64,000 nt of DNA, from NCBI RefSeq assembly GCF_011742555.1, contig NZ_JAAQQR010000002.1:1-64000 (forward strand), written 5' to 3'. The stretch comes from Luteibacter jiangsuensis (GTDB taxonomy: Bacteria; Pseudomonadota; Gammaproteobacteria; Xanthomonadales; Rhodanobacteraceae). The position numbers and the translations under genes were made by a program. The notes under the pieces are model-generated. The model had not been told where the DNA came from and did no database searches. It saw only the letters and a program-made list of their open reading frames with translations. Below are positions 1 through 64,000 of this stretch, one piece after another; position 1 is the stretch's first letter, and each line of letters opens with the position of its first letter.

Positions 1-89
1 TCGCTATCGTTGCCTGCATGAGAAGCCTGATCACGGCCATCAATGCCATGGTCCGAGATCAGGTTGGATGGCGATCTGCGGCCGTGTGA
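1..89 (+). CDS. IS110-family transposase, C-terminal end only (runs off left edge)
   Basis: The frame starting at base 3 is open from the window edge to a TGA at 87-89 and encodes 28 residues. They include ACMRSLITAINAMVRDQVGW, which resembles the extreme C-terminus of IS110-family DEDD recombinases (a (M)RKLLxxLNAMxRDxxPW-type tail). A CT dinucleotide at 98-99, eight bases after the stop, marks where a 27-bp sequence found elsewhere in the window begins. It is therefore the likely junction between element and host DNA. The protein tail differs from that of the complete IS110 element at 26845-28027, so this is a different member. Whether the gene is intact cannot be seen from here. Confidence 0.65.
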   Translation, partial: AIVACMRSLITAINAMVRDQVGWRSAAV

Positions 90-97
90 GCAATCCA

Positions 98-124
98 CTG
101 AAAAAGACAGTTGCTCCCACAAAA
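98..124 (+). repeat. 27-bp dispersed repeat, copy A
   Basis: Matches 26 of 27 bases of the inverse complement of 51503-51529. It starts with CTGAAAAAGACAG and ends with a REP-head-like CTCCCACAAAA. Homology between the copies starts exactly at the CT that follows the transposase remnant on its left. This suggests the IS entered a pre-existing copy of the repeat. Confidence 0.7.
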
Positions 125-125
125 A

Positions 126-250
126 GCAGGCCTGCTCTCTATGGGAGAAGGCCTGCCTGCTCTCTGTGGGAGAAGGCCTGCCTGCTCTCTGTGGGAGAAG
201 GCCTGCCTGCTCTCTGTGGGAGAAGGGTAGCCTGCTCTCTGTGGGAGCCG
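126..250 (+). repeat. Tandem array, five 25-bp units built on a REP head
   Basis: Units lie at 126-150, 151-175, 176-200, 201-225 and 226-250. Units 2-4 are identical. Each contains CTCTCTGTGGGAG (ATGGGAG in the first), and the last unit runs straight into the REP hairpin starting at 241. The GTGGGAG shared by every unit is the head of that REP. It looks like expansion of the REP edge plus flanking DNA. No gene is supported here. Confidence 0.9.
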
Positions 251-281
251 GCTACGCCGGCGATCCCGCGGCAGCGGGCAG
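241..281 (+). repeat. REP hairpin (GTGG head), single, with central hairpin
   Basis: GTGGGAGCCGGCTACGCCGG opens the element: a GTGG head and a GCCGGC-loop-GCCGGC stem, followed by CCCGCGGCAGCGGG, the central hairpin of the paired REPs found elsewhere. The second REP of the pair is missing and degenerate sequence leads to the fliM stop at 332. Confidence 0.8.
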
Positions 282-331
282 GTCGCCTGTACGCCGGTCG
301 AGCCGCCGCCATACGGCGTGAACGGCAGCCC

Positions 332-1348
332 TCAGGCCGGTACTTCCAGAGGCTGGATCGGCACCGCCGTGGCGCGCGGCGCGGTCCGCCGCAGCAGCGA
401 CTCGAACTGGATCGCCTTGTTGCCGTTCGAGTTGGCCATGCGGCCACGGAAGATCGGCACGTCTTCCGCGAAGACGGTGGCTGTCTCGGGCAGGCTGATG
501 GGGATCACGTCGCCTTTGCGCAGGTGCAGGAAGTCGCCGATGGTGAGCCGGGCCTCCGCCAGCATCGAGGTGATCTCCACCTCCGCATCCAGGATTTCCT
601 CGTGAAGGTTCTGGATCCAGCGCTCGTCGCGCTCCGCACGGTCGCTCTGCACGCCGGCATCGAGCAACTCGCGGATCGGCTCCACCATCGAATACGGCAG
701 GGTGAGGTGCACTTCGCCGCCACCGCCGTCCAGTTCGATATGGAAGCGGGAGACTACCACCGTCTCCGTCGGGCTGACGATGTTCGCGAACTGCGGGTTG
801 ATCTCGGAATTCAGGAATTCGAACTGCATCCGCAGCACCGGCGCCCAGGCTTCGGCCATGGCGCCAAAGGCTTCCTGCAGTACGATCTGGATGACGCGGT
901 TCTCGGTGGGCGTGAAGTCGCGGCCCTCGATGCGCGCGTGATAGCGGCCGTCGCCACCGAAGAAGTTGTCGATGACGGTGAAGACCAGGCGCGGCTCGAA
1001 CACCATCAGCGCGGTGCCACGCAGCGGCTTGATGCGAATGAGGTTGAGGTTGCTCGGGACCGCGAGCGAGTGCACGTACTCGTTGAACTTGGTCATCTTC
1101 ACGCCGAGGACGGACACCTCGCACGATTTCCGCAGCACATTAAACAGGTTGGCGCGGAAGTAACGGGCAAAACGGTCGTTGACCATCTCCAGCGTCGGCA
1201 GACGGCCGCGGACGATACGGTCCTGCTGGGTGAAGTCGTAATCCATGATGCCGCCGGGCGGCGGAAGCTCGACTTCGGTTTCCACCGCGCCGCCTTCCAC
1301 ACCCGCAAGGAGGGCGTCGATTTCTTCCTGGGTAAGGATGTCGGTCAT
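332..1348 (-). CDS. fliM: Flagellar motor switch protein FliM
   Basis: 338 aa from ATG 1348, normal for FliM. This start gives an N-terminus containing LTQEEIDALL, the peptide that binds phosphorylated CheY. An upstream extension to 1402 would overlap fliL and hide that motif. The middle domain binds FliG and the SpoA-like C-terminus (EVEITSMLAEARLTIGDFL) packs against FliN in the C-ring under the basal body. It lies 13 nt after fliL and is last in the fliLM transcript. No fliN is seen downstream within the window, because repeats and an IS110 remnant follow. fliN normally comes next, so it has been displaced or lies beyond the left edge. Confidence 0.97.
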   Translation of the reverse strand: MTDILTQEEIDALLAGVEGGAVETEVELPPPGGIMDYDFTQQDRIVRGRLPTLEMVNDRFARYFRANLFNVLRKSCEVSVLGVKMTKFNEYVHSLAVPSNLNLIRIKPLRGTALMVFEPRLVFTVIDNFFGGDGRYHARIEGRDFTPTENRVIQIVLQEAFGAMAEAWAPVLRMQFEFLNSEINPQFANIVSPTETVVVSRFHIELDGGGGEVHLTLPYSMVEPIRELLDAGVQSDRAERDERWIQNLHEEILDAEVEITSMLAEARLTIGDFLHLRKGDVIPISLPETATVFAEDVPIFRGRMANSNGNKAIQFESLLRRTAPRATAVPIQPLEVPA

Positions 1349-1361
1349 GGCTGGGCGCCCG

Positions 1362-1859
1362 TCACTGCATGATGAAGCTGGTGAAATAGACGGCATCGAC
1401 ACCGGGACGGCCGATCTTTTCCTTCAGCACGCGCTGGATCTCCGCCAGGGCCGCTGCCTGAAGTTTCTGCTTGCCCTTCACGTCGGACAGGCTCTTGATG
1501 TCCTGTGCCGAGAACAGCATCAGCAACGCGTTGCGTATCTCCGGGTCGGCTTCCTTGGCTGCGGCGATGGCTTCCGGATCGTGCGACATGACATTGACGC
1601 CGATCTGGAGGAAGCGCAGCGCCTCGGCGTCCTGGAAATTGACGACGAAGGCCGGATCAAGCTGGAGATAGATCGCGGGTTTCGCCCTGGCCGCCTCGGC
1701 CGCACCGGCGTGACCGCCCGCTCCACCTTTCATCAGCACCCAGCCGCCGGCGCCGCCCGCGACTAGCACGACCAGCGCACCGATCAGCAGCAACTTGCCT
1801 TTCTTCTTCGGGGGAGTGACTGCGGCGCCTTCGGCGGCGTCGTTGGGTGCTGCGGCCAT
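1362..1859 (-). CDS. fliL: Flagellar basal body-associated protein FliL
   Basis: 165 aa. A short cytoplasmic N-terminus with KKKGK is followed by one membrane segment (about residues 22-42). A periplasmic FliL domain follows, containing AIYLQLDPAFVVNF and a C-terminal region ending DAVYFTSFIMQ. FliL supports stator function at the motor. It is the first gene of a fliL-fliM unit with its own sigma-54 promoter at 1910-1925, separated from fliK by REP repeats. Confidence 0.95.
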   Translation of the reverse strand: MAAAPNDAAEGAAVTPPKKKGKLLLIGALVVLVAGGAGGWVLMKGGAGGHAGAAEAARAKPAIYLQLDPAFVVNFQDAEALRFLQIGVNVMSHDPEAIAAAKEADPEIRNALLMLFSAQDIKSLSDVKGKQKLQAAALAEIQRVLKEKIGRPGVDAVYFTSFIMQ

Positions 1860-1909
1860 GCGGGAAAACCTCTTGCGAATACGTTGATGCGATGGGCTTG
1901 CGAGTGACG

Positions 1910-1925
1910 TGCAATCGTCGTGCCA
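1910..1925 (-). promoter_or_regulatory. Sigma-54 promoter of fliLM
   Basis: The minus strand reads TGGCAC-GACGA-TTGCA, a full match to the -24/-12 consensus with GG-N10-GC spacing. The expected start site is near 1899, about 40 nt before the fliL ATG. FleQ is the likely activator. Confidence 0.85.
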
Positions 1926-1956
1926 GATTTAGCGCCGGAACTTTGACGTGCCTTGT

Positions 1957-2037
1957 GTGGGAGCCGCTTCAGCGGCGATGGCGGTGTTGTCGCACGGTTG
2001 CCCGCTGCCGCGGGATCGCCGCTGAAGCGGCTCCCAC
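1957..2037. repeat. BIME (two inverted REPs around a CCCGC-GGGCG-type hairpin)
   Basis: Starts GTGGGAGCCGCTTCAGCGG and ends with the inverse, GCGGCTCCCAC; CCCGCTGCCGCGGG sits between them. It lies between the fliK stop and the fliL promoter. In a transcript from fliEFGHIJK it would form a strong structure just past fliK and may act as a terminator or mRNA stabiliser. Confidence 0.85.
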
Positions 2038-2040
2038 AAG

Positions 2041-2115
2041 TGCGGCTCCTACAAGAGTGGCTCCTACAAAAGTGGCTCCCACAAAAGTGGCTCCTACAAA
2101 AGTGGCTCCCACAAG
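2041..2115. repeat. Tandem array, five 15-bp units derived from a REP head
   Basis: Units at 2041, 2056, 2071, 2086 and 2101 follow AGTGGCTCCYACAAA, alternating T and C at the tenth base from unit 2 onward. The inverse complement contains GTGGGAGCC, the REP head. The array continues from the right edge of the BIME at 1957-2037 and stops 11 nt before the fliK stop codon. Confidence 0.9.
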
Positions 2116-2126
2116 CGTGTTCGCCA

Positions 2127-3230
2127 TCACGCCACTTCGTCCACAAGGCCACGGGACACGCGCGAGGTCGTCACCGTCTCCACGCCGCTCGTTGCGGTGT
2201 CGCCTGACTGCCCGGACGCGCTGCCGTTGCTGCTACCCCCACCCTGCTCCGCCTGGCGCTGGCCGACATCCGCCTGGCCGAGCGAGAGGCCGTGGTGCGC
2301 GAGCATGCTGTCGAGTTGCGAAAGGGTCTGCTGCACGGCATGCACGGCCGCCGGATGTTGCGCGATGACGGCCACGTTGACCTTGCCGCCGTCCAGGTTC
2401 ACGCGTACGTCCATGCTGCCGAGTTCTTCCGGATGCAGCTTGATACGCGCCTCCTTCACCTGCCCGGAACCCATCCACGCGATCTGTTCGCCGAGCTCCT
2501 GCGCGAACTGAGGCGACGTGGCGGGCTGCGTGGCCTGGAACTGCATCACGGGCGATGCGCCCTGGCCAAGCCCCTGCGCATGAGCGAACGGCATGGGGCC
2601 ACCCTGGGTGGCATCGACGCTCACGCCATCGTCTTTGGGCGCCTTGGCATCCATCTGGGTGGCGAGCAGCGCGGTAAAGGACGAAGTCGCGACGGCGGGC
2701 ACGGGTGCGGAACCGGTGGACAGGGCTCCGGCGCTCATCCCGGGCGACGCACCGGCGGCCTCCTTGAGGGATGCCGCGGCGTCGATCTCGCCGGTGGTAC
2801 CCGGCATCATGCCCGCCAGCGACACGGCGCCGCCCGGCGTGCCGACGGCTGCATCCGTTCCGGCGTCGCCGGCACCTTTCGCCACACCGAGCGCCTTTGC
2901 AGCGCCCCCCGCCACGGTGGGCGGAACCCCGATCAGCGACAGCATGGCGGTGGCGATGGAGGTGCCATCCGAGGGTGCTTCGTCTTTCTTTGCCGGCTTG
3001 TCGTCGTGACCAGCGGTGGCCTTCGCATCGGGTGTCTTTGCCGGAGGCGCGTTTTCCTTCGTGGCGTCCTGCTCCGATTTGCGCGGTGCGCGTGCGTCGG
3101 CGTGCGCCGCGTCCAGCGCGGCGTCGAAGCGCTTCGACGACGTTGTGTCTTCGGCCGAATGCGCCGTCGCAGGCGACGTCGCGGGCGCGGATGGACGAGC
3201 GACATTGAGCACGAGGGTGGCGTTGTTCAT
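2127..3230 (-). CDS. fliK: Flagellar hook-length control protein FliK
   Basis: 367 aa from ATG 3230 (MNNATLVLNV); ATG 3263 is an alternative and neither has a strong ribosome site. The first two thirds are low-complexity, rich in Ala, Thr, Asp and Pro, as expected for the ruler region. The C-terminal hook-length domain (about residues 245-335) holds GSGQVKEARIKLHPEELGSM and VRVNLDGGKVNVAV, the fold that switches FlhB specificity from hook to filament export. The tail is Gly/Ser-rich. It is the last gene of the fliEFGHIJK run and ends beside the REP-derived tandem array. Confidence 0.9.
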   Translation of the reverse strand: MNNATLVLNVARPSAPATSPATAHSAEDTTSSKRFDAALDAAHADARAPRKSEQDATKENAPPAKTPDAKATAGHDDKPAKKDEAPSDGTSIATAMLSLIGVPPTVAGGAAKALGVAKGAGDAGTDAAVGTPGGAVSLAGMMPGTTGEIDAAASLKEAAGASPGMSAGALSTGSAPVPAVATSSFTALLATQMDAKAPKDDGVSVDATQGGPMPFAHAQGLGQGASPVMQFQATQPATSPQFAQELGEQIAWMGSGQVKEARIKLHPEELGSMDVRVNLDGGKVNVAVIAQHPAAVHAVQQTLSQLDSMLAHHGLSLGQADVGQRQAEQGGGSSNGSASGQSGDTATSGVETVTTSRVSRGLVDEVA

Positions 3231-3283
3231 GCTGGTTACCCGATTCGAATCATGATCTTTCATTGTGATGGCGCCCGGACACG

Positions 3284-3718
3284 TCAGGTTTCGCCACGTG
3301 GCGAACGACGGTGTTGCGAACGCTCGTCCGCCTGTTCCTGCTCGCGGCGGTCCTGCGTCTTGCGTTCCTGCTCGCGATACTTCGAGGTCACGGAGTCCAG
3401 CGCCTTTGCGCGCCCCCGCGCCTCCGTCCATTCCTGGCGGGCTCGCTCCAGCGCGCGCTGGCGGCGCTGTACCTCGTTCAGCTGCTGCACGATGGCCATG
3501 TCGATCTTCTGCAGGAACTGCTGCCGGTTGAGCAAGGCGCTCACGCCGATACCGTTGGGCATCTCGGCGTATTCGTTGCGATAGCGGCGCAGCTCGGCCA
3601 GCTGGTGGTCCGCGTCGGCGAGCGCGCGTTGCTGCGTGGCGAGTGCGCGCGTCGCCTCCTCGGCCTTCTCGGCCGCGAGGTCCACGACGGGTTGCAGGCG
3701 ATCGGCGCGGGAAGGCAT
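3284..3718 (-). CDS. fliJ: Flagellar export chaperone FliJ
   Basis: 144 aa, almost entirely charged helix (two long amphipathic coiled-coil stretches), the usual form and length for FliJ. FliJ is the stalk of the FliI ATPase ring and shuttles empty chaperones. Its ATG shares one base with the fliI stop (TGATG), so the two are translationally coupled. The C-terminal 30 residues are very basic and acidic (repeated Arg, Glu, Gln). Assignment rests on position and coiled-coil character more than on sequence signature. Confidence 0.9.
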   Translation of the reverse strand: MPSRADRLQPVVDLAAEKAEEATRALATQQRALADADHQLAELRRYRNEYAEMPNGIGVSALLNRQQFLQKIDMAIVQQLNEVQRRQRALERARQEWTEARGRAKALDSVTSKYREQERKTQDRREQEQADERSQHRRSPRGET

Positions 3719-5079
3719 CAGTCAGCCTTCGAGACGTCGGCGAGGCCGGCCTCGGCCTCTTCGAGGTTCACCGGCACATCGGTCTCCTGCTGCAGGAACG
3801 CCGACAGGCGCGGATAAAGGGCGATGGCCTCGTCCGTGCGCGGATCGCTGCCTTTCTGGTACGCCCCCACGGCGATGAGGTCACGTTGCTGGCGGTAAGC
3901 GGAATAGACCTGCCGGAACCGTTGTGCCGAGCGCAGGTGGTCCTTGCTCACCACGGCGGGCATGACACGGCTGATGGATGCCTCGATGTCGATGGCCGGG
4001 TAATGACCGGCTTCCGCCATGTCGCGCGACAGGACAATGTGGCCATCGAGAATCGCGCGCGCCGAATCGGCGATCGGGTCGTGACGGTAATCGTCGCCTT
4101 CGGTCAGCACGGTGTAGAACGCCGTGATGGAACCGCGCCCTTCCGCGTCGTTGCCCGCGCGCTCGACCAGCGCCGGCAGCATCGCGAAGACGGACGGCGG
4201 ATAGCCCTTGGTCGCGGGCGGCTCGCCGATGGCGAGCGCGATCTCGCGCTGTGCCTGGGCATAGCGCGTCAACGAGTCCATCAGCAGGAGCACGCGCTTG
4301 CCCTGGTCGCGGAAATGTTCCGCGACCGCGGTGGCCACCTGCGCGCCACGCAGCCGGGAAAGAGGCGGGGCGTCGGCGGGCGCGGCGATCACGACCGCCC
4401 TGCGCCGGCCTTCCTCACCCAGTGTGTGGTCGACGAATTCCTTCACCTCGCGGCCGCGCTCGCCGATCAGCCCCACCACAACCACGTCGGCGTCAGTGAA
4501 GCGCGTCATCATGCCCATGAGCGTGGACTTGCCGACGCCCGAGCCGGCGAACAGACCGATGCGCTGACCGCGGCCGACCGTGAGCAGCGCGTTGATCGCC
4601 CGCACACCGGTGTCCAGCGGCGTGTCGATCGGGCGGCGCAGCATGGGATTGATCGGGTCGCGCCGGAGCGGTGCACGTTCGCGCGCCAGCAGCGGGCCCT
4701 GCCCGTCGAGCGGCACGCCATCGGAACCGATGACACGGCCGAGCAGCGAATCGCCCACCGGAATCCCGGACACGGCGGCCACCGGCGTGACGCGCGCGTT
4801 GGGCAGCACGCCATGCATCTCGCCGGTAGGCATCAACAACAGACGGCCATCGGAGAAACCGACCACCTCCGTTTCGAGCTGGCGACCGTCGGCGCCGGCG
4901 ACCATGCAGCGCGCGCCCACGGGCGCCTCGCAGCCGACTGCTTCGAGGGTGAGACCTACGACGCGACGCAGCTTGCCTTCAGCCTGCAGCGGCCGAACCT
5001 GCTCGGCGTTCGCCCGCTGCGCGGCAAGCGCCTCGCGCCAGTGCGCGTTGCGCGTCGCGACGTGACGCTCGGCGCTCAC
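3718..5079 (-). CDS. fliI: Flagellum-specific ATPase FliI
   Basis: 453 aa F1-beta-like export ATPase. The Walker A motif GSGVGKST is at residues 179-186, with [20 protein letters not shown] (Walker B and following helix) near 255-275 and [15 protein letters not shown] after it. It powers early steps of flagellar protein export at the cytoplasmic face, with FliH as inhibitor and FliJ as stalk. The start overlaps the fliH stop by 4 nt (ATGA). Confidence 0.97.
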
Positions 5080-5735
5080 GACGCCTCGGCCTCAGGATCG
5101 GCGGATGTGTCCTGGCCCTGCAGCACACTGTCGATCACCGCCGCGAGGCGGGTGCGCACGCGTGCATCGAGTCGCGAATGCTCGCTTTCCAGACGGACGT
5201 CGCCGCGTTCGAGAGTGGCGTCGTCGACCACCGTGCCTTCGTGGTCGAGCGAGGACCGATGTTCGCGCACGATCGCGGCATCCGCCGGATGGAGATGAAT
5301 CTTCAGGTGACGCGTAGCCGCCGGCAACGCATCCACGGCCTGGCGCACCACGTCGATGATCTTGTCCGGCCGCGTGGCCAGTTCGTAGCCCAGCACACGC
5401 TCGGCGATGGTGGTCGCGAGCAGGGCGAGGTCGCCGACGACATCGTTGTCCAGATCGGCGAACGGGCGCTCCACCGCGGCAAACAGCGCTTCGAGGCGGG
5501 CGACCTGGGCGGCCAGCTCGCGCTTCGCCATCGCGCGGCCTTCGGCAAGGCCGGCATTGAATCCCTCTTCTCGCGCCTGCCGCTCGATGGCCTCGATTTC
5601 GGCCACGGTGGGCCGCTGCGGACCGTCGTCCGGCACCTCGGCCACATCGCGGGACTCCGGCGCGCCCACGACGGGAAGTTCCCAGCGTTCGAACTGCGAT
5701 ACGCGTTCCCGCGCGAGGATGGACGTGAGGCTCAT
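5076..5735 (-). CDS. fliH: Flagellar assembly protein FliH
   Basis: 219 aa from ATG 5735, which shares a base with the fliG stop (TGATG). The same frame stays open upstream through fliG but that part is shadow. An N-terminal variable part is followed by [13 protein letters not shown] (GxxxG-type helix motif) near residues 57-69 and a V-ATPase-E/FliH-like C-terminal domain. It binds and restrains FliI and docks it at the C-ring. The C-terminus is acidic (ADPEAEAS). Confidence 0.93.
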
Positions 5736-6745
5736 CAGACGAACTCTTCTCCGCCGCCGGCGAGGTTGATCTGGCCGGCGTCGGCGAGACGGCGCGCGGT
5801 GGCGAGCACTTCTTTCTGGGCCGCGTCGACCTCGGAAAGGCGGACCGGCCCCTTGACCTCGAGGTCGTCGCGCAGCATGTCGGCGGCGCGCTTGGACATG
5901 TTCGCGAAGATCTTCTCGCGAATGGCGCTTTCCGCGCCCTTCAGGGCCGTGATGAGGCGTGCCGACGGCACTTCGCGCAGCAGTGTCTGCATGCTGCGGT
6001 CGTCGAGGTCGGCCAGGTCGTCGAAGACGAACATGAGTTCCTCGATGCGCTCGCCGAGCGTGGAGTCGATGCCCCGGATGGATGCCATGAGTTCGGCCTC
6101 GCGCGCCGTCTCCATCGCGTTGAGGATATCGGCCGCGGCCTTGAGTCCGCCCACGGTAGCGGACTTCAGCTTGGTGGAATTGCCCGAGAACTGGCGCTCC
6201 ATGATTTCGTCGAGTTCGTTCAACGCGTGCGGCTGCACGCCGTCCAGCGTGGCGATGCGCATCACGACGTCGCTGCGCGTGCGCGCAGGCAGATATCCGA
6301 TGACTTCGGCGGCCTGATCGGCCTCCAGGTGCGCCATGACAAGCGCGATGATCTGCGGATGCTCCTGCCCGATCATCTCGGCGATGGCTCGGCTCTCCAT
6401 CCACTTCAGCGATTCCAGGCCCTTGCTGCTACGGCCGAGAAGGATACGGTCGATGAGGCCGCCGGCCTTGTTCTCGCCCAACGCGTTGACGAGGATGCGG
6501 CGAATGTATTCCTCGGTGCCGACGCCGATCGCCGTGTGCTGGCCCACGTCCTCCTGGAGCTTGGTGAGGACCTGGTCCACCTGCTCCTTGCTGACGTTCT
6601 TCAGCGCGGCCATCGCCGTACCCACGGCCTGCACGTCACGTGCGCCGAGGTGCTTCAGGATGGACGCCGCGTCCTCCTCGCCCAGCGTGAGCAGGAGAAT
6701 CGCCGCCTTCTGTGCGCCGGTGAGGTTTTCTTTCTCAGCCGCCAT
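5735..6745 (-). CDS. fliG: Flagellar motor switch protein FliG
   Basis: 336 aa, standard length. The N-terminal domain (AAILLLTLGEEDAASILKHL) binds FliF. The middle domain has the EHPQ motif in GQEHPQIIALVMAHL near residue 126. The C-terminal torque domain carries the charged helix LMFVFDDLADLDDRSMQTLL that meets MotA. It overlaps fliF by 11 nt. Confidence 0.98.
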   Translation of the reverse strand: MAAEKENLTGAQKAAILLLTLGEEDAASILKHLGARDVQAVGTAMAALKNVSKEQVDQVLTKLQEDVGQHTAIGVGTEEYIRRILVNALGENKAGGLIDRILLGRSSKGLESLKWMESRAIAEMIGQEHPQIIALVMAHLEADQAAEVIGYLPARTRSDVVMRIATLDGVQPHALNELDEIMERQFSGNSTKLKSATVGGLKAAADILNAMETAREAELMASIRGIDSTLGERIEELMFVFDDLADLDDRSMQTLLREVPSARLITALKGAESAIREKIFANMSKRAADMLRDDLEVKGPVRLSEVDAAQKEVLATARRLADAGQINLAGGGEEFV

Positions 6746-8441
6746 CTTCGGATACCCAGCTCTTCACGACCTGCGCCACCTGTTTCGGATTTTCGGCGGC
6801 CATGCGCTTGGCAAGGCCCACCTTCTGTTCGTAGGCCAGCAGCGCGGGGGAGCCGAGCTGGGCCTGCGAGGTGGAGACACGGTCAGGTGTCATGTCATCG
6901 TCGTCCACCATGACCGAGACGGTAGGCATCGGTCCGGCAAGCGCCACGTTGTTCATAGCCAGCGGAGCCGGCTTCAGCAGCCCCTTCAGGATCGGGCGCA
7001 ACACGAAGAAGCCGACGATCAGGGCAACCATCACGCCAAGGCCCTGCTTGATCAGGTCGAGCATGCCCGGACGTTCCCAGAATGGCATGGTCTGCGGCGC
7101 GTCGTCGACGATGTTCCCGCGGAACGGCTCGTTGATGACGCTGACGCTGTCGCCACGCTGGGCGCTGAAGCCCACGGCGTTCTTGGTGAGTTCGGTGAGC
7201 CGGGTCAATTCTTCCGGCGTGAACGGCACGCTCTTCAGCTTGCCGTCCTTGTCGGGAACCTGCTTGTTGTCGACCACCACCGCCACCGACAGACGGGCCA
7301 CCTTGCCGGCGGGATCCGTGACGTGGCTGACCGTGCGGTCGAGTTCGTAGTTGCGGGTGGCGCTCTGGCTCTGTTGCGTGGGCGTCTGCTGTGCGGTCTG
7401 CGTGCTTGCCTGCGCGCCCGGCTTGCCGCCGGCGCCCGGATTGGCCGCCGTGGCGTTGGCGCCGGTGTTCGGCGGCTGGTTGCTGAGCGCGCCCGGCACG
7501 CCGCCGTTGCTGGCCGGGTCCGTGCGTGTGTCGCTGCTGGTCTGCTCGCTGCGCAGGGCCGGGTTGTCGTGATTGAAGGTTTCGCTGGCTTTCTCGGTCT
7601 GCGAGAAGTCGAGGTCCGCGAAAACCTGTGCCCTCACCTTGCCGGCACCGACCAGGGGCGTGAGCAGGTCCTCCACGCGCTGCGTGTAAGTGGCTTCGAT
7701 ACGGTTGGACAGGCGCAGGCGGCTGTCGCCGATGGCCTGCGCGCTGTCAGGGTCGCTTACCGTGAGCAGATTGCCGCCCTGATCGATGACCGACACCTGG
7801 CGCGTGTCCAGACCCGGCACGCTGGCCGCGATGAGGTGGACGATGGCGGCCACCTGTCCCTGGTCGAGCTGGCGCCCCGGATACAACGTGACCACCACCG
7901 AGGCGCTGGCCGGCTTGTTGTCGCGAATGAAAGCGGAAGGCTTGGGCAACGCGAGGTGCACACGCGCGGCGCGCACGGACTGCAATCCGGCGATGGTGTT
8001 GGAAAGGTCGCTTTCCAGCATCGACTGGTAGCGGCTGCGCTCGGCCATGTCGCTCATGCCGAACGGCGAGTCCGCCTGCGGTATGGCACTGGCGGCGCTG
8101 CCCTGCGGCAGCCCCTGGCCGGCGAGCTTCAGACGAACACCTGCGACATCGGCCGCGGGCACGAAGATGGAACTGCCGTCGGCGCTCAACGTATAGGGCG
8201 TGTTGGCGGCCTGCAGCGCCTGGGTGACGGCGGCGGCGTCTTTCTGTTCCAGACCACCGTAAAGCAGCCCGTAGTTCGGTGCGCGCGACCACATCACCGC
8301 GGCGATACCGATGGCGACGGCCGCAGCGATACCCGCCAGCATGAAGAGCTGCCGCATCGCGGGCGTCTGTGCCAGCGACTTCAGCGAATCCATGCGCGAA
8401 GCTGTGTTGCTGTCGGTTGTGGCGACGCCGTTATCTGCCAT
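6735..8441 (-). CDS. fliF: Flagellar MS-ring protein FliF
   Basis: 568 aa. One membrane helix lies near residues 34-52 (MLAGIAAAVAIGIAAVMW) and a second near 455-475 (LGVMVALIVGFFVLRPIL), bracketing the YscJ/FliF ring-building domains. A Gly/Ala/Gln-rich linker sits around residues 310-360. The C-terminal tail (KVGLAKRMAAENPKQVAQVV) is the FliG-binding segment. It forms the inner-membrane MS ring, the first basal-body structure. Confidence 0.98.
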   Translation of the reverse strand: MADNGVATTDSNTASRMDSLKSLAQTPAMRQLFMLAGIAAAVAIGIAAVMWSRAPNYGLLYGGLEQKDAAAVTQALQAANTPYTLSADGSSIFVPAADVAGVRLKLAGQGLPQGSAASAIPQADSPFGMSDMAERSRYQSMLESDLSNTIAGLQSVRAARVHLALPKPSAFIRDNKPASASVVVTLYPGRQLDQGQVAAIVHLIAASVPGLDTRQVSVIDQGGNLLTVSDPDSAQAIGDSRLRLSNRIEATYTQRVEDLLTPLVGAGKVRAQVFADLDFSQTEKASETFNHDNPALRSEQTSSDTRTDPASNGGVPGALSNQPPNTGANATAANPGAGGKPGAQASTQTAQQTPTQQSQSATRNYELDRTVSHVTDPAGKVARLSVAVVVDNKQVPDKDGKLKSVPFTPEELTRLTELTKNAVGFSAQRGDSVSVINEPFRGNIVDDAPQTMPFWERPGMLDLIKQGLGVMVALIVGFFVLRPILKGLLKPAPLAMNNVALAGPMPTVSVMVDDDDMTPDRVSTSQAQLGSPALLAYEQKVGLAKRMAAENPKQVAQVVKSWVSEDGG

Positions 8442-8477
8442 GGTTCAACTCGAATCCTGTCTTTGCGCGCATGTCGA

Positions 8478-8807
8478 TCAGATCGACATGTTCATGATTT
8501 CTTTGTAGGCATCGACCATCTTGTTGCGCACTTCGGTCATGGCGCGAAACGAGAGGTCGGCCTTCTGTCCCTGGATCATCACCTGGGCGAGATCGATGCC
8601 CGGGTCGCCTCGCTCGAAAGCCGCCGACATGCTCGCCGCCTTCGCCTGGGTCTGCGCCACGCCCTCGATCGACTGCTTCAGAAGATCGCCGAAGGCGCCC
8701 TTCTCCGCCGGAGCCGCCTCGCCCACGCCACGCAGCGCGGGCATCTCGGTCTGCGCGCTGATGCGGCGCATCTGGAGCAGGAGGCTGTTGACGTCGATCG
8801 TGGTCAT
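8478..8807 (-). CDS. fliE: Flagellar hook-basal body protein FliE
   Basis: 109 aa from ATG 8807; a longer frame to 8867 would run through the promoter, so the short start is chosen. The C-terminal half carries the conserved FliE pattern VRNKMVDAYKEIMNM. FliE joins the MS ring to the rod. It heads the fliEFGHIJK operon behind a sigma-54 promoter at 8847-8862, with a 36-nt gap to fliF. Confidence 0.95.
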   Translation of the reverse strand: MTTIDVNSLLLQMRRISAQTEMPALRGVGEAAPAEKGAFGDLLKQSIEGVAQTQAKAASMSAAFERGDPGIDLAQVMIQGQKADLSFRAMTEVRNKMVDAYKEIMNMSI

Positions 8808-8846
8808 GACGGTTTTCCAACGCGTTATCGGGTTTGCGACACCCGA

Positions 8847-8862
8847 TGCACGTCCTGTGCCA
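8847..8862 (-). promoter_or_regulatory. Sigma-54 promoter of fliEFGHIJK
   Basis: The minus strand reads TGGCAC-AGGAC-GTGCA. It has GG-N10-GC spacing and one departure from TTGCA. The predicted start is near 8837, some 30 nt before fliE. It lies just past the fleQ stop codon at 8877, so fleQ and fliE need not be co-transcribed. Confidence 0.75.
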
Positions 8863-8876
8863 ACCAACGACGGCTG

Positions 8877-10295
8877 TCAGCCGGCCTGCGCGGTCTCGGA
8901 CAAGCCGTACTTGCGGAGCTTTTCCACCAACGTGGTGCGCTGGACACGAAGCAGCTTGGCAGCGTGCGCGACCACACCGTTTGCCGAGTTCAGCGCCTGG
9001 CGAATCAGGCCGATTTCGATGCCGGCCAGGTGGTCCTTGAGGTCCAGACCGCCCTGCGGCAGCACGGAAGGATCGCCGTCGGCGACATAGCCGAACGATT
9101 CGGTGACTTCCGGCTCGGCTTCCATCATGGCGATGAGCGCGGCACCGGACACCTCTTCCACCGGCAGCGCACCGCGGTACTTCTCGGGCAGGTCGGCCGC
9201 ACGCACCTCGCCGTGCGGCATGAGGATGGCCATGCGCTCGACCAGGTTGGACAACTCGCGGACGTTGCCGGGCCAGCCGTGGCGGCACAGCGCACCCATC
9301 GCGCTGGGCGAGAAACGGACCGGGGAAAGGCCGCGCTGCACGAGACGCTGATTGAACTCGCTGATGAGCGCCGGCAGGTCTTCCAGGCGCTGGCGCAGCG
9401 GGGGCATCTCCAGCGGGAACACACTGAGACGGTAGAAGAGGTCTTCGCGGAAGCTGCCGCGCTCGATGGCGCCCTCGAGGTCGCGATGGGTGGCGGCGAT
9501 GATGCGCACGTCGCAGCGCTGCGGGCGATTCCCGCCCACGCGCTCGAACACGCGCTCCTGCAGTACGCGAAGCAGCTTCACCTGCATGGGCAGGCTCATG
9601 TCGCCGATTTCGTCGAGGAAGAGCGTGCCACCCTCGGCCATCTCGAAGCGGCCCTTGCGGGTGCTGATGGCGCCGGTGAATGCACCTTTCTCGTGGCCGA
9701 ACAGTTCGCTTTCGAGCAGCTCGGCGGGAATGGCGCCGCAATTGATCGCCACGAACGGCTTGTCGCGGCGCGGGGAGCAATCGTGGATGGTCCGGGCCAC
9801 CAGTTCCTTGCCGCTGCCGGATTCGCCGAGCACCAGCACGCTGGAATCGAAAGGCGCCACCTGGCGGATCAGCGCGTTCACGCGCTGCATGGGGCCGGAC
9901 TGGCCCACGAAGCGGCGGCTGGCCTGCACCGGCTCCATGCGCGACTGCAAGGCGCGAAGGGCCTCGGAGAGGCGCTCGTAGCGCAGCGGCATGTCGATCA
10001 GTTCGACGCTGCCGCTACGGGCGTCGTCGGAAACAAGCAGGGTAGCCAGCGGGGAATCCGAGGCAACCAGCATCGGAAGGTTCCGGCCCTGGCGGCCCAC
10101 GGCGGCGAGATAGCCCTCCAGTTCGTTCTCGTCTTCGGCCGTACCGACGTACACGCCGCGCCAGCCCTCGTTCGCTTCAGCCGCCTGCATGCGGCTGGCG
10201 AGCACCGGCCGGTAACCCAGGAAAGCCAGGGCGGAGACGACGCTCTCGGTGCGTGCTGCATCGGATTCGACGACGAGAAACTGGGAAGACTTCAC
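8877..10295 (-). CDS. fleQ: Sigma-54-dependent flagellar master activator FleQ (FlrA)
   Basis: 472 aa. An atypical receiver-like FleQ domain (1-115) lacks the usual phospho-acceptor pattern. The AAA+ domain has Walker A GESGSGKE (157-164), the sigma-54 contact loop GAFTGA (204-209) and Walker B GGTLFLDEIGD (222-232). A Fis-type helix-turn-helix closes the protein. It should open the sigma-54 promoters of the flg and fli operons in this window. In Pseudomonas FleQ a LFRS segment before the AAA+ domain stacks with c-di-GMP; the aligned residues here are ASRR, so ligand response may differ. It stands alone, with 289 nt upstream containing a GTCAC/GTGAC dyad cluster. Confidence 0.93.
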   Translation of the reverse strand: MKSSQFLVVESDAARTESVVSALAFLGYRPVLASRMQAAEANEGWRGVYVGTAEDENELEGYLAAVGRQGRNLPMLVASDSPLATLLVSDDARSGSVELIDMPLRYERLSEALRALQSRMEPVQASRRFVGQSGPMQRVNALIRQVAPFDSSVLVLGESGSGKELVARTIHDCSPRRDKPFVAINCGAIPAELLESELFGHEKGAFTGAISTRKGRFEMAEGGTLFLDEIGDMSLPMQVKLLRVLQERVFERVGGNRPQRCDVRIIAATHRDLEGAIERGSFREDLFYRLSVFPLEMPPLRQRLEDLPALISEFNQRLVQRGLSPVRFSPSAMGALCRHGWPGNVRELSNLVERMAILMPHGEVRAADLPEKYRGALPVEEVSGAALIAMMEAEPEVTESFGYVADGDPSVLPQGGLDLKDHLAGIEIGLIRQALNSANGVVAHAAKLLRVQRTTLVEKLRKYGLSETAQAG

Positions 10296-10512
10296 CGGGG
10301 GATACCTCGCTTTTGCGTTGGATCGAAGGGATCAGGCGGGCTCCGTGCTGGAATCCCGTCGGCTTCGTTGCAAGGTATCAATCAAGGAGCGTGCCAACGC
10401 CGGAATTCCGACGCACGCCAACGGAAATTGACGTGGTGGCGCGGCGTTCACATAGGTACGACAAGAGACCGTCGGGGGTCGTTGCCTTCCGGCAGGGTGT
10501 GGGCTCCGCCCG

Positions 10513-10588
10513 TTCGTGACGACTCACGTCACGAATGTGACGCGGGACGCCACGCGACGTTCTTACGTCACGTGACGTAAAAGGTCAC
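10513..10588. promoter_or_regulatory. Cluster of GTCAC/GTGAC dyads upstream of fleQ, including an 18-bp perfect palindrome
   Basis: Six GTGAC or GTCAC pentamers fall within 76 bp. TTCGTGAC (10513-10520) is inverted as GTCACGAA (10528-10535). CGTCAC-GAAT-GTGACG spans 10527-10542. TTACGTCACGTGACGTAA (10563-10580) is a perfect palindrome. The cluster sits 220-290 nt before fleQ and immediately after the PilZ gene stop at 10585. It could be a multi-site operator for a dimeric regulator of fleQ; which regulator is unknown. The remaining 10296-10512 shows no clear gene. Confidence 0.5.
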
Positions 10589-11166
10589 ATGCCTTCCGAG
10601 CCGCCGTCGGCGGGGCGCGCCTGGGCGCGGGCCTCCGCCACCAGGCGCCGGTGCTGGCGGAAGACGAGGCGTTCGATACCGTCGCGAACGGCTTCGGACA
10701 GCCCTTCGAAGCCAATGAATCCACGGCCGTCGCTGGGCCCGGCAAGGCGGACACCGGGTAATTCGAGCGGCAGTGCCCGACAGGCGTCGAAGTGAAGCCG
10801 CAGCATGACGGGCTGGCCCACGGGCGGCAGATCGGCCCAGGGCAGCACGGCGCCCACGGCGTTGAAGCGCACGGAAACCCGCGGCGGCAGGGCCGACTGC
10901 GGCAGCAGCAGCCGGTTGACGATCTCCATGAGTACGTTGAGCTTGGCGTCGAGGCGCGCCACCTCCTGGGACAGCTGGCCGTCGTCCTCATTGTTTTCGG
11001 CCCGGCGGTCCATCAGCGCCGACACGGCGACCAGGACACTCGCATTGCGGTCGTTGACGAGCCCGAGGGCGGCCGCATCGGGACGGGGCGCCGCCTCGCA
11101 CGTGGCGTGAAAGGCCGCGTCCCAGGTCACGCGCTCGGAAAATGCCTGCCAGCCTTCGTCACCCAT
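10585..11166 (-). CDS. PilZ-like protein of the flagellar cluster
   Basis: 193 aa from ATG 11166, preceded by GGGGGCAGGG; a TTG 15 nt upstream is in frame but less likely. An N-terminal helical part (about 1-95) contains a long predicted helix (EVARLDAKLNVLMEIVNRLL). The C-terminal beta domain has PPRVSVRFNAVGAVLPW, a degenerate version of the PilZ RxxxR and (D/N)xSxxG signature, so c-di-GMP binding is doubtful. A PilZ protein at this position, downstream of fliS and fliT, fits xanthomonad-type clusters. It may resemble their non-canonical oligomeric PilZ proteins. A brake or export role is only inference. Confidence 0.7.
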   Translation of the reverse strand: MGDEGWQAFSERVTWDAAFHATCEAAPRPDAAALGLVNDRNASVLVAVSALMDRRAENNEDDGQLSQEVARLDAKLNVLMEIVNRLLLPQSALPPRVSVRFNAVGAVLPWADLPPVGQPVMLRLHFDACRALPLELPGVRLAGPSDGRGFIGFEGLSEAVRDGIERLVFRQHRRLVAEARAQARPADGGSEGM

Positions 11167-11196
11167 GCGCCCTGCCCCCAAGCAGAAGGTTGTCGC

Positions 11197-11490
11197 TCAG
11201 AACGAACTATACGCGGCCACCGCTCGGCGGACCCGGCGGGAAGCGTCCCACGCCACGGCGGCTTCGTCCCGCGCCGCGGACACCAGGTCCTTGATGAGTC
11301 CGTCGAGCAGCATGATGGACTTCAGCGACTCCAGCGTTTCCGGGGCCGGCCGCATCGTACCGCGGCGGAGGACCGGTTCGCGCTCGGCCTCCAGCGCGGT
11401 CAGGTCGTCCCAGCGGCCTTCGCTGGCGGCGGCATGCATCGACTCGGTCAGATCGAGCACACGGTCGAGGTCGCACCAGGTGTCGGTCAT
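11197..11490 (-). CDS. fliT: FliT-like small flagellar chaperone
   Basis: 97 aa, all-helical, starting 4 nt inside the fliS stop (ATGA). Position after fliD-fliS and its size suggest FliT, which chaperones the cap protein FliD. Features are the LDLTESMHAAASEGRWDDLT and LEAEREPVLRR patterns typical of FliT-type bundles. Sequence divergence is high, so the symbol is provisional. Confidence 0.7.
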   Translation of the reverse strand: MTDTWCDLDRVLDLTESMHAAASEGRWDDLTALEAEREPVLRRGTMRPAPETLESLKSIMLLDGLIKDLVSAARDEAAVAWDASRRVRRAVAAYSSF

Positions 11491-11903
11491 GCGCCGGCTC
11501 CGGCGACTTGCCGCGCCTCGACGGGAATGGCGACCCAGCTGTCGCGGATCTGGCCGAGCAGCCGGCCTACCTCCTCGAGTGCTTCGCTGTCGTTGTGCAG
11601 GTTGGCGTGAAGGAGGCGACGGTTGATGTAGTCATACAGGCCCTCAAGGCGGGCGACCAGCGACGTGCCGACCTCGGGATTCAGCGCCGCCTGCAGGGCC
11701 CCGACGATCTCGATGGCCTTGGAGATTGCTTCGCCCTTCCCCGCCACGTTACCGGTGGCAATGCAGCCGCGCGCGAAGCGCATCCGTTCCAGCGCACCGT
11801 CCATCAACATGGTGATGAGGCCGTGGGGATCGGCGGTTTCGACGCCGCCCTGCGTGCGGACCTGCTGGTAGGCGCCTGCGCCTTGGGAATATCCGAGTGC
11901 CAT
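11487..11903 (-). CDS. fliS: Flagellin-specific chaperone FliS
   Basis: 138 aa. It begins with YSQGAGAYQQV and contains DPHGLITMLMDGALERMR and LEGLYDYINRRLLHAN, the conserved FliS helices that wrap the flagellin C-terminus. It prevents premature polymerisation of FliC in the cytoplasm. It is cotranscribed with fliD, with a 24-nt gap. Confidence 0.96.
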   Translation of the reverse strand: MALGYSQGAGAYQQVRTQGGVETADPHGLITMLMDGALERMRFARGCIATGNVAGKGEAISKAIEIVGALQAALNPEVGTSLVARLEGLYDYINRRLLHANLHNDSEALEEVGRLLGQIRDSWVAIPVEARQVAGAGA

Positions 11904-11927
11904 GGGTATCTTTTCCTGGAGCTGCCG

Positions 11928-13310
11928 TTACTTGCTGGCCGTGAGCGCGTCGAACTGCTGCTGGAGATAGCTGCTGGTGCCGGCAAGCTTGGTCATCATC
12001 GCGTCGAGCGCCGTGTACTGCTTGGTGAGGCGGTCGGTGTAATCCTGCATCTGCTTGTCGAGGTTGTCCGCCTGGTCCTGCAGGTCCTTCGTCTTCTGGT
12101 TCAGGTTGTTCGTGCGCTGGGTGAGGATGCCGGTGGTGGACGTCCAGCCGGTGATCAGCTTGTCCAGCTTCGGCGCGATGCCGTTGTCGCCGCTGAGTAG
12201 GTTCTGGGTTTCCCTCGGATTGTCCGCCAGGGCCTTGTTGAGCTTGGTGGTGTCCAGCTTCAGCGTGCCATCGACCTGGAAGGCGACGCCCAGGTCGCTG
12301 AGCGAGGTGGGACCGCTGGCGTTGCCGGTGAACTGTGAGCCGATGAGGGTCGAGACCTGGCTCTTGATCGAGTTGACCGTGGCATCGCCGATCAGCGCGC
12401 CCACCTGCTGGTTGGTGGCGTCGTACTTGGTCAGCTGCTGGTAGGTCGAGACGAAGGCGTTGTACGAGGTCACCAGGGCGCCGAGCGCGGTGGAGACGGC
12501 GCTGGTGTCATTGGTGATGGTGAAGGTTGTCGGGGTGACACTGCCGTCGGTGTTCTTGGGGGTAACCTTGGAGAGCGTCAGGGTCACACCGTCGATCGCC
12601 TTCGTGACGACGTTGGTGGGGCTGCTCGCAGCGAGCCCGTCGATCGTGAACAGGGCGTCCTGTGCCTTGACGGTCGGCGTATCCGTGGCCGGATCGAAAT
12701 CCAGTTGGGAAAGCCCCCCGTCGCCGCCGCTGGTGACGACCTTGAAGGCGTTGTCCTTGCCGGTGACCGAGGAGGTGAGCACCAGATGCGCGCCGTCGGT
12801 GCCGGTGACGATGCTGGCGGTGACGCCGGGATTGTCCTTGGATTTGTTGATGATGTCGCGGATGTTTTCCAGCGAGTTCGCGCCGTCCGCGATGTCCACG
12901 CTCATCGACTTGTCGCCAATGGAGATGGTGAGGTTACCGGTGCCGAGCGCGGCCTTGCTGTCGACGAAGGCACCGGAGGTCGTCTTCTGCGAGGTGGCCA
13001 GCTGGTTGACGACGATGTTGTAGACGTTGGGCTGTGCGGTGCTGTCGGCGGCGGCGGTAAAGACCGACGAATCGCCCACGGAGACCTTTGTGGTCGTGAA
13101 CGCCGTGCCGTCGGTGAGGGCCTTGATCGCGCTCTGCAGACTCGTCAGGGACGAGGTGAAATTGCCGACCGCGGAAATCTGGGTGGAATTGGTCTGCTTG
13201 TCGGCAGCTATCTTCGCGTCCGGCGCGCTGCGCTTGTTGGCGACGAGGTTCTTGACGATCGACGCGACGTCGATGGAACTGCTGCCGAGGTTGACGGGGT
13301 TCGTGGCCAT
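11928..13310 (-). CDS. fliD: Flagellar filament cap protein FliD
   Basis: 460 aa, a common FliD length. The N-terminal D0 pattern SSSIDVASIVKNLVANKRSA and a C-terminal coiled coil (about 400-450; NLNQKTKDLQDQADNLDKQM) bracket a Thr/Ser/Gly-rich exposed region, as in cap proteins. It is exported and forms the pentameric cap that folds flagellin at the filament tip. It is transcribed from a sigma-54 promoter at 13395-13410, separate from fliC. Confidence 0.95.
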   Translation of the reverse strand: MATNPVNLGSSSIDVASIVKNLVANKRSAPDAKIAADKQTNSTQISAVGNFTSSLTSLQSAIKALTDGTAFTTTKVSVGDSSVFTAAADSTAQPNVYNIVVNQLATSQKTTSGAFVDSKAALGTGNLTISIGDKSMSVDIADGANSLENIRDIINKSKDNPGVTASIVTGTDGAHLVLTSSVTGKDNAFKVVTSGGDGGLSQLDFDPATDTPTVKAQDALFTIDGLAASSPTNVVTKAIDGVTLTLSKVTPKNTDGSVTPTTFTITNDTSAVSTALGALVTSYNAFVSTYQQLTKYDATNQQVGALIGDATVNSIKSQVSTLIGSQFTGNASGPTSLSDLGVAFQVDGTLKLDTTKLNKALADNPRETQNLLSGDNGIAPKLDKLITGWTSTTGILTQRTNNLNQKTKDLQDQADNLDKQMQDYTDRLTKQYTALDAMMTKLAGTSSYLQQQFDALTASK

Positions 13311-13350
13311 GAAGCTCTCCTTGAAGACGCCTCACTGCCTGGGCGCCAAT

Positions 13351-13391
13351 TTGTCGACGGCTGGCGCCCTTGCGAACGCCAGCCGTGACAA
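13351..13391 (-). terminator. Long stem-loop between fliC and fliD
   Basis: ACGGCTGGCG (13357-13366) pairs perfectly with CGCCAGCCGT (13377-13386). TTGTC/GACAA extend the stem past one bulged base. There is no U-run. It can end fliC transcripts that pass the first hairpin, and it overlaps the predicted fliD start site near 13384. Confidence 0.45.
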
Positions 13392-13394
13392 CTA

Positions 13395-13410
13395 AGCAAT
13401 TACCCTGCCA
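13395..13410 (-). promoter_or_regulatory. Sigma-54 promoter of fliD-fliS-fliT-PilZ
   Basis: The minus strand reads TGGCAG-GGTAA-TTGCT, with correct GG-N10-GC spacing and one mismatch in the -24 box. The start is predicted near 13384, 74 nt before fliD. The promoter sits between the two hairpins that follow fliC. Confidence 0.7.
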
Positions 13411-13411
13411 A

Positions 13412-13431
13412 GGCCCGGGAAGCCCCGGGCC
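13412..13431 (-). terminator. GC-rich hairpin directly after fliC
   Basis: GGCCCGGG (13412-13419) and CCCGGGCC (13424-13431) form a perfect 8-bp stem with a 4-nt loop, 16 nt past the fliC stop. No U-tract follows, so it may be a weak terminator or a 3' stabiliser of the abundant fliC mRNA. Confidence 0.55.
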
Positions 13432-13447
13432 CGGCGGTCTTACCTTG

Positions 13448-14782
13448 TTACTGGAGCAGCTTCTGGACGATCTGCTGGCTCTGGTTCGCCTGGGCGAGCA
13501 CCGAGACGCCGGCCTGCTGCAGGATCTGGGCCGAGGACATGTTGGCCGTTTCCTGGGCGAAATCCGCGTCCGTGATGGCCGAACGCGAGGCCGTCAGGTT
13601 CTGCGAAATGTTCTGCAGGTTGGAGATCGTGGACTCGAAGCGGTTCTGCACGGCGCCGAGGTCCGAACGGAGGTCGGAGATCGACTGCAGGGCGGCGTCG
13701 ACGCGGTTGATCGTGTCGTTGGCGCCGTCGACCGTCTTGATGCTCGAGGTGGCCAGGGTGTCCGTGACATTCACGGCGTCGGTGGCGGCAAATCCGAGGT
13801 TGGTCGCCTCGGCACCCGACACGGCGATGGTCTTGGCCGAGGCGATGTTCAGCTTGCCATCGGTACCGACGTAGGCGGTGATGCCTTCGCTGGAGTGGGA
13901 GTTCACGGCGTCGGCAACGTCCTGGGCGGTCTTGAAGTTGCCCGTGATGTCGAACGAGGTACCGCCACCCACCGAGATGGTCAGGTCGCCGGCGCCAAGC
14001 GTCTTGCCCACCGAGTTGTCGGTCACGTCGATCGACGTCGCCGTCGTCGTATTGTTGGCCACCGTGAAGTCGCTACCCAGCTGCGCCTTCAGGAAGTTGA
14101 CGGCATCCGCCTGGGTAGCGCCCGTATAAGTGCCCCAGTCGACGCTCTTGCTGCCGTACGTGACCACACCCTTGGCGGACGCATTGGCCGCGGTCCAGTC
14201 GGTAGCCACAGCTTCGGTGGTAGTCGTACCGAGCTTACCGGTCAGGTCAACCGAATCCGTCGCCAGCTGGCCGATCTGGTTCGCCTTCACACCCTTGTCG
14301 AGACCGACGGTGATGACTTCACCGACGTTCGCGCCGACCTGGAAGCTGAGCTCCTTGGCCGAACCGTCGAGCACCTTCATGCCGTTGAAGTTGGTCTGCG
14401 TGGCGATGCGGGTGACTTCCGACAGACGCTGCTGCACTTCGGCGTCCAGAGCGGCGCGGTCGCTGGCGGAGTTCGACGCGTTGGTCGACTGCACGGCCAG
14501 TTCGCGGATGCGCTGCAGGTTGTTCGTGACTTCGTCCAGCGCCGACTCGGTGGTCTGCGACAGCGAGATACCGTCGTTGGCGTTGCGGACAGCCTGGGTC
14601 AGGCCGTTGATCTGGGTGGTGAAGCGGGTCGAAATGGCGAGGCCGGCGGCGTCGTCCTTCGCGCTGTTGATGCGGTTACCCGACGACAGACGCTCGATCG
14701 CGGACGACAGCTTCGTCTGCGAGGTGCTCAGGTTACGCTGAGCATTCAGCGACATGATGTTGGTGTTGATGGTCAGAGCCAT
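13448..14782 (-). CDS. fliC: Flagellin FliC
   Basis: 444 aa. The N-terminal D0/D1 domain has INTNIMSLNAQRNL and RLSSGNRINSAKDDAAGLAI. The C-terminal D1/D0 has SRSAITDADFAQETANMS and ends QQIVQKLLQ. The middle (about 180-330) is the variable, surface-exposed domain. It is the single flagellin gene in this window. The ribosome site AAAGGAT precedes ATG by 9 nt. Transcription is from a sigma-28 promoter about 200 nt upstream, leaving a long leader. Confidence 0.99.
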   Translation of the reverse strand: MALTINTNIMSLNAQRNLSTSQTKLSSAIERLSSGNRINSAKDDAAGLAISTRFTTQINGLTQAVRNANDGISLSQTTESALDEVTNNLQRIRELAVQSTNASNSASDRAALDAEVQQRLSEVTRIATQTNFNGMKVLDGSAKELSFQVGANVGEVITVGLDKGVKANQIGQLATDSVDLTGKLGTTTTEAVATDWTAANASAKGVVTYGSKSVDWGTYTGATQADAVNFLKAQLGSDFTVANNTTTATSIDVTDNSVGKTLGAGDLTISVGGGTSFDITGNFKTAQDVADAVNSHSSEGITAYVGTDGKLNIASAKTIAVSGAEATNLGFAATDAVNVTDTLATSSIKTVDGANDTINRVDAALQSISDLRSDLGAVQNRFESTISNLQNISQNLTASRSAITDADFAQETANMSSAQILQQAGVSVLAQANQSQQIVQKLLQ

Positions 14783-14972
14783 GGGATTTTGATCCTTTGT
14801 AAGCGGAACCGAATTGCCGGAAGTTGTGCGGCGTTGTCCGGCGGGGTTCCGTTAGGGAAGCCTTCCGCCTCGGAGAGGTTTACGGCACGCCGGGGAGGAA
14901 CTTGAGGACTTTTTGTACCTGTCAACAACTTTCTTGATCAGGGCCGAAGGCATGCCGCCTCATGGCTCTGTC
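14783..14972 (-). promoter_or_regulatory. Long 5' leader of fliC with CsrA/RsmA-like GGA sites
   Basis: About 190 nt separate the sigma-28 start region from the fliC ATG. The Shine-Dalgarno lies in ACAAAGGATC, close to the CsrA consensus ACAAGGAU. Further GGA trinucleotides occur upstream in the leader (GCGGAAGG, ACGGAACC, CCGGACAA). Post-transcriptional control by a CsrA-family protein is inferred; no direct evidence is visible. No ORF is supported here. Confidence 0.4.
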
Positions 14973-14979
14973 GCGGAAG

Positions 14980-15006
14980 TTATCGGCCGCTTCCGGAGAG
15001 GATTTA
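14980..15006 (-). promoter_or_regulatory. Sigma-28 (FliA) promoter of fliC
   Basis: The minus strand reads TAAA-N15-GCCGATAA, an exact match to the FliA core consensus. The start would be near 14972. This makes fliC a late, FlgM-gated gene. Confidence 0.88.
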
Positions 15007-15080
15007 GGGCGAATTTCATGAGATGTCCCATCGAGACGCGAGGGTCGAACCCGACAGCGCGACCACCTTGTCCGGACCGC

Positions 15081-15106
15081 AAGAAAAAGGCGGCCTTGAG
15101 GCCGCC
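15081..15106 (-). terminator. Rho-independent terminator of the flgB-flgL operon
   Basis: GGCGGCC and GGCCGCC (15089-15095, 15100-15106) form a 7-bp stem with a 4-nt loop, followed on the minus strand by TTTTTCTT. It lies 78 nt past the flgL stop and upstream of the fliC promoter. Confidence 0.9.
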
Positions 15107-15132
15107 GTGAAGCTGATCTATCGCAAGCACCC

Positions 15133-15156
15133 CATCGCCGCTGAAGCGGCTCCCAC
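15133..15156. repeat. Single REP hairpin
   Basis: CATCGCCGCTGAAGCGGCTC followed by CCAC: one REP of the window's family in the inverse orientation, without a partner. It lies between the flgL stop and its terminator. Confidence 0.8.
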
Positions 15157-15183
15157 AGATGCCTCTCTAGCTACCTCTGCGTG

Positions 15184-16383
15184 TTACTTGAGGTAATTGA
15201 ACAACGTGAGGTTCTGCATTTTCACGTACGCCTGCTGCGCCGCAGTGAGCGCCGACTGCTGCTGCACGAACTGGCTCGTTGCGCTGGCGTAGTCGAGGTC
15301 TTGCAGATTGGACAGCGTGGTCTGGTACTGCAGCTTCACGTCGTCGCCGATCTGCGACTGCTGGTCGAGCGTATTCATGCGCGCGCCGATCTTCGTGCGC
15401 GTGTTGAGGAAGCTGGTGGACGCCTGATCGAGGTTCTGCAGTTGCGCGTTGATCTGGTTGTTCATGGGCGCGCCGCCACCCGGTGCCTCGAAGGCATTGA
15501 TGATGCCCGCGACGGTGGAGAAGACGTCCTGCGACGACGAGGGACCCACCGCGAACGTATCGCCGGCGGCGGGAGTCCCGGTGATATTGAGTTGCGCGCC
15601 CTTGAAGTTGATCGTGCCTGTCTGGCCGGTATAGGTACCCGTGGCGAGCGGCGGATCCGTCGGAAGCGCCGCATTGTCGCGAATCTCGTAATCCGTGGCC
15701 GTGGTGAAGGTGATGGTGTAGTTGCCACCGTCCCACGCCGACGCGTCGGTGACCGAGGTGGACCCGACCACGGCCGTGCCGGTGTTGGCGGCGCCCGCGC
15801 TGGTGATGAATGTGCCGTTGCCGCCGCGGATGGCCATGAAGACGTCGGAACCGCTGTCGCCGGTGGCCACCTGGAGACCGGCCGCAGCGGCGACCATGCG
15901 CTGGCTCTGATCGCCACCGTAGTTCACCGTGAGGCCGTCGATGGTAAAAGGCTGCGTGGTGGTGCGGCTACCCGCGAAGATGTACTCGCCCTGCCCGTCG
16001 CGCGTATTGCCCAGCGCTACCAGCTGCTTGAGCGTCTGCCGCAGCTCCGTGGCGATCGATTGGCGGGATTCGTCCGTCTGCGTGCCGTTCATGCCTTCCA
16101 GCGTGAGCGAACGGATACGGTCGAGGATGTCGCCCGCCGAATTCAGTGCCTGTTCTTCGACGGAAAGGCGCGTGGTGGCGGACTGGATGTTGCGCGTGTA
16201 CTGGTCGTTCTGAGCGGCGGCCGAACTGGTGTCCACGGCGCGGGCGGCAGCGGCGGGGTTGTCGGCCGGCGTCTGGATGGCCTTGCCGTTGCCGAGCGCC
16301 AGCTGGGTCTGCGACAGCGAATACTGCCGGTCCAGCATCGTGTTGACGGCCTGCTGCTGCCCCCAGGAAGTGGAAATACGCAT
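15184..16383 (-). CDS. flgL: Hook-filament junction protein FlgL (HAP3)
   Basis: 399 aa. Flagellin-like ends are seen: MRISTSWGQQQAVNTMLDRQ at the start and TLSNLQDLDYASATSQFVQQ near the end. The middle is a beta-rich insert. With FlgK it forms the two-layer junction between hook and filament. It starts 2 nt after the flgK stop and is last in the flgB-flgL transcript. Confidence 0.96.
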   Translation of the reverse strand: MRISTSWGQQQAVNTMLDRQYSLSQTQLALGNGKAIQTPADNPAAAARAVDTSSAAAQNDQYTRNIQSATTRLSVEEQALNSAGDILDRIRSLTLEGMNGTQTDESRQSIATELRQTLKQLVALGNTRDGQGEYIFAGSRTTTQPFTIDGLTVNYGGDQSQRMVAAAAGLQVATGDSGSDVFMAIRGGNGTFITSAGAANTGTAVVGSTSVTDASAWDGGNYTITFTTATDYEIRDNAALPTDPPLATGTYTGQTGTINFKGAQLNITGTPAAGDTFAVGPSSSQDVFSTVAGIINAFEAPGGGAPMNNQINAQLQNLDQASTSFLNTRTKIGARMNTLDQQSQIGDDVKLQYQTTLSNLQDLDYASATSQFVQQQSALTAAQQAYVKMQNLTLFNYLK

Positions 16384-16385
16384 GA

Positions 16386-18260
16386 TCAGCCCCGTACCGC
16401 GCTCAGGAGGGAATCGAAGATGGTGTTCGCCGCGTTGATGACCTGTGCGGCGGCCGCGTAGGACTGCTGGAAACGCAGGAGGTTGGCGGCTTCCTCGTCC
16501 ATGTTCACTCCCGAAAGACTCTGCTGCGCCGACGTGGCCTGGTCGAGGATGCTCTGCTGCGCGTCGAGCGCGGTGTTCGCCTGCGCGCCCGCCGTGCCCA
16601 CCTGTGCGATCAACTGGCTGTAGGACTTGCCCACGGTGGTGACGCCATTGTCGAGCACGCCCTTGTTGGCGACATCCGCCAGGGCAAGCGCGTTTCCGTT
16701 GTCACCGCTGGCCGAACCGGCCGGCTTCACGCTGAAAGTATCGTTAGCGGCAGGTGTGCCCGAAAGCTTGAGCGTCCAGCCGTTGCCGGTGATGGTGTCG
16801 CCGGCAGCGTAGGTCTGCGGCGCCCCGCCGTTGATCGTATACGTGGTGGGCGAAGTGAAGACGATGTTCACCGGCGTGTTGAACGCCGGATCGGTGGGAT
16901 CGGTGACCGTGAGGTTGCCCAGGGTGGCCTTGCCGGTGTTCGCGGAACCCTTGCTGGCCGCCAGCGGACCGGAAGCCGCGATCTTGTTCGTGTCGCTGAT
17001 GGCCACGCTCATGGTCGACGCGGCGTTGCGCGTGGGCTGGATCTGGAAGCTGTCGCCCGCCTGGGGCACGCCCGAGGGCACGGTGATGGCGAGGCCGTCG
17101 ATGAGGATGGGATCGGCGGCCGTACCGGTACCCGTCGATGGAACGGCAACGCCCGCCGTAGTCGTGACCGACCACTTCGTGCCGTCGAAACGCATGACGT
17201 AATCGGATGCACCCAGCTTGCCGACGTCGGTGATCTTCGCCGCGACCTGTGCGTTGCCCTTGTTGCCCGTGTTGTCGAAGACCGCGGGGTCGGCAATATT
17301 GAAGAAGTCGCCACCGGCGTCGCCGTTGAGGTCGATGCCTTGCGCATGCTGCTTGTTGAAGGCATCCGTCAGCGCGATGGCGGAGCGGCCAAGCTGGTTC
17401 CGTGCGGGATCGAGTACGTTGGTGCGAAAATCGAACGTGGCACCGAGGGAACCGGAGCCTAGCTGATTGCTGATGATCGATCCGGTCGGTCCGACGATTT
17501 CCAGCCGCGAACTGTCGTACGGGTTGTTGGCGGTGGCGATCTTCGTCGAATCCGTGCCGTTCACCAGCGGCAAGCCGTTACCGACGGACACCGTGACCAT
17601 GTTGTCGCTGCCCTGGCTCACGTTCACGCCGACGATCTGCGACAGCTGCGAGATGGCCTGATCGCGCGCGTCCAGCAGGTCGTTCGGTGCGGCGCCGCCG
17701 ATGGAAGCGCGCGCGATCTGGCCGTTCAGATCGGCGATGCTCTTGGCCAGGCTGTTGATGCTGTCGACGGAGTTGCTGATTTCCTGGTTCGTCTGCTGGT
17801 CGATCTGCTGGAACTGCGACGACAGCGAGCGGAACGTGGAGACGAGCGAGCTGGCCTTGCCGAGCAGTGCCTGGCGGCTCGCCGTGTCCACCGGCGCATT
17901 GGCCACATCGCTGACCGCGCCGAAGAAACCGTCGAGCGCCGTCTGCAGGTTGGCCGACCCGCTCACCGCATTGTTCGCCGCGGCAGTGAGCCCCGCGTAT
18001 TGCAGCGCGCGGCTCTGCCCGGAGTTGGCCGACCACACGGACTGGGTGAGGAACTGGCTGTAGGCGCGCTGGACGCTGACCGCATCGGCTCCCTGCCCGA
18101 TGTAATAGCCGCCGTTGAACTGCGGTGTGCGCGCATTGAAGTTCGTGATCTGCCGGGTATAACCCGCGGTGTTCACGTTGCTGATGTTGTGGCCCACCGT
18201 GGACAGGCCTACCTGCGAGGCAAGCAGCCCGGAGACACCGGTGGAGAGCAGATCGGCCAT
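16386..18260 (-). CDS. flgK: Hook-filament junction protein FlgK (HAP1)
   Basis: 624 aa. The N-terminal rod-type motif LSTVGHNISNVNTAGYTRQ is at residues 19-37 and the C-terminal motif VNMDEEAANLLRFQQSYAAA is near 583. A long Thr/Asn/Ala-rich centre lies between them. It is exported through the hook and provides the first junction layer. A 38-nt gap to flgJ upstream shows no promoter. Confidence 0.97.
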   Translation of the reverse strand: MADLLSTGVSGLLASQVGLSTVGHNISNVNTAGYTRQITNFNARTPQFNGGYYIGQGADAVSVQRAYSQFLTQSVWSANSGQSRALQYAGLTAAANNAVSGSANLQTALDGFFGAVSDVANAPVDTASRQALLGKASSLVSTFRSLSSQFQQIDQQTNQEISNSVDSINSLAKSIADLNGQIARASIGGAAPNDLLDARDQAISQLSQIVGVNVSQGSDNMVTVSVGNGLPLVNGTDSTKIATANNPYDSSRLEIVGPTGSIISNQLGSGSLGATFDFRTNVLDPARNQLGRSAIALTDAFNKQHAQGIDLNGDAGGDFFNIADPAVFDNTGNKGNAQVAAKITDVGKLGASDYVMRFDGTKWSVTTTAGVAVPSTGTGTAADPILIDGLAITVPSGVPQAGDSFQIQPTRNAASTMSVAISDTNKIAASGPLAASKGSANTGKATLGNLTVTDPTDPAFNTPVNIVFTSPTTYTINGGAPQTYAAGDTITGNGWTLKLSGTPAANDTFSVKPAGSASGDNGNALALADVANKGVLDNGVTTVGKSYSQLIAQVGTAGAQANTALDAQQSILDQATSAQQSLSGVNMDEEAANLLRFQQSYAAAAQVINAANTIFDSLLSAVRG

Positions 18261-18298
18261 CGTCGTATTCCCTTTCTAATCCGTGGTCGGCATGCGGA

Positions 18299-19303
18299 TC
18301 ACAGTTCCGCCGCGATCTGCTTCAGCGCCGCGAGCGCCTGCTTCATGATCGGGCCGTTTGCGATGTCGGTGAGCTTGCGCGCATAGCTGGGATCGGTGGC
18401 GTAACCGCCCTTCACCAGGGCATGCGCGAAGCCGGCGACATCGTCGCCTCGGCCCACCGCGCTCGCGTAGCGGGGGCTGCTGGATACCATGTCGGCATAG
18501 TCCTTGAACGAGTCGGACGGCGAGTCGTACGCGCGGAAACTGTCCTTGCGGCGCACGGCCACGCCATCTTCGTATTCGAGCGTCGGCACATTCACGCGCT
18601 TGCCGTCCCAGCTGCTTCCGGCCTTGATGCCGAACATGTTGAAACTGCTGGTGTGGCCCTGTGCCGGCATGTGCTTGCCCCAGCCGGTTTCCAGCGCGGC
18701 CTGCGCAAGCAATGCACGCACAGACACGCCGAGCTTCTTCGCCGCCTCGATGGCGTGCGGTGCAAACTTCTGCACGAATTCCTCCGGGCTGGACACCGAC
18801 AGCTTGCCCACCGCGCCGGCGACGGCATCGGCGCCCTCGCCCACCGCGCGCCCGGCATTGCCGAGCATGCGCTCCAGCGAATCCATGAGGCCGCTCTGCT
18901 GATCCGAAGGCGACGACACGGAATCCACCGTGCTCGCATCGCCCGTCACGCCCGCGAAAGGATCGTTGGAAGCGGCGGCCGGCGACGCGGCGCTGCCACC
19001 CAGCTGGCGAATGAGCATGTCGGCGATGCCGATGCCGCGACCCTGCGACAAGGTCAGCGACAGCTGGTGATCGAACATGTCGCGGTACGCGTTGCCCGCT
19101 TGCGAGCCCATGATGTCGTCGCCCAGCGCGGAACTCGCATCGCGCATGGACTTCAGCATCATCTGCGTGAAGATGGATTCGAACTGCTTCGCGACAACCG
19201 GGAGGGCGGCCTTGGAGTCCTTCTGGGCCGCCGAGCGCAAGCCCGCGAACGCGGACATGTCCGTGTAGGTGCCAAGCCTCTGGGTGTCGACGGGCGCGGC
19301 CAT
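18299..19303 (-). CDS. flgJ: Rod assembly protein and peptidoglycan hydrolase FlgJ
   Basis: 334 aa two-domain protein. Residues 33-100 form the rod-cap domain (VAKQFESIFTQMMLKSMRDA). Residues 180-330 form a glucosaminidase-type muramidase domain (FVQKFAPHAIEAAKKLGVS, AQAALETGWGKHMP with the likely catalytic Glu, then FNMFGIKAGSSW). It lets the growing rod pass through the cell wall. It starts one base past the flgI stop region (19305). Confidence 0.97.
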   Translation of the reverse strand: MAAPVDTQRLGTYTDMSAFAGLRSAAQKDSKAALPVVAKQFESIFTQMMLKSMRDASSALGDDIMGSQAGNAYRDMFDHQLSLTLSQGRGIGIADMLIRQLGGSAASPAAASNDPFAGVTGDASTVDSVSSPSDQQSGLMDSLERMLGNAGRAVGEGADAVAGAVGKLSVSSPEEFVQKFAPHAIEAAKKLGVSVRALLAQAALETGWGKHMPAQGHTSSFNMFGIKAGSSWDGKRVNVPTLEYEDGVAVRRKDSFRAYDSPSDSFKDYADMVSSSPRYASAVGRGDDVAGFAHALVKGGYATDPSYARKLTDIANGPIMKQALAALKQIAAEL

Positions 19304-19304
19304 G

Positions 19305-20429
19305 TCAGATCACCACCAGTTCGGCGTGCAGGGCGCCGGATTCCTTCAGCGCCTGGAGGATGGAGATAAGGTCGCTGGGCGACGCGCCCACCTGGTTCAC
19401 CGCACGCACGATGGCGTCGAGGCTGGTGCCCGGGCCGAACTTGAACATGTGGCCGCCTTCCTCGCTCACCGCCACCTGGCTGCTCGGCACGACGGCGGTC
19501 TGGCCGCGGCTGAATGGCGCCGGCTGGCTGACCTGCGGCTGCTCGCTGATGGTGACCTGGATGGCGCCGTGGGCCACCGCAGCGGCGCCGACCTTCACGT
19601 CGGAGCCGATCACGACGGTACCGGTGCGCGAATTCACGATGATTCGTGCCGGTGCGTCGCCTGGAGTGACTTCGAGCGCCTGGATGGTCGACAGCCAGGA
19701 AACCCGCTGCGACGGATCGATCGGCGCACGAACCGCCACCGAGGCGGAGTCGACGGCATTCGCCGTACCCGCGCCGAACGACTGGTTCACCGCCTGCGCG
19801 ATGCGCGCGGCGGTGGTGAAGTCGGCGGTGTTGAGGTTCAGCATGATGTCGCCGCCCTTGTCGAAGGACGAGGCCACGCTGCGCTCGATGCTGGCGCCGC
19901 CGGGAATGCGGCCGCTGGCCGAAATGTTCACCTGCACGCTGGAACCGCTCTTGCCCTGCGCGCTCACGCCACCCACCACCACGCTGCCCTGGGCGATCGC
20001 GTAGACCTGACCGTCGGCGCCCTTCAGCGGCGACATCAGCAGCTCGCCCCCGCGAATGCTCTTGGCATTGCCGATCGAGGAAACCGTCACATCGATGCGC
20101 TGGCCTGGCTTGGCGAACGGCGGCAGTTCCGCAGTGATGGTGACGGCGGCCGCGTTCTTGAGCTGCGGACGCACGTTCGCAGGCACATTCACGCCGAACT
20201 GCTGGAGCATGTTCTCCAGGCTCTGCGTGGTGAAGGGCGTCTGGCTTGTCTGATCGCCGCTGCCGTCGAGACCGACGACGAGGCCGTAACCGATCAACTG
20301 GTTGCTTCGCACCCCGCCCACTTGCACGAGATCGCGGATGCGGTCGGCATGCGCGGGGACGACGGCCCCGAGCGCCAGCACGGCGAAGGAGGCCTGCACA
20401 ATACGGTGGAAGGAGCGAAAGGCGTTCAT
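19305..20429 (-). CDS. flgI: Flagellar P-ring protein FlgI
   Basis: 374 aa from ATG 20429, which shares one base with the flgH stop (TGATG). This start gives a clean Sec signal peptide ([14 protein letters not shown]) before [21 protein letters not shown] longer upstream frame lacks one. It is a periplasmic subunit of the P ring around the rod in peptidoglycan. Confidence 0.97.
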
Positions 20430-21109
20430 CAGAACGGCATCCACTTGGAGTCGAAGAAGCGCGACAGCCAGCCACGCGTGTTCGAGTCGGCCAGCGTGCC
20501 CTTGCCTACGTACTCGATGCGCGCGTCGGCGACGCGGCTGGACGGCACGATGTTGTCGTTGCCGATGTCCTGGGGACGGACGATGCCGGAAATGCGCACC
20601 AGTTCCTCGCCCTGGTTGATCGTGAGCCACTTCTCGCCACGGACCACGAGCGCGCCGTTGGAAAGGCGCTGCGCCACGGTAACAGTGATCTCGCCCGTGA
20701 GCTGATTGCTCTGGCTGGAAGTACCGTTGCCGTCGAACGCGTTGTTGCTGGACAGGGAACTGTCGGCCGCGTTGCCGCCGATGCGCAGCCCCTGCCCCAG
20801 CAGCGTGGGCGAGGCGATGTTGTTGCCGTTCTTCTTGCTGGTGCTCGTTGCCGCCTTCTTGCTGGCCTGCGTGGCCTCGACCAGGGTAATGGTGAGAATG
20901 TCGCCGATGCGGTGGGCACGCGGATCGGCGAACAGCTCCATCGACTGCTGGTCCGCGTAGATGGAACCGGTGGCCTGCGGCTGCGCTGCGGGCTCCACCG
21001 GAAGCGTGGCCGTGTACATGGGCTTCGGCGTGGGCGGCACCATGGCGCAGCCACCGAGGGCAAGAAGCGGCAGCGCGGCGACAAGGATGCGGGCGAAGGG
21101 ACGATTCAT
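20429..21109 (-). CDS. flgH: Flagellar L-ring lipoprotein FlgH
   Basis: 226 aa outer-membrane lipoprotein. The lipobox LGGC ends the signal peptide at about Cys21. Conserved features include [20 protein letters not shown] and the C-terminal [20 protein letters not shown]. It forms the L ring. It is coupled to flgI by a TGATG overlap. Confidence 0.97.
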
Positions 21110-21117
21110 GGGGTGTC

Positions 21118-21903
21118 TCAGGTCTTGTTGGAGATGAACTGCAGCATCTGGTCGGCCGCGGAGATGGCCTTCGAGTTCATCTCGTAGGCGCGCTGCGTCT
21201 CGATCATGTTCACCATTTCCTCGACCACGTTGACGTTCGACGTTTCGAGGGAGTTCTGCTCGAGGGTGCCGAGCCCGTTGAGACCGGCCGTACCCGTCTG
21301 CGGCGCGCCGCTGGCTGCCGTCTCCAGGTACATGTTGTCGCCGCGCGGCTCGAGGCCGGCGGGGTTCACGAAGTCGGCCAGCTGGATGGTGCCGATCTGC
21401 TGCGAGGCGGCGCTGGCCGCGGTCGTGACGCTCACCGTGCCGTCCTTGCCGATGGTGATCGTCTTCGCGTTGGCCGGAATGGTGATGGCCGGCTCGATGG
21501 GGTAGCCGTCGTTGGTGACGATCTGGCCGTCCTGATCCTGCTTCAGCGCGCCGTCGCGCGTATAGCCCACGGTGCCGTCGGGCATGGTTACCTGGAGGAA
21601 TCCGCGGCCTTCGATGCGCACGTCCAGCGGGTTGCCCGTCTGCTGCACGCCGCCGTCGTCGAACATCTTCTGCGTGCCGACCACGCGCACACCCGTGCCG
21701 ATCATGAAACCGGTGGGCGACTGGGTCTGCTCCGTCGTCTGCGCGCCGGCCTGGCCACGGTTCTGGTAGGACAGGTCCTCGAACTCGGCACGCGACCGCT
21801 TGAAAGCGGTGGTGTTGGTGTTGGCGAGGTTGTTCGACACGACGTCCATGCGCGTCTGCTGCGCATCGAGGCCGGTCTTGGCGATCCAGAGGGACGTGAA
21901 CAT
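21118..21903 (-). CDS. flgG: Distal rod protein FlgG
   Basis: 261 aa, the canonical size. It opens [20 protein letters not shown] with [20 protein letters not shown] and ends with the rod motif [20 protein letters not shown]. It forms the distal rod. The 62-nt space before flgF contains a weak sigma-54-like site (CGGCAC-N5-GCGCA, 21922-21937) judged too poor to list separately. Confidence 0.98.
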
Positions 21904-21965
21904 CGTTGACTCCTGCGCGCGTGCGCTTTACGTGCCGGCGACGGAATGGCGTCGCGCGGCGGTGG

Positions 21966-22706
21966 TTATCCCACCTGTAGCAATTTCGATGCCGACTGGG
22001 CGTTCTCGTCGGCCGCCTTGATCGAACGGACCTGCATCTCGAACTCGCGCGAGAGCGAAATCATCTTCACCAGCACGTCGGACGGGTTGACGTTGCTGCT
22101 TTCCACGGCGCCGGAGACGAGCTTCACGCCCGCGTCGGCGGGCGCCTGGCTGCCGTCGCGCATGTGCATCAGGCCGTCCGGGGCATAGGTGAGCTGGTCG
22201 TTGCCCGGGTTGACCAGCTTGATCCGGTCGGTGGTGGCCACCGTCGCCGGCGATTCGCCGAGCGGCACGACCGAAATCGTGCCGTCCGCGCCGATCTTCA
22301 CGCTGGATGCCTGCGGAATGGTGATGGGACCGCCGCCACCCAGGACGGCGTTGCCCTTGGCGTCCGTCAACAATCCGTCGGCGTCGATGCGCAGGTTGCC
22401 GGCACGGGTGTAGCCTTCCGTGCCGTCAGGCGTCTGCACCGCTATCCAGCCGTCGCCCTGCACCGCCACGTCGAGATCGTTGCCGGTTTCCATCTGGTTG
22501 CCGGCGGTGGTGTCCCACCCCGTACCCTGAGCCACGCCGTTGATGCGCGTCTGCAAGCCGTCGCCCTGGACGGGCAGGCTCTGGAACGCCGACAGTTCCG
22601 CCTTGAAACCGATGGTGTTGGCGTTGGCGAGGTTGTGAGCCACTTCGGCCTGCGCTCGCATGATCTGCGAGGCGCCGGTCATCGCGACATATACGGAGCG
22701 GTCCAT
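21966..22706 (-). CDS. flgF: Proximal rod protein FlgF
   Basis: 246 aa from ATG 22706 (MDRSVYVAMTGASQIMRAQA); the frame extends upstream through flgE but that part is shadow. It has the rod-type EVAHNLANANTIGFKAELSA at the N-terminus and DVLVKMISLSREFEMQVRSI at the C-terminus. It forms the proximal rod with FlgB and FlgC. Confidence 0.96.
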   Translation of the reverse strand: MDRSVYVAMTGASQIMRAQAEVAHNLANANTIGFKAELSAFQSLPVQGDGLQTRINGVAQGTGWDTTAGNQMETGNDLDVAVQGDGWIAVQTPDGTEGYTRAGNLRIDADGLLTDAKGNAVLGGGGPITIPQASSVKIGADGTISVVPLGESPATVATTDRIKLVNPGNDQLTYAPDGLMHMRDGSQAPADAGVKLVSGAVESSNVNPSDVLVKMISLSREFEMQVRSIKAADENAQSASKLLQVG

Positions 22707-22717
22707 GGGGGGCTCGC

Positions 22718-23944
22718 TTAGTTGCGGATGTTGATGATGGTCTGGGTCAGCTTGTCGTCGGTCGAGATGACCTGCGCGTTCGCCTGGTAGTTGCGCTGTG
22801 CCTTGATCATGTTGACCAGCTGCGCGGTGAGGTCGGCCGTGTTGGACGCTTCGAGCTGGCCGGCCTGCACCGTGCCCACGTCGCCCGAGTTGGCCACGCC
22901 GCGGATGGGCTGTCCCGACTCGGACGAAGGCACCCAGTTGGTGTCGTTGAGCTGGCGCAACCCCTGGTTGTTCGCAAAGGTGGCGATCGCCAGCTGGCCC
23001 AGCGGCGTGGACACGCCATTGGAATAGATGGCCGAGACAGTGCCGTCCTTCGCCACGTCGATCTTCGAGAACTTGCCCGCGGCGTAACCGTCGGTCGGTG
23101 CCGCCGTCGTGGCGTAGCTGTCGCCGAACTGGGTGATCTTGGAGACATCGACCGTCACGTTCAGCGGAGCGGCGCCGGGATTGGGCGACACCGCGCCGAA
23201 GGTGAGCTGGCCATTCGCCGGCGTGACGATGGCGCCGCCGGAGCTGAACGCGATGGGCTGCGCCGTGCCGACCTGCGTGCCGTCCATGGTCATGTACGCG
23301 TTCCACGTGTTCGGATTGGTCGCGTCCTTCACGTAGTAGATGTTCGTCGTGTGCGTGGCGCCCAGCGAGTCGTACGACTGGAACGTGGAAAGGTAGTTGT
23401 ACGTCTGGTCGTTGGTGGGATCGAACGCGCCGCCGGTCGGCGCAGTGGCATTGGCGGACAGGTTCGCGGTGAGCGACACCTTGGTGCTGGCCTTGGCCGG
23501 GCTGGAACCGCTGGTGATCTTGAGATCGGTAAGGGCGCTGATGTCGAAACCGCCCGCCGCAGACGGCGGATACGCCTGCACGAACTGGCCCGTGGCCGTG
23601 ACGATGTTGCCCTGGTCGTCCGGATGGAAGTTGCCGGCCCGGGTATACGAATAGCCGGCACCGTCGCGGATGGTGAAGAAGCCCGCGCCGCTCAGGCCGA
23701 AGTCGTACGAGTTGCCGGTTTGCGTGAGGTTGCCGTCGCTGAACTGCTGGGCGATGTTGGTCAGACGCACGCCGCTACCGGCGGCATTGGCGGAAAGGTT
23801 CTCGCCCGCCACGGAGTAGACCTGCGAGAACTCGGCACGCGAGCCCTTGAAGCCCACGGTGTTCACGTTGGCGATGTTGTTGGCGGTGACTTCCAGGTCG
23901 GAAGACGCCGCGTTGATGCCGCTGAGGGCAATTTCGAATGGCAT
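22718..23944 (-). CDS. flgE: Flagellar hook protein FlgE
   Basis: 408 aa. The start MPFEIALSGINAASSDLEVT is followed by ANNIANVNTVGFKGSRAEF. It ends LTAQLVNMIKAQRNYQANAQ plus TIINIRN, the standard hook helix. The central domain carries TYNYLSTFQSYDSLGATH-type hook sequence. Polymerised FlgE forms the universal joint, with length set by FliK. Confidence 0.98.
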   Translation of the reverse strand: MPFEIALSGINAASSDLEVTANNIANVNTVGFKGSRAEFSQVYSVAGENLSANAAGSGVRLTNIAQQFSDGNLTQTGNSYDFGLSGAGFFTIRDGAGYSYTRAGNFHPDDQGNIVTATGQFVQAYPPSAAGGFDISALTDLKITSGSSPAKASTKVSLTANLSANATAPTGGAFDPTNDQTYNYLSTFQSYDSLGATHTTNIYYVKDATNPNTWNAYMTMDGTQVGTAQPIAFSSGGAIVTPANGQLTFGAVSPNPGAAPLNVTVDVSKITQFGDSYATTAAPTDGYAAGKFSKIDVAKDGTVSAIYSNGVSTPLGQLAIATFANNQGLRQLNDTNWVPSSESGQPIRGVANSGDVGTVQAGQLEASNTADLTAQLVNMIKAQRNYQANAQVISTDDKLTQTIINIRN

Positions 23945-23964
23945 GATGGATTTCCTCGCTGGAC

Positions 23965-24612
23965 TTACAGGATTTGCGCGATCTGACTGAGCAGGGCGCC
24001 GCCGTAGCCGGCCACCTGCAGGTACGTACCGTCGGTGCCCGAGGCACCCACGCCTTCCACCTTTCCGCGAACGAACGTGTCGATCGCGGTTCCGCCGGAA
24101 GTTGCGGATATCTTGTAAACGCCGTCGTTCAACTGCGTGCCGTCATCGGACTTGCCGTCCCAGGAGAACTTCACGAGGCCGGCGTCGGGCTGGCCCAGCG
24201 AGATGGTGCGAACGACGTTGCCCGCCTGATCCTTCACCTGCACATTCACGTAGGTGCCGGAGGTGCCGACATTTACAGCGCCGTTGAGCGCGCCATCCGT
24301 CAGCTTGCCGGCGGAGGAAGGCACCAGCACTTCCTGTCCCACCAGCGATGCCGCGCGCACGAACTGGTCGCCGGACAGGTTCGTGGCCAGCGAATCGAAC
24401 GACTGCTGCAGCTCCTGGGTGGCGGCCACCTGGGAGAACTGCGCCATCTGCGCCACCATCTGGGTGGAGTCCATGGGCTTGGTCGGATCCTGGTTGGTCA
24501 TCTGCGTGACCATGAGCTTCAGGAAATCCGACTGGCTCAGCGTCTGCTGCTGCAGCTGGCTGGACGACGACTGTTGCTGGCTGGTGGTGTTGCTGACGGA
24601 ATCGACTGCCAT
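23965..24612 (-). CDS. flgD: Hook-capping protein FlgD
   Basis: 215 aa. The N-terminus is Gln/Ser-rich, then LSQSDFLKLMVTQMTNQDPT and MDSTQMVAQMAQFSQVAATQ, the conserved FlgD domain. The C-terminal FlgD Ig/tudor-like region holds VKFSWDGKSDDGTQLNDGVY. It is a scaffold at the hook tip, required for FlgE assembly. Confidence 0.97.
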   Translation of the reverse strand: MAVDSVSNTTSQQQSSSSQLQQQTLSQSDFLKLMVTQMTNQDPTKPMDSTQMVAQMAQFSQVAATQELQQSFDSLATNLSGDQFVRAASLVGQEVLVPSSAGKLTDGALNGAVNVGTSGTYVNVQVKDQAGNVVRTISLGQPDAGLVKFSWDGKSDDGTQLNDGVYKISATSGGTAIDTFVRGKVEGVGASGTDGTYLQVAGYGGALLSQIAQIL

Positions 24613-24621
24613 GACTGTGCC

Positions 24622-25035
24622 TTACTTGCCGAGGTCCAGCGTCTTCTGCATGAGCTGCTTGGCGCTGTTCATGACTTCGACGTTGTTCTGATAGGAGCGC
24701 GACGCGGAGATCATGTTGACCAGCTCGTCGACCGGATTGACGTTGCTCGAATACACGTAGCCGTTGGCGTCGGCGATCGGGTTGGACGGCTCGTAGCGCG
24801 ACTGGATCGGCGCCTGGCTTTCGGTGACACCGAGCGTGCGCACGCCGGCGTTTTCCATCTGGCCGTTGATCTGCTGCTGCACCGCCGAGAAGAGCGGCTG
24901 CTTCGCGCGATAGGCCGCGGCTTCGCTGCCGGCAAGGCTGTCGGCGTTGGCCATGTTGCTCGCGGTGGTGTTCAGGCGGGCGGACTGCGCGGCCATGCCC
25001 GAACCGGCGACGTCGAAGATCTTCAGCAGGCTCAT
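24622..25035 (-). CDS. flgC: Proximal rod protein FlgC
   Basis: 137 aa from ATG 25035, which overlaps the flgB stop by 4 nt. It opens MSLLKIFDVAGSGMAAQSAR with LNTTASNMANADS and ends with VDELVNMISASRSYQNNVEV. It is the canonical rod component. Confidence 0.97.
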   Translation of the reverse strand: MSLLKIFDVAGSGMAAQSARLNTTASNMANADSLAGSEAAAYRAKQPLFSAVQQQINGQMENAGVRTLGVTESQAPIQSRYEPSNPIADANGYVYSSNVNPVDELVNMISASRSYQNNVEVMNSAKQLMQKTLDLGK

Positions 25036-25451
25036 GAGGAGGATCCGGTGATGGCCAGCCGCATGGTGTGGATCTGGCCGTTGATGAAGCCGAGCGAGGC
25101 CTGGTAGTGGATGGCGTTCGCGGCGAACTGGGCCTGCTCGACCTGGGTGTCGACGGTATTGCCGTCCATCGTGGGCTGGGTTTCCGCGCGATAGGCCAGC
25201 TTGTCGGCCTGCGCCAGGGCGACGGCCGGATTGCCGCCGATGTGTCCCGGCTCCGTGGCCGTCATGGGCAGCGATCCGGCTTCGGTCGCGCCCGTGGCCG
25301 CCTGCATCACCTTGCGGAAATCGAGGTCGCGCGCGAGGAAACCGGGGGTGTCGGCGTTGGCGAGATTCGAAGAGATCACCTCGGCACGCTGCTGCCACAG
25401 GCCCAGGGCCTGTGCGTGCACACCGAACAATGCATCGGGTTTGTCGATCAT
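25032..25451 (-). CDS. flgB: Proximal rod protein FlgB
   Basis: 139 aa from ATG 25451, preceded by GGGGAGAG. It contains QRAEVISSNLANADTPGFLA and ends FINGQIHTMRLAITGSS. It is the first gene of the flgBCDEFGHIJKL operon and the most membrane-proximal rod subunit. Transcription is from the sigma-54 promoter at 25488-25503. Confidence 0.96.
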   Translation of the reverse strand: MIDKPDALFGVHAQALGLWQQRAEVISSNLANADTPGFLARDLDFRKVMQAATGATEAGSLPMTATEPGHIGGNPAVALAQADKLAYRAETQPTMDGNTVDTQVEQAQFAANAIHYQASLGFINGQIHTMRLAITGSSS

Positions 25452-25487
25452 GGGCTCTCTCCCCTCGTGACCTTGGCGAGGGAATGG

Positions 25488-25503
25488 AGCAATTCGCGTG
25501 CCA
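25488..25503 (-). promoter_or_regulatory. Sigma-54 promoter of flgBCDEFGHIJKL
   Basis: The minus strand reads TGGCAC-GCGAA-TTGCT, a complete consensus match. The predicted start is near 25477, about 26 nt before the flgB ATG. Confidence 0.88.
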
Positions 25504-25627
25504 CGTGTCGGCACGGAGGTGAAATGGCGCCGTGGCGCGGTTTCAGGGCAGAAGGAAAAGTGGGGCGCCGGAAATCCGACGCCCCCAGGAATCGCCAGGT
25601 GACGGAGAACCGCCGTGCACGAAGCTG

Positions 25628-25684
25628 TCAGGCCCTGTGGGAGACATCAGGCCCTGTGGGAGACATCAGACCCTGTGGGAGCCG
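25628..25684. repeat. Short tandem array, 19-bp units ending in a REP
   Basis: TCAGGCCCTGTGGGAGACA occurs twice (25628-25646, 25647-25665). A third copy starts TCAGACCCTGTGGGAG and turns into the REP at 25675. It again grows from the GTGGGAG head. The neighbouring 25504-25627 shows no gene. Confidence 0.85.
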
Positions 25685-25755
25685 GCTATGCCGGCGATCC
25701 CGCGGCAGCGGGCAACCCCGCCGCGAGCACCCATCGCCGCTGAAGCGGCTCCCAC
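25675..25755. repeat. BIME between flgB and cheV
   Basis: REP (GTGGGAGCCGGCTATGCCGG), central CCCGCGGCAGCGGG, then inverted REP ending GAAGCGGCTCCCAC. It lies 30 nt past the cheV stop and could end cheV transcripts before the flg promoter region. Confidence 0.85.
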
Positions 25756-25785
25756 ACAAAGCGCGCATGGTTGTGGGGGGAACGG

Positions 25786-26703
25786 TCAGGCGGGGAGGAG
25801 TTCGAGCACCGCGGTTGCCAGCACGTCCGGCTGGAACTTCGCGATGAAGCGGTCGGCGCCCACCCGGGCCACCATCGCTTCGTTGAACACCCCGCTGAGC
25901 GAGCTGTGCAGGAGAACCTTCACGTGGCGCAGCTGGGCGTCCTCGCGAATGGCCCTCGTCAGCGCGTAGCCGTCCATCGAGGGCATCTCGATGTCCGAAA
26001 CGACCAGAGCGATGCGATCCGCGGCGGGGCCCATGGTGAGCGTGCGCAGGACGTCCAGGCCTTCGCTGCCGTCCTTGGCCACCACGCATTCGAGGTCCAT
26101 CTTGCGGAAGAGGTCGACCAACTGGGTTCGCGCCACAAGGGAATCGTCCACCACCAGCACGCGCCGGTTCGCGACGTGCTGCACCTGGGCCGCCTGCTGC
26201 ACCCGGTCGGAAAGCTCCACCGCCTGCGGGTCGACACTGGCAAGCACCTGTTCCACGTCGACGATGGCGAGCAGGTCGCCGTCGAGGCGGGTCACCGAGT
26301 TGACACGGGCGCCATAGCCCAGCGCGTGTGGCGGAGCGGCCATCTGGGCGCCGTCGACATGGACGATGCGGTCCACGTCGGAGACCAGAAAGCCCTGCAC
26401 CGAGCGGTTGAACTCGGTGACGATGAGGTGCGCGGTGTCCACCGCGGCCAGGGGCGGGTAACCCATGGCGGCGGCGAGGTCGATCACGGGGATCGTGCTG
26501 CCGCGATAGTCGAAGCTGCCTGCGACCAACTCATGCATGCTGGGCATGCGCTCCAGCCGCGGCCTGCGCAGCACCTCGCGCACCTTGAACACGTTGATCC
26601 CGAAGGCCTGGCGATCGCCCAGGCGGAACAACAGCATGGCCACGCGATTGTGGCCCGCCAGGCGGGTGAAGGTTTCCACGGTGTCGAGGAGCGGTCGGGC
26701 CAT
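25786..26703 (-). CDS. cheV: Chemotaxis coupling/response-regulator hybrid CheV
   Basis: 305 aa from ATG 26703 (MARPLLDTVETFTRLA). A CheW domain (about 15-165; LLFRLGDRQAFGINVFKVRE, GSFDYRGSTIPVIDLA) is followed by a receiver domain (about 180-305; RRVLVVDDSLVARTQL, phospho-acceptor Asp in VVSDIEMPSMDGYAL). It links chemoreceptors to CheA and tunes signalling by phosphorylation. It is monocistronic. A sigma-28-like promoter at 26739-26765 suggests expression with the late flagellar genes. Confidence 0.95.
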   Translation of the reverse strand: MARPLLDTVETFTRLAGHNRVAMLLFRLGDRQAFGINVFKVREVLRRPRLERMPSMHELVAGSFDYRGSTIPVIDLAAAMGYPPLAAVDTAHLIVTEFNRSVQGFLVSDVDRIVHVDGAQMAAPPHALGYGARVNSVTRLDGDLLAIVDVEQVLASVDPQAVELSDRVQQAAQVQHVANRRVLVVDDSLVARTQLVDLFRKMDLECVVAKDGSEGLDVLRTLTMGPAADRIALVVSDIEMPSMDGYALTRAIREDAQLRHVKVLLHSSLSGVFNEAMVARVGADRFIAKFQPDVLATAVLELLPA

Positions 26704-26738
26704 GGGCTGCGTGTGCGTCGAAGGAGGTGTCGCGAACC

Positions 26739-26765
26739 GTATCGGCCGGCTTCGCACTTACTGTA
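26739..26765 (-). promoter_or_regulatory. Sigma-28-like promoter of cheV
   Basis: The minus strand reads TACA-N15-GCCGATAC: correct spacing and two mismatches to TAAA-N15-GCCGATAA. It is 36 nt from the cheV ATG and abuts the REP starting at 26769. Confidence 0.6.
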
Positions 26766-26768
26766 GTT

Positions 26769-26844
26769 GTGGGAGCCGCTTCAGCGGCGATGGGTGCTCG
26801 CGGCAAGCGTGCCCGCTGCCGCGGGATCGCCGGCATAGCCGGCT
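26769..26844. repeat. BIME interrupted by the IS110 element (left part)
   Basis: A complete first REP (GTGGGAGCCGCTTCAGCGG), the central hairpin and most of the inverted REP (GATCGCCGGCATAGCCGGCT) are present. The expected final CCCAC is absent here and reappears after the IS at 28028-28032. The CT at 26843-26844 is the insertion core and is repeated at 28026-28027. Confidence 0.85.
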
Positions 26845-26857
26845 TGTATGTTGTAAC

Positions 26858-27043
26858 CGCCCCTTTCTCCCCGCCGATGGCTGAGAGATAAGGGGCTGGG
26901 GTGAGGGACATAGCTGGTATCGGCTCGTATGAGGAGACCGACCGTGGGAGACATCCCTATCCCATCGTGAGCGTCGATGAAGGATCTGGCGATCCAATCG
27001 CCGATGAACAAGCTAACGCCTGATGGGACTTCACCCCAGCCGT
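26858..27043 (+). ncRNA. Probable bridge RNA of the IS110 element
   Basis: A 5' hairpin (CCCCTT 26860-26865 with AAGGGG 26890-26895, inner TCTC/GAGA) is followed by a long-range 11-bp helix, GGCTGGGGTGA (26894-26904) with TCACCCCAGCC (27031-27041). This helix encloses two internal loops. Target loop: stem GGGA/TCCC (26905-26908, 26954-26957), left guide UCGGCU (26920-26925), right guide GUGGGAG (26944-26950). These match the occupied REP target CGG-CT-CCCAC. Donor loop: stems CATC/GATG and GCGT/ACGC, left guide AGGAUCU (26981-26987) identical to the right end at 28021-28027. A hairpin GGCGAT-CCA-ATCGCC follows, then right guide ACAAG (27008-27012) complementary to CTTGT at 26843-26847. The organisation follows that described for IS621. 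Confidence 0.82.
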
Positions 27044-27071
27044 CCTTGAGACTACGAGGAGTTGGGTCGCC

Positions 27072-28022
27072 ATGCCACTACAGCATTTCGGAATCGATAT
27101 CGACAAAGCCGCCCTGACGGTGGCCTGTCATGAGGTGCCCGGCCGTACCGAGCGGGTGAGCAACGACGCCGCGTCGATCGACGCCTGGTTACGCCGGTTG
27201 CCTACCGACAGCGTGCTCGCGGTGGAGGCCACCGGGGCCTGCCATCAGGCCCTGCTACAGGGCGCCGTCCGCCACGACCTGCCGATCTACCTGCTCAACC
27301 CCCGCGACGTCCGTCACTACGCCGAAAGTCTGCGCCGACGGGCCAAGACCGACCGGGTCGATGCCCAGGTCATCGCCCGTTATGTCGCCCACGAGAAGGG
27401 CAACCTGCGCCGCTATCTGCCCGCGCCGGCCAGCGCGGCGCGCCTGGAGCAGCTGCTGCGACGACGCGCCCTGCTGGCACAGACACAGGCGCAGCTCCGA
27501 CTCGGCTGTAGCGATCTGGCGCTGCCGGCGATGGATCACCTGCATGCCAGTTTCAAGGCGACCCTGGCCGCGCTGGACGAGCAGCTCGATGCGCTGGTCG
27601 CCCAGGACGAGCAACGTGCCCGTCAGCGTGAGCAACTGCGCTCCATTCCCGGCGTCGGGCCCTTGAACAGCCTCGCCTTGGTCAGCTTGTTCTGGCGCCT
27701 GCCCAGCATCACGGCCGACGGCTTGATTGCTTTTGTCGGCTTCGATCCGCGCCCGCGCGAATCGGGTAACTATCGCGGGCAACGAAGGATCTCCAAGCGA
27801 GGGGACGCCGAGACCCGGCGTCTCGGCTACCTCGCCGCCCAGGCCTTCGCCCGGCACCCCGTCGGCAGGCCTCTCTACGACCGCTATCGTCAGCGAGGCC
27901 TCAGCGCCACAGCGACCTACGTCATCCTCGCCAGGAAGATTCTTCGTCTGGCCCATGCGCTCATCAGCCAGGGCACGACCTTCGACCCTCAACGCTTCGC
28001 GGCCGCTTGCGCGGGAACATAG
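27072..28022 (+). CDS. IS110-family bridge-RNA-guided recombinase (transposase)
   Basis: 316 aa. The RuvC-like DEDD domain has D9 (FGIDID), E52 (VEATG), and D94 and D97 ([13 protein letters not shown]). A coiled-coil region (about 120-190) leads to the Tnp domain with [14 protein letters not shown] (191-204) and ISKRGD, whose Ser241 is the likely nucleophile. All catalytic residues are present and the frame is unbroken, so the element may be active. GAGGAG lies 11 nt before the ATG. The TAG stop is 3 bp from the CT core. Confidence 0.95.
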
Positions 28023-28025
28023 GAT

Positions 28026-28032
28026 CTCCCAC
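28026..28032. repeat. Right end of the REP split by IS110
   Basis: CTCCCAC restores the REP end missing from the left piece at 26844 and carries the second copy of the CT core. Confidence 0.8.
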
Positions 28033-28055
28033 GGGTGCAGCCCTTGCAGGCGGGA

Positions 28056-28071
28056 TGGCACATGGATTGCA
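28056..28071 (+). promoter_or_regulatory. Sigma-54 promoter of the transducer-flgA operon
   Basis: TGGCAC-ATGGA-TTGCA is a full -24/-12 match with correct spacing. The start is predicted near 28083, 56 nt before the transducer ATG. The IS110 right end lies only 28 bp upstream, so any FleQ sites that used to be upstream are now 1.2 kb away. Confidence 0.88.
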
Positions 28072-28138
28072 TGACTCAAGAAACACGTGGCCCTACCGAT
28101 CTATTGGGCCGACCATCCGTAGAGCGAAAGCGAACATC

Positions 28139-29446
28139 ATGACCCTCCTTTGGAGCCAGCACGTCCGCCTCCTTGCCCAGGCCGCCGCCACCGGCGACTC
28201 AGCGCGCGTCCGCGCGCTGGCCGCTCAATATCCGGCAGCCGCCAGTGCGCTGGGCGCGTTGCTGAAGCCTGCGGAGCCGCGCACCGTCGCGGCCACGACC
28301 ATCCAGGCGATCGAACAGCAGGGCATGGCGCTGACCAGCGCCCAGGCGCTTGGCGCCACCCTGCAGGAACTCGGCACGGCCGCCGACAGCGCACGGGATA
28401 CCGCCGGGCGTTTGACGGAGGCGAGCGCCAGGATTTCGACGGCGATCGACCAGGTTCACACGGGCGTGGCCGGCATGGCCGACGCAGGCGGCCAGGGCCA
28501 GGCCACGTCGGCCGAACTCGACGGCCAGCTGCGCCTGCTGCGCAGCGCCCTGTCTGGCATGAGCCGCAACCACGCCCAGTTTTCCGAATACTTCACCGCC
28601 ATCCGGAAGCTCACGGCCACGGTGCAGGACATCGCCCACCAGACGAACCTCGTGGCGCTGAACGCCGCCATCGAGGCCGCGCGCGCCGGTGAGGCAGGCC
28701 GCGGCTTCGCCGTGGTGGCCGACGAAGTGAAACAGCTGGCGGAGAAGACCACCCAGGCCACGGCGGAAATCGATCAGGTCACCCAGGCCGTGGGCGAGTT
28801 CTCCGGACAGCTCGACGACGCAGTGCAAACCAGCCTGCGCCGTCTCGAACAGTCGCAGTCCGGCATCGCCGGCATGCAGGCGTCCCTCGGCCGTGTCGAC
28901 GACGCCGTGCGTGGCGCCCGCGGCAGCCTCGACGCCGCACGCGAGGGCATGGCCGCGCTCCAGGGCCGTGTGGCCGCCATCCAGGCCACGCAATCCACGC
29001 TCGGCCGCGTCACGAACGAGGCCCGTCGGCAGGCCGACGCCGCGGCCCGCGCCGTGGTGCTCGCGCATCGCCTGAGCCTCAGCCGCCTCGAAACCGAGGG
29101 CAACCTCGACGCCGCCAGCCTCAGCCAGATGATCCGCGAAGCTACCCAGGGCCTTCGCTATGCGTTGGAACTCGCCGCGCGCGATCCGTCCAGCCTCGAT
29201 CGCCGGTGGCTAGACACCACGCCGATGATGCGCTGCCTGGAAAAGCTGCGCGCCCTGCGGCCCGACGGCAGCGCCGACCTCGCACACGGCGCGGGCGAGC
29301 GCTTCTCCGCGCTGGCGTCGCAGTACGCGATCACCCTCGGCGAAGGCCGCCATGCCGACGCCAGCCACATGCTGCCCGGCCTGACACGGGAACTGGACGC
29401 GATCACGCAAGGTCTCTCCGCCTCACTTGCAGAGCGCGCCGCGTGA
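28139..29446 (+). CDS. Soluble methyl-accepting chemotaxis-type transducer
   Basis: 435 aa from ATG 28139. No membrane segment or signal peptide is seen, so the protein is cytoplasmic. The signalling hairpin tip is clear (about 160-210: [40 protein letters not shown]). It binds CheA and CheW. The flanking helices are Ala/Gln-rich coiled coil and no known sensor domain is recognised; a C-terminal 120-residue helical region is unassigned. It overlaps flgA by 4 nt and is transcribed with it from a sigma-54 promoter, which ties a receptor to rod/P-ring assembly genes. Confidence 0.88.
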
Positions 29447-30141
29447 TTCGTCGCGCCGTTGCCTTCGGCGGCCTCGCCGCTCTGCTGGCCGTACCGCTTT
29501 CCGCGGCGGCCACGCAGTCGCTCGAGGCGGTGCGCGCGGCGGCGGTGAACTGGCTGCAACAGCACCGCACGCTTCCCGGCGCGCGCATGACCGCGGAAGC
29601 CGCGCCGCTGGACAGCCGCTTGCAACTCGCCGACTGCGCCGCTCCGCTGGACGCTTCCCTTCCGGGCAACCGCCGCCTTACCGCGCGTGTCAGCGTCACG
29701 GTGCGCTGTCCGGTGCCCGGCGGATGGACGGTCCGCGTTCCGGTCAGCGTGAAGATGTTCACGAATGTGCTCGTCACGAGCAGGCCACTCGCTCGCGGCG
29801 ACGGCATCGGTGCCTCGGACGTGCACACCGAGGAGCGGGACGTGGCCGGCCTTGCCTACGGATACGTGGCGGGCCTGGACCAGATCGAAGGCCGTGCCCT
29901 CGCGCGCCCCCTGAATGCCGGCAGCGTGCTCACGCCGGGCATGCTTGCCGGGCGGCAGGCCGTGCGCAACGGCGACGCCGTCAGCATGGAAGCCAGCGTG
30001 GAGGGCGTGACCATCCGCGCCGATGGCGTCGCGCTCGGCGCGGGTGACACGGGCAGCCGCATCAAGGTTCGCAATGCGTCGTCCGGCAAGGTGCTGGACG
30101 CCATCGTGAGCGGCCCGGGAACGGTCGCCGTGCTTCCGTGA
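29443..30141 (+). CDS. flgA: Flagella basal body P-ring formation chaperone FlgA
   Basis: 232 aa from a GTG overlapping the transducer stop (GTGA). The signal peptide [17 protein letters not shown] is followed by the FlgA SAF domain: [39 protein letters not shown] and [20 protein letters not shown]. It is a periplasmic chaperone for FlgI. No strong ribosome site is present, which fits translational coupling to the upstream gene. Confidence 0.93.
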
Positions 30142-30182
30142 ATGAACTTCGAACCGCGTCACAATACCGACGCGGCGCCAGT

Positions 30183-30209
30183 TAAAGTTCTCCGATGGAT
30201 CGCCGATAA
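30183..30209 (+). promoter_or_regulatory. Sigma-28 (FliA) promoter of flgMN
   Basis: TAAAGTTC-N11-GCCGATAA matches the FliA consensus almost fully. It lies 36 nt before flgM. Autoregulation of the anti-sigma factor by its own target sigma is the expected logic. Confidence 0.9.
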
Positions 30210-30245
30210 AGAGACCGACGGAACAAAGCTCCGAGGGATACACCC

Positions 30246-30554
30246 ATGACGACACCCATCAAACCCGGCCTTCAGGCTCCCCAGCCTCAGGTCCAGTTGC
30301 GCACCCAGAGCCCCGGCGCCGGTTCCGCCGGCTCCGCGCAGGGCGCTGCCTCGGTGCGCCCGAGCGACGACAGCGTGAAGATCACCGACTCCGCGAAGGC
30401 GCTCGACGCCGCCAGCCGCGGCGAAGGCATCGACACGAAGCGCGTGGAAGAAATCCGCGCCCGTCTCGCCGAGGGCACCTACAAGCCCGACGCCCAGGCC
30501 ATCGCCAGCAAGTTTCTTGCGATGGAAGGCCAGATCGGCGGCGTCAAGGCATGA
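30246..30554 (+). CDS. flgM: Anti-sigma-28 factor FlgM
   Basis: 102 aa. The N-terminus is disordered and rich in Gln, Pro and Ser. The C-terminal FliA-binding part has DDSVKITDSAKALDAASRGE and DTKRVEEIRARLAEGTYKPD. It inhibits FliA until secreted through the completed hook. It overlaps flgN by 4 nt. Confidence 0.95.
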   Translation: MTTPIKPGLQAPQPQVQLRTQSPGAGSAGSAQGAASVRPSDDSVKITDSAKALDAASRGEGIDTKRVEEIRARLAEGTYKPDAQAIASKFLAMEGQIGGVKA

Positions 30555-30994
30555 ACCCGCCGCTGGGCCGGGACTTCGACACGGCACTCGCGGCCGTCAT
30601 GGGCGATCTCGCCGTTGAGGTCGATGCCCTGCATGCCAGCCTGATCGAGGAGCGTCTCGCCCTCGACCAGGGCGACGCGCAGGCGCTGGACGCCGCGGGC
30701 CGCACCAAGGGCAACCTCCTCGACCGGATCGAGAAACTCGACGTCGAGCGCCGCCAGCTCGACGCCGCCGCCGGTGTCGACAGCCTCGCCGATCCGCGCT
30801 GGGCACCCACGGTCGAACGGCTGCGCGAATGCCGGGGCCTCAACGAAACCAATGGCCGCATCGTCGGCCAGCGGATGAGTCACGTACGCCAGGCGCTGGC
30901 CGTGCTCTCGGGCGAAGGGCCCGGCGGCGGCACCTACGGCCCGAACGGCGTCGCGAAGGTGAAGCTCCGATCCGCGACACTTGCACAGGTTTGA
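30551..30994 (+). CDS. flgN: Flagellar export chaperone FlgN
   Basis: 147 aa, helical. LIEERLALDQGDAQALDAAG and NLLDRIEKLDVERRQLDAAA are the FlgN family pattern. The C-terminal tail is Gly-rich. It escorts FlgK and FlgL to the export gate. Its ATG overlaps the flgM stop. Confidence 0.92.
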   Translation: MNPPLGRDFDTALAAVMGDLAVEVDALHASLIEERLALDQGDAQALDAAGRTKGNLLDRIEKLDVERRQLDAAAGVDSLADPRWAPTVERLRECRGLNETNGRIVGQRMSHVRQALAVLSGEGPGGGTYGPNGVAKVKLRSATLAQV

Positions 30995-31048
30995 CGGCGA
31001 CAAAGCAGCGACACTCACGATTCCCGAAGACGGTGCAAGAAGAAGGCA

Positions 31049-32317
31049 ATGGCAGTAACTCCCCAGCTGACCGCGGTGAATGACGACGGCATCCTCCCCA
31101 TCGTCCGCGTGCCTGTCCTGGACAGAAAGCAGTCGCTTTTCGCCTACGAACTACTCTTCCCGCGTCCGATCGGCAGCGACATCGAGGCCGCCGCGCTCGC
31201 CCACACGCAGGCGACGCTGAGCGCCATCGCCGACGGCAGCCTCAAGCGGCTGGTGCGCGACAACCGCGCGTTCCTGCACATGTCGCGCGACCTCCTCCTC
31301 CAGCATGCCGACATCCTGCGCCATAACGCGCGGCTGGGCGCCAGCATCAGCGCCGATGTGGGCACCGACGAGCAACTGCTCGAGAAACTGCGCGAACTGA
31401 AGGGGCATGGCTGCCTCTTCATGCTCGAAGATTTCAACCTTCCCGCCGATCCGGAACACCGTGCCGGCGTGGACGCCCTGCTGCGTATAGTGCAGTTCGC
31501 CAAGGTGGCGGTCGATCATCGCCATCCGCTCGCGGCGAAAGCGCACATGGATTACGTGCACGCGTTCGGCGTCAAGGTCATCGTCACCGGCGTCGATACC
31601 CACGAAACCTTCGTGGAATACGCCGAACAGGACGTCGACGGATTCCAGGGCAAGTACCTGTTGCGCCCGGAACGCGTCGACATGCCGCGCCTCACCCCGA
31701 GCAGGCTTGGCGTGCTTCGCCTCATGGGAGCCCTGCAGGATCCGGACAACGGCCCCGTCGAGCTGGGCAAGATCATCCGCGACGACGCCATCCTCAGCTA
31801 CAAGCTGCTGGGCTGCGTGAATTCCGCCTACTTCGCCCTGCCCCGCCAGCTGAAATCGGTGGAACAGGCGGCGGTGTTCTTCGGCGTGAACCGCATGCGC
31901 AACTGGATCTTCACCATGGCCGTGTCCGGCATGGACGAGCGTCCGCCGGAACTGCTGCGCCTCGCCCTCATCCGTGCACACATGTGCGAGAAGCTGGCGC
32001 GTGCGGTAAGGCCGGAACTCCAGGAGATGGCCTTCACCGCCGGTCTGTTCTCCCTGCTCGACACACTGATGAACGTGTCGATGGCGTATGTGCTGGAACA
32101 CCTGCCGCTGGCCATCGAGATCCGCGAAGCGCTGCTCGAGGGCACGGGCCCCTTCGCCGCCATCCTCGACCAGATTCGCCACTGGGAACAGGGCGAACTG
32201 GAAAGCGGTTCGTCCCTGTCCGAGCAGGACGTGGCCGCCATGGCCACGATCTACGTGGAAGCCGCGAGCTGGGCCGACCACGTCTACGCGTTCGCCGACG
32301 GCAGCGCCGCCGCATAA
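31049..32317 (+). CDS. EAL/HDOD-domain signalling protein (YuxH-type)
   Basis: 422 aa. An N-terminal EAL-like domain (1-205) is followed by an HDOD domain (about 205-400; LGKIIRDDAILSYKLLGCVN). The catalytic EAL motif is replaced by YELLFPRP, and other metal-binding acids are not evident. It is therefore probably a non-enzymatic c-di-GMP or protein sensor. It follows flgN by 54 nt with AAGAAGG before the ATG and no obvious own promoter, so probably belongs to the flgMN transcript. A role in adjusting motility to c-di-GMP is inference. Confidence 0.85.
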   Translation: MAVTPQLTAVNDDGILPIVRVPVLDRKQSLFAYELLFPRPIGSDIEAAALAHTQATLSAIADGSLKRLVRDNRAFLHMSRDLLLQHADILRHNARLGASISADVGTDEQLLEKLRELKGHGCLFMLEDFNLPADPEHRAGVDALLRIVQFAKVAVDHRHPLAAKAHMDYVHAFGVKVIVTGVDTHETFVEYAEQDVDGFQGKYLLRPERVDMPRLTPSRLGVLRLMGALQDPDNGPVELGKIIRDDAILSYKLLGCVNSAYFALPRQLKSVEQAAVFFGVNRMRNWIFTMAVSGMDERPPELLRLALIRAHMCEKLARAVRPELQEMAFTAGLFSLLDTLMNVSMAYVLEHLPLAIEIREALLEGTGPFAAILDQIRHWEQGELESGSSLSEQDVAAMATIYVEAASWADHVYAFADGSAAA

Positions 32318-32341
32318 GGCGGCGCCACCCCGGCTCCCGCT

Positions 32342-33181
32342 TTACGCGGGAAAGTCCGTGCTCGTCGAGATGTCCTTCACCGCCTCGATATTCGCCCGCA
32401 GCTCGTCCAGCCTGCCGCTGAGGAACTGGTAGGCGTCCGAACCCAACGGCAGACGCAGGGGCGGATGTTCCGTGTCGACCGCCCCGATGATCGCCGCCGC
32501 TCCGCGTGCCGGGTCGCCAGGCTGTGTGCCGGTATACCCCCTGGCCTGTCGGCGGCGTTCGCCGGCCGTGGCGTCGTAATCTTCGATGATCGTCTTCGAC
32601 TCGATCACGGATCGTCCCGCCCAGTCGGTGCGGAAGCGGCCCGGCTCGACAATGATCACCTTGACGCCCAGCGGCCCGACTTCCTTCGACAGCGCTTCGG
32701 AGAAGCCCTCCACCGCCCATTTCGTCGCGTGGTAGTAACCGGTGGCCGGGAATGCCAGCAATCCGCCCACGGAAGACACGTTCACGATGTGACCGCTCCG
32801 GCGCCTGCGCATCTCGGGCAGGACATGCCGCGTGAGCGAGATGAGGCCGAAGACGTTGGTCTCGAACTGGCGACGGATCTCTTCGTCCTCGCCCTCCTCG
32901 ATCGCCGAGAAATAGCCGTAGCCCGCATTGTTCACCAGCACGTCGATGCCGCCGAATCGTGCCTGGGCATCGGCGACGGCCTTACGAATGGCGTCCTCGC
33001 TGGTGACATCCAGCGCCAACGCCAGGGCCGTGTCGGGATGCTTCGCGACGATGTCGCGCAGCTGCTCGGGATTCCGGGCGGTCAGCACCGCGCGTTCGCC
33101 ACGAGCAAGGACCTGCTCGGCCAGTTCGCGGCCGAAGCCGGTGGAACAGCCGGTGATGAACCAGATCTTCGAATCGGACAT
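32342..33181 (-). CDS. Short-chain dehydrogenase/reductase
   Basis: 279 aa from ATG 33181, preceded by GAGGAAA. Classical SDR: nucleotide loop TGCSTGFGRELAE (about residues 9-21), DVLVNNAGYGYF, catalytic Ser in VNVSSVGG and YYHATK (Tyr and Lys). Substrate is unknown; C-terminal residues 185-279 resemble SDRs acting on small carbonyl compounds. It is divergent from an AraC-type gene that probably controls it. Confidence 0.9.
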   Translation of the reverse strand: MSDSKIWFITGCSTGFGRELAEQVLARGERAVLTARNPEQLRDIVAKHPDTALALALDVTSEDAIRKAVADAQARFGGIDVLVNNAGYGYFSAIEEGEDEEIRRQFETNVFGLISLTRHVLPEMRRRRSGHIVNVSSVGGLLAFPATGYYHATKWAVEGFSEALSKEVGPLGVKVIIVEPGRFRTDWAGRSVIESKTIIEDYDATAGERRRQARGYTGTQPGDPARGAAAIIGAVDTEHPPLRLPLGSDAYQFLSGRLDELRANIEAVKDISTSTDFPA

Positions 33182-33311
33182 GCGTGTTTCCTCGGGGCAT
33201 GGAGAAGCCGCCATCGGCGGGTACCCGGAAAGAATGGGCCTGACGGACCTCCAGGCCTACCCAGATGCTGCCGATCTTTTGCACGATCCTGCCAATCCAT
33301 ACACAAGACTG

Positions 33312-33341
33312 TTCAGGTGCGATGACTGGCAGGCGCATAAT
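33312..33341 (+). promoter_or_regulatory. Candidate promoter of the AraC-type gene (possibly leaderless mRNA)
   Basis: TTCAGG, 18 nt, CATAAT. The -10 hexamer ends 7 nt before ATG 33349 and no Shine-Dalgarno lies between them. Transcription would begin at or next to the start codon. Confidence 0.45.
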
Positions 33342-33348
33342 CGCTGCC

Positions 33349-34230
33349 ATGGAAACGCTGCTCGAACGCATGTGTGATGTCGTCGAACGACACGCCGCCC
33401 ATTTCCGTCAGGAAACCCCGATCCCGGGCCTCACGCTTTACCGCGTGAACCAGCCGTTGCCGCCGGCGCACGTCCTGTACCGCCCCAGGATGGTCGTCAT
33501 CCTCCGCGGCAGCAAGACCATCGCGGCGGGTGATGCGCCCTTCCTCGCCGACTCATCCACGTTCCTCCTCGTGACCGTGGATCTTCCGGTGTGCACGCAG
33601 GTGTTCCTCGACCATGAGAGCCGCTCGCACCTCGGGTTCTCTTTGGACATCGACCGTGTCGCCCTGGCGGAAGCCATGGCGAAGATGCCTTCCGCCGGGA
33701 ACGCAGCGGCGAAGCCGGCCGGCGTCGCCACTTCGGCAATGACGACAAGCCTGGCCGAACCTTTCGCCCGTTTGCTCGACCTGCTCGACACGCCCGGCGA
33801 CATCCCGTTCATCGCGCCGCTGGTCATGCAGGAGGTCTACTACCGCGTGCTTCGCGGCACCGTCGGCGACACCCTCCGCCAACTCGCGCTCAGCGGTTCG
33901 CACGCGGCGCAGATCGACCGGGCCACGCAATGGATCAAGGCGAACTACGCCGCGCCGATGGCGATCGATGCGCTGGCGGAGGCCACAGGTATGAGCGTCA
34001 CGTCGTTCTACCGGCACTTCAAGGCAATGACGCTGATGACACCGGTGCAGTACCGCACCAGGTTACGGCTGCAGGAAGCGCGCCGGCTGCTCCTGGCCGA
34101 CGCCCGATCGGTAGGCATCGCTGCCGCGATGGTCGGTTACGACAGCCAGTCGCAGTTCACCAGGGACTACAAGAGGATGTTCGGCGCCCCGCCCGGCGCC
34201 GATGTGGCGCGGGTGGCGGGCGCCGTCTGA
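33349..34230 (+). CDS. AraC-family transcriptional regulator
   Basis: 293 aa from ATG 33349 (METLLERMCDVVERH). An N-terminal cupin-like AraC_N domain is followed by a C-terminal double helix-turn-helix (about 190-290; IDALAEATGMSVTSFYRHFK, then SVGIAAAMVGYDSQSQFTRD). Regulators of this type next to an SDR gene usually activate it in response to an aldehyde or similar compound; the ligand here is unknown. Its stop is 9 nt from the end of the convergent TMEM43-type gene. Confidence 0.9.
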   Translation: METLLERMCDVVERHAAHFRQETPIPGLTLYRVNQPLPPAHVLYRPRMVVILRGSKTIAAGDAPFLADSSTFLLVTVDLPVCTQVFLDHESRSHLGFSLDIDRVALAEAMAKMPSAGNAAAKPAGVATSAMTTSLAEPFARLLDLLDTPGDIPFIAPLVMQEVYYRVLRGTVGDTLRQLALSGSHAAQIDRATQWIKANYAAPMAIDALAEATGMSVTSFYRHFKAMTLMTPVQYRTRLRLQEARRLLLADARSVGIAAAMVGYDSQSQFTRDYKRMFGAPPGADVARVAGAV

Positions 34231-34239
34231 CGCCTTCAT

Positions 34240-35289
34240 TCAGCCGGGCGCGGTGCGATGCTGCACCCGCCAAATCGCCAGGCCCGCGCCAAGCACCGCG
34301 AAAAGCAGCCACACGCTCGCCGCCATCGCGTCGCCGCCCAACCACATCACGCCGGCAACGGCCGGAACCACCACCGCGCCGATGCCTACGGCGAACAGCA
34401 CGTCGCGTTGCAGGCGGCTGGTGAGGGCAAGCAACCAAGCGCCCAGAACCGCCAGAAGGAAAGAGGCGAGACGTATGGGGAGCACGGCCTGGGGTGGCTC
34501 GGGCAACGCAGGAAGCACATCGAGCAGGCTGCGCTCGCCCACCTGTACGTCGAAGCCGCTCCCGCTACTGGCCGCAGCGGCCGGCACAAGGGTGTCGCCG
34601 TCGATGCGGGCGAGCACGGTCATGGACTGCAGCGGCACGGCTTCCCAGCTGATGCGCAGATCGCCCAGACGCGGATTGGCAGGCTTGTTGCTGGTGACCA
34701 GGGCATCGCCGGCACGCTGGAAGGTGGCGGCCAGGTTTGCCGGCAAGGCCTTTTCGTCGGGTGGCACGGCGACGCGGCCAGGGAAGGCGCGCAAGATGGG
34801 CTCGGACAACTTGAAGTTGCCCAGCTTCACCTCGCCCGCCTCGAACTGACGCCCCTGGATGGGAAAGCGGCCGGGATTTACATGGCCGGCAGGCTTGGCG
34901 AATTCTGACGCGTCGATGGGCCGGTCCACCCAGTCGAGTTCGTAATGCGTGTTGCCGCCGACGGTGATTTCGCGCCACTGGAACATCTCCACGTGGCGAA
35001 TGAGAACAGGCGACTCGGCGCGGACGCCGAACTCCGCGTCGCGCGGCGCGTCCACGATTTGCGGCATGCCGCTCACCCGGGTCAGCGAACCGTACTGGCC
35101 GGCGCCGGGCCGACCGGCGGCCCCCAGATCGAGCACCGGGGCGCCGTGGCGCGCCAGCGCCGCCGTGTAATCCATGATGCGGCGTTCGTTCCACGCGATG
35201 AGACCGAGGCCGGCGAGCAGCAGGGCCGCTCCGGCCAGTCGCGCACCCAGGGCCATCCCTGCCTGCTTCACCCTGTATGTCGATGTCAT
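34240..35289 (-). CDS. TMEM43-family membrane protein
   Basis: 349 aa from ATG 35289, just after GGGGGCAGG. One membrane helix near the N-terminus (ALLLAGLGLIAWNERR) and about three near the C-terminus (LASFLLAVLGAWLLAL, VLFAVGIGAVVVPAVAGVMW, WLLFAVLGAGLAIW) flank a large extracytoplasmic domain. VEMFQWREITVGGNTHYELD is the family hallmark. Function in bacteria is unknown. It follows the MBL gene by 10 nt in a ggt-MBL-TMEM43 unit. Confidence 0.85.
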   Translation of the reverse strand: MTSTYRVKQAGMALGARLAGAALLLAGLGLIAWNERRIMDYTAALARHGAPVLDLGAAGRPGAGQYGSLTRVSGMPQIVDAPRDAEFGVRAESPVLIRHVEMFQWREITVGGNTHYELDWVDRPIDASEFAKPAGHVNPGRFPIQGRQFEAGEVKLGNFKLSEPILRAFPGRVAVPPDEKALPANLAATFQRAGDALVTSNKPANPRLGDLRISWEAVPLQSMTVLARIDGDTLVPAAAASSGSGFDVQVGERSLLDVLPALPEPPQAVLPIRLASFLLAVLGAWLLALTSRLQRDVLFAVGIGAVVVPAVAGVMWLGGDAMAASVWLLFAVLGAGLAIWRVQHRTAPG

Positions 35290-35299
35290 CCTGCCCCCA

Positions 35300-36163
35300 T
35301 CATGCCACCGCCCAGGCATCGACCCCGGCCAATCGTTCAAGGATATCGGCCGCCGAGTAGCGACCTTTATCGTCCCGTGCGACAGACGCCACCGCGCAGC
35401 CGTGATCGTGGGTGAAGAACAGCCGCACACCACGCGCCATCTTGTCGTCGAGGAATGCCTTCTTCTCGTCGATGAGCTTCTCGGGCCAGCGGTCGTAGCC
35501 CATCGTCACGGGCAGGTGCACCCATGCACGTCCCGGGATCAGGTCGGCGCAGAACGCCACGCCGCCGACTTCGGCCAGCATGAGGCCCGGCGTGTGGCCC
35601 TCGGAAAAACCGAAGCGCACGGCGTCGCCCAGCGACGACGGCTCGCCCTCTTGCACCAGCTCGAGACGGCCGCTCTCCTCGAGCAGACGCACGATCTCCG
35701 GTATGAACGACGCGCGGTCGCGCGGATGCGGATCGTGGGCACGTGCCCAATGTTCGGCGCCGACGAGGAAGCGCGCCTTCGGAAAAAGCAGCCGCGCAGG
35801 CTCGCCCTCGGCCCACGGCGCGAGAAGCCCGCCGGCGTGGTCGAAATGCAGGTGCGAGAGAACGACGGCATCGATGTCCTCGTGGCCGAGGCCAGCCTCC
35901 GCCAGGGAATCGAGCAGCACATGGCGGTCTTCGACGACGCCGTAGCGCTCGCGCATGGCGGGATCGAAAAACGCGCCGATACCGGTTTCGAAGAGCACGT
36001 TGCGTCCGTCGAGCCCTGTGACGAGGAGGCAGCGGCACGCCAGCGGAATGCGGTTCTGTTCGTCGGGCGCTATCCAGCGCGACCACATGGCGCGCGGCGC
36101 GTTGCCGAACATCGCGCCGCCGTCCAGGCGTTGCGAGTTGCCGATCAGTGACCAGAGTTTCAC
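35300..36163 (-). CDS. MBL-fold metallo-hydrolase
   Basis: 287 aa, cytoplasmic (no signal peptide). The metal-binding motif [10 protein letters not shown] is followed by His in EGHTPGLML, Asp in [10 protein letters not shown] and His in FFTHDHG. The architecture is that of lactonase/quinoprotein-type MBL enzymes; the substrate is unknown. It lies 10 nt after ggt and 10 nt before the TMEM43 gene. Confidence 0.88.
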
Positions 36164-36173
36164 GTGTCGAGCC

Positions 36174-37877
36174 TCACTGCACCTTGCCCAGGCCCGACGG
36201 CCGGCGCGGGTCGCTCGCGGCGTCGAGCTTGTTGGTCCGATGGTCCCACGTAACGACGTTCATGAAGCCCCAGGGTGAGCGATTGCGCAGCACGTATCCC
36301 ATGTCGGTGAGGGCCTTGCTGGTGGCGTCGTCGAAAACGCCGGCCTCGACGTCCACGCGGTCAGGCAGATACTGGTGGTGGAAACGTTTCTGCGCCGTGA
36401 TTTCCGTTGCGCTCTTGCCGTCCACGAAGGCAAGGATGCCTTCCAGCACCTGGGTGATGATCGTGGAACCGCCGGGCGAGCCGATCACCGCGGTGCGATC
36501 CGCGCCGAACACGAAGCTCGGAGACATCGACGAGAGCATGCGCTTGCCGGGTTCCGGCGCGTTGGCGAGCGCCCCGCGCAGGCCGAAAGCGTTCGGCTGC
36601 CCGGGAACCAGCGCGAAATCGTCCATCTCGTCGTTCAGCACGACGCCGGTGCCCTTGGCAACGAACGCCGAACCGAACTCGAGGTTCACCGTGAGCGTGG
36701 AGGCCACCATGTTGCCGTCGGCATCGATGACCGAGAAATGCGTGGTGTGCATGCCGGGTTCCGGCGCCATCGCGGTCGGCAGCAGGTCGGACGGCGTGGC
36801 CTTGTCCGGCGAGATGGTGGCGCGGAGCCCATCGGCGTAGTACTTCGACAGGAGCATGTCGAGCGGCATCTTCACGAAGTCCGGGTCGCCCAGGTATTCG
36901 TTGTGGTCGCGGAAGGCACGGCGCATGGCCTCGATGGTGAGGTGCGCGGCATGCGCCGCGTCGAGCTTCGCGAGGTCGAAACCGGAGAGGATGTTCAGGA
37001 TCTCGGCGATCGCCACGCCGCCGGACGACGGCGGCGGCGCGGTGACGATGCGGTAGCCCTTGTAGTCCACGCGGAGGGGCTCGCGTTCTTTCGCCCGGTA
37101 GGCTTCGAGGTCGGCGGCGGTCCAGTTGCCGCCGGCAGCGCGCGACGCCGACACCAGCAGCTTCGCCGTCTCGCCCTTGTAGAAGCCGTCGGCGCCGCCG
37201 GCGGCGAGACGCTCGAGCGTCTTCGCCAGATCCGGCTGGCGCAGCGTCCAACCCTTCTGCGGCACGTTGCCGCCCGGAAGGTAGACCGCGGCGGACGCCG
37301 GGTAGCGCGAAAGGACGTCCTTACGGTCCTCGATGGCCCCGATGAAGCGCTCGTCCGGCTGATAGCCTTCCTTCGCGATGCGAATGGCAGGCGCCAGCGA
37401 GACGGAAAGCGGAAGCTTGCCGTAATGGGCCGCAATCCAGGCCAGGCCGGCCGGCTCGCCCGGAATGCCCGCCGAAAGCGGGCCATTGGTGGATACGTCG
37501 CGGTTCGGCTTGCCGTCCTTTCCCACGTACACCTTCATGTCCACGGCCTTCGGCGCCGTTTCGCGGGCGTCGATGAAGACGTCGCGCCGGTCCGATGCGC
37601 GATGCAGCAGCGCGAGAAATCCGCCGCCGATGCCGGAACTCTGCTGTTCGACCACCGCCAGGGTGGAGGCCACCGCGATGGCGGCGTCGAAGGCGTTGCC
37701 TCCCTTGTCCAGTACCTCGAACCCGGCGTTGGTGGCGAGATAGTTCGCGCTGGCGATGGCGGCGTGGCCAGGACCTTTCGGGGCCGCGGCCGGCGCGTCG
37801 AGCGCGGAGGCCTGACCGGTGCCGACGACGAGGAAGAAAGTCGCGGCAAGCACACGCCACGAGGGGGCATGGAGCAT
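36174..37877 (-). CDS. ggt: Gamma-glutamyltransferase (periplasmic)
   Basis: 567 aa precursor. The Sec signal peptide ([16 protein letters not shown]) is followed by the large subunit. The processing and catalytic Thr lies in [14 protein letters not shown] (about residue 376), followed by [14 protein letters not shown] and SMSPSFVF. It should self-cleave into two subunits and hydrolyse or transfer gamma-glutamyl groups from glutathione. A near-palindrome GGGG(A)TATCGATACCCC lies just upstream (37891-37907). Confidence 0.95.
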
Positions 37878-37953
37878 GGGGTGTCTCCGAGGGGATATCG
37901 ATACCCCTGAGATTACCCCATGCCGCCGCGGGATTTCAGGGCTTGTATAGGCC

Positions 37954-38366
<413 letters not shown>

Positions 38367-38870
38367 TCACATTGCCACGAAGCGGAAGGTCGCGCCGCTC
38401 GGTGCCACGGCGTCGGCCACGCGCTGCTGGTCGGCCTGGTCGCCGATGAACAGCACGATCACGTTCTTGAACGAGCCGGCGTTGGCCCCCTTGAAGGCTT
38501 CGACCATCAGGTCGGCGGTCTTGGCCGAATCCGGGCCACCGAACACGAGCATGTTGCCCGGGGTGACGCCGCGGGCGACGGTGCCCTGCACGTTCTCGAG
38601 CTGGCGGGCGCGGCCGTCCTGACCGGCCTGGTCGTCGCCGGCCGGCACGAAGTACGGGAACGGACGGTCGGCCGTCATGCCCTGCATGTTCTTCCGCACG
38701 ATCTGGCCGAAGTACTGGCTCCAGGCCTTCGTATCGGACGGGTTCGTCGGCTTGGCGACAGCCGCTTCCTGCTGCGTGGCAGCCTGGTCGGTGTCTTCGG
38801 ACTTGTTGCAGGCCGAGAGGGCCAGGGTGGCGGTCAGGGCCACGGACGCGGCGAGGATGAACTTACGCAT
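38367..38870 (-). CDS. Unknown lipoprotein
   Basis: 167 aa from ATG 38870 with AGGTG upstream. The signal peptide ends in the lipobox LSAC (Cys21); a Gln/Ala/Asp-rich linker then leads to a globular domain of about 110 residues containing KAWSQYFGQIVRKNMQGMT, RPFPYFVPAGDD and NVIVLFIGDQADQQRVADAV. No family is recognised. It sits between coaD and the ferredoxin gene with its own terminator. Confidence 0.75.
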   Translation of the reverse strand: MRKFILAASVALTATLALSACNKSEDTDQAATQQEAAVAKPTNPSDTKAWSQYFGQIVRKNMQGMTADRPFPYFVPAGDDQAGQDGRARQLENVQGTVARGVTPGNMLVFGGPDSAKTADLMVEAFKGANAGSFKNVIVLFIGDQADQQRVADAVAPSGATFRFVAM

Positions 38871-38887
38871 GATGATCACCTGTTTGG

Positions 38888-39983
<1,096 letters not shown>

Positions 39984-40047
39984 CGCTCAGCGGCCAGTGA
40001 GGGCGGGGGTGTTAGCATTCGCCTATTGTCTTTGAATCCCCTGCGCA

Positions 40048-41187
40048 ATGCTCAAGTTCTGGAAGAAGAAGCCCACCGAGCCGGCTGCGCCGGAGCCCCA
40101 GGCACCGGAAGACCGCGTCGATCAATCGGCCGACCCTGTCTCGGCCGAGGTTGGCGCCGGCGTGTCGGAAGCGCTGGCGGAAACGACCCTGCCTGAACCC
40201 GCCGCCCCCGAGGTCGAGGCCGAAGCGGAGGAATCCGAGGTCGTCGAAGCCGCCCGCGAAGCGGAACAGCCCGCGCGCCGCAGCTGGCGCGAGCGCCTGT
40301 CCGGCAGCGGTTTCGCGAAGAGCCTCACCTCTCTCTTCGTTCGCCATCCCAAGCTCGACGACGACCTGCTCGACGAACTGGAAACCTCGCTCATCACCGC
40401 CGACGTGGGCGTGGAAGCCAGCACGCGCCTGGTCGAAGACCTGCGCAAGCGCATGCACAAGCGCGAGTTTGCCGACGCCGGCGCGCTGCTCAAGGCGTTG
40501 CGTGCGGAGCTGGTCGCCCTGCTGCGCCCCGTGGAGCAGCCGCTGGACGTGGGCACGCCGTCGCCCTTCGTGATCCTCACGGTGGGCATCAACGGTGTCG
40601 GCAAGACCACCACCATCGGCAAGCTGGCCCGTCGCTATGCCGACGAAGGCCGCAGCGTGATGCTGGCCGCGGGCGATACCTTCCGCGCGGCCGCCGTCGA
40701 ACAGTTGAAGACCTGGGGCGAGCGGAACAAGGTGCCCGTCGTCTCGCAAGGCCAGGATGCCGACTCGGCCAGCGTGATCTTCGACGCGTTGCAGGCGGCG
40801 CGTTCGCGTGGCACCCAGGTGCTGATCGCCGATACCGCCGGTCGTCTGCACACCCAGGGCGGCCTGATGGACGAGCTGGGCAAGATCGGCCGCGTCATGA
40901 AGAAGCTGGATGCCAGCGCACCGCACGAGGTGCTGATGGTCATCGACGGAACGACAGGACAGAACGCCATCAGCCAGGTGCGCCAGTTCCGCGACACCGC
41001 CGGCGTCACCGGACTGGTGGTCACCAAGCTCGACGGCACCGCCAAGGGCGGCGTGATGTTCGCGCTCGCACGCGAGTTCGGCCTGCCCATCCGTTACGTC
41101 GGCCTGGGCGAAACGGCCACCGATCTGCGCGTGTTCGATGCCGAAGCCTTCGTGGACGGCCTTCTGCCGCCCAGCATCGGCGCCTGA
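40048..41187 (+). CDS. ftsY: Signal recognition particle receptor FtsY
   Basis: 379 aa. An acidic A domain (about 1-80, Glu/Ala/Pro-rich) precedes the N domain (SLFVRHPKLDDDLLDELETS) and the GTPase G domain: GINGVGKTTTIGKLA (G1), DTFRAAAVEQL, LIADTAGRLHTQ (G3), TKLDGTAKGG (G4). It docks ribosome-nascent-chain-SRP complexes at the membrane. It heads the ftsY-AsmA-mutY-yggX run. Confidence 0.97.
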   Translation: MLKFWKKKPTEPAAPEPQAPEDRVDQSADPVSAEVGAGVSEALAETTLPEPAAPEVEAEAEESEVVEAAREAEQPARRSWRERLSGSGFAKSLTSLFVRHPKLDDDLLDELETSLITADVGVEASTRLVEDLRKRMHKREFADAGALLKALRAELVALLRPVEQPLDVGTPSPFVILTVGINGVGKTTTIGKLARRYADEGRSVMLAAGDTFRAAAVEQLKTWGERNKVPVVSQGQDADSASVIFDALQAARSRGTQVLIADTAGRLHTQGGLMDELGKIGRVMKKLDASAPHEVLMVIDGTTGQNAISQVRQFRDTAGVTGLVVTKLDGTAKGGVMFALAREFGLPIRYVGLGETATDLRVFDAEAFVDGLLPPSIGA

Positions 41188-41216
41188 GCGAAACTCGCGA
41201 TGCAGGCACCGCGGCG

Positions 41217-42251
41217 ATGAAGCGCCCCTTGCGAATCGGCCTTCTCGCCGTCGGCGCACTGGTCGTGGCGGTACTGTTGGCGGCGTTCGTCGCCACCTAC
41301 GTCATGCTGCAGCCGGAGCGCTTCACCTCCCTGTTGCAATCGCGCGCCCGCGCCGCGGGCCTCGAACTCACGCTGTCCAACCCGGCCAGCCCCACCCTGT
41401 GGCCGAAACCCGCGCTCGAGCTGGAAGGCCTCACCGTGCGGGCAAGCGGTGCGGAGCAGCCGTTGCTGGTCGCCTCGCGCGGCAAGCTCGTGCTGCCCTG
41501 GCATGCATTGATGGGCGGCGAAGCCCGCATTTCGCGGCTCGAAGTGGAGGGCGCCCGCATCGACGTCGACGCGCTGGGCGCGTATCTGGACACCCTGCCT
41601 TCGCGCCCGTCCACGGCTGGCGCCATCCTGCCCACGGTGGACGCGGGCTTCCGCATCGAGCGCGGTACGCTCCTGCGCGGCAACGAGTTGCTGCTGTCCA
41701 ATGTGGACATCGACGCGGGACGGCTTGCGAACGGCATACCGTTCGCGCTCGCGCTAGCCGCCAGCACCGCCGACGGCACGCCCTATTCGCTGGAACTCGA
41801 GACGCTGCCGCAACTCTCGCATGGCGTGCTCACGCTGAGCGACGTCGAACTCGGACTCTCCAGCGACTCGCGCTTCGCCGCCATGCTGCACGGCGGCGCC
41901 ACCTGGCGCGGCGGTGCGGACGTGGGCGCATCGTTGTCCGGTCGCGTGACGCGGAACAGCGGCGCGCCTTATGGCATCACGCTCAACATCACGCCGGCGA
42001 ACCAGCAGGATCCGCTCTACGTCGCCCTTCGCCTCGACGGTGACAACGACCGCACGGACATCCGCATTCCCCCGATCGGATTCACCGAATGGTGGAGCGG
42101 CATCCTGGCGGGCGGCTCGCCCACCCTGCCGCCCGTCCTCGGCAGCATCGAAGCCAAGACCCTCGACATCGGCAGCGTGCACATGAAAGGACTGCGCATC
42201 CGTGCGACGCCGCAGACACCGGCCGCCGCATCGACCGCCGCCGCACCATGA
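41217..42251 (+). CDS. AsmA-family membrane-anchored protein
   Basis: 344 aa. One N-terminal membrane helix (about 7-30; IGLLAVGALVVAVLLAAFVA) precedes a periplasmic AsmA-type start, RFTSLLQSRARAAGLELTLS followed by WPKPALELEGLTV. The rest is beta-rich and ends in an Ala/Thr tail. AsmA-like proteins are thought to help lipid transport between the membranes. This one is shorter than AsmA itself. Its stop overlaps the mutY ATG by 4 nt. Confidence 0.75.
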   Translation: MKRPLRIGLLAVGALVVAVLLAAFVATYVMLQPERFTSLLQSRARAAGLELTLSNPASPTLWPKPALELEGLTVRASGAEQPLLVASRGKLVLPWHALMGGEARISRLEVEGARIDVDALGAYLDTLPSRPSTAGAILPTVDAGFRIERGTLLRGNELLLSNVDIDAGRLANGIPFALALAASTADGTPYSLELETLPQLSHGVLTLSDVELGLSSDSRFAAMLHGGATWRGGADVGASLSGRVTRNSGAPYGITLNITPANQQDPLYVALRLDGDNDRTDIRIPPIGFTEWWSGILAGGSPTLPPVLGSIEAKTLDIGSVHMKGLRIRATPQTPAAASTAAAP

Positions 42252-43294
42252 ACGTCTTCGCGCGCGAACTGCTCCGCTGGTACGACCACCACGGGCGGAA
42301 GGACCTTCCCTGGCAGCACCCGCGCGACGCGTACCGCGTGTGGCTGTCCGAAATCATGCTGCAGCAGACCCAGGTGGTGACTGTCATCGGGTACTTCCAG
42401 CGCTTCGTGGACACGCTGCCCACGCTGGCGTCGCTGGCCTCTGCGCATGAAGACACGGTGCTGGCGCTGTGGTCCGGCCTCGGTTACTACCGGCGTGCCC
42501 GCTTCCTGCATCGCGCCGCGCAGCTCTGCGTGGAGCGCCACGGCGGGCAACTGCCGCGCGACCTGGACGCATTGATGGCGCTGCCCGGCATCGGCCGCTC
42601 CACCGCCGGAGCGATCCTCGCGCAGGCGCACGGCATGCGCTTTCCCATTCTCGACGGCAACGTGAAACGCGTGCTGACGCGATACCACGGCATCGCCGGT
42701 TATCCCGGCGAAAGCGCCGTCGAAAAACAGCTCTGGCGACACGCGGACGAGCACACGCCGGCCGAACGCACCGCCGACTACACGCAGGCCATCATGGACC
42801 TCGGTGCCACGGTGTGCGTGCGTACGAAGCCGCTGTGTCTGCTCTGCCCGCACGCGGCCACCTGCGTCGCGCACCGCGACGGGCTCACGGCCACGCTACC
42901 GACTGCGAAGCCAGGCAAGAAAATCCCCACGCGCTCGCTGGCCATGCTGCTGTTGCGCGACACGCATGGCCGCGTTCTGCTCGAAAAGCGTGGGCCGCAA
43001 GGCGTCTGGTCCGGCCTTTGGAGTCTGCCTGAAGCGGACGACGCCGATGCCGCCGGCGCGGTCGCCTCCGGCCTCGCACGTGTCCGCGAGGCCGATCCGC
43101 TACCTGCCTTCACCCACGTGTTCAGCCACTACAGGCTGGACGTATCGCCCATCCTGTTCGACCATGCGGCCCCGCTCGCCGCCGTGGCGGACCGCGACGA
43201 CCGCCGCTGGTGCGGACGCGAGGAACTCGCCTCGCTCGGTCTGCCGGCCCCCGTGCGGACGCTGCTCGCCAACCTTCCGGAGATATCCCCATGA
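42248..43294 (+). CDS. mutY: Adenine DNA glycosylase MutY
   Basis: 348 aa from ATG 42248, overlapping the AsmA-like stop (ATGA). Catalytic Glu in [10 protein letters not shown] (about 37), helix-hairpin-helix [13 protein letters not shown], catalytic Asp in [10 protein letters not shown], and a [4Fe-4S] cluster of C-x6-C-x2-C-x5-C ([17 protein letters not shown]). The C-terminal NUDIX-like domain reads 8-oxoG. It removes A opposite 8-oxoG. It overlaps yggX by 4 nt. Confidence 0.97.
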
Positions 43295-43569
43295 CGCGCA
43301 TGGTTCACTGCGTGAAACTCGGCCGCGAGGCCGAAGGCCTCGATTTCGCGCCCTGGCCCGGCGAGCTCGGCAAGCGCGTCTACGACAACGTGTCGAAGGA
43401 AGCCTGGGCCCAGTGGCTGTCCCACCAGACCATGCTTATCAACGAGATGCGCCTGTCGCCGCTGGAGCCGAAGACACGCACGTTCCTGAGCGGCGAGATG
43501 GAGAAATACTTCTTCGGCGGCGACGTGGCCCAGCCCGCCGGTTACATTCCGCCCGAACGGGACGCTTGA
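43291..43569 (+). CDS. yggX: Fe(2+)-trafficking protein YggX
   Basis: 92 aa. It starts [20 protein letters not shown], then [20 protein letters not shown] and [15 protein letters not shown], all diagnostic. It protects iron-sulfur enzymes against oxidation. Coupling with mutY, itself an Fe-S enzyme, is widely conserved. Confidence 0.96.
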
Positions 43570-43635
43570 CGCCGACGCCCGCACCCGATTTAATACGCGG
43601 CTCCACTCGCCGCAACGATCGTTGCAGGCACCCGT

Positions 43636-43711
43636 GGCTCGGTAGCTCAGTTGGTAGAGCAGGGGATTGAAAATCCCCGTGTCGGCGGTTCGATTCCGTC
43701 CCGAGCCACCA
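43636..43711 (+). tRNA. tRNA-Phe (anticodon GAA), CCA encoded
   Basis: 76 nt. The acceptor stem GGCTCGG pairs with CCGAGCC, followed by ACCA. The D arm (GCTCAGTTGGTAGAGC) is normal. The anticodon stem GGGGA/TCCCC has loop TTGAAAA with GAA at 43669-43671. The T arm contains GGTTCGATTCC. It is followed by a terminator at 43722. Confidence 0.98.
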
Positions 43712-43721
43712 TTCTTTCAAA

Positions 43722-43747
43722 GGCCTGCATTTCTGCGGGCCTTTTTT
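43722..43747 (+). terminator. Terminator of the tRNA-Phe gene
   Basis: GGCCTGC (43722-43728) pairs with GCGGGCC (43735-43741, one G-U pair), followed by TTTTTT. Confidence 0.9.
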
Positions 43748-43964
43748 ATTACCACTCGCTGTGATGGTCTCCCGTTACTGCCACCGCGGCCTCACCGCGA
43801 TCAGGAAGATCTAAACAGAGGAGAACCAAATATCGCAAGGTCCATCCCTGTCGCCCATCCACCGCTCCTCGCTGACCAAGCACACGCCTCGCGGATGGTT
43901 TCAGGCAGAGAGCTGATTTCCCGAGAGCCGGTTCATTAAAGCCTCGCTGGGTCTGTTCCGTGTG

Positions 43965-44348
43965 TCACTGCGCCGCGCGCAGAGTGATGCTGTCGACGCG
44001 TTCGGGATAGAACGCGAGATGTCGCCCTATCGCGGCCACGGCATCGAACGGGTTCTCATAGGTCCAAACCGCATAGAGCGCCCGATCACCTCCCGCGGGA
44101 ATCGAGTAGTAACTGCAGTCTCCCTTGTACGGGCAATAGGTCGTACGGTCGGAGCGAACCAGCGCCGACATGTCCACGTCCTCCCGTGGGATGTAATGAA
44201 CAGGCGGATAGCTCGCTTCACGTAGCACGAGCGCGCGAGACGAGTCGGCAATGAGCCGACCGCCAGCCATTACTCTCACTCGCAGAGACTCGGCCTCGAT
44301 TGAAATCGGATGATTGTCCCCCGGCACTCGACGAACGCGCTGGTTCAT
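43965..44348 (-). CDS. DUF427 protein
   Basis: 127 aa. VHYIPREDVDMSALVRSDRT, YCPYKGDCSYYSIP and FYPERVDSITL are the family's conserved blocks. DUF427 proteins are small beta-barrels of unknown function that often occur as single genes. It has no visible operon partner. The 43748-43964 gap beside the tRNA gene shows no gene. Confidence 0.9.
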   Translation of the reverse strand: MNQRVRRVPGDNHPISIEAESLRVRVMAGGRLIADSSRALVLREASYPPVHYIPREDVDMSALVRSDRTTYCPYKGDCSYYSIPAGGDRALYAVWTYENPFDAVAAIGRHLAFYPERVDSITLRAAQ

Positions 44349-44653
44349 GATTCAGTCCTCAATTAGGAAACGGGTGACACCTTGCACGAACTCGACGGGT
44401 GCTGGCACGGCGAGCCGCGATGGCGCTGGGACACACTACGACGGACGAACAGCAGATTGCCATTACCGCACTCAAACGCTGCCCGTGGATGGTGGAACCA
44501 GCGCTGGTACCAGACCGGCGGGCTCGACAGCGTGGTCTCCGGTATAGGTTGCGCTGGCGGATGCGACATGCGGCGCGCGCTTTTTCCCGTCCACCCGGGC
44601 AACGCGACGTATCGGATAGGATGCGGTGCCACCTGACCTTCCAAGGACGCCGC
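44349..44653. other. Non-coding or uncertain stretch before the galactosidase gene
   Basis: No convincing gene. A 68-codon minus-strand frame (44363-44569, starting MSHPPAQPIPETTL) is open but has no clear ribosome site or recognisable family. The last 80 nt before 44654 probably hold the galactosidase promoter; CGTATCGGATAGGATG (44608-44623) contains a TAGGAT -10-like hexamer. Confidence 0.4.
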
Positions 44654-45877
44654 ATGACGCCACGCCAAACCGTTCGCCTCTCCGTCGCCCTTTTGTCCAT
44701 GGTGTCGAGCTGGAATCTCCTTGCAGACAGCGCACTGACGAACGTCCCCGCGGAGGACACCGTTCCCGCCAACGGGCTTGCACGCACGCCCCCGATGGGC
44801 TGGAACAGCTGGAATCATTTCGCGGGCCGCATCACCGCGGCCGACGTGCGCGATATGGCGGACGCGATGGTCGCCACGGGCATGCGCGACGCTGGGTATG
44901 TGTACGTCAACATCGACGACACCTGGGAGGGCGAGCGCGACGCCTCCGGCGCGATACGACCGAACGACAAATTCGGGGACATGTCCGCACTGGCGGCTTA
45001 CGTGCACGCGCGTGGATTGAAGCTTGGCATTTACTCTTCGCCCGGCGGGAAGACGTGCGCCGGGTTCGCCGGCAGTCATGGTCACGAGGATCAGGACGCT
45101 CGCACGTTCGCGGCTTGGGGCGTCGATTTCCTCAAATACGATTACTGCGGAGCCACTCTTCTCTATCCGGTAACGCGCGGGAACCAGGAAGCGCTTTTTC
45201 GGCGCATGGGTCATGCGCTGCAAAAGACCGGCCGCCCCATCGTGTACAGCCTCTCGCAATCGGGCGACTTCGATATCTGGACCTGGGGTCCGCAGACGGG
45301 CGCGAACATGTGGCGCACGACGCCCGACATCAGCGACAACTGGGAATCCATGTCGAAGCGCGGCTTTCGACAGCTGGACCTCACCGCGTGGTCGGGGCCT
45401 GGCCACTGGAACGATCCGGACATGCTCGAGATCGGCAACGGAGGCATGACCGCGGACGAATACCGCACACAGATGAGCCTGTGGTCCATCCTTCCCGCAC
45501 CGCTGCTGGCCGGTAACGACCTGCGCACCATGAATACCGTCACGAAAGAGATCCTGCTCAACCGCGAAGTGATCGCAGTGGATCAGGATCCTGCCGGAAC
45601 GCCCGCCCGACGCCTGGAGACGCGTGGCGAGGTCGAGGTGCTCGTGCGCGACATGAGCGATGGATCGATCGTCGTCGGGTTTTTCAACCGCGGCGATCAG
45701 ACCGCGAAGGTCGGCCTGGATTGGCGGCGTTTGGGCGACCGCTTCGGCCACGGAGTCGCCGCGCGCGACCTCTGGCGGCACACTGCCGTTACGCCGGGCA
45801 GTGCCTTTACCGGCACGGTGCCTCGCCACGGTGTCGTTCTATTGCGCGTGGTCCCTGCCCCTATCGGCACGAACTGA
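44654..45877 (+). CDS. GH27 alpha-galactosidase (exported)
   Basis: 407 aa from ATG 44654 with a signal-peptide-like N-terminus. The GH27 fold has TPPMGWNSWNHF, YVNIDDTWEG, the catalytic nucleophile Asp in FLKYDYC and the acid/base Asp in GPGHWNDPDMLEIGNGG. A C-terminal beta domain follows. It cleaves terminal alpha-galactosides, probably from plant oligosaccharides or galactomannan. Its last 17 nt overlap the convergent EamA gene. Confidence 0.92.
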   Translation: MTPRQTVRLSVALLSMVSSWNLLADSALTNVPAEDTVPANGLARTPPMGWNSWNHFAGRITAADVRDMADAMVATGMRDAGYVYVNIDDTWEGERDASGAIRPNDKFGDMSALAAYVHARGLKLGIYSSPGGKTCAGFAGSHGHEDQDARTFAAWGVDFLKYDYCGATLLYPVTRGNQEALFRRMGHALQKTGRPIVYSLSQSGDFDIWTWGPQTGANMWRTTPDISDNWESMSKRGFRQLDLTAWSGPGHWNDPDMLEIGNGGMTADEYRTQMSLWSILPAPLLAGNDLRTMNTVTKEILLNREVIAVDQDPAGTPARRLETRGEVEVLVRDMSDGSIVVGFFNRGDQTAKVGLDWRRLGDRFGHGVAARDLWRHTAVTPGSAFTGTVPRHGVVLLRVVPAPIGTN

Positions 45878-46727
45878 TCGCAGCGATCCCGGCCAGCACG
45901 ACCACCGCCCCGCCAATACGGCGTGCGAGATGGTTTTCGCGGAAGAGCCAGTATCCGAGCAGGGCGCCGACGACGATCGACGACTCGCGCAGTGGCGCAA
46001 CAAGCGCCACGGGGGCCCTCTGCATCGCCGTGAGAACGAGCATGTATGCGAGCGGCGAGAAGACGGCCACGACGACGATCGGCACGCCGTCCGCGCGTAA
46101 CACCTCCGCTAATCGATGTCGGCGACGCAGCGCGGCGGGGGTCAGGATCAAGAGCTGCACCAGCAGCGTGCCGGCGTAGTAGCCCACGGGCGGCAGATGC
46201 CACGATGTCACCGAATAGCTGTCCCACAGCGTGTAACCGGCGATGGTGGCGCCGGTGGCCGTGCCCCACAACGTTCCCTCCAGGGGCCGGCGGCTACCGC
46301 TTCCAAACGGATTGCCGGTGACGACGAGGATGCCCGTGACGATGAGCAGCGCGCCAGCCACGGCGATCACGCTGAGCCGTTCCCCAAGCAGGAGGACCGC
46401 GCACACCATCGTGAGCATCGGTGCGGTGCCGCGGGCCACCGGATAGACCACGCCAAGTTCGGCCCGGTCGTATCCGGCTTGCAAGGCCATGGAGTACGCG
46501 ACGTGCAGCGCGGCGGATACGGCCACGCCCACCGCAAGGCGCCAGTCGAGCGCCAGCGGTTCCTTTGCCGTGAGGGCGATGGCGGCCGGGACGCACCACA
46601 GCACCGACGCGCAGGTATAGGCCCACACGAAGAGCAAGGTATCGCCCCGCTTGTACTTCGAGGCGAGGTTCCACACCGCGTGCGCCACCGCCGCGGCCAG
46701 CACCATCGCGACAACGGCAGGCTGCAT
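45861..46727 (-). CDS. EamA (DMT) family transporter
   Basis: 288 aa, about ten hydrophobic helices in two EamA halves (1-135 and 150-288). ELGVVYPVARGTAPMLTMVC and APVALVAPLRESSIVVGALL are the paired family motifs. It probably exports a small metabolite. It overlaps the RpiR-type regulator stop by one base, so is cotranscribed with it. Confidence 0.88.
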   Translation of the reverse strand: MQPAVVAMVLAAAVAHAVWNLASKYKRGDTLLFVWAYTCASVLWCVPAAIALTAKEPLALDWRLAVGVAVSAALHVAYSMALQAGYDRAELGVVYPVARGTAPMLTMVCAVLLLGERLSVIAVAGALLIVTGILVVTGNPFGSGSRRPLEGTLWGTATGATIAGYTLWDSYSVTSWHLPPVGYYAGTLLVQLLILTPAALRRRHRLAEVLRADGVPIVVVAVFSPLAYMLVLTAMQRAPVALVAPLRESSIVVGALLGYWLFRENHLARRIGGAVVVLAGIAAISSCR

Positions 46728-47611
46728 CAGGAGATGTCGGGCAGATCGATACCTGCACGCTCGGCTCTCGCGCTTCGCCCCGCATCGCGTAGCGCAATGG
46801 CAGCGACCAACGCGTCGACGACGACCAGCTGAGCCAGGCGACTCCCTGCCGCGGCCATCTGCGCCGGCAATGGCGCACCGCCGACGACGAGTGCGACGTC
46901 GGCGAGATTCGCCAGCGGCGTGCTGTACTGATTGGTGATGGCGATGAGCGAGGCGCCGGCGGAGGAAGCCGCATCGGCAACGGCCAGCGTCGTCGAGGTC
47001 CGGCCTGTCGAGCTGACGGCGAGCATGACATCGCCGGGGCCAAGCAGACGCGCCGCGATCATCGCCGAGAGGTGATCGGCGATGCCGATGGTCGTCACGC
47101 CGACCGCGCGCAGGCGGAACACCGCATCGGCCGCCACGGTGGCCGAAGACGCCGCACCGAACACGAGCAGCTGTCGTGCAGAGAAGATCGTATCGACCGC
47201 CTTCTCGAACGCGGGGAGTTCGATGGCCCCGGCGAGCGCGGTCAGAGCGTCGGTGCCTGCGCGAATGGAGGTTTCGAGCACGGCGGCGGACGTCGAATCC
47301 GGGGCCAGCGCTTCAGGTGGCGCGAAGAACCTCGTGGTGCCGCGTGCGCGGGCGATCTCGATCTTGAGTTCGGTGAACCCGCCGAATCCGATCGCGCGCG
47401 CGGCACGGACCACGCTCGGTGGCGATACCCCGGCCCGAGCGGCCACTTGCGCCACGGTACTCACGCCGACGAACAAGGGATCGGTAAGAAGGAGGGCGAC
47501 GACCTTCGCCTCGCTGGCAGGGAGATCGCCACTGCGAGCCTGGATGCTTCCGATCCATTGCCCCAGGCGCTCTTCGTCTCCTGTAATTTCATTACCATAT
47601 TCGGTATTCAT
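46727..47611 (-). CDS. RpiR/MurR-family transcriptional regulator
   Basis: 294 aa from ATG 47611. The N-terminal HTH_6 domain (about 10-85) contains VAQVAARAGVSPPSVVRAAR. The C-terminal SIS sugar-phosphate domain has LLVFGAASSATVAADAVFRL and AVSSTGRTSTTLAVADAA. It likely senses a phosphosugar. It is cotranscribed with the EamA exporter and divergent from the PanE-like gene, with a perfect 16-bp palindrome directly upstream. Confidence 0.9.
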   Translation of the reverse strand: MNTEYGNEITGDEERLGQWIGSIQARSGDLPASEAKVVALLLTDPLFVGVSTVAQVAARAGVSPPSVVRAARAIGFGGFTELKIEIARARGTTRFFAPPEALAPDSTSAAVLETSIRAGTDALTALAGAIELPAFEKAVDTIFSARQLLVFGAASSATVAADAVFRLRAVGVTTIGIADHLSAMIAARLLGPGDVMLAVSSTGRTSTTLAVADAASSAGASLIAITNQYSTPLANLADVALVVGGAPLPAQMAAAGSRLAQLVVVDALVAAIALRDAGRSARAERAGIDLPDIS

Positions 47612-47627
47612 AGGTAATATATTACCT
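47612..47627. promoter_or_regulatory. Candidate operator palindrome of the RpiR regulator
   Basis: AGGTAATATATTACCT is a perfect 16-bp palindrome immediately before ATG 47611, covering the ribosome-binding region. A further ATTACC half-site is at 47591-47596. It is suited to autorepression. Confidence 0.5.
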
Positions 47628-47701
47628 CGCGCAGCCGACGTCGCAACCGTCGCCCGGACCGGCGGCTGCGGCGGCTGCGGCGGAGCCAAAGGAGGCCCTA
47701 C

Positions 47702-48598
47702 TTGGATACAGAAGCCATGACGTCCGTCGCTATCGTCGGCCCCGGTGCGATTGGCACCACCATTGCGGGAGTCATGCAGGAGGCTGGCCGCACACCCGTG
47801 CTCTGCGGCCGCACATCACGCGACTCTCTGACGTTTCACGATGGCGACCGCCTCGTCACCGTTCCCGGCCCCGTCCGGACCGATCCGGAACAGATCGGCC
47901 GCGCGGTCGATATCGTCTTTTTCGCCGTCAAGGCGACACAGACCGAGGCGGCGGCAGACTGGCTCGCCGCTTTGACCGGTCCGGAGACGGTTGTGTGCGT
48001 TCTGCAAAACGGCGTCGAACAGTTGGAGACGGTCTCCCCGCATGTTCGATCCGGCAAGGTCGTTCCCGCTGTCGTGTGGTTTCCTGCGCAGACGCAGACC
48101 GATGGCTCCGTGCGCTTGCGCGGCGACGTGCGCCTCAGCTTGCCGGACACGCCCCTTTCCCGCCTGATCGCAGAAGCATTGCGAGACACCCGGTGTCTCG
48201 TCGAGCTCGCCGCGGATTTCAGATCCCTGGCCTGGCGCAAGCTGCTGCAGAACGCGGCGGCCGGGCTCATGGCGCTGACGCACCGCCGCTCGGGCATGTT
48301 CGCCCGTGCCGACATCTCCCGGCTTACCCTGGCTTATCTGCAGGAGTGTCTTGCCGTGGCCCGTGCCGAGGGCGCCGAACTTGGCGACGAGGTGCCGCAG
48401 GCGATCCTCGACAGGTTTCTCGCGTCGCCGGCCGACATGGGCACGTCCATCCTTACGGATCGGGAAGCAGGCAGGCCGCTCGAATGGGATACGCGTAACG
48501 GCGTCATCGCGCGTCGTGGCCGGGCCCGCGGCATCCCGACCCCCATCAGCGATGTGTTGCTGCCGCTTCTCGCGGCCGCGAGCGATGGCCCCGGGTGA
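47702..48598 (+). CDS. PanE/ApbA-family ketopantoate reductase-like oxidoreductase
   Basis: 298 aa from TTG 47702. AAAGGAGG ends 6-7 nt before this TTG, an ideal spacing, whereas the ATG at 47717 is 22 nt away. NAD(P)-binding VAIVGPGAIGTTIAGVM, then VFFAVKATQTEAAADWLA, VCVLQNGVEQLE, and the catalytic Lys in LAWRKLLQNAAAGLMAL. The C-terminal domain ends RGRARGIPTPISDVLLPLL. Paralogues often reduce other 2-oxoacids. It is divergent from the RpiR-EamA pair, whose regulator may control it. Confidence 0.85.
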   Translation: MDTEAMTSVAIVGPGAIGTTIAGVMQEAGRTPVLCGRTSRDSLTFHDGDRLVTVPGPVRTDPEQIGRAVDIVFFAVKATQTEAAADWLAALTGPETVVCVLQNGVEQLETVSPHVRSGKVVPAVVWFPAQTQTDGSVRLRGDVRLSLPDTPLSRLIAEALRDTRCLVELAADFRSLAWRKLLQNAAAGLMALTHRRSGMFARADISRLTLAYLQECLAVARAEGAELGDEVPQAILDRFLASPADMGTSILTDREAGRPLEWDTRNGVIARRGRARGIPTPISDVLLPLLAAASDGPG

Positions 48599-48642
48599 TT
48601 CCGGCTCTCGAATCCATCGAAGATGAGAGCGGCTGGCTAGTG

Positions 48643-48882
48643 CTACTGCGCAGCCGGACGCGCCAGCACCATCCAGCCGCCGGACAGTGTCTCTTTCAGC
48701 ACCTCCACACGGCGCATGCGGCCTGCGGTTACCGAGGACGCGGACGCCAATGCGAATTCCACGGCCCGGCCTTCGGTAGGAAAGAGATGTTTCGCCCCGC
48801 CGGGGAGCAGGACACGCCATACGCGCTCGTTCATGCCCGGATAGAAGATGAAGATGCGGAACGGACGGCCTGCGTCGTTCAT
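48643..48882 (-). CDS. Small conserved-looking hypothetical protein
   Basis: 79 aa from ATG 48882, with AGAGG 11 nt upstream. FRIFIFYPGMNERVWRVLLP and a terminal GGWMVLARP suggest a compact alpha/beta fold; a FPTEGRAVEFALASA helix resembles small DUF2188-like proteins, without certainty. No signal peptide or membrane segment. Confidence 0.6.
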   Translation of the reverse strand: MNDAGRPFRIFIFYPGMNERVWRVLLPGGAKHLFPTEGRAVEFALASASSVTAGRMRRVEVLKETLSGGWMVLARPAAQ

Positions 48883-48943
48883 GGATGGTGCCTCTTCCGA
48901 ATACGCACCGTTACCACGAACGTTGTTACGGCGGCGTAACCGT

Positions 48944-49408
48944 TCAGCCGTCGACGTCTCTTCCTCGCGTCGCTTCGCATTCGCGCAAGCCCGCGTCCAG
49001 CGCGCGCGACTCGCCGGCGTCCAGCGGCGCGGTTTCGCCCCGCAAGAAGGCACGCACGTGGTCTTCCATGGCGCGAGCGAGGTTGTCGCGCGCCGCGCGG
49101 CCGCAGGGCGTGCGCGGTTTCCAGACCGAAAGGCCCTGCGTATGGCCCACGAGCCTGTCTATGTAAGGCTGGCGGTCCTGAGGCGCGGCAGCCATGGTGT
49201 CGCGCACGACTGCCTGCCAGGTGACGAGTTCGCCGCGCAGATCGGCCGTATCCGCCGCCAGCGCCTTCGCGTCCCTCTCGCGCGCACGGTGCGACGCGGT
49301 GAAGGCGAGCATGGCCGTGGTGGCGGAAGCGATAAAGGCCGCTGCCACCACGGCGATGACCGCCTTGCGGCCATTCGAAAGTTTTTCCCGCTTGGCTCCT
49401 TTTTCCAT
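48944..49408 (-). CDS. Hypothetical single-pass membrane protein
   Basis: 154 aa from ATG 49408; a TTG nine nt upstream is possible. A basic N-terminus (KGAKREKLSNGRK) is followed by one membrane helix (about 15-37; AVIAVVAAAFIASATTAMLA) and a charged, helical, probably periplasmic region with two Cys (about 102 and 144). No family is recognised. Confidence 0.6.
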   Translation of the reverse strand: MEKGAKREKLSNGRKAVIAVVAAAFIASATTAMLAFTASHRARERDAKALAADTADLRGELVTWQAVVRDTMAAAPQDRQPYIDRLVGHTQGLSVWKPRTPCGRAARDNLARAMEDHVRAFLRGETAPLDAGESRALDAGLRECEATRGRDVDG

Positions 49409-49530
49409 CGGAGGCAACGACTTGTCGAAAGAAACGAATCATCCCACATCGGGAGCATGTGCACTGCGCGGCAAAAAAGCGCTCCATCCGACGTTATAGT
49501 CGGATGCTCGTCCCCAAGAAGCCGGTGCCC

Positions 49531-50361
49531 ATGACTCGCCTTTCCCGACTCTTCTTCGCCGCCGCCATCGTCGCCTTCGCACTGCCTTCCGCCGCGGCGG
49601 AACTGAAAGTGATGACCTTCAACGTGCGCACCATGACCGGCAAGGACGGGCCGAACGGCTGGGAATTCCGCCGCGACCTCTTCGCCGACACCATCCGGAA
49701 AATGCATCCCGACGTCATCGGCACGCAGGAGCTCTACAAGCAGCAGGGCGACGACACCGTCGAACGCCTTCCGGAATACACATGGTTCGGACGCGATCGC
49801 TACGGCAAACACACCGACGAACACATGGGCATCTTCTATCGCAAGGACGCCTTGAAGCTCATCAAGTCCGGCGACTTCTGGTTTTCCAGCACACCGGACA
49901 AACCAGGCACCATGGACTGGGGCAACCCCATGCCGCGCATGGTGAACTGGGCGCTGTTCGAACGGCTTTCCGATCACAAGCAGTTCTATCTGCTCGACAC
50001 CCACCTGCCCTACCGCGACCAGGACGAGGACATCCGCACGCGCTGCGGCAAACTGCTCGCGGCATGGATCGCCAAGCTGCCGAAGGGCGTCCCTGTCATC
50101 GTCACCGGCGACTTCAACACCGGCCCCGACGGCGAAGCGCACAAGGAACTCACGGCGTCGCTGAAAGATGCCTGGGAAACCGCGCCGAAGCGCGAAGGCC
50201 CGGCGGACACCTTCCACAACTTCACCGGCAAGCCGACCAAGCGCATCGACTGGATTCTCTCCAGCGGCGTGACGGCCAAGTCCGTGCAGACCATCACGAC
50301 GTCGAAGGACGGACGCTATCCGTCGGATCATTTCCCGGTGCAGGCGACCTTCGAGCTTTGA
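49531..50361 (+). CDS. Secreted endonuclease/exonuclease/phosphatase-family hydrolase
   Basis: 276 aa from ATG 49531, which starts a clean signal peptide (LFFAAAIVAFALPSAAA). EEP active-site blocks in order: MTFNVR, IGTQELYKQ (catalytic Glu), LLDTHLPYRDQDEDIR, VTGDFNTGPDG, KRIDWILSS, PSDHFPV. Close relatives act on phosphodiesters; the extracytoplasmic substrate is unknown. ATG 49504 is an alternative start but sits on a TATAGT -10-like hexamer. Confidence 0.88.
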   Translation: MTRLSRLFFAAAIVAFALPSAAAELKVMTFNVRTMTGKDGPNGWEFRRDLFADTIRKMHPDVIGTQELYKQQGDDTVERLPEYTWFGRDRYGKHTDEHMGIFYRKDALKLIKSGDFWFSSTPDKPGTMDWGNPMPRMVNWALFERLSDHKQFYLLDTHLPYRDQDEDIRTRCGKLLAAWIAKLPKGVPVIVTGDFNTGPDGEAHKELTASLKDAWETAPKREGPADTFHNFTGKPTKRIDWILSSGVTAKSVQTITTSKDGRYPSDHFPVQATFEL

Positions 50362-50457
50362 GCGGCTAACGCCGCTCGATCGCCTTCTGGCCCCGTTTGA
50401 GGGTTGCCCACCGGGGGCCGCCCGGGGATGATGCGGCCACCCTAGCCGGAGTACGCC

Positions 50458-51495
50458 ATGCGCCGCCTCGTCATTGCCGCCCTGTTTGCCTTCGCCGCGC
50501 TTTGTGCGCACGCCGCCACGCCGCCCGCGGCCGGCACCAGCTCGTACTTCGACAACACCGGCCGCGACGACGTGCTTTCGGGCGGCCAGAAGTCCATCGT
50601 CATCGACACGCCCAAGGGCAAGTTCCGGGTCTGGACGAAGCGGGTAGGCAACAACCCGACGATCAAGGTCCTGTTGCTGCACGGCGGCCCGGGCGCCACG
50701 CACGAGTACTTCGAAGCCTTCGACAGCTATTTCCCCGGTGCGGGCATCGAGTACTACTACTACGACCAGCTCGGCTCGGCCTTCAGCGACAAGCCCACCG
50801 ATCCCTCGCTGTGGGAAATCCCACGCTTCGTCGACGAGGTGGAGCAGGTGCGCAAGGCGCTGCACCTGGACAAGGACAACTTCTTCGTCCTCGGGCATTC
50901 CTGGGGCGGCGTGCTCGCCATCGAATACGCGCTGAAGTACCCGCAACACCTGAAGGGCCTGATCATCTCGAACATGATGGACAGCATTCCGGCGTACAAC
51001 GAATACGCCAGCAAGGTGCTGATGCCAGCCATGGATCAGAAGAAGCTGGCCGAGGTGAAGCGTCTCGAGGCCGAGCACAAGACCCAGGATCCGGCGTACA
51101 TGGCCATCCTGATGCCCATGCATTACGAAAAGCACATCCTCCGCATGCCCGCCGCGCAGTGGCCTGAACCGGTGGAGCGCGCCTTCGGCCACATCAACGA
51201 GCAGATCTACGTCTCGATGCAGGGCCCCAGCGAACTGGGCGCAAGCGGCAAGCTGCTGCACTGGGACCGTAGCGAGGCGTTGAAGACCATCAAGGTGCCG
51301 ACGCTGGTGATCGGCGCGCAGTACGACACCATGGACCCGAAGTACATGGCCGCCATGGCGAAGAAGATGCCGGATGCCCGCTTCCTCCTGTGCCCCCAGG
51401 GCTCGCACCTGGCGATGTACGACGACCAGAAAACGTACTTCACGGGCCTGATCAAGTTCCTGAAGGACGTGGACGCAGGCAGGCCGCTGAACTGA
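50458..51495 (+). CDS. Proline iminopeptidase-like alpha/beta hydrolase (exported)
   Basis: 345 aa. The signal peptide (LFAFAALCAHA) is followed by LLLHGGPGATHEYF (oxyanion hole), the nucleophile elbow GHSWGGVLAIEYAL, Asp in IGAQYDTMDPKYM and His in CPQGSHLAMYDD: a complete catalytic triad in the S33 peptidase arrangement. Export to the periplasm is unusual for S33 prolyl aminopeptidases but common in this group of bacteria. Confidence 0.88.
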   Translation: MRRLVIAALFAFAALCAHAATPPAAGTSSYFDNTGRDDVLSGGQKSIVIDTPKGKFRVWTKRVGNNPTIKVLLLHGGPGATHEYFEAFDSYFPGAGIEYYYYDQLGSAFSDKPTDPSLWEIPRFVDEVEQVRKALHLDKDNFFVLGHSWGGVLAIEYALKYPQHLKGLIISNMMDSIPAYNEYASKVLMPAMDQKKLAEVKRLEAEHKTQDPAYMAILMPMHYEKHILRMPAAQWPEPVERAFGHINEQIYVSMQGPSELGASGKLLHWDRSEALKTIKVPTLVIGAQYDTMDPKYMAAMAKKMPDARFLLCPQGSHLAMYDDQKTYFTGLIKFLKDVDAGRPLN

Positions 51496-51502
51496 GCGGC
51501 AC

Positions 51503-51529
51503 TTTTGTGAGAGCAACTGTCTTTTTCAG
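51503..51529 (-). repeat. 27-bp dispersed repeat, copy B
   Basis: On the minus strand it matches 98-124 at 26 of 27 positions. It lies just after the peptidase stop and is not followed by an IS, so represents the uninterrupted form of the sequence at the left window edge. Confidence 0.7.
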
Positions 51530-51576
51530 AAGCCCTCCCAAGCACAGAGGTTTCCCCACAAGCGTGCGAGCGTTGT

Positions 51577-51657
51577 GTGGGAGCCGCTTCAGCGGCGATG
51601 GGTGCTGGCGGCGGCCTTGCCCGCTGCCGCGGGATCGCCGGCGGAGCCGGCTCCCAC
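51577..51657. repeat. BIME between the peptidase gene and parC
   Basis: GTGGGAGCCGCTTCAGCGG, central CCCGCTGCCGCGGG, inverted REP ending GAGCCGGCTCCCAC. It ends 108 nt before parC. The remaining space probably holds the parC promoter. Confidence 0.85.
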
Positions 51658-51765
51658 AGGTAACCAGCCCGTCCGCACGCGCCGGTCTTCGCTCCTGAGA
51701 CGGGTTTCTGGCAACATCGTCCGGTTATCGACGCGCTGTGGCGCGCCTGCCGGATACACAAACCC

Positions 51766-54006
51766 ATGAATTTGCAAGCCAATTACGAACAGATCCCGCT
51801 CAAGGAATACGCCGAGCGGGCCTACCTCGACTATTCGATGTACGTGGTGCTGGACCGCGCCCTGCCCTTCGTGGGCGACGGCCTGAAGCCGGTCCAGCGC
51901 CGCATCGTGTACGCCATGAGCGAACTGGCCCTCGGGGCCACGGCCAAGCCCAAGAAATCCGCGCGCACCATCGGCGACGTGATCGGCAAGTTCCACCCGC
52001 ATGGCGACTCGGCCTGCTACGAGGCCATGGTGCTCATGGCCCAGCCGTTCTCGTACCGGTATCCGCTGGTGGACGGCCACGGCAATTTCGGCTCGCCGGA
52101 CGATCCGAAGAGCTTCGCGGCCATGCGTTACACGGAATCTCGCCTCACGCCGATCGCCGAGGTGCTGCTCTCCGAACTCGGCCACGGCACCGTCGACTGG
52201 GTACCGAACTTCGACGGCACCATGGAGGAACCCTCCTGGCTGCCGGCCCGGGTGCCGCACGTACTGCTGAACGGTTCGATGGGCATCGCGGTAGGCATGG
52301 CCACCGACATCCCGCCGCACAACCTGCGCGAGGTCGCCAGCGCCTGCATCCGTCTGCTCGACGATCCCGACGCCACCGTCACGGACCTGTGCGAGCACGT
52401 CCAGGGCCCGGATTATCCGACCACGGCGGAGATCATCACGCCGCGCAAGGAAATCCTGGCGATGTACCAGAACGGCGTGGGCTCCGTCCGCGCCCGGGCC
52501 GTGTACGAACGCGACGAAGGCAACATCGTCATCACGGCCCTGCCGCACCAGGTTTCGCCATCGAAGATCCTCGAGCAGATCGCCGCGCAGATGCGCGCGA
52601 AGAAGCTGCCGATGCTGGAAGACCTGCGCGACGAGTCCGATCACGAGAACCCCATCCGCCTCGTGCTGGTCCCCCGGTCGAACCGTGTGGACGTCGACGA
52701 AATGATGCAGCACCTCTTCGCCACCACGGACCTGGAGAAGAGCTTCCGCATCAACCTCAACATGATCGGCCTCGACGGCCGTCCGCAGGTCAAGGACCTG
52801 AAGACGATCCTTGGCGAATGGCTGCGCTTCCGTACCGATACGGTCACCCGGCGGCTCAACCATCGCCTCGGCCGCGTCGAGCGTCGCCTGCACATGCTCG
52901 AGGCGCTGCGCATCGCCTACCTCAACATCGACGAGGTGATCCGCATCGTCCGCACCGAGGAAGAGCCGAAGCCGGTGCTCATCGCCCGCTTCCGTCTCGA
53001 CGAGGAACAGGCCGATTACATCCTGGAGACGAAGCTGCGCCAGCTGGCCCGTCTCGAGGAAATGAAGATCAACGAGGAACGCGACAAGCTGGAGGAGGAA
53101 CGCGCGCGCATCAACGTGCTGCTGAAATCTCCGGCGAAGCTCAAGGGCCTCATCAAGGAAGAACTGCGCGGCGACGCCGAAAAGTACGGCGACGCGCGCC
53201 GCTCGCCGCTGGTCGAGCGCAGCGTGGCGCAGGCGCTGGACGAAAGCGCGCTGGTCGCTTCCGAGCCGGTCACTGTGGTCCTCTCGCAGAAGGGCTGGGT
53301 CCGTGCCGGCAAGGGCCATGAGATCGACGGCGAGGCCCTGTCCTACCGCGACGGCGACAGCCTGCTGGCAGTTTCGCGTGCGCGCACCACGCAGCAGGTG
53401 GCCTTCATCGACTCCACGGGCCGCGCCTATGCCACGCCCGCGCACACGCTGCCGTCCGCCCGAGGCAACGGCGAACCGCTCACGGGCCGGTTCAGCCCGC
53501 CGGCCGGGGCGCGCTTCGACGCCGTGGTGGCGGCGGACAACGACACGCGCATCGTGCTCGCCACCGACTTCGGCTATGGCTTCGTCACCCGCTTCGAGGC
53601 GCTCACAGGGCGCCAGAAGGCGGGCAAGCAGATCATCACGCTCAGCGAAGGCGCACGCGTGGTCGCACCGGCCATCACGGCCGACCCGTCGCGCGACCGC
53701 ATCGTGGTCGTCACCGGCGAGGGCCACCTGCTGATGTTCTCGGTGGCCGAGTTGCCGGAACTCGACAAGGGCAAGGGCAACAAGCTCATCGAGATTCCCA
53801 AGGCCAAGCTGGTCTCGGGCGAGGAACGCGTGGTGGGCGTCGCCGTCGTGGCCGAGGGCAAGGGCGAGGTCACGCTCTACGCCGGCCAGCGGAAGCTCAC
53901 GCTGAAGTGGGCCGACCTGGTGGAATACGGCGGCAGCCGCGCCACGCGCGGTGGCGTGCTGCCACGCGGGCTACGCCGCGTGGAGCGGATCGAAACCACG
54001 GGCTGA
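51766..54006 (+). CDS. parC: DNA topoisomerase IV subunit A
   Basis: 746 aa, usual length for ParC. Active-site Tyr122 in [10 protein letters not shown]. The quinolone-target region [10 protein letters not shown] (78-87) keeps the sensitive-type Ser82 and Glu86. GyrA-box-like pinwheel repeats in the C-terminus are reduced, as in ParC. The ParC/GyrA choice rests on the short C-terminal domain and N-terminal sequence. It decatenates daughter chromosomes with ParE, not in this window. It is monocistronic, bounded by BIMEs. Confidence 0.95.
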
Positions 54007-54056
54007 CGCGCGCGCGGGTTTCGCCGGGAACCGGTTCATGTGAGGAGCCTGTTCTT

Positions 54057-54137
54057 GTGGGAGCCGGCTATGCCGGCGATCCCGCGGCAGCGGGCGAGCT
54101 TGCCGCGAGCATCCATCGCCGCTGAAGCGGCTCCCAC
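54057..54137. repeat. BIME downstream of parC
   Basis: GTGGGAGCCGGCTATGCCGG, central CCCGCGGCAGCGGG, inverted REP ending GAAGCGGCTCCCAC. It is 50 nt past the parC stop and continues into the 13-bp tandem array. Confidence 0.85.
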
Positions 54138-54139
54138 AC

Positions 54140-54246
54140 AAAGCTTGCTTCTAAAGCTTGCTTCTAAAGCTTGCTTCTAAAGCTTGCTTCTAAAGCTTGC
54201 TTCTAAAGCTTGCTTCTAAAGCTTGCTTCTTCTAGAGCTTGCTTCT
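54140..54246. repeat. 13-bp tandem array, seven exact units
   Basis: AAAGCTTGCTTCT repeats without error at 54140, 54153, 54166, 54179, 54192, 54205 and 54218. A degenerate unit reaches 54246, 4 nt from the NUDIX stop codon (54251). Perfect identity implies recent expansion and makes the locus prone to copy-number change. Confidence 0.95.
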
Positions 54247-54250
54247 TTTT

Positions 54251-54739
54251 TCACAGCCGCGTGACGTGCCAGGAGATCATGCGCCCGTCCTTGTACGGCA
54301 TCACGCCGTGAAACGGGCGCGGGTCGGCGTCGAAGACGAGCGGCAGGAAATGGCGGTCGCCTTCCCACATCGGCAGGGCGTCCAGCTTTTCCACGGGCAC
54401 CCATTCCAACGCGCCCTCATGGTTCGACGTGAGCGGCGTGCCCTCGAAGCGCGTGACGACGAAGATGAATCCGAGCCAGTCTTCGCCCTGCTTGCCGAAG
54501 CCGGGCCAGTTCAGGGTGCCGCGCAGGCTCATCTCGGTGCATTCGATGCCGGCTTCCTCCCTGATCTCGCGCCGCATGCAGGCGGCGATGTCCTCGCCCG
54601 GCTCCATCTTGCCGCCGAGCCCGTTGTACTTCCCCAGGTGCATGTCGTCCTGGCGGGCGTTGCGATGGATCATGAGGACGTGGCTGCCATCAGGCGAAAG
54701 GACATAGCCGAGCGTGGCGACGATGGGCGTATAGGGCAT
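54251..54739 (-). CDS. NUDIX hydrolase (MutT-like)
   Basis: 162 aa. NUDIX box in order: GGKMEPGEDIAACMRREIRE followed by EAGI (Gx5Ex7REUxEExGU). YNGLGGK and DWLGFIFVVTRFEG resemble 8-oxo-dGTP diphosphatases of the YvcI/MutT group. It probably cleans oxidised nucleotides. It ends at the 13-bp array and is divergent from the glycosidase gene. Confidence 0.9.
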   Translation of the reverse strand: MPYTPIVATLGYVLSPDGSHVLMIHRNARQDDMHLGKYNGLGGKMEPGEDIAACMRREIREEAGIECTEMSLRGTLNWPGFGKQGEDWLGFIFVVTRFEGTPLTSNHEGALEWVPVEKLDALPMWEGDRHFLPLVFDADPRPFHGVMPYKDGRMISWHVTRL

Positions 54740-54842
54740 GGCGGTGGGGAAAGGGAGGAAAAACCAGGGAGTTTACGCCCTGCGTCAGCAAACCGCCGCA
54801 GCGCAGCTTGCGCGGGACGCCGCGCCCGGCGACCATCGTCGA

Positions 54843-55670
54843 ATGCTCCATCCCACTATCCCCCTTTTGTTGAACCGCGCCACGATCCGCATCCTCGCCG
54901 CCGGCAGCATCGCCGCGCTGGCGGGCTGTGCGAGTCCGGCCGACGCCGTGGAAGGCCGCGACCTCACCTTCGACAGCCAGTCGTACTTCGCGGTCACGGT
55001 GGACACGCGCAAGGACGATATCGAGCTCTACTGGCGCAACCCGGATAACGGCCAGCCCTTCGGCGGCCTGGAAGCGCTGAAGACATGGACTGCCGGCAAG
55101 GGCCGCACGCTCGCCTTCGCCGCCAACGCCGGCATCTACGACCGCGAGTTCAAGCCGCTTGGGCTATATGTGGAGAACGGCAAGACCGTGGTGCCGCTCA
55201 ACCTCGCGCATGGCAACCCGCGCTCGGGCAATTTCTCGCTGCTGCCCAACGGCGTCTTCGCGGTCTACGACGACGGCAGCGCGGAAGTGCGCACCAGCGA
55301 CGCCTTTCGCGCCGCGGGCCGCAAGCCTCGCTGGGCCACGCAGTCGGGCCCCATGCTCGTGATCGACGGCGAGATCAACCCGCAGTTCGAGAACGGCTCA
55401 GACAGCATGAAATGGCGCAGCGGCGTCTGCGCGAAAACCCCGCGCGAGGTCGTCTTCGTGGTGAGCCGGGCCCCGGTGAACTTCCACAGCTTCGCGCGCC
55501 TGTTCCGCGACGCGATCGGCTGCCGCGACGCCTTGTTCCTCGACGGCACGATCTCGCAGTTCTACACGCCCGAAGCGGGCTACACCGGTGCGCCGGCCTT
55601 CATGACGAAGCCTTACGCGGGCATGATCGCGGTGTTCCCTAAACGCCCGGGCGCGCTTCCGGCGGACTGA
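54843..55670 (+). CDS. Phosphodiester glycosidase (NAGPA-domain) lipoprotein
   Basis: 275 aa from ATG 54843. The signal peptide ends in lipobox LAGC. The NAGPA-type domain has [56 protein letters not shown] and [20 protein letters not shown]. Such proteins act on phosphodiester-linked sugars at the cell surface; the substrate is unknown. Its last 32 nt overlap the 3' end of convergent dapE. Confidence 0.85.
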
Positions 55671-56805
55671 CGGGATCGAGCAGCATGCGCTCGCAGATTG
55701 CCTCGTAAAGGTCCGGCAACCGCTCCAGATCGGCGATCGACACACACTCGTCCACCTTGTGGATGGTGGCGTTGACGGGCCCCAGTTCGATCACCTCGGC
55801 ACCCATGGGGGCGATGAAGCGACCGTCCGACGTGCCGCCGCCCGTGCTCTGCTCGGGATCGGTGCCGCACAGGTCGCGGCAGACGTTCACCACGACCTCG
55901 CGCAACCGCCCACCCGGCGTGGCAAGGAACGGACGCCCCGACAGATGCCACTCGATGGTGAAATCCACGCCGTGGGCGCGAAGGATGGCTTCCGTGCGCT
56001 CGCGCAATTCGTCGGCGGTGCTCGCCGTGGCGTAACGGAAGTTGATCAGCGCGACGAGCTCGCCCGGAATGACGTTGTTGGCCCCCGTGCCTGCATGGAC
56101 GTTGGATACCTGGAACGACGTGGGCGGAAAGTCCGCGTTGCCTTCGTCCCAGCGTTCCGCAGCGAGCGCGGCGAGCGCCGGGGCGAATGCGTGGATCGGG
56201 TTCTTCGCCTTGTCCGGATACGCCACGTGCCCCTGCACACCACGAACGGTGAGCGTGCCCGAAAGCGAGCCGCGACGCCCCACCCGAATAAGGTCGCCGA
56301 GCTTGGCCTTCGCCGAAGGCTCGCCCACCACGCAAGCGTCGATACATTGCCCGGTGCGGGTGAAGTGCTCGACCACTTCGCGCACGCCGTGCAAGGCCAC
56401 GCCTTCCTCGTCGCTGGTCAGCAGCAGGCCGACCGTGCCGGCATGGTCGGGATGCGCGACGACGAAGCGTTCGAGCGCCACGACCATCGCGGCCACCGAG
56501 CCCTTCATGTCGGCGGCACCGCGGCCGTAGAGCAGTCCCTCGCGCTCCGTGGGCTCGAAGGGCGGCGATGCCCAGCGATCCTCTGGGCCCGTGGGCACGA
56601 CGTCAGTGTGGCCGAGGAAGGCGAGCACGGGGCCTTCGCCGCCGTGCGTGGCCCAGAGGTTGTCGACGTCGCCGTAGCGGAGGTGTTCGATGCGAAAGCC
56701 GACCGCTTCGAGACGGTTCGCGATCAACGGCAGGCAACCGGCATCGTCGGGGGTGACCGAACGGCGACGGATCAGATCGTGGGCCAAATCTAGTACTGGC
56801 GACAT
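55639..56805 (-). CDS. dapE: Succinyl-diaminopimelate desuccinylase
   Basis: 388 aa from ATG 56805. Metal ligands: His in [13 protein letters not shown], Asp in [14 protein letters not shown], Glu pair in [12 protein letters not shown], Glu in [13 protein letters not shown]. Dimerisation-domain [18 protein letters not shown] and active-site [14 protein letters not shown] follow. It is late lysine/diaminopimelate synthesis. It is 5 nt after the ArsC-like gene, and with dapD places two dap genes in one run. Confidence 0.96.
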
Positions 56806-56810
56806 GATAT

Positions 56811-57179
56811 CTAGGGGTGGATGTGGATGTGTCCGAACCGCTTCTTGAACGCATTGTCGGTGAAACCGACGGTGACCTCGTCGCCTTCCACAACCACCGG
56901 TCGCTTGATCAGCGCCGGATACTCCTTGAGCAACAAGGTCCACTCCGGGTCCGTGCGCGGATCCTTGCGCTGCGGGAGCAACGTGCGCCAGGTGGTGGAC
57001 GCCTTGTTCACCAGCTTTTCCCAGCCACCGAGCTTTTCCGCCCATGTTTTCAGCGTCGCCGCGGGAACCGGGTTCGCCCGGTAATCCACGAACTCGTGCT
57101 CCACACCGAAGCGCGTGAGCCAGTTGCGCGCCTTCTTGCAGGTGTCGCAGGCGGGCAGGCCGTAAACCGTGATCGTCAT
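56811..57179 (-). CDS. ArsC/Spx-family protein (YffB-type)
   Basis: 122 aa thioredoxin-fold protein. The CxxC site is in [16 protein letters not shown] and the conserved cis-Pro region is [16 protein letters not shown]. It is the YffB subgroup that neighbours dapE in Escherichia coli too; true arsenate reduction is unlikely. It is 3 nt past the dapD stop. Confidence 0.92.
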
Positions 57180-57182
57180 GGT

Positions 57183-57996
<814 letters not shown>

Positions 57997-58016
<20 letters not shown>

Positions 58017-60654
58017 GTACGGAAGTCCTGGGGCTTTCGGAACCGATATGGCGCAGCAGGCAGGCCCGCAGGATCTCCCGGCGATCGGGCGAAAGCGGCG
58101 CGTTGCTGCGGTCGGTGAGTTGGAAGAAATCTTCGACGCGTTCGCCGAACGTGGCAATGCGCGCATCATGCACGCGCACCTCCGCTTCGGCCAGCGCTTG
58201 CGCCACGGCCGCGAGCAGGCCGGGCCGGTCAGTGCACACCAACGCCAGCTGCGTGCGCTCGCCCGCGTCCACGAATTCGATGCGGGGCGCCATCTGGAAA
58301 TGGCGAAGGTGACGCGACAGCGTGCGCTTGGCCGGCCCGTGTCCCGCCGACTGCGACAGCGCGTGCCGCATGCGCGCGCGCAGTTCCTCGGCGCGCTGCA
58401 ACGAGGCCGGCGCCTGGGAGTCGGACTCCAGCAGGAGGAAGGTGTCCAGCGCCATCCCCGTGTTCGACACGAGGATGCGTGCCTCCATGACGGAAAAGCG
58501 GAGGCGGTCGAGCACGGCCGTCACCGTGGCGAACAGACCGTCGCGGTCGGGCGTGTAGATGAAGAGTTCGGTGCTGCCGCGCACCGAGAACGGATGGACC
58601 TCCACCAGCGGCGTCGCGCCATGGGCCCGAAGTATCGCCGCGGTCTGCCAGGCGATCTGCTCGGGCCGGTGACGCAGGAAACTGGTATCGGGAAACTCGG
58701 CCCATACCTTCGCGATCTCGTCGGCGTCGATGTGCTCGGTAGCGAGCACCGTCATCGCCTTCTCGCGACATTCGCGCACGCGCACCGCCGCATGGGCGGG
58801 CGGCGTCAGATCGCTGCGCAAGGCGAAGCGGGTAGCCGTGTACAGGTCGGCGAGCAGACGATCCTTCCACGCGTTCCACAGCTTGGGACTGGTGCCGATG
58901 ATGTCCGCGATGGTCAGTAGGTAAAGGTGGTCGAGGTGTTCCCAGTCGCCCACCACCGAGGCGAAGCGATGCACCACTTCCGGGTCGGTGATGTCCTGGC
59001 GCTGCGCGGTGGTGCTCATGAGGAGGTGGTAGCGCACCAGCCAGGCCACCAGTTCCACTTGTTCCGCCGGCAGGCCGAGGCGCGTGCAGAAGTCGCGCGC
59101 GTCTTCCTCGCCCAGCACGGAATGGTCGCCGCCGCGCCCCTTCGCGATATCGTGGAACAGCGCGGCGAGCAGGAGCAGTTCCGGCCTCTCGAGGTGCGGC
59201 CACACTTCACAGGCGATGGGAAATTCGCGGCGTGCGGCGGGATCGGCGAACCGGGCCACCGTGCGCAGCACACGCGTAGTGTGCTCGTCCACGGTATACA
59301 CGTGGAACAGGTCGTACTGCATGCGCCCCACCACCTTGCCGAACGCGGGCAGGATGGCGGCGAGCAGGCCGTGCCGGTTCATTCGCCACAACGCATCCAC
59401 GGCCGGGGCGCCGCGGCGAAGCAGCGCGAGGAACGCGCCGAGCACCTGCGGATCGTCGGCAAGCGATTCGCCGTGCTGCGATACCGCATGCTGGATGCGC
59501 CGCATGGTTTCCGCGGTGAACCCCGTGATGCCCGGCTCGTCGAGCCGCGCAATGAAGATCTCCACCAGCGACGACGGCCTGCGCACGAAGAGGTGCGGAT
59601 TGCGTGGCGCGATACGTGAACCGTAGCGCACGTAGTCGGTACCGACCGGCGCCGGTTCCGTGGCCGGGTCCAGCATTTCCTCGAAGCGTTCCACCAGCTG
59701 CGTGCCCGAGCGCTCGATCTGCGTCGCGGCGCGGTAGTAGCCCTGCATGAACTGTTCGACGCCGAGGTTCTTCGCGTGCTCGTCTTCGAATCCCAGCCGC
59801 TCGGCGAGCGCGCGCTGGTAGTCGAACAGCAGGCGCTCTTCGGCGCGCCCGGCTTCCAGGTGCAGCGCGTAGCGGTAACGGCGAAGCGTTTCCTCCGCAC
59901 GGGTAAGGCGCGCCGCCTCCACGGGCTCGAGCAGGCCTTCGGCGACCATCGCGTCGAAATCGGGCGCATTCGCGAGGCGGCGCCCGAGCCAGCGGATGGC
60001 GTCGAGCGTTCGCAGCCCCCCGGGGCCGTCCTTGAGGTTCGGCTCAAGATTCTGGGCCGTGTCGTCGTAGCGGGCATGGCGGGCATCGCGCTCGGCGAGC
60101 CGAGCCGCGAGATACGCGCGCGGCGGCCAGATGGCCGGATCGTCGAGGATGCCGCGAAGGCGGTCGCCGAGCGCGGGCTGGCCGGCCAGGCGGCGCGCGT
60201 CGAGCAGACTGGTGAACACGCTGGCGTCCTGCGCGGCCAGGTCGCGGCATTGCTCCACCGTGCGCACCGCATGCCCGGGTTTCAGGCCGATGTCCCACAG
60301 GCAGGCGAAGAAGTGTTCCAGCGCACGCGCGAGCGCCGGCGAGTGGTCGTCGACCAGCGCCAGCAGGTCGACATCGGAGCGGGGAAACAGGAGCCCCCTG
60401 CCGAAGCCGCCCACCGCGAACAAGGCCGCTTCCGCCGAATCGCCCAGGCTCGCGTGCCACACGTGGACCACGATCCGTTCCACGATGTCGCCCCGCCGGC
60501 GCGCCAGGGCCGATGCGCCCTCGCCTTCACCGAAGGCGGCGGCCAGCGCACGGTCTACGTCGCCCAGCAACTGTCGCAGGGATCGCCGCGCTTCCGGCGA
60601 CACACCGGAGCGGGGTACGACCTTGGGAAGGCGCGGGAGCGATGGGAGTGTCAC
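57997..60654 (-). CDS. glnD: Bifunctional uridylyltransferase/uridylyl-removing enzyme GlnD
   Basis: 885 aa from GTG 60654. The nucleotidyltransferase domain has [17 protein letters not shown] (about 83-99). The HD hydrolase domain has [19 protein letters not shown]. Two C-terminal ACT domains sense glutamine ([20 protein letters not shown] and [20 protein letters not shown]). It modifies PII according to nitrogen status. It is 7 nt after map and overlaps dapD. Confidence 0.97.
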
Positions 60655-60661
60655 TTCGTGA

Positions 60662-61429
60662 TCAGGCCGCGTCGGGCCAGGGCGTCAGGATCTCGAACCC
60701 GTCATCGGTGACGGCGATGGTGTGTTCCCACTGGGCCGAGAGCGAATGGTCCTTGGTGACGACCGTCCAACCGTCGGGCAGCGACTTCGTCTGCGGCTTG
60801 CCGGCGTTGATCATGGGCTCGACCGTGAAGGTCATACCCGGCTTCAGTTCCAGACCCGTGCCGGGGCGCCCGTAGTGCAGCACCTGCGGTTCGTCGTGGT
60901 AGACCTTGCCGATGCCGTGGCCGCAGTACTCGCGCACCACGGAGAAGCCGGCGGCCTCCGCGTGCTTCTGGATGGCCGCGCCCACGTCGCCCAGGGTGGC
61001 GCCCGGCTTCACCGCCTGGATGCCCTTCATCATGGCCTCGTAGGTGGTGTCCACCAGGCGCTTCGCCAGGACGCTCGGCGTACCGACGAAATACATGCGG
61101 CTGGTGTCGCCATGCCACCCGTCCTTGATGACGGTGACGTCGATGTTCACGATGTCGCCGTCCTTCAAGACCTTGGTGGGGCTGGGGATGCCGTGGCAGA
61201 TCACGTGGTTGACCGACGTGCAGGTGGTTTTCGGGTAGCCGCGGTACCCCACGTTCGCGGGAATCGCCTTCTGCACGTTCACGATGTGGTCGTGCGCCAG
61301 CTGATCCAGTTCCTCGGTGGTGACGCCCGGCTTCACGTGCGGCACCAGCATGGCCAGGACTTCCGCGGCCAGCCTGCCGGCTTCGCGCATGGCCTGTATT
61401 TCTTCGGGGGTCTTCGGTACGACTGCCAT
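60662..61429 (-). CDS. map: Methionine aminopeptidase, type I
   Basis: 255 aa from ATG 61429 with GAGAG upstream; a longer frame to 61480 lacks support. Metal ligands: Asp in [20 protein letters not shown] (two), His in [10 protein letters not shown], Glu in FTVEPMIN, Glu in [10 protein letters not shown]. It is the first gene of map-glnD-dapD-ArsC-dapE. It is divergent from rpsB, a very common arrangement. Confidence 0.97.
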
Positions 61430-61515
61430 CGGTACTCTCTCTTTATCCTTTGCCGTCAGGGGATTGGGCTTGCCACGCAAGATGGGGGCACCCTGTCCCG
61501 GTTGCCACCCTCGGC

Positions 61516-61545
61516 TTGCGGCGAGGGGGCTCCGGAGGCTACAAT
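61516..61545 (+). promoter_or_regulatory. Promoter of rpsB-tsf
   Basis: TTGCGG, 18 nt, TACAAT. The start is predicted near 61552, leaving a leader of about 230 nt before rpsB. The 352-nt map-rpsB gap holds this promoter, the leader and presumably the map promoter. Confidence 0.6.
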
Positions 61546-61748
61546 TAGCGAGTTTTGCCGTCCGGCGCAGTCACCCAGAGGGTCACCACGGCGGCGATTC
61601 GAAGCGCGATTGTAACCGCACGGCGCCACCCTTGGCCCCGGCGCGGGGCAATCGCTTCAACGCCACACACGCATCGGCACCGTCTTCGGGGTGCCTGTCC
61701 TTCGGGGCGGGTCGAAGCCGGGGATGCGTGGAGGTCCCAACCCCCATA

Positions 61749-61766
61749 GAACCGCCAAGGCGGTTC
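61749..61766 (+). promoter_or_regulatory. Hairpin before the rpsB ribosome site (likely S2 autoregulation)
   Basis: GAACCGCC-AA-GGCGGTTC is a perfect 8-bp stem ending 4 nt before AGGAG (61771-61775). A structured rpsB leader bound by S2 is known in gammaproteobacteria; that this hairpin is part of it is inferred. Confidence 0.5.
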
Positions 61767-61781
61767 GCCCAGGAGTATTCC

Positions 61782-62630
61782 ATGGCACAAGTCACCATGC
61801 GCGAGATGCTGGAAGCCGGCGTCCATTTCGGTCACCAGACCCGTTACTGGAACCCCAAGATGGCTCCGTACATCTTCGGCGCCCGCGGCAAGATCCACAT
61901 CATCAACCTCGAGAAGACCCTTCCGCTCTTCACCGACGCGATGAACTTCCTCTCGGGCCTGGCCCAGAAGGGCGGCACCATCCTGTTCGTGGGCACCAAG
62001 CGTTCGGCCCGCGAGGCCCTCGCCGAGGAAGCCGCGCGCGCCGGTCAGCCGTTCGTCACCGCCCGCTGGCTCGGCGGCATGCTCACCAACTTCCGCACGG
62101 TGAAGCAGTCGGTTGCCCGCCTGAAGGAACTCGAGGCCGCCGAAACCGACGGTTCGTTCGACCGCCTGGTGAAGCATGAAGTGCTGGCCCGTCGCCGCGA
62201 GCGCGAGAAGCTGCAGAACTCGCTGGGCGGCATCAAGGACATGAACCGCCTGCCGGACGCGCTCTTCATCGTGGACATCGGCCACGAAGACATCGCCGTT
62301 CAGGAAGCCCGCAAGCTCGGCATCCCGGTCGTCGCCGTCGTCGATACCAACTACGACCCGGCCCTCGTCGACTACGCCATCCCGGGTAACGACGACGCCA
62401 TCCGCGCCATCCAGCTGTACGCCCGTGCCGCCGCCGACTCCATCCTGGAAGGCAAATCCGCCGCTCCGAACGCCGCCCGTGGCGACGCCAACGAGTTCGT
62501 GGAGCTGGACGAGGAAGGCAACCCGGTCGCCAAGGACGAAGCCCCGCGCGGCGAGCGTCGTGGCGCCCCGGCCAAGAAGGGTGCCCCGCGTCGCGAAGGC
62601 GGCCGTGACGGTGGTCGTGGCCGCGCGTAA
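61782..62630 (+). CDS. rpsB: 30S ribosomal protein S2
   Basis: 282 aa from ATG 61782, AGGAG 6 nt upstream. It starts [20 protein letters not shown], with [37 protein letters not shown] and [16 protein letters not shown]. The C-terminal 40 residues are a charged, basic extension ([20 protein letters not shown]) longer than in E. coli S2 (241 aa). It is cotranscribed with tsf. Confidence 0.98.
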
Positions 62631-62715
62631 GCGCCCCACCCCGTAATCCGCTCTTCCGTTTCACCGGCGCCGCGGCACCCTCGCCGCGGCGCCCATCAAA
62701 CTTTGAGGAATTACC

Positions 62716-63594
62716 ATGGCTGAGATCACCGCAAGCCTCGTCAAGGACCTGCGCGAGCGTTCCGGCGTCGGCATGATGGAGTGCAAGAAGGCACTCGTCG
62801 AAAACAACGGCGACATCGAAGCGGCGATGGAATGGCTGCGTAAGAACGGCATGGCCAAGGCCGACAAGAAGGCCGACCGCGTGGCCGCCGAAGGCCTGGT
62901 CGCCGTCGCCGTCGACGGCGGCAAGGGCGTCATGGTCGAGGTCAACAGCGAAACCGACTTCGCCGCCAAGAACGAGCAGTTCATCAAGTTCACCAAGGAC
63001 GTCGCCGACGTCGCCCTCGCCGCCGGCGCCACCGACATCGACGCGCTGAAGGGCGCGAAGCTCGGCAGCGGCACGGTCGAGGAAGGCGCGAAGGAACTCA
63101 CCCTGACCATCGGCGAGAAGTTCGACGTGCGTCGCATCGCGGCCATCCAGACCGACGGCGTGCTTGGCGCCTACTCGCACGGCGGCCGCATCGGCGTGCT
63201 CGTGGCACTCAAGGGCGGCTCGGAAGAGCTGGCCAAGGGCATCGCCATGCACGTGGCCGCGATGAACCCGCGGTTCGTCAGCGAGAAGGACGTCCCGGCC
63301 GATTTCCTCGAGAAGGAAAAGGAAATCGAGCTCTCGAAGATGACCGACAAGGAAAAGGCCAAGCCGGCCGACATCCTCGAGAAGATCGTTTCGGGCAAGG
63401 TCAACAAGATCCTGGCCGACGTCACGCTGGTGGGCCAGTCCTACGTCATCGACACCGACATCACGGTGGGCGAGGCCCTGAAGAAGGCCGGCGCCGAGAT
63501 CGTCGAAGTCAAGCGCCTCGCCGTGGGCGAGGGCATCGAGAAGGTGCAGGACAACTTCGCCGAAGAAGTGATGAAGCAGGCGGGCCTGGCGTAA
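62716..63594 (+). CDS. tsf: Elongation factor Ts
   Basis: 292 aa. The N-terminal UBA-like part ([20 protein letters not shown]) is followed by [16 protein letters not shown] and [13 protein letters not shown]. It exchanges GDP for GTP on EF-Tu. It follows rpsB by 85 nt and ends at a strong terminator. Confidence 0.98.
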
Positions 63595-63621
63595 GCCTTC
63601 TCCGTAAGTTGCAAAAGAAAA

Positions 63622-63649
63622 GGCCGCGATTGCTCGCGGCCTTTTTTTT
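63622..63649 (+). terminator. Terminator of rpsB-tsf
   Basis: GGCCGCGA (63622-63629) and TCGCGGCC (63634-63641) form a perfect 8-bp stem with 4-nt loop, then eight T residues. Confidence 0.96.
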
Positions 63650-63654
63650 GGGGC

Positions 63655-63778
63655 GTGAAGAGTAAAGCGTAAACAGTGAACCGTAAAAGAGCAAAGCGGG
63701 AGGCACGAGTTACATGTGCCCCGGTTCACTGTTCACGGTTCACGGTTCACGGTTCACGGTTCACGCTTCACTCTTCAC
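63655..63778. repeat. Inverted array of heptamers between tsf and pyrH
   Basis: Left arm: five heptamers, GTGAAGA, GTAAAGC, GTAAACA, GTGAACC, GTAAAAG (63655-63689). Right arm: eight, GGTTCAC, TGTTCAC, four further GGTTCAC, GCTTCAC, TCTTCAC (63723-63778). The two arms are inverse complements at heptamer level and can form a long imperfect stem. The same units occur at 38298-38366. Confidence 0.85.
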
Positions 63779-63822
63779 GCTAGAATACGGCCGTTTTGCC
63801 TCACACAATCTGGAGACCCCCC

Positions 63823-64000
63823 ATGAGCACCCCGCTGAACCACCGCCGCATCCTGCTCAAGCTCTCCGGTGAAGCCCTCATGGGCAGCGAGGATTACGGC
63901 ATCGATCCGAAGGTGATCGGGCGCCTCGCGAAGGAAATTCTCGAAGTCCGCGAAGCGGGCGTACAGGTCGGCGTCGTGATCGGCGGCGGCAACATCTTCC
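63823..64000 (+). CDS. pyrH: UMP kinase, N-terminal part (runs off right edge)
   Basis: 59 codons visible from ATG 63823 with TGGAGA upstream: [20 protein letters not shown] and [11 protein letters not shown], the phosphate-binding start of the bacterial amino-acid-kinase-type UMP kinase. Position after tsf is conserved. TAGAAT (63781-63786), directly after the heptamer array, is a likely -10 box. Confidence 0.97.

What the first reader, a model, noticed from the sequence alone, without database searches (positions are those of the whole stretch)
26845..28027. IS110 element with a bridge RNA whose four guides can be read from sequence
The 227-bp left end folds into a 5' hairpin and an 11-bp closing helix (26894-26904 with 27031-27041) enclosing two guide loops. 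The donor loop carries AGGATCT (identical to the right end) and ACAAG (complement of core plus left end). The target loop carries CGGCT (plus a U-G pair) and GTGGGAG (complement of CT plus CCCAC). Together they spell donor AGGAT-CT-TGT and target CGG-CT-CCCAC, exactly the sequences flanking the element. All DEDD residues and the Tnp Ser are present, so it may be a working RNA-guided recombinase.
Basis: partly seen in the sequence, partly recalled or inferred. Interest (0 to 1): 0.85.

Follow-up and report, generated by a model that had tools for sequence, protein, structure and literature searches.

The report
REP-targeting IS110 element with bridge RNA

Summary
26845-28027 is a complete 1183-bp IS110-group element. 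A second full copy (9 SNPs) in the same genome fixes both ends; both copies interrupt CGGCT|CCCAC inside a REP-type repeat that is uninterrupted in hundreds of other places and at the orthologous locus of a close relative. The recombinase matches IS621 and ISCro4 and has all five catalytic residues. A covariance model trained only on relatives finds the left end at E=4e-18. In 19 related elements the target guides match their own flanks (0 of 20,000 permutations as good) and the left donor guide matches its own right end (19/19). The left target guide is CAUAGCUGGU at 26909-26918, pairing with 10 nt of the flank (8 Watson-Crick, 2 rU:dG); it predicts the CATAGC subclass of the repeat (87 of 610 sites) in which both copies sit. 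Bridge RNAs and REP targeting by IS110 elements are published, so this is a new member of a known kind. Transcription and activity are not shown here.

The parts
26845..28027 (+). complete IS110-group insertion sequence, 1183 bp
   Evidence: second 99%-identical copy G000:C17:87211-88393(-) ends at the same bases
26834..26844 (+). left target CATAGCCGG plus CT core at the REP insertion site
   Evidence: shared by both copies; intact CATAGCCGGCTCCCAC occurs at 87 other places in the genome
28028..28032 (+). right target CCCAC
   Evidence: shared by both copies and by four copies in G008
26861..26896 (+). 5' stem-loop of the bridge RNA
   Evidence: MFE and centroid fold
26894..26904 (+). closing helix, 5' arm (with 27031-27041)
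   Evidence: 11-bp perfect complement; a closing helix of 6-14 bp of differing sequence is found in all 19 elements
27031..27041 (+). closing helix, 3' arm
   Evidence: as for the 5' arm
26909..26918 (+). left target guide (LTG) CAUAGCUGGU, corrected position
   Evidence: pairs with CATAGCCGGC of the left flank, 8 WC + 2 rU:dG; P about 2.5e-5 at this register; same structural position as the LTG of the relatives
   Evidence: 7-bp stem with bulged A, covarying among 19 sequences
26934..26941 (+). apical stem of target-binding loop, 3' arm
26944..26950 (+). right target guide (RTG) GUGGGAG
   Evidence: 7/7 complementary to CTCCCAC; covaries with the target in relatives
26981..26987 (+). left donor guide (LDG) AGGAUCU
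   Evidence: identical to right end 28021-28027; kept in step with the right end in 19/19 elements
26988..27002 (+). apical stem-loop of donor-binding loop
   Evidence: covarying stem
   Evidence: complements CTTGT of the circle junction; same AU-3nt-CAAG spacing as the published IS621 RDG
27072..28022 (+). IS110 recombinase, 316 aa; D9 E52 D94 D97 and S231
   Evidence: Pfam PF01548 + PF02371, NCBIfam NF033542 above cut-off; aligned to the IS621 structure sequence
28004..28027 (+). right end; in the circle supplies the left donor half and a TTGCGC -35-like box 17 bp before TATGTT of the left end
   Evidence: junction scan over 19 elements

Best explanation
An intact IS110-group (IS621-like) insertion sequence. 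By analogy with IS621, the recombinase excises the element as a circle; the right-end/left-end junction joins the donor halves AGGAT-CT-TGT and forms a promoter across the junction, so the left end is transcribed as a bridge RNA of roughly 150-190 nt. Its target-binding loop pairs with the host REP repeat (LTG CAUAGCUGGU with the bottom strand of CATAGCCGGC, RTG GUGGGAG with the top strand CTCCCAC) and its donor-binding loop pairs with the circle junction (LDG AGGAUCU, RDG AU..CAAG). The DEDD/Ser recombinase then joins the two at the CT core. Shown here: ends, target, guide pairing and covariation, conserved RNA structure, intact catalytic residues. Inferred: transcription, RNA binding, excision and insertion.
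For: Second copy with identical ends and target; four identical copies of a 68%-identical element in G008, all at GGCT|CCCAC; protein families and IS621/ISCro4 homology with all catalytic residues; covariance model made from relatives only finds 26895-27035 at E=3.9e-18; guide-target permutation test 0/20,000 for LTG, RTG and both; LDG follows the right end in 19/19 and the handshake base follows the target in 18/19; 610 CGGCTCCCAC sites against 68 for the reversed control; the close relative G022 carries an uninterrupted ...CGGCTCCCAC REP and no IS at the orthologous locus.
Against: No transcript or recombination data. The circle-junction -35 box is weaker here (TTGCGC, 3/6) than in most relatives (TTGACC, 5/6). 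The two copies differ by 9 SNPs, so the last jump in this genome is not very recent. The LTG pairs the core C by wobble and does not pair the core T. In G008 the LTG match is shorter (5-7 consecutive pairs) and the RTG has one mismatch.
Confidence: 0.95

Rival explanations
1. One reading: the same system, but with the left target guide (U)CGGCU at 26920-26925.
For: It is identical to the last 5 bases of the left flank including the full CT core; in one G008 copy (L105) this stretch scores best in an ungapped scan.
Against: It lies in the 5' arm of a stem that covaries among 19 sequences, bulged A included, and the independent covariance model puts it there. In the other relatives the guide lies just 5' of this stem. 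It would accept all 610 sites, yet both copies are in the CATAGC class (87/610). Three of four G008 targets read TGGCT, a mismatch to CGGCU but a pair for the U of the upstream guide.
Confidence: 0.04
2. A dead remnant: correct anatomy but no longer mobile.
For: Weak junction -35; 9 SNPs between the two copies.
Against: Both ORFs are intact with only 3 amino-acid differences, all catalytic residues are present and all guides still match. The 68% relative with the same TTGCGC box has four identical copies at four different sites, which implies recent movement.
Confidence: 0.25
3. Target choice is by protein recognition of the REP palindrome, and the guide matches are coincidence.
For: Elements of other families, without a bridge RNA, also insert in REPs (PMC1525189).
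Against: Guide-target covariation across 19 elements with differing targets; chance of the LTG match 2.5e-5 and of the RTG match 2e-3 at fixed register.
Confidence: 0.01

Closest known systems
IS621 (E. coli, IS110 group; PMC11208160, PMC11208158)
   Same: Same domains and catalytic residues; left-end bridge RNA with target and donor loops; CT core; discontiguous AU..CAAG right donor guide; promoter at the RE-LE junction; insertion in REP elements.
   Different: Distant in protein sequence (phmmer E=2e-23); another REP sequence and so other LTG and RTG (CATAGCCGG-CT-CCCAC against ATCAGGC-CT-AC); 7-nt RTG against 4; weak -35 at the junction.
   Same: 68% protein identity, very similar bridge RNA and ends, same GGCT|CCCAC target.
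   Different: One mismatch in RTG, different 5' half of LTG, four identical copies.
ISPa11, ISPpu9, ISPpu10 (PMC1525189)
   Same: IS110-family elements inserted specifically in REP sequences.
   Different: Not compared by sequence here.

Membership tests
IS110 family, IS110 group (bridge-RNA elements) | DEDD RuvC-like domain plus Transposase_20 domain with catalytic Ser | tested here: met
   PF01548 E=2.9e-20, PF02371 E=5.6e-14, NF033542 165 bits against cut-off 140; D9 E52 D94 D97 S231
IS110 family, IS110 group (bridge-RNA elements) | long left end, short right end, bridge RNA in the left end | tested here: met
   LE 227 bp, RE 5 bp after the stop codon; independent covariance model hit 26895-27035, E=3.9e-18
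IS110 family, IS110 group (bridge-RNA elements) | target and donor guides complementary to own insertion site and own ends | tested here: met
IS110 family, IS110 group (bridge-RNA elements) | no long terminal inverted repeats; short ATA/TAT sub-terminal repeat around the donor core | tested here: met
   RE cATAggatct / LE tgTATg by reading
IS110 family, IS110 group (bridge-RNA elements) | sigma70-like promoter formed at the RE-LE junction | tested here: inconclusive
   17-bp spacing and TATGTT present, but -35 is TTGCGC, 3/6
IS110 family, IS110 group (bridge-RNA elements) | bridge RNA is transcribed and binds the recombinase; circular intermediate | not testable with these tools
   needs RNA sequencing, a binding assay and junction PCR
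IS1111 group | bridge RNA in the right end and long sub-terminal inverted repeats | tested here: not met
   right end has 5 bp after the stop codon, no room for an RNA

The most novel reading that the evidence does not exclude
Bridge RNAs of this gammaproteobacterial clade are a natural record of retargeting: guides drift together with host REP families (for example the matched C/T change in LTG and target between two elements of one genome, G544), and rU:dG wobbles in the LTG let one guide accept both C and T variants of REP arms, so that the element can follow a REP family as it diverges.
Probability: 0.3. Interest if true: 0.4.

Novelty: new member of a known kind. Interest (0 to 1): 0.22.

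Why it matters
It adds an apparently intact bridge-RNA recombinase with a new natural target and both ends verified, a possible further scaffold for programmable recombination. It also shows that guides read from a single sequence can be misplaced when a neighbouring stem resembles the target; relatives put it right.

Tried and rejected
Rfam (gathering and permissive) has no matching family, so a covariance model was built from relatives. Plasmid tblastn found nothing at E<=1e-30 and plasmid blastn only short pieces; viral contigs gave one distant relative at 28%. Genome contigs gave 22 mostly distant loci, two of which (L005, L006) had clear ends and were used. One pattern search was badly designed and says nothing. 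A first comparison of the two copies used the wrong strand and was redone. Elements with less similar ends (L007, L030-L035, L100 and others) were left out of the covariation test because their ends could not be set by the same rule. No structure was predicted, since sequence homology to the solved IS621 was clear.

Full report
WHAT IS THERE. The stretch 26845-28027 holds a 316-aa ORF (27072-28022) with 227 bp before it and 5 bp after it. A DNA search of the window's own genome (4.33 Mb, 20 contigs) finds one other full copy, G000:C17:87211-88393 on the minus strand, with 9 differences in 1183 bp and 3 in the protein. Both copies begin and end at the same base. Both are flanked by ...GATCGCCGGCATAGCCGGCT on the left and CCCAC on the right; beyond CCCAC the flanks differ. 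The left flanks are alike over about 75 bp because both lie in the same repeat family. No other gene of this Pfam family was found in the genome.

THE PROTEIN. Pfam DEDD_Tnp_IS110 (2.9e-20) and Transposase_20 (5.6e-14), NCBIfam 'IS110 family RNA-guided transposase' above its cut-off. The only solved relatives found by sequence are IS621 and ISCro4 (2e-23 and 6e-22). Mapped through that alignment, IS621 D11, E60, D102, D105 and S241 are D9, E52, D94, D97 and S231 here (residue names from PMC11208158).

THE TARGET. CGGCTCCCAC occurs 610 times in the genome, against 68 for the same letters reversed. Thirty sampled sites show REP pairs about 80 bp long, GTGGGAGCCG...CGGCTCCCAC, mostly in two arm classes: GCTGAAGCGGCT (18 of 30) and GCCGGCxxAGCCGGCT (11 of 30). 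The stricter CATAGCYGGYTCCCAC occurs 87 times, 0 for the reversed control. At the orthologous locus, between the same two flanking genes, the nearest relative G022 (95% identical right flank) has no IS and an uninterrupted REP pair ending CTATAGCGGCTCCCAC.

THE RNA. The left end folds better than shuffles. Nineteen distinct elements with CT|TGTATG left ends and CATAG(G/A)ATCT right ends were collected, this one included (33-68% protein identity to it). RNAalifold on their alignment gives 16 pairs, 12 of which change on both sides in at least one sequence. All 19 have a closing helix of 6-14 bp with differing sequence. A covariance model built from 16 relatives, without this element or G008's, finds window 26895-27035 at 83.6 bits, E=3.9e-18; the next hit in 64 kb has E=1.7.

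GUIDES. For each of the 19 elements the best pairing of its target loop with its own flanks was compared with the flanks of the others: mean LTG score 7.5 (own) against 5.8 (others), RTG 6.6 against 4.8; none of 20,000 permutations reached the observed values. Examples of RTG and right target: GUGGGAG/CTCCCAC, AGCCGAG/CTCGGCT, GUAGGAG/CTCCTAC, GAAUAAG/CTTATTC, GGUUCAG/CTGAACC. Two elements of one genome (G544) differ by C/T in the LTG and by the same C/T in the target. The LDG follows the right end in 19/19, through a G/A change (5 GGATC, 14 GAATC); the base after the RDG, the published handshake base, pairs with target base 7 in 18/19, C:G turned to G:C in two (handshake from PMC11208158). 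These sequences are related, so the permutation count is not a strict probability.

THE CORRECTION. In the relatives the LTG lies directly 5' of the apical stem of the target loop, as in IS621 (stem, LTG, stem loop, RTG). Here that stem is UCGGCUC (26920-26926) with GAGACCGA (26934-26941), bulged A included; its third pair is U-A in 13 sequences, G-C in 4 and C-G in 1. The stretch just before it, CAUAGCUGGU (26909-26918), pairs with CATAGCCGGC of the left flank over 10 nt, with two rU:dG pairs. At that register the chance is 2.5e-5, and among 6040 CT sites in the rest of the window only two fit, both REPs with a perfect RTG match. This guide also predicts the CATAGC subclass in which both copies lie (87 of 610 sites, so about 2% by chance for two), and its U accepts both the CGGCT and the TGGCT targets of the four G008 copies.

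MECHANISM. As in IS621 (PMC11208160, PMC11208158): circle, promoter at the junction, bridge RNA, synapsis of donor and target, exchange at CT. The junction places TTGAC(A/C/T) 17 bp from TATG(T/G)(T/C) in most relatives; here TTGCGC. In many relatives that box overlaps the stop codon TGA; here and in G008 it reads TGC and the ORF runs on to the TAG inside the right end (sequences). Four identical G008 copies with the same TTGCGC box suggest that it does not prevent movement.

NOVELTY. Bridge RNAs and the REP targeting of IS110 elements are published (PMC11208160; Tobes and Pareja 2006, PMC1525189). This is a new member of a known kind; the only new points are its particular target, the corrected guide, and the natural retargeting series among its relatives.

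Noticed in passing
G000:C4:25755-26021 and 26206-26733: The genome's only Y1_Tnp match (REP-associated tyrosine transposase-like) is followed at once by eight CGGCTCCCAC sites in alternating orientation, four tandem REP pairs: possibly the gene that spreads the repeat which the IS110 targets.
   Followed up: partly
window 28004-28022: The recombinase stop codon of many relatives (TGA within TTGACC, which is also the junction -35 box) is TGC here and in G008, so the ORF is extended by a few codons to a TAG inside the right end and the -35 box is weakened.
   Followed up: partly
L122 and L129 (genome G544): Two related elements in one genome differ by one base in the LTG and by the same base in the target: a natural compensatory retargeting pair.
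   Followed up: partly
L109 (G008:C1:1918500-1923500): A cluster with fragments of two further copies of the G008 element, both with a recognisable bridge RNA.
   Followed up: no
L007 603-741 and 1860-1944: Two bridge-RNA matches in one Candidatus Glomeribacter contig, the second weaker and directly before a recombinase that looks decayed.
   Followed up: no
window 250, 1966-2103, 25684-25746, 51586-51648, 54066-54128: Further REP copies in the window, intact potential targets of the element.
   Followed up: no
window 61646-61741: Rfam t44 RNA match, 69 bits.
   Followed up: no
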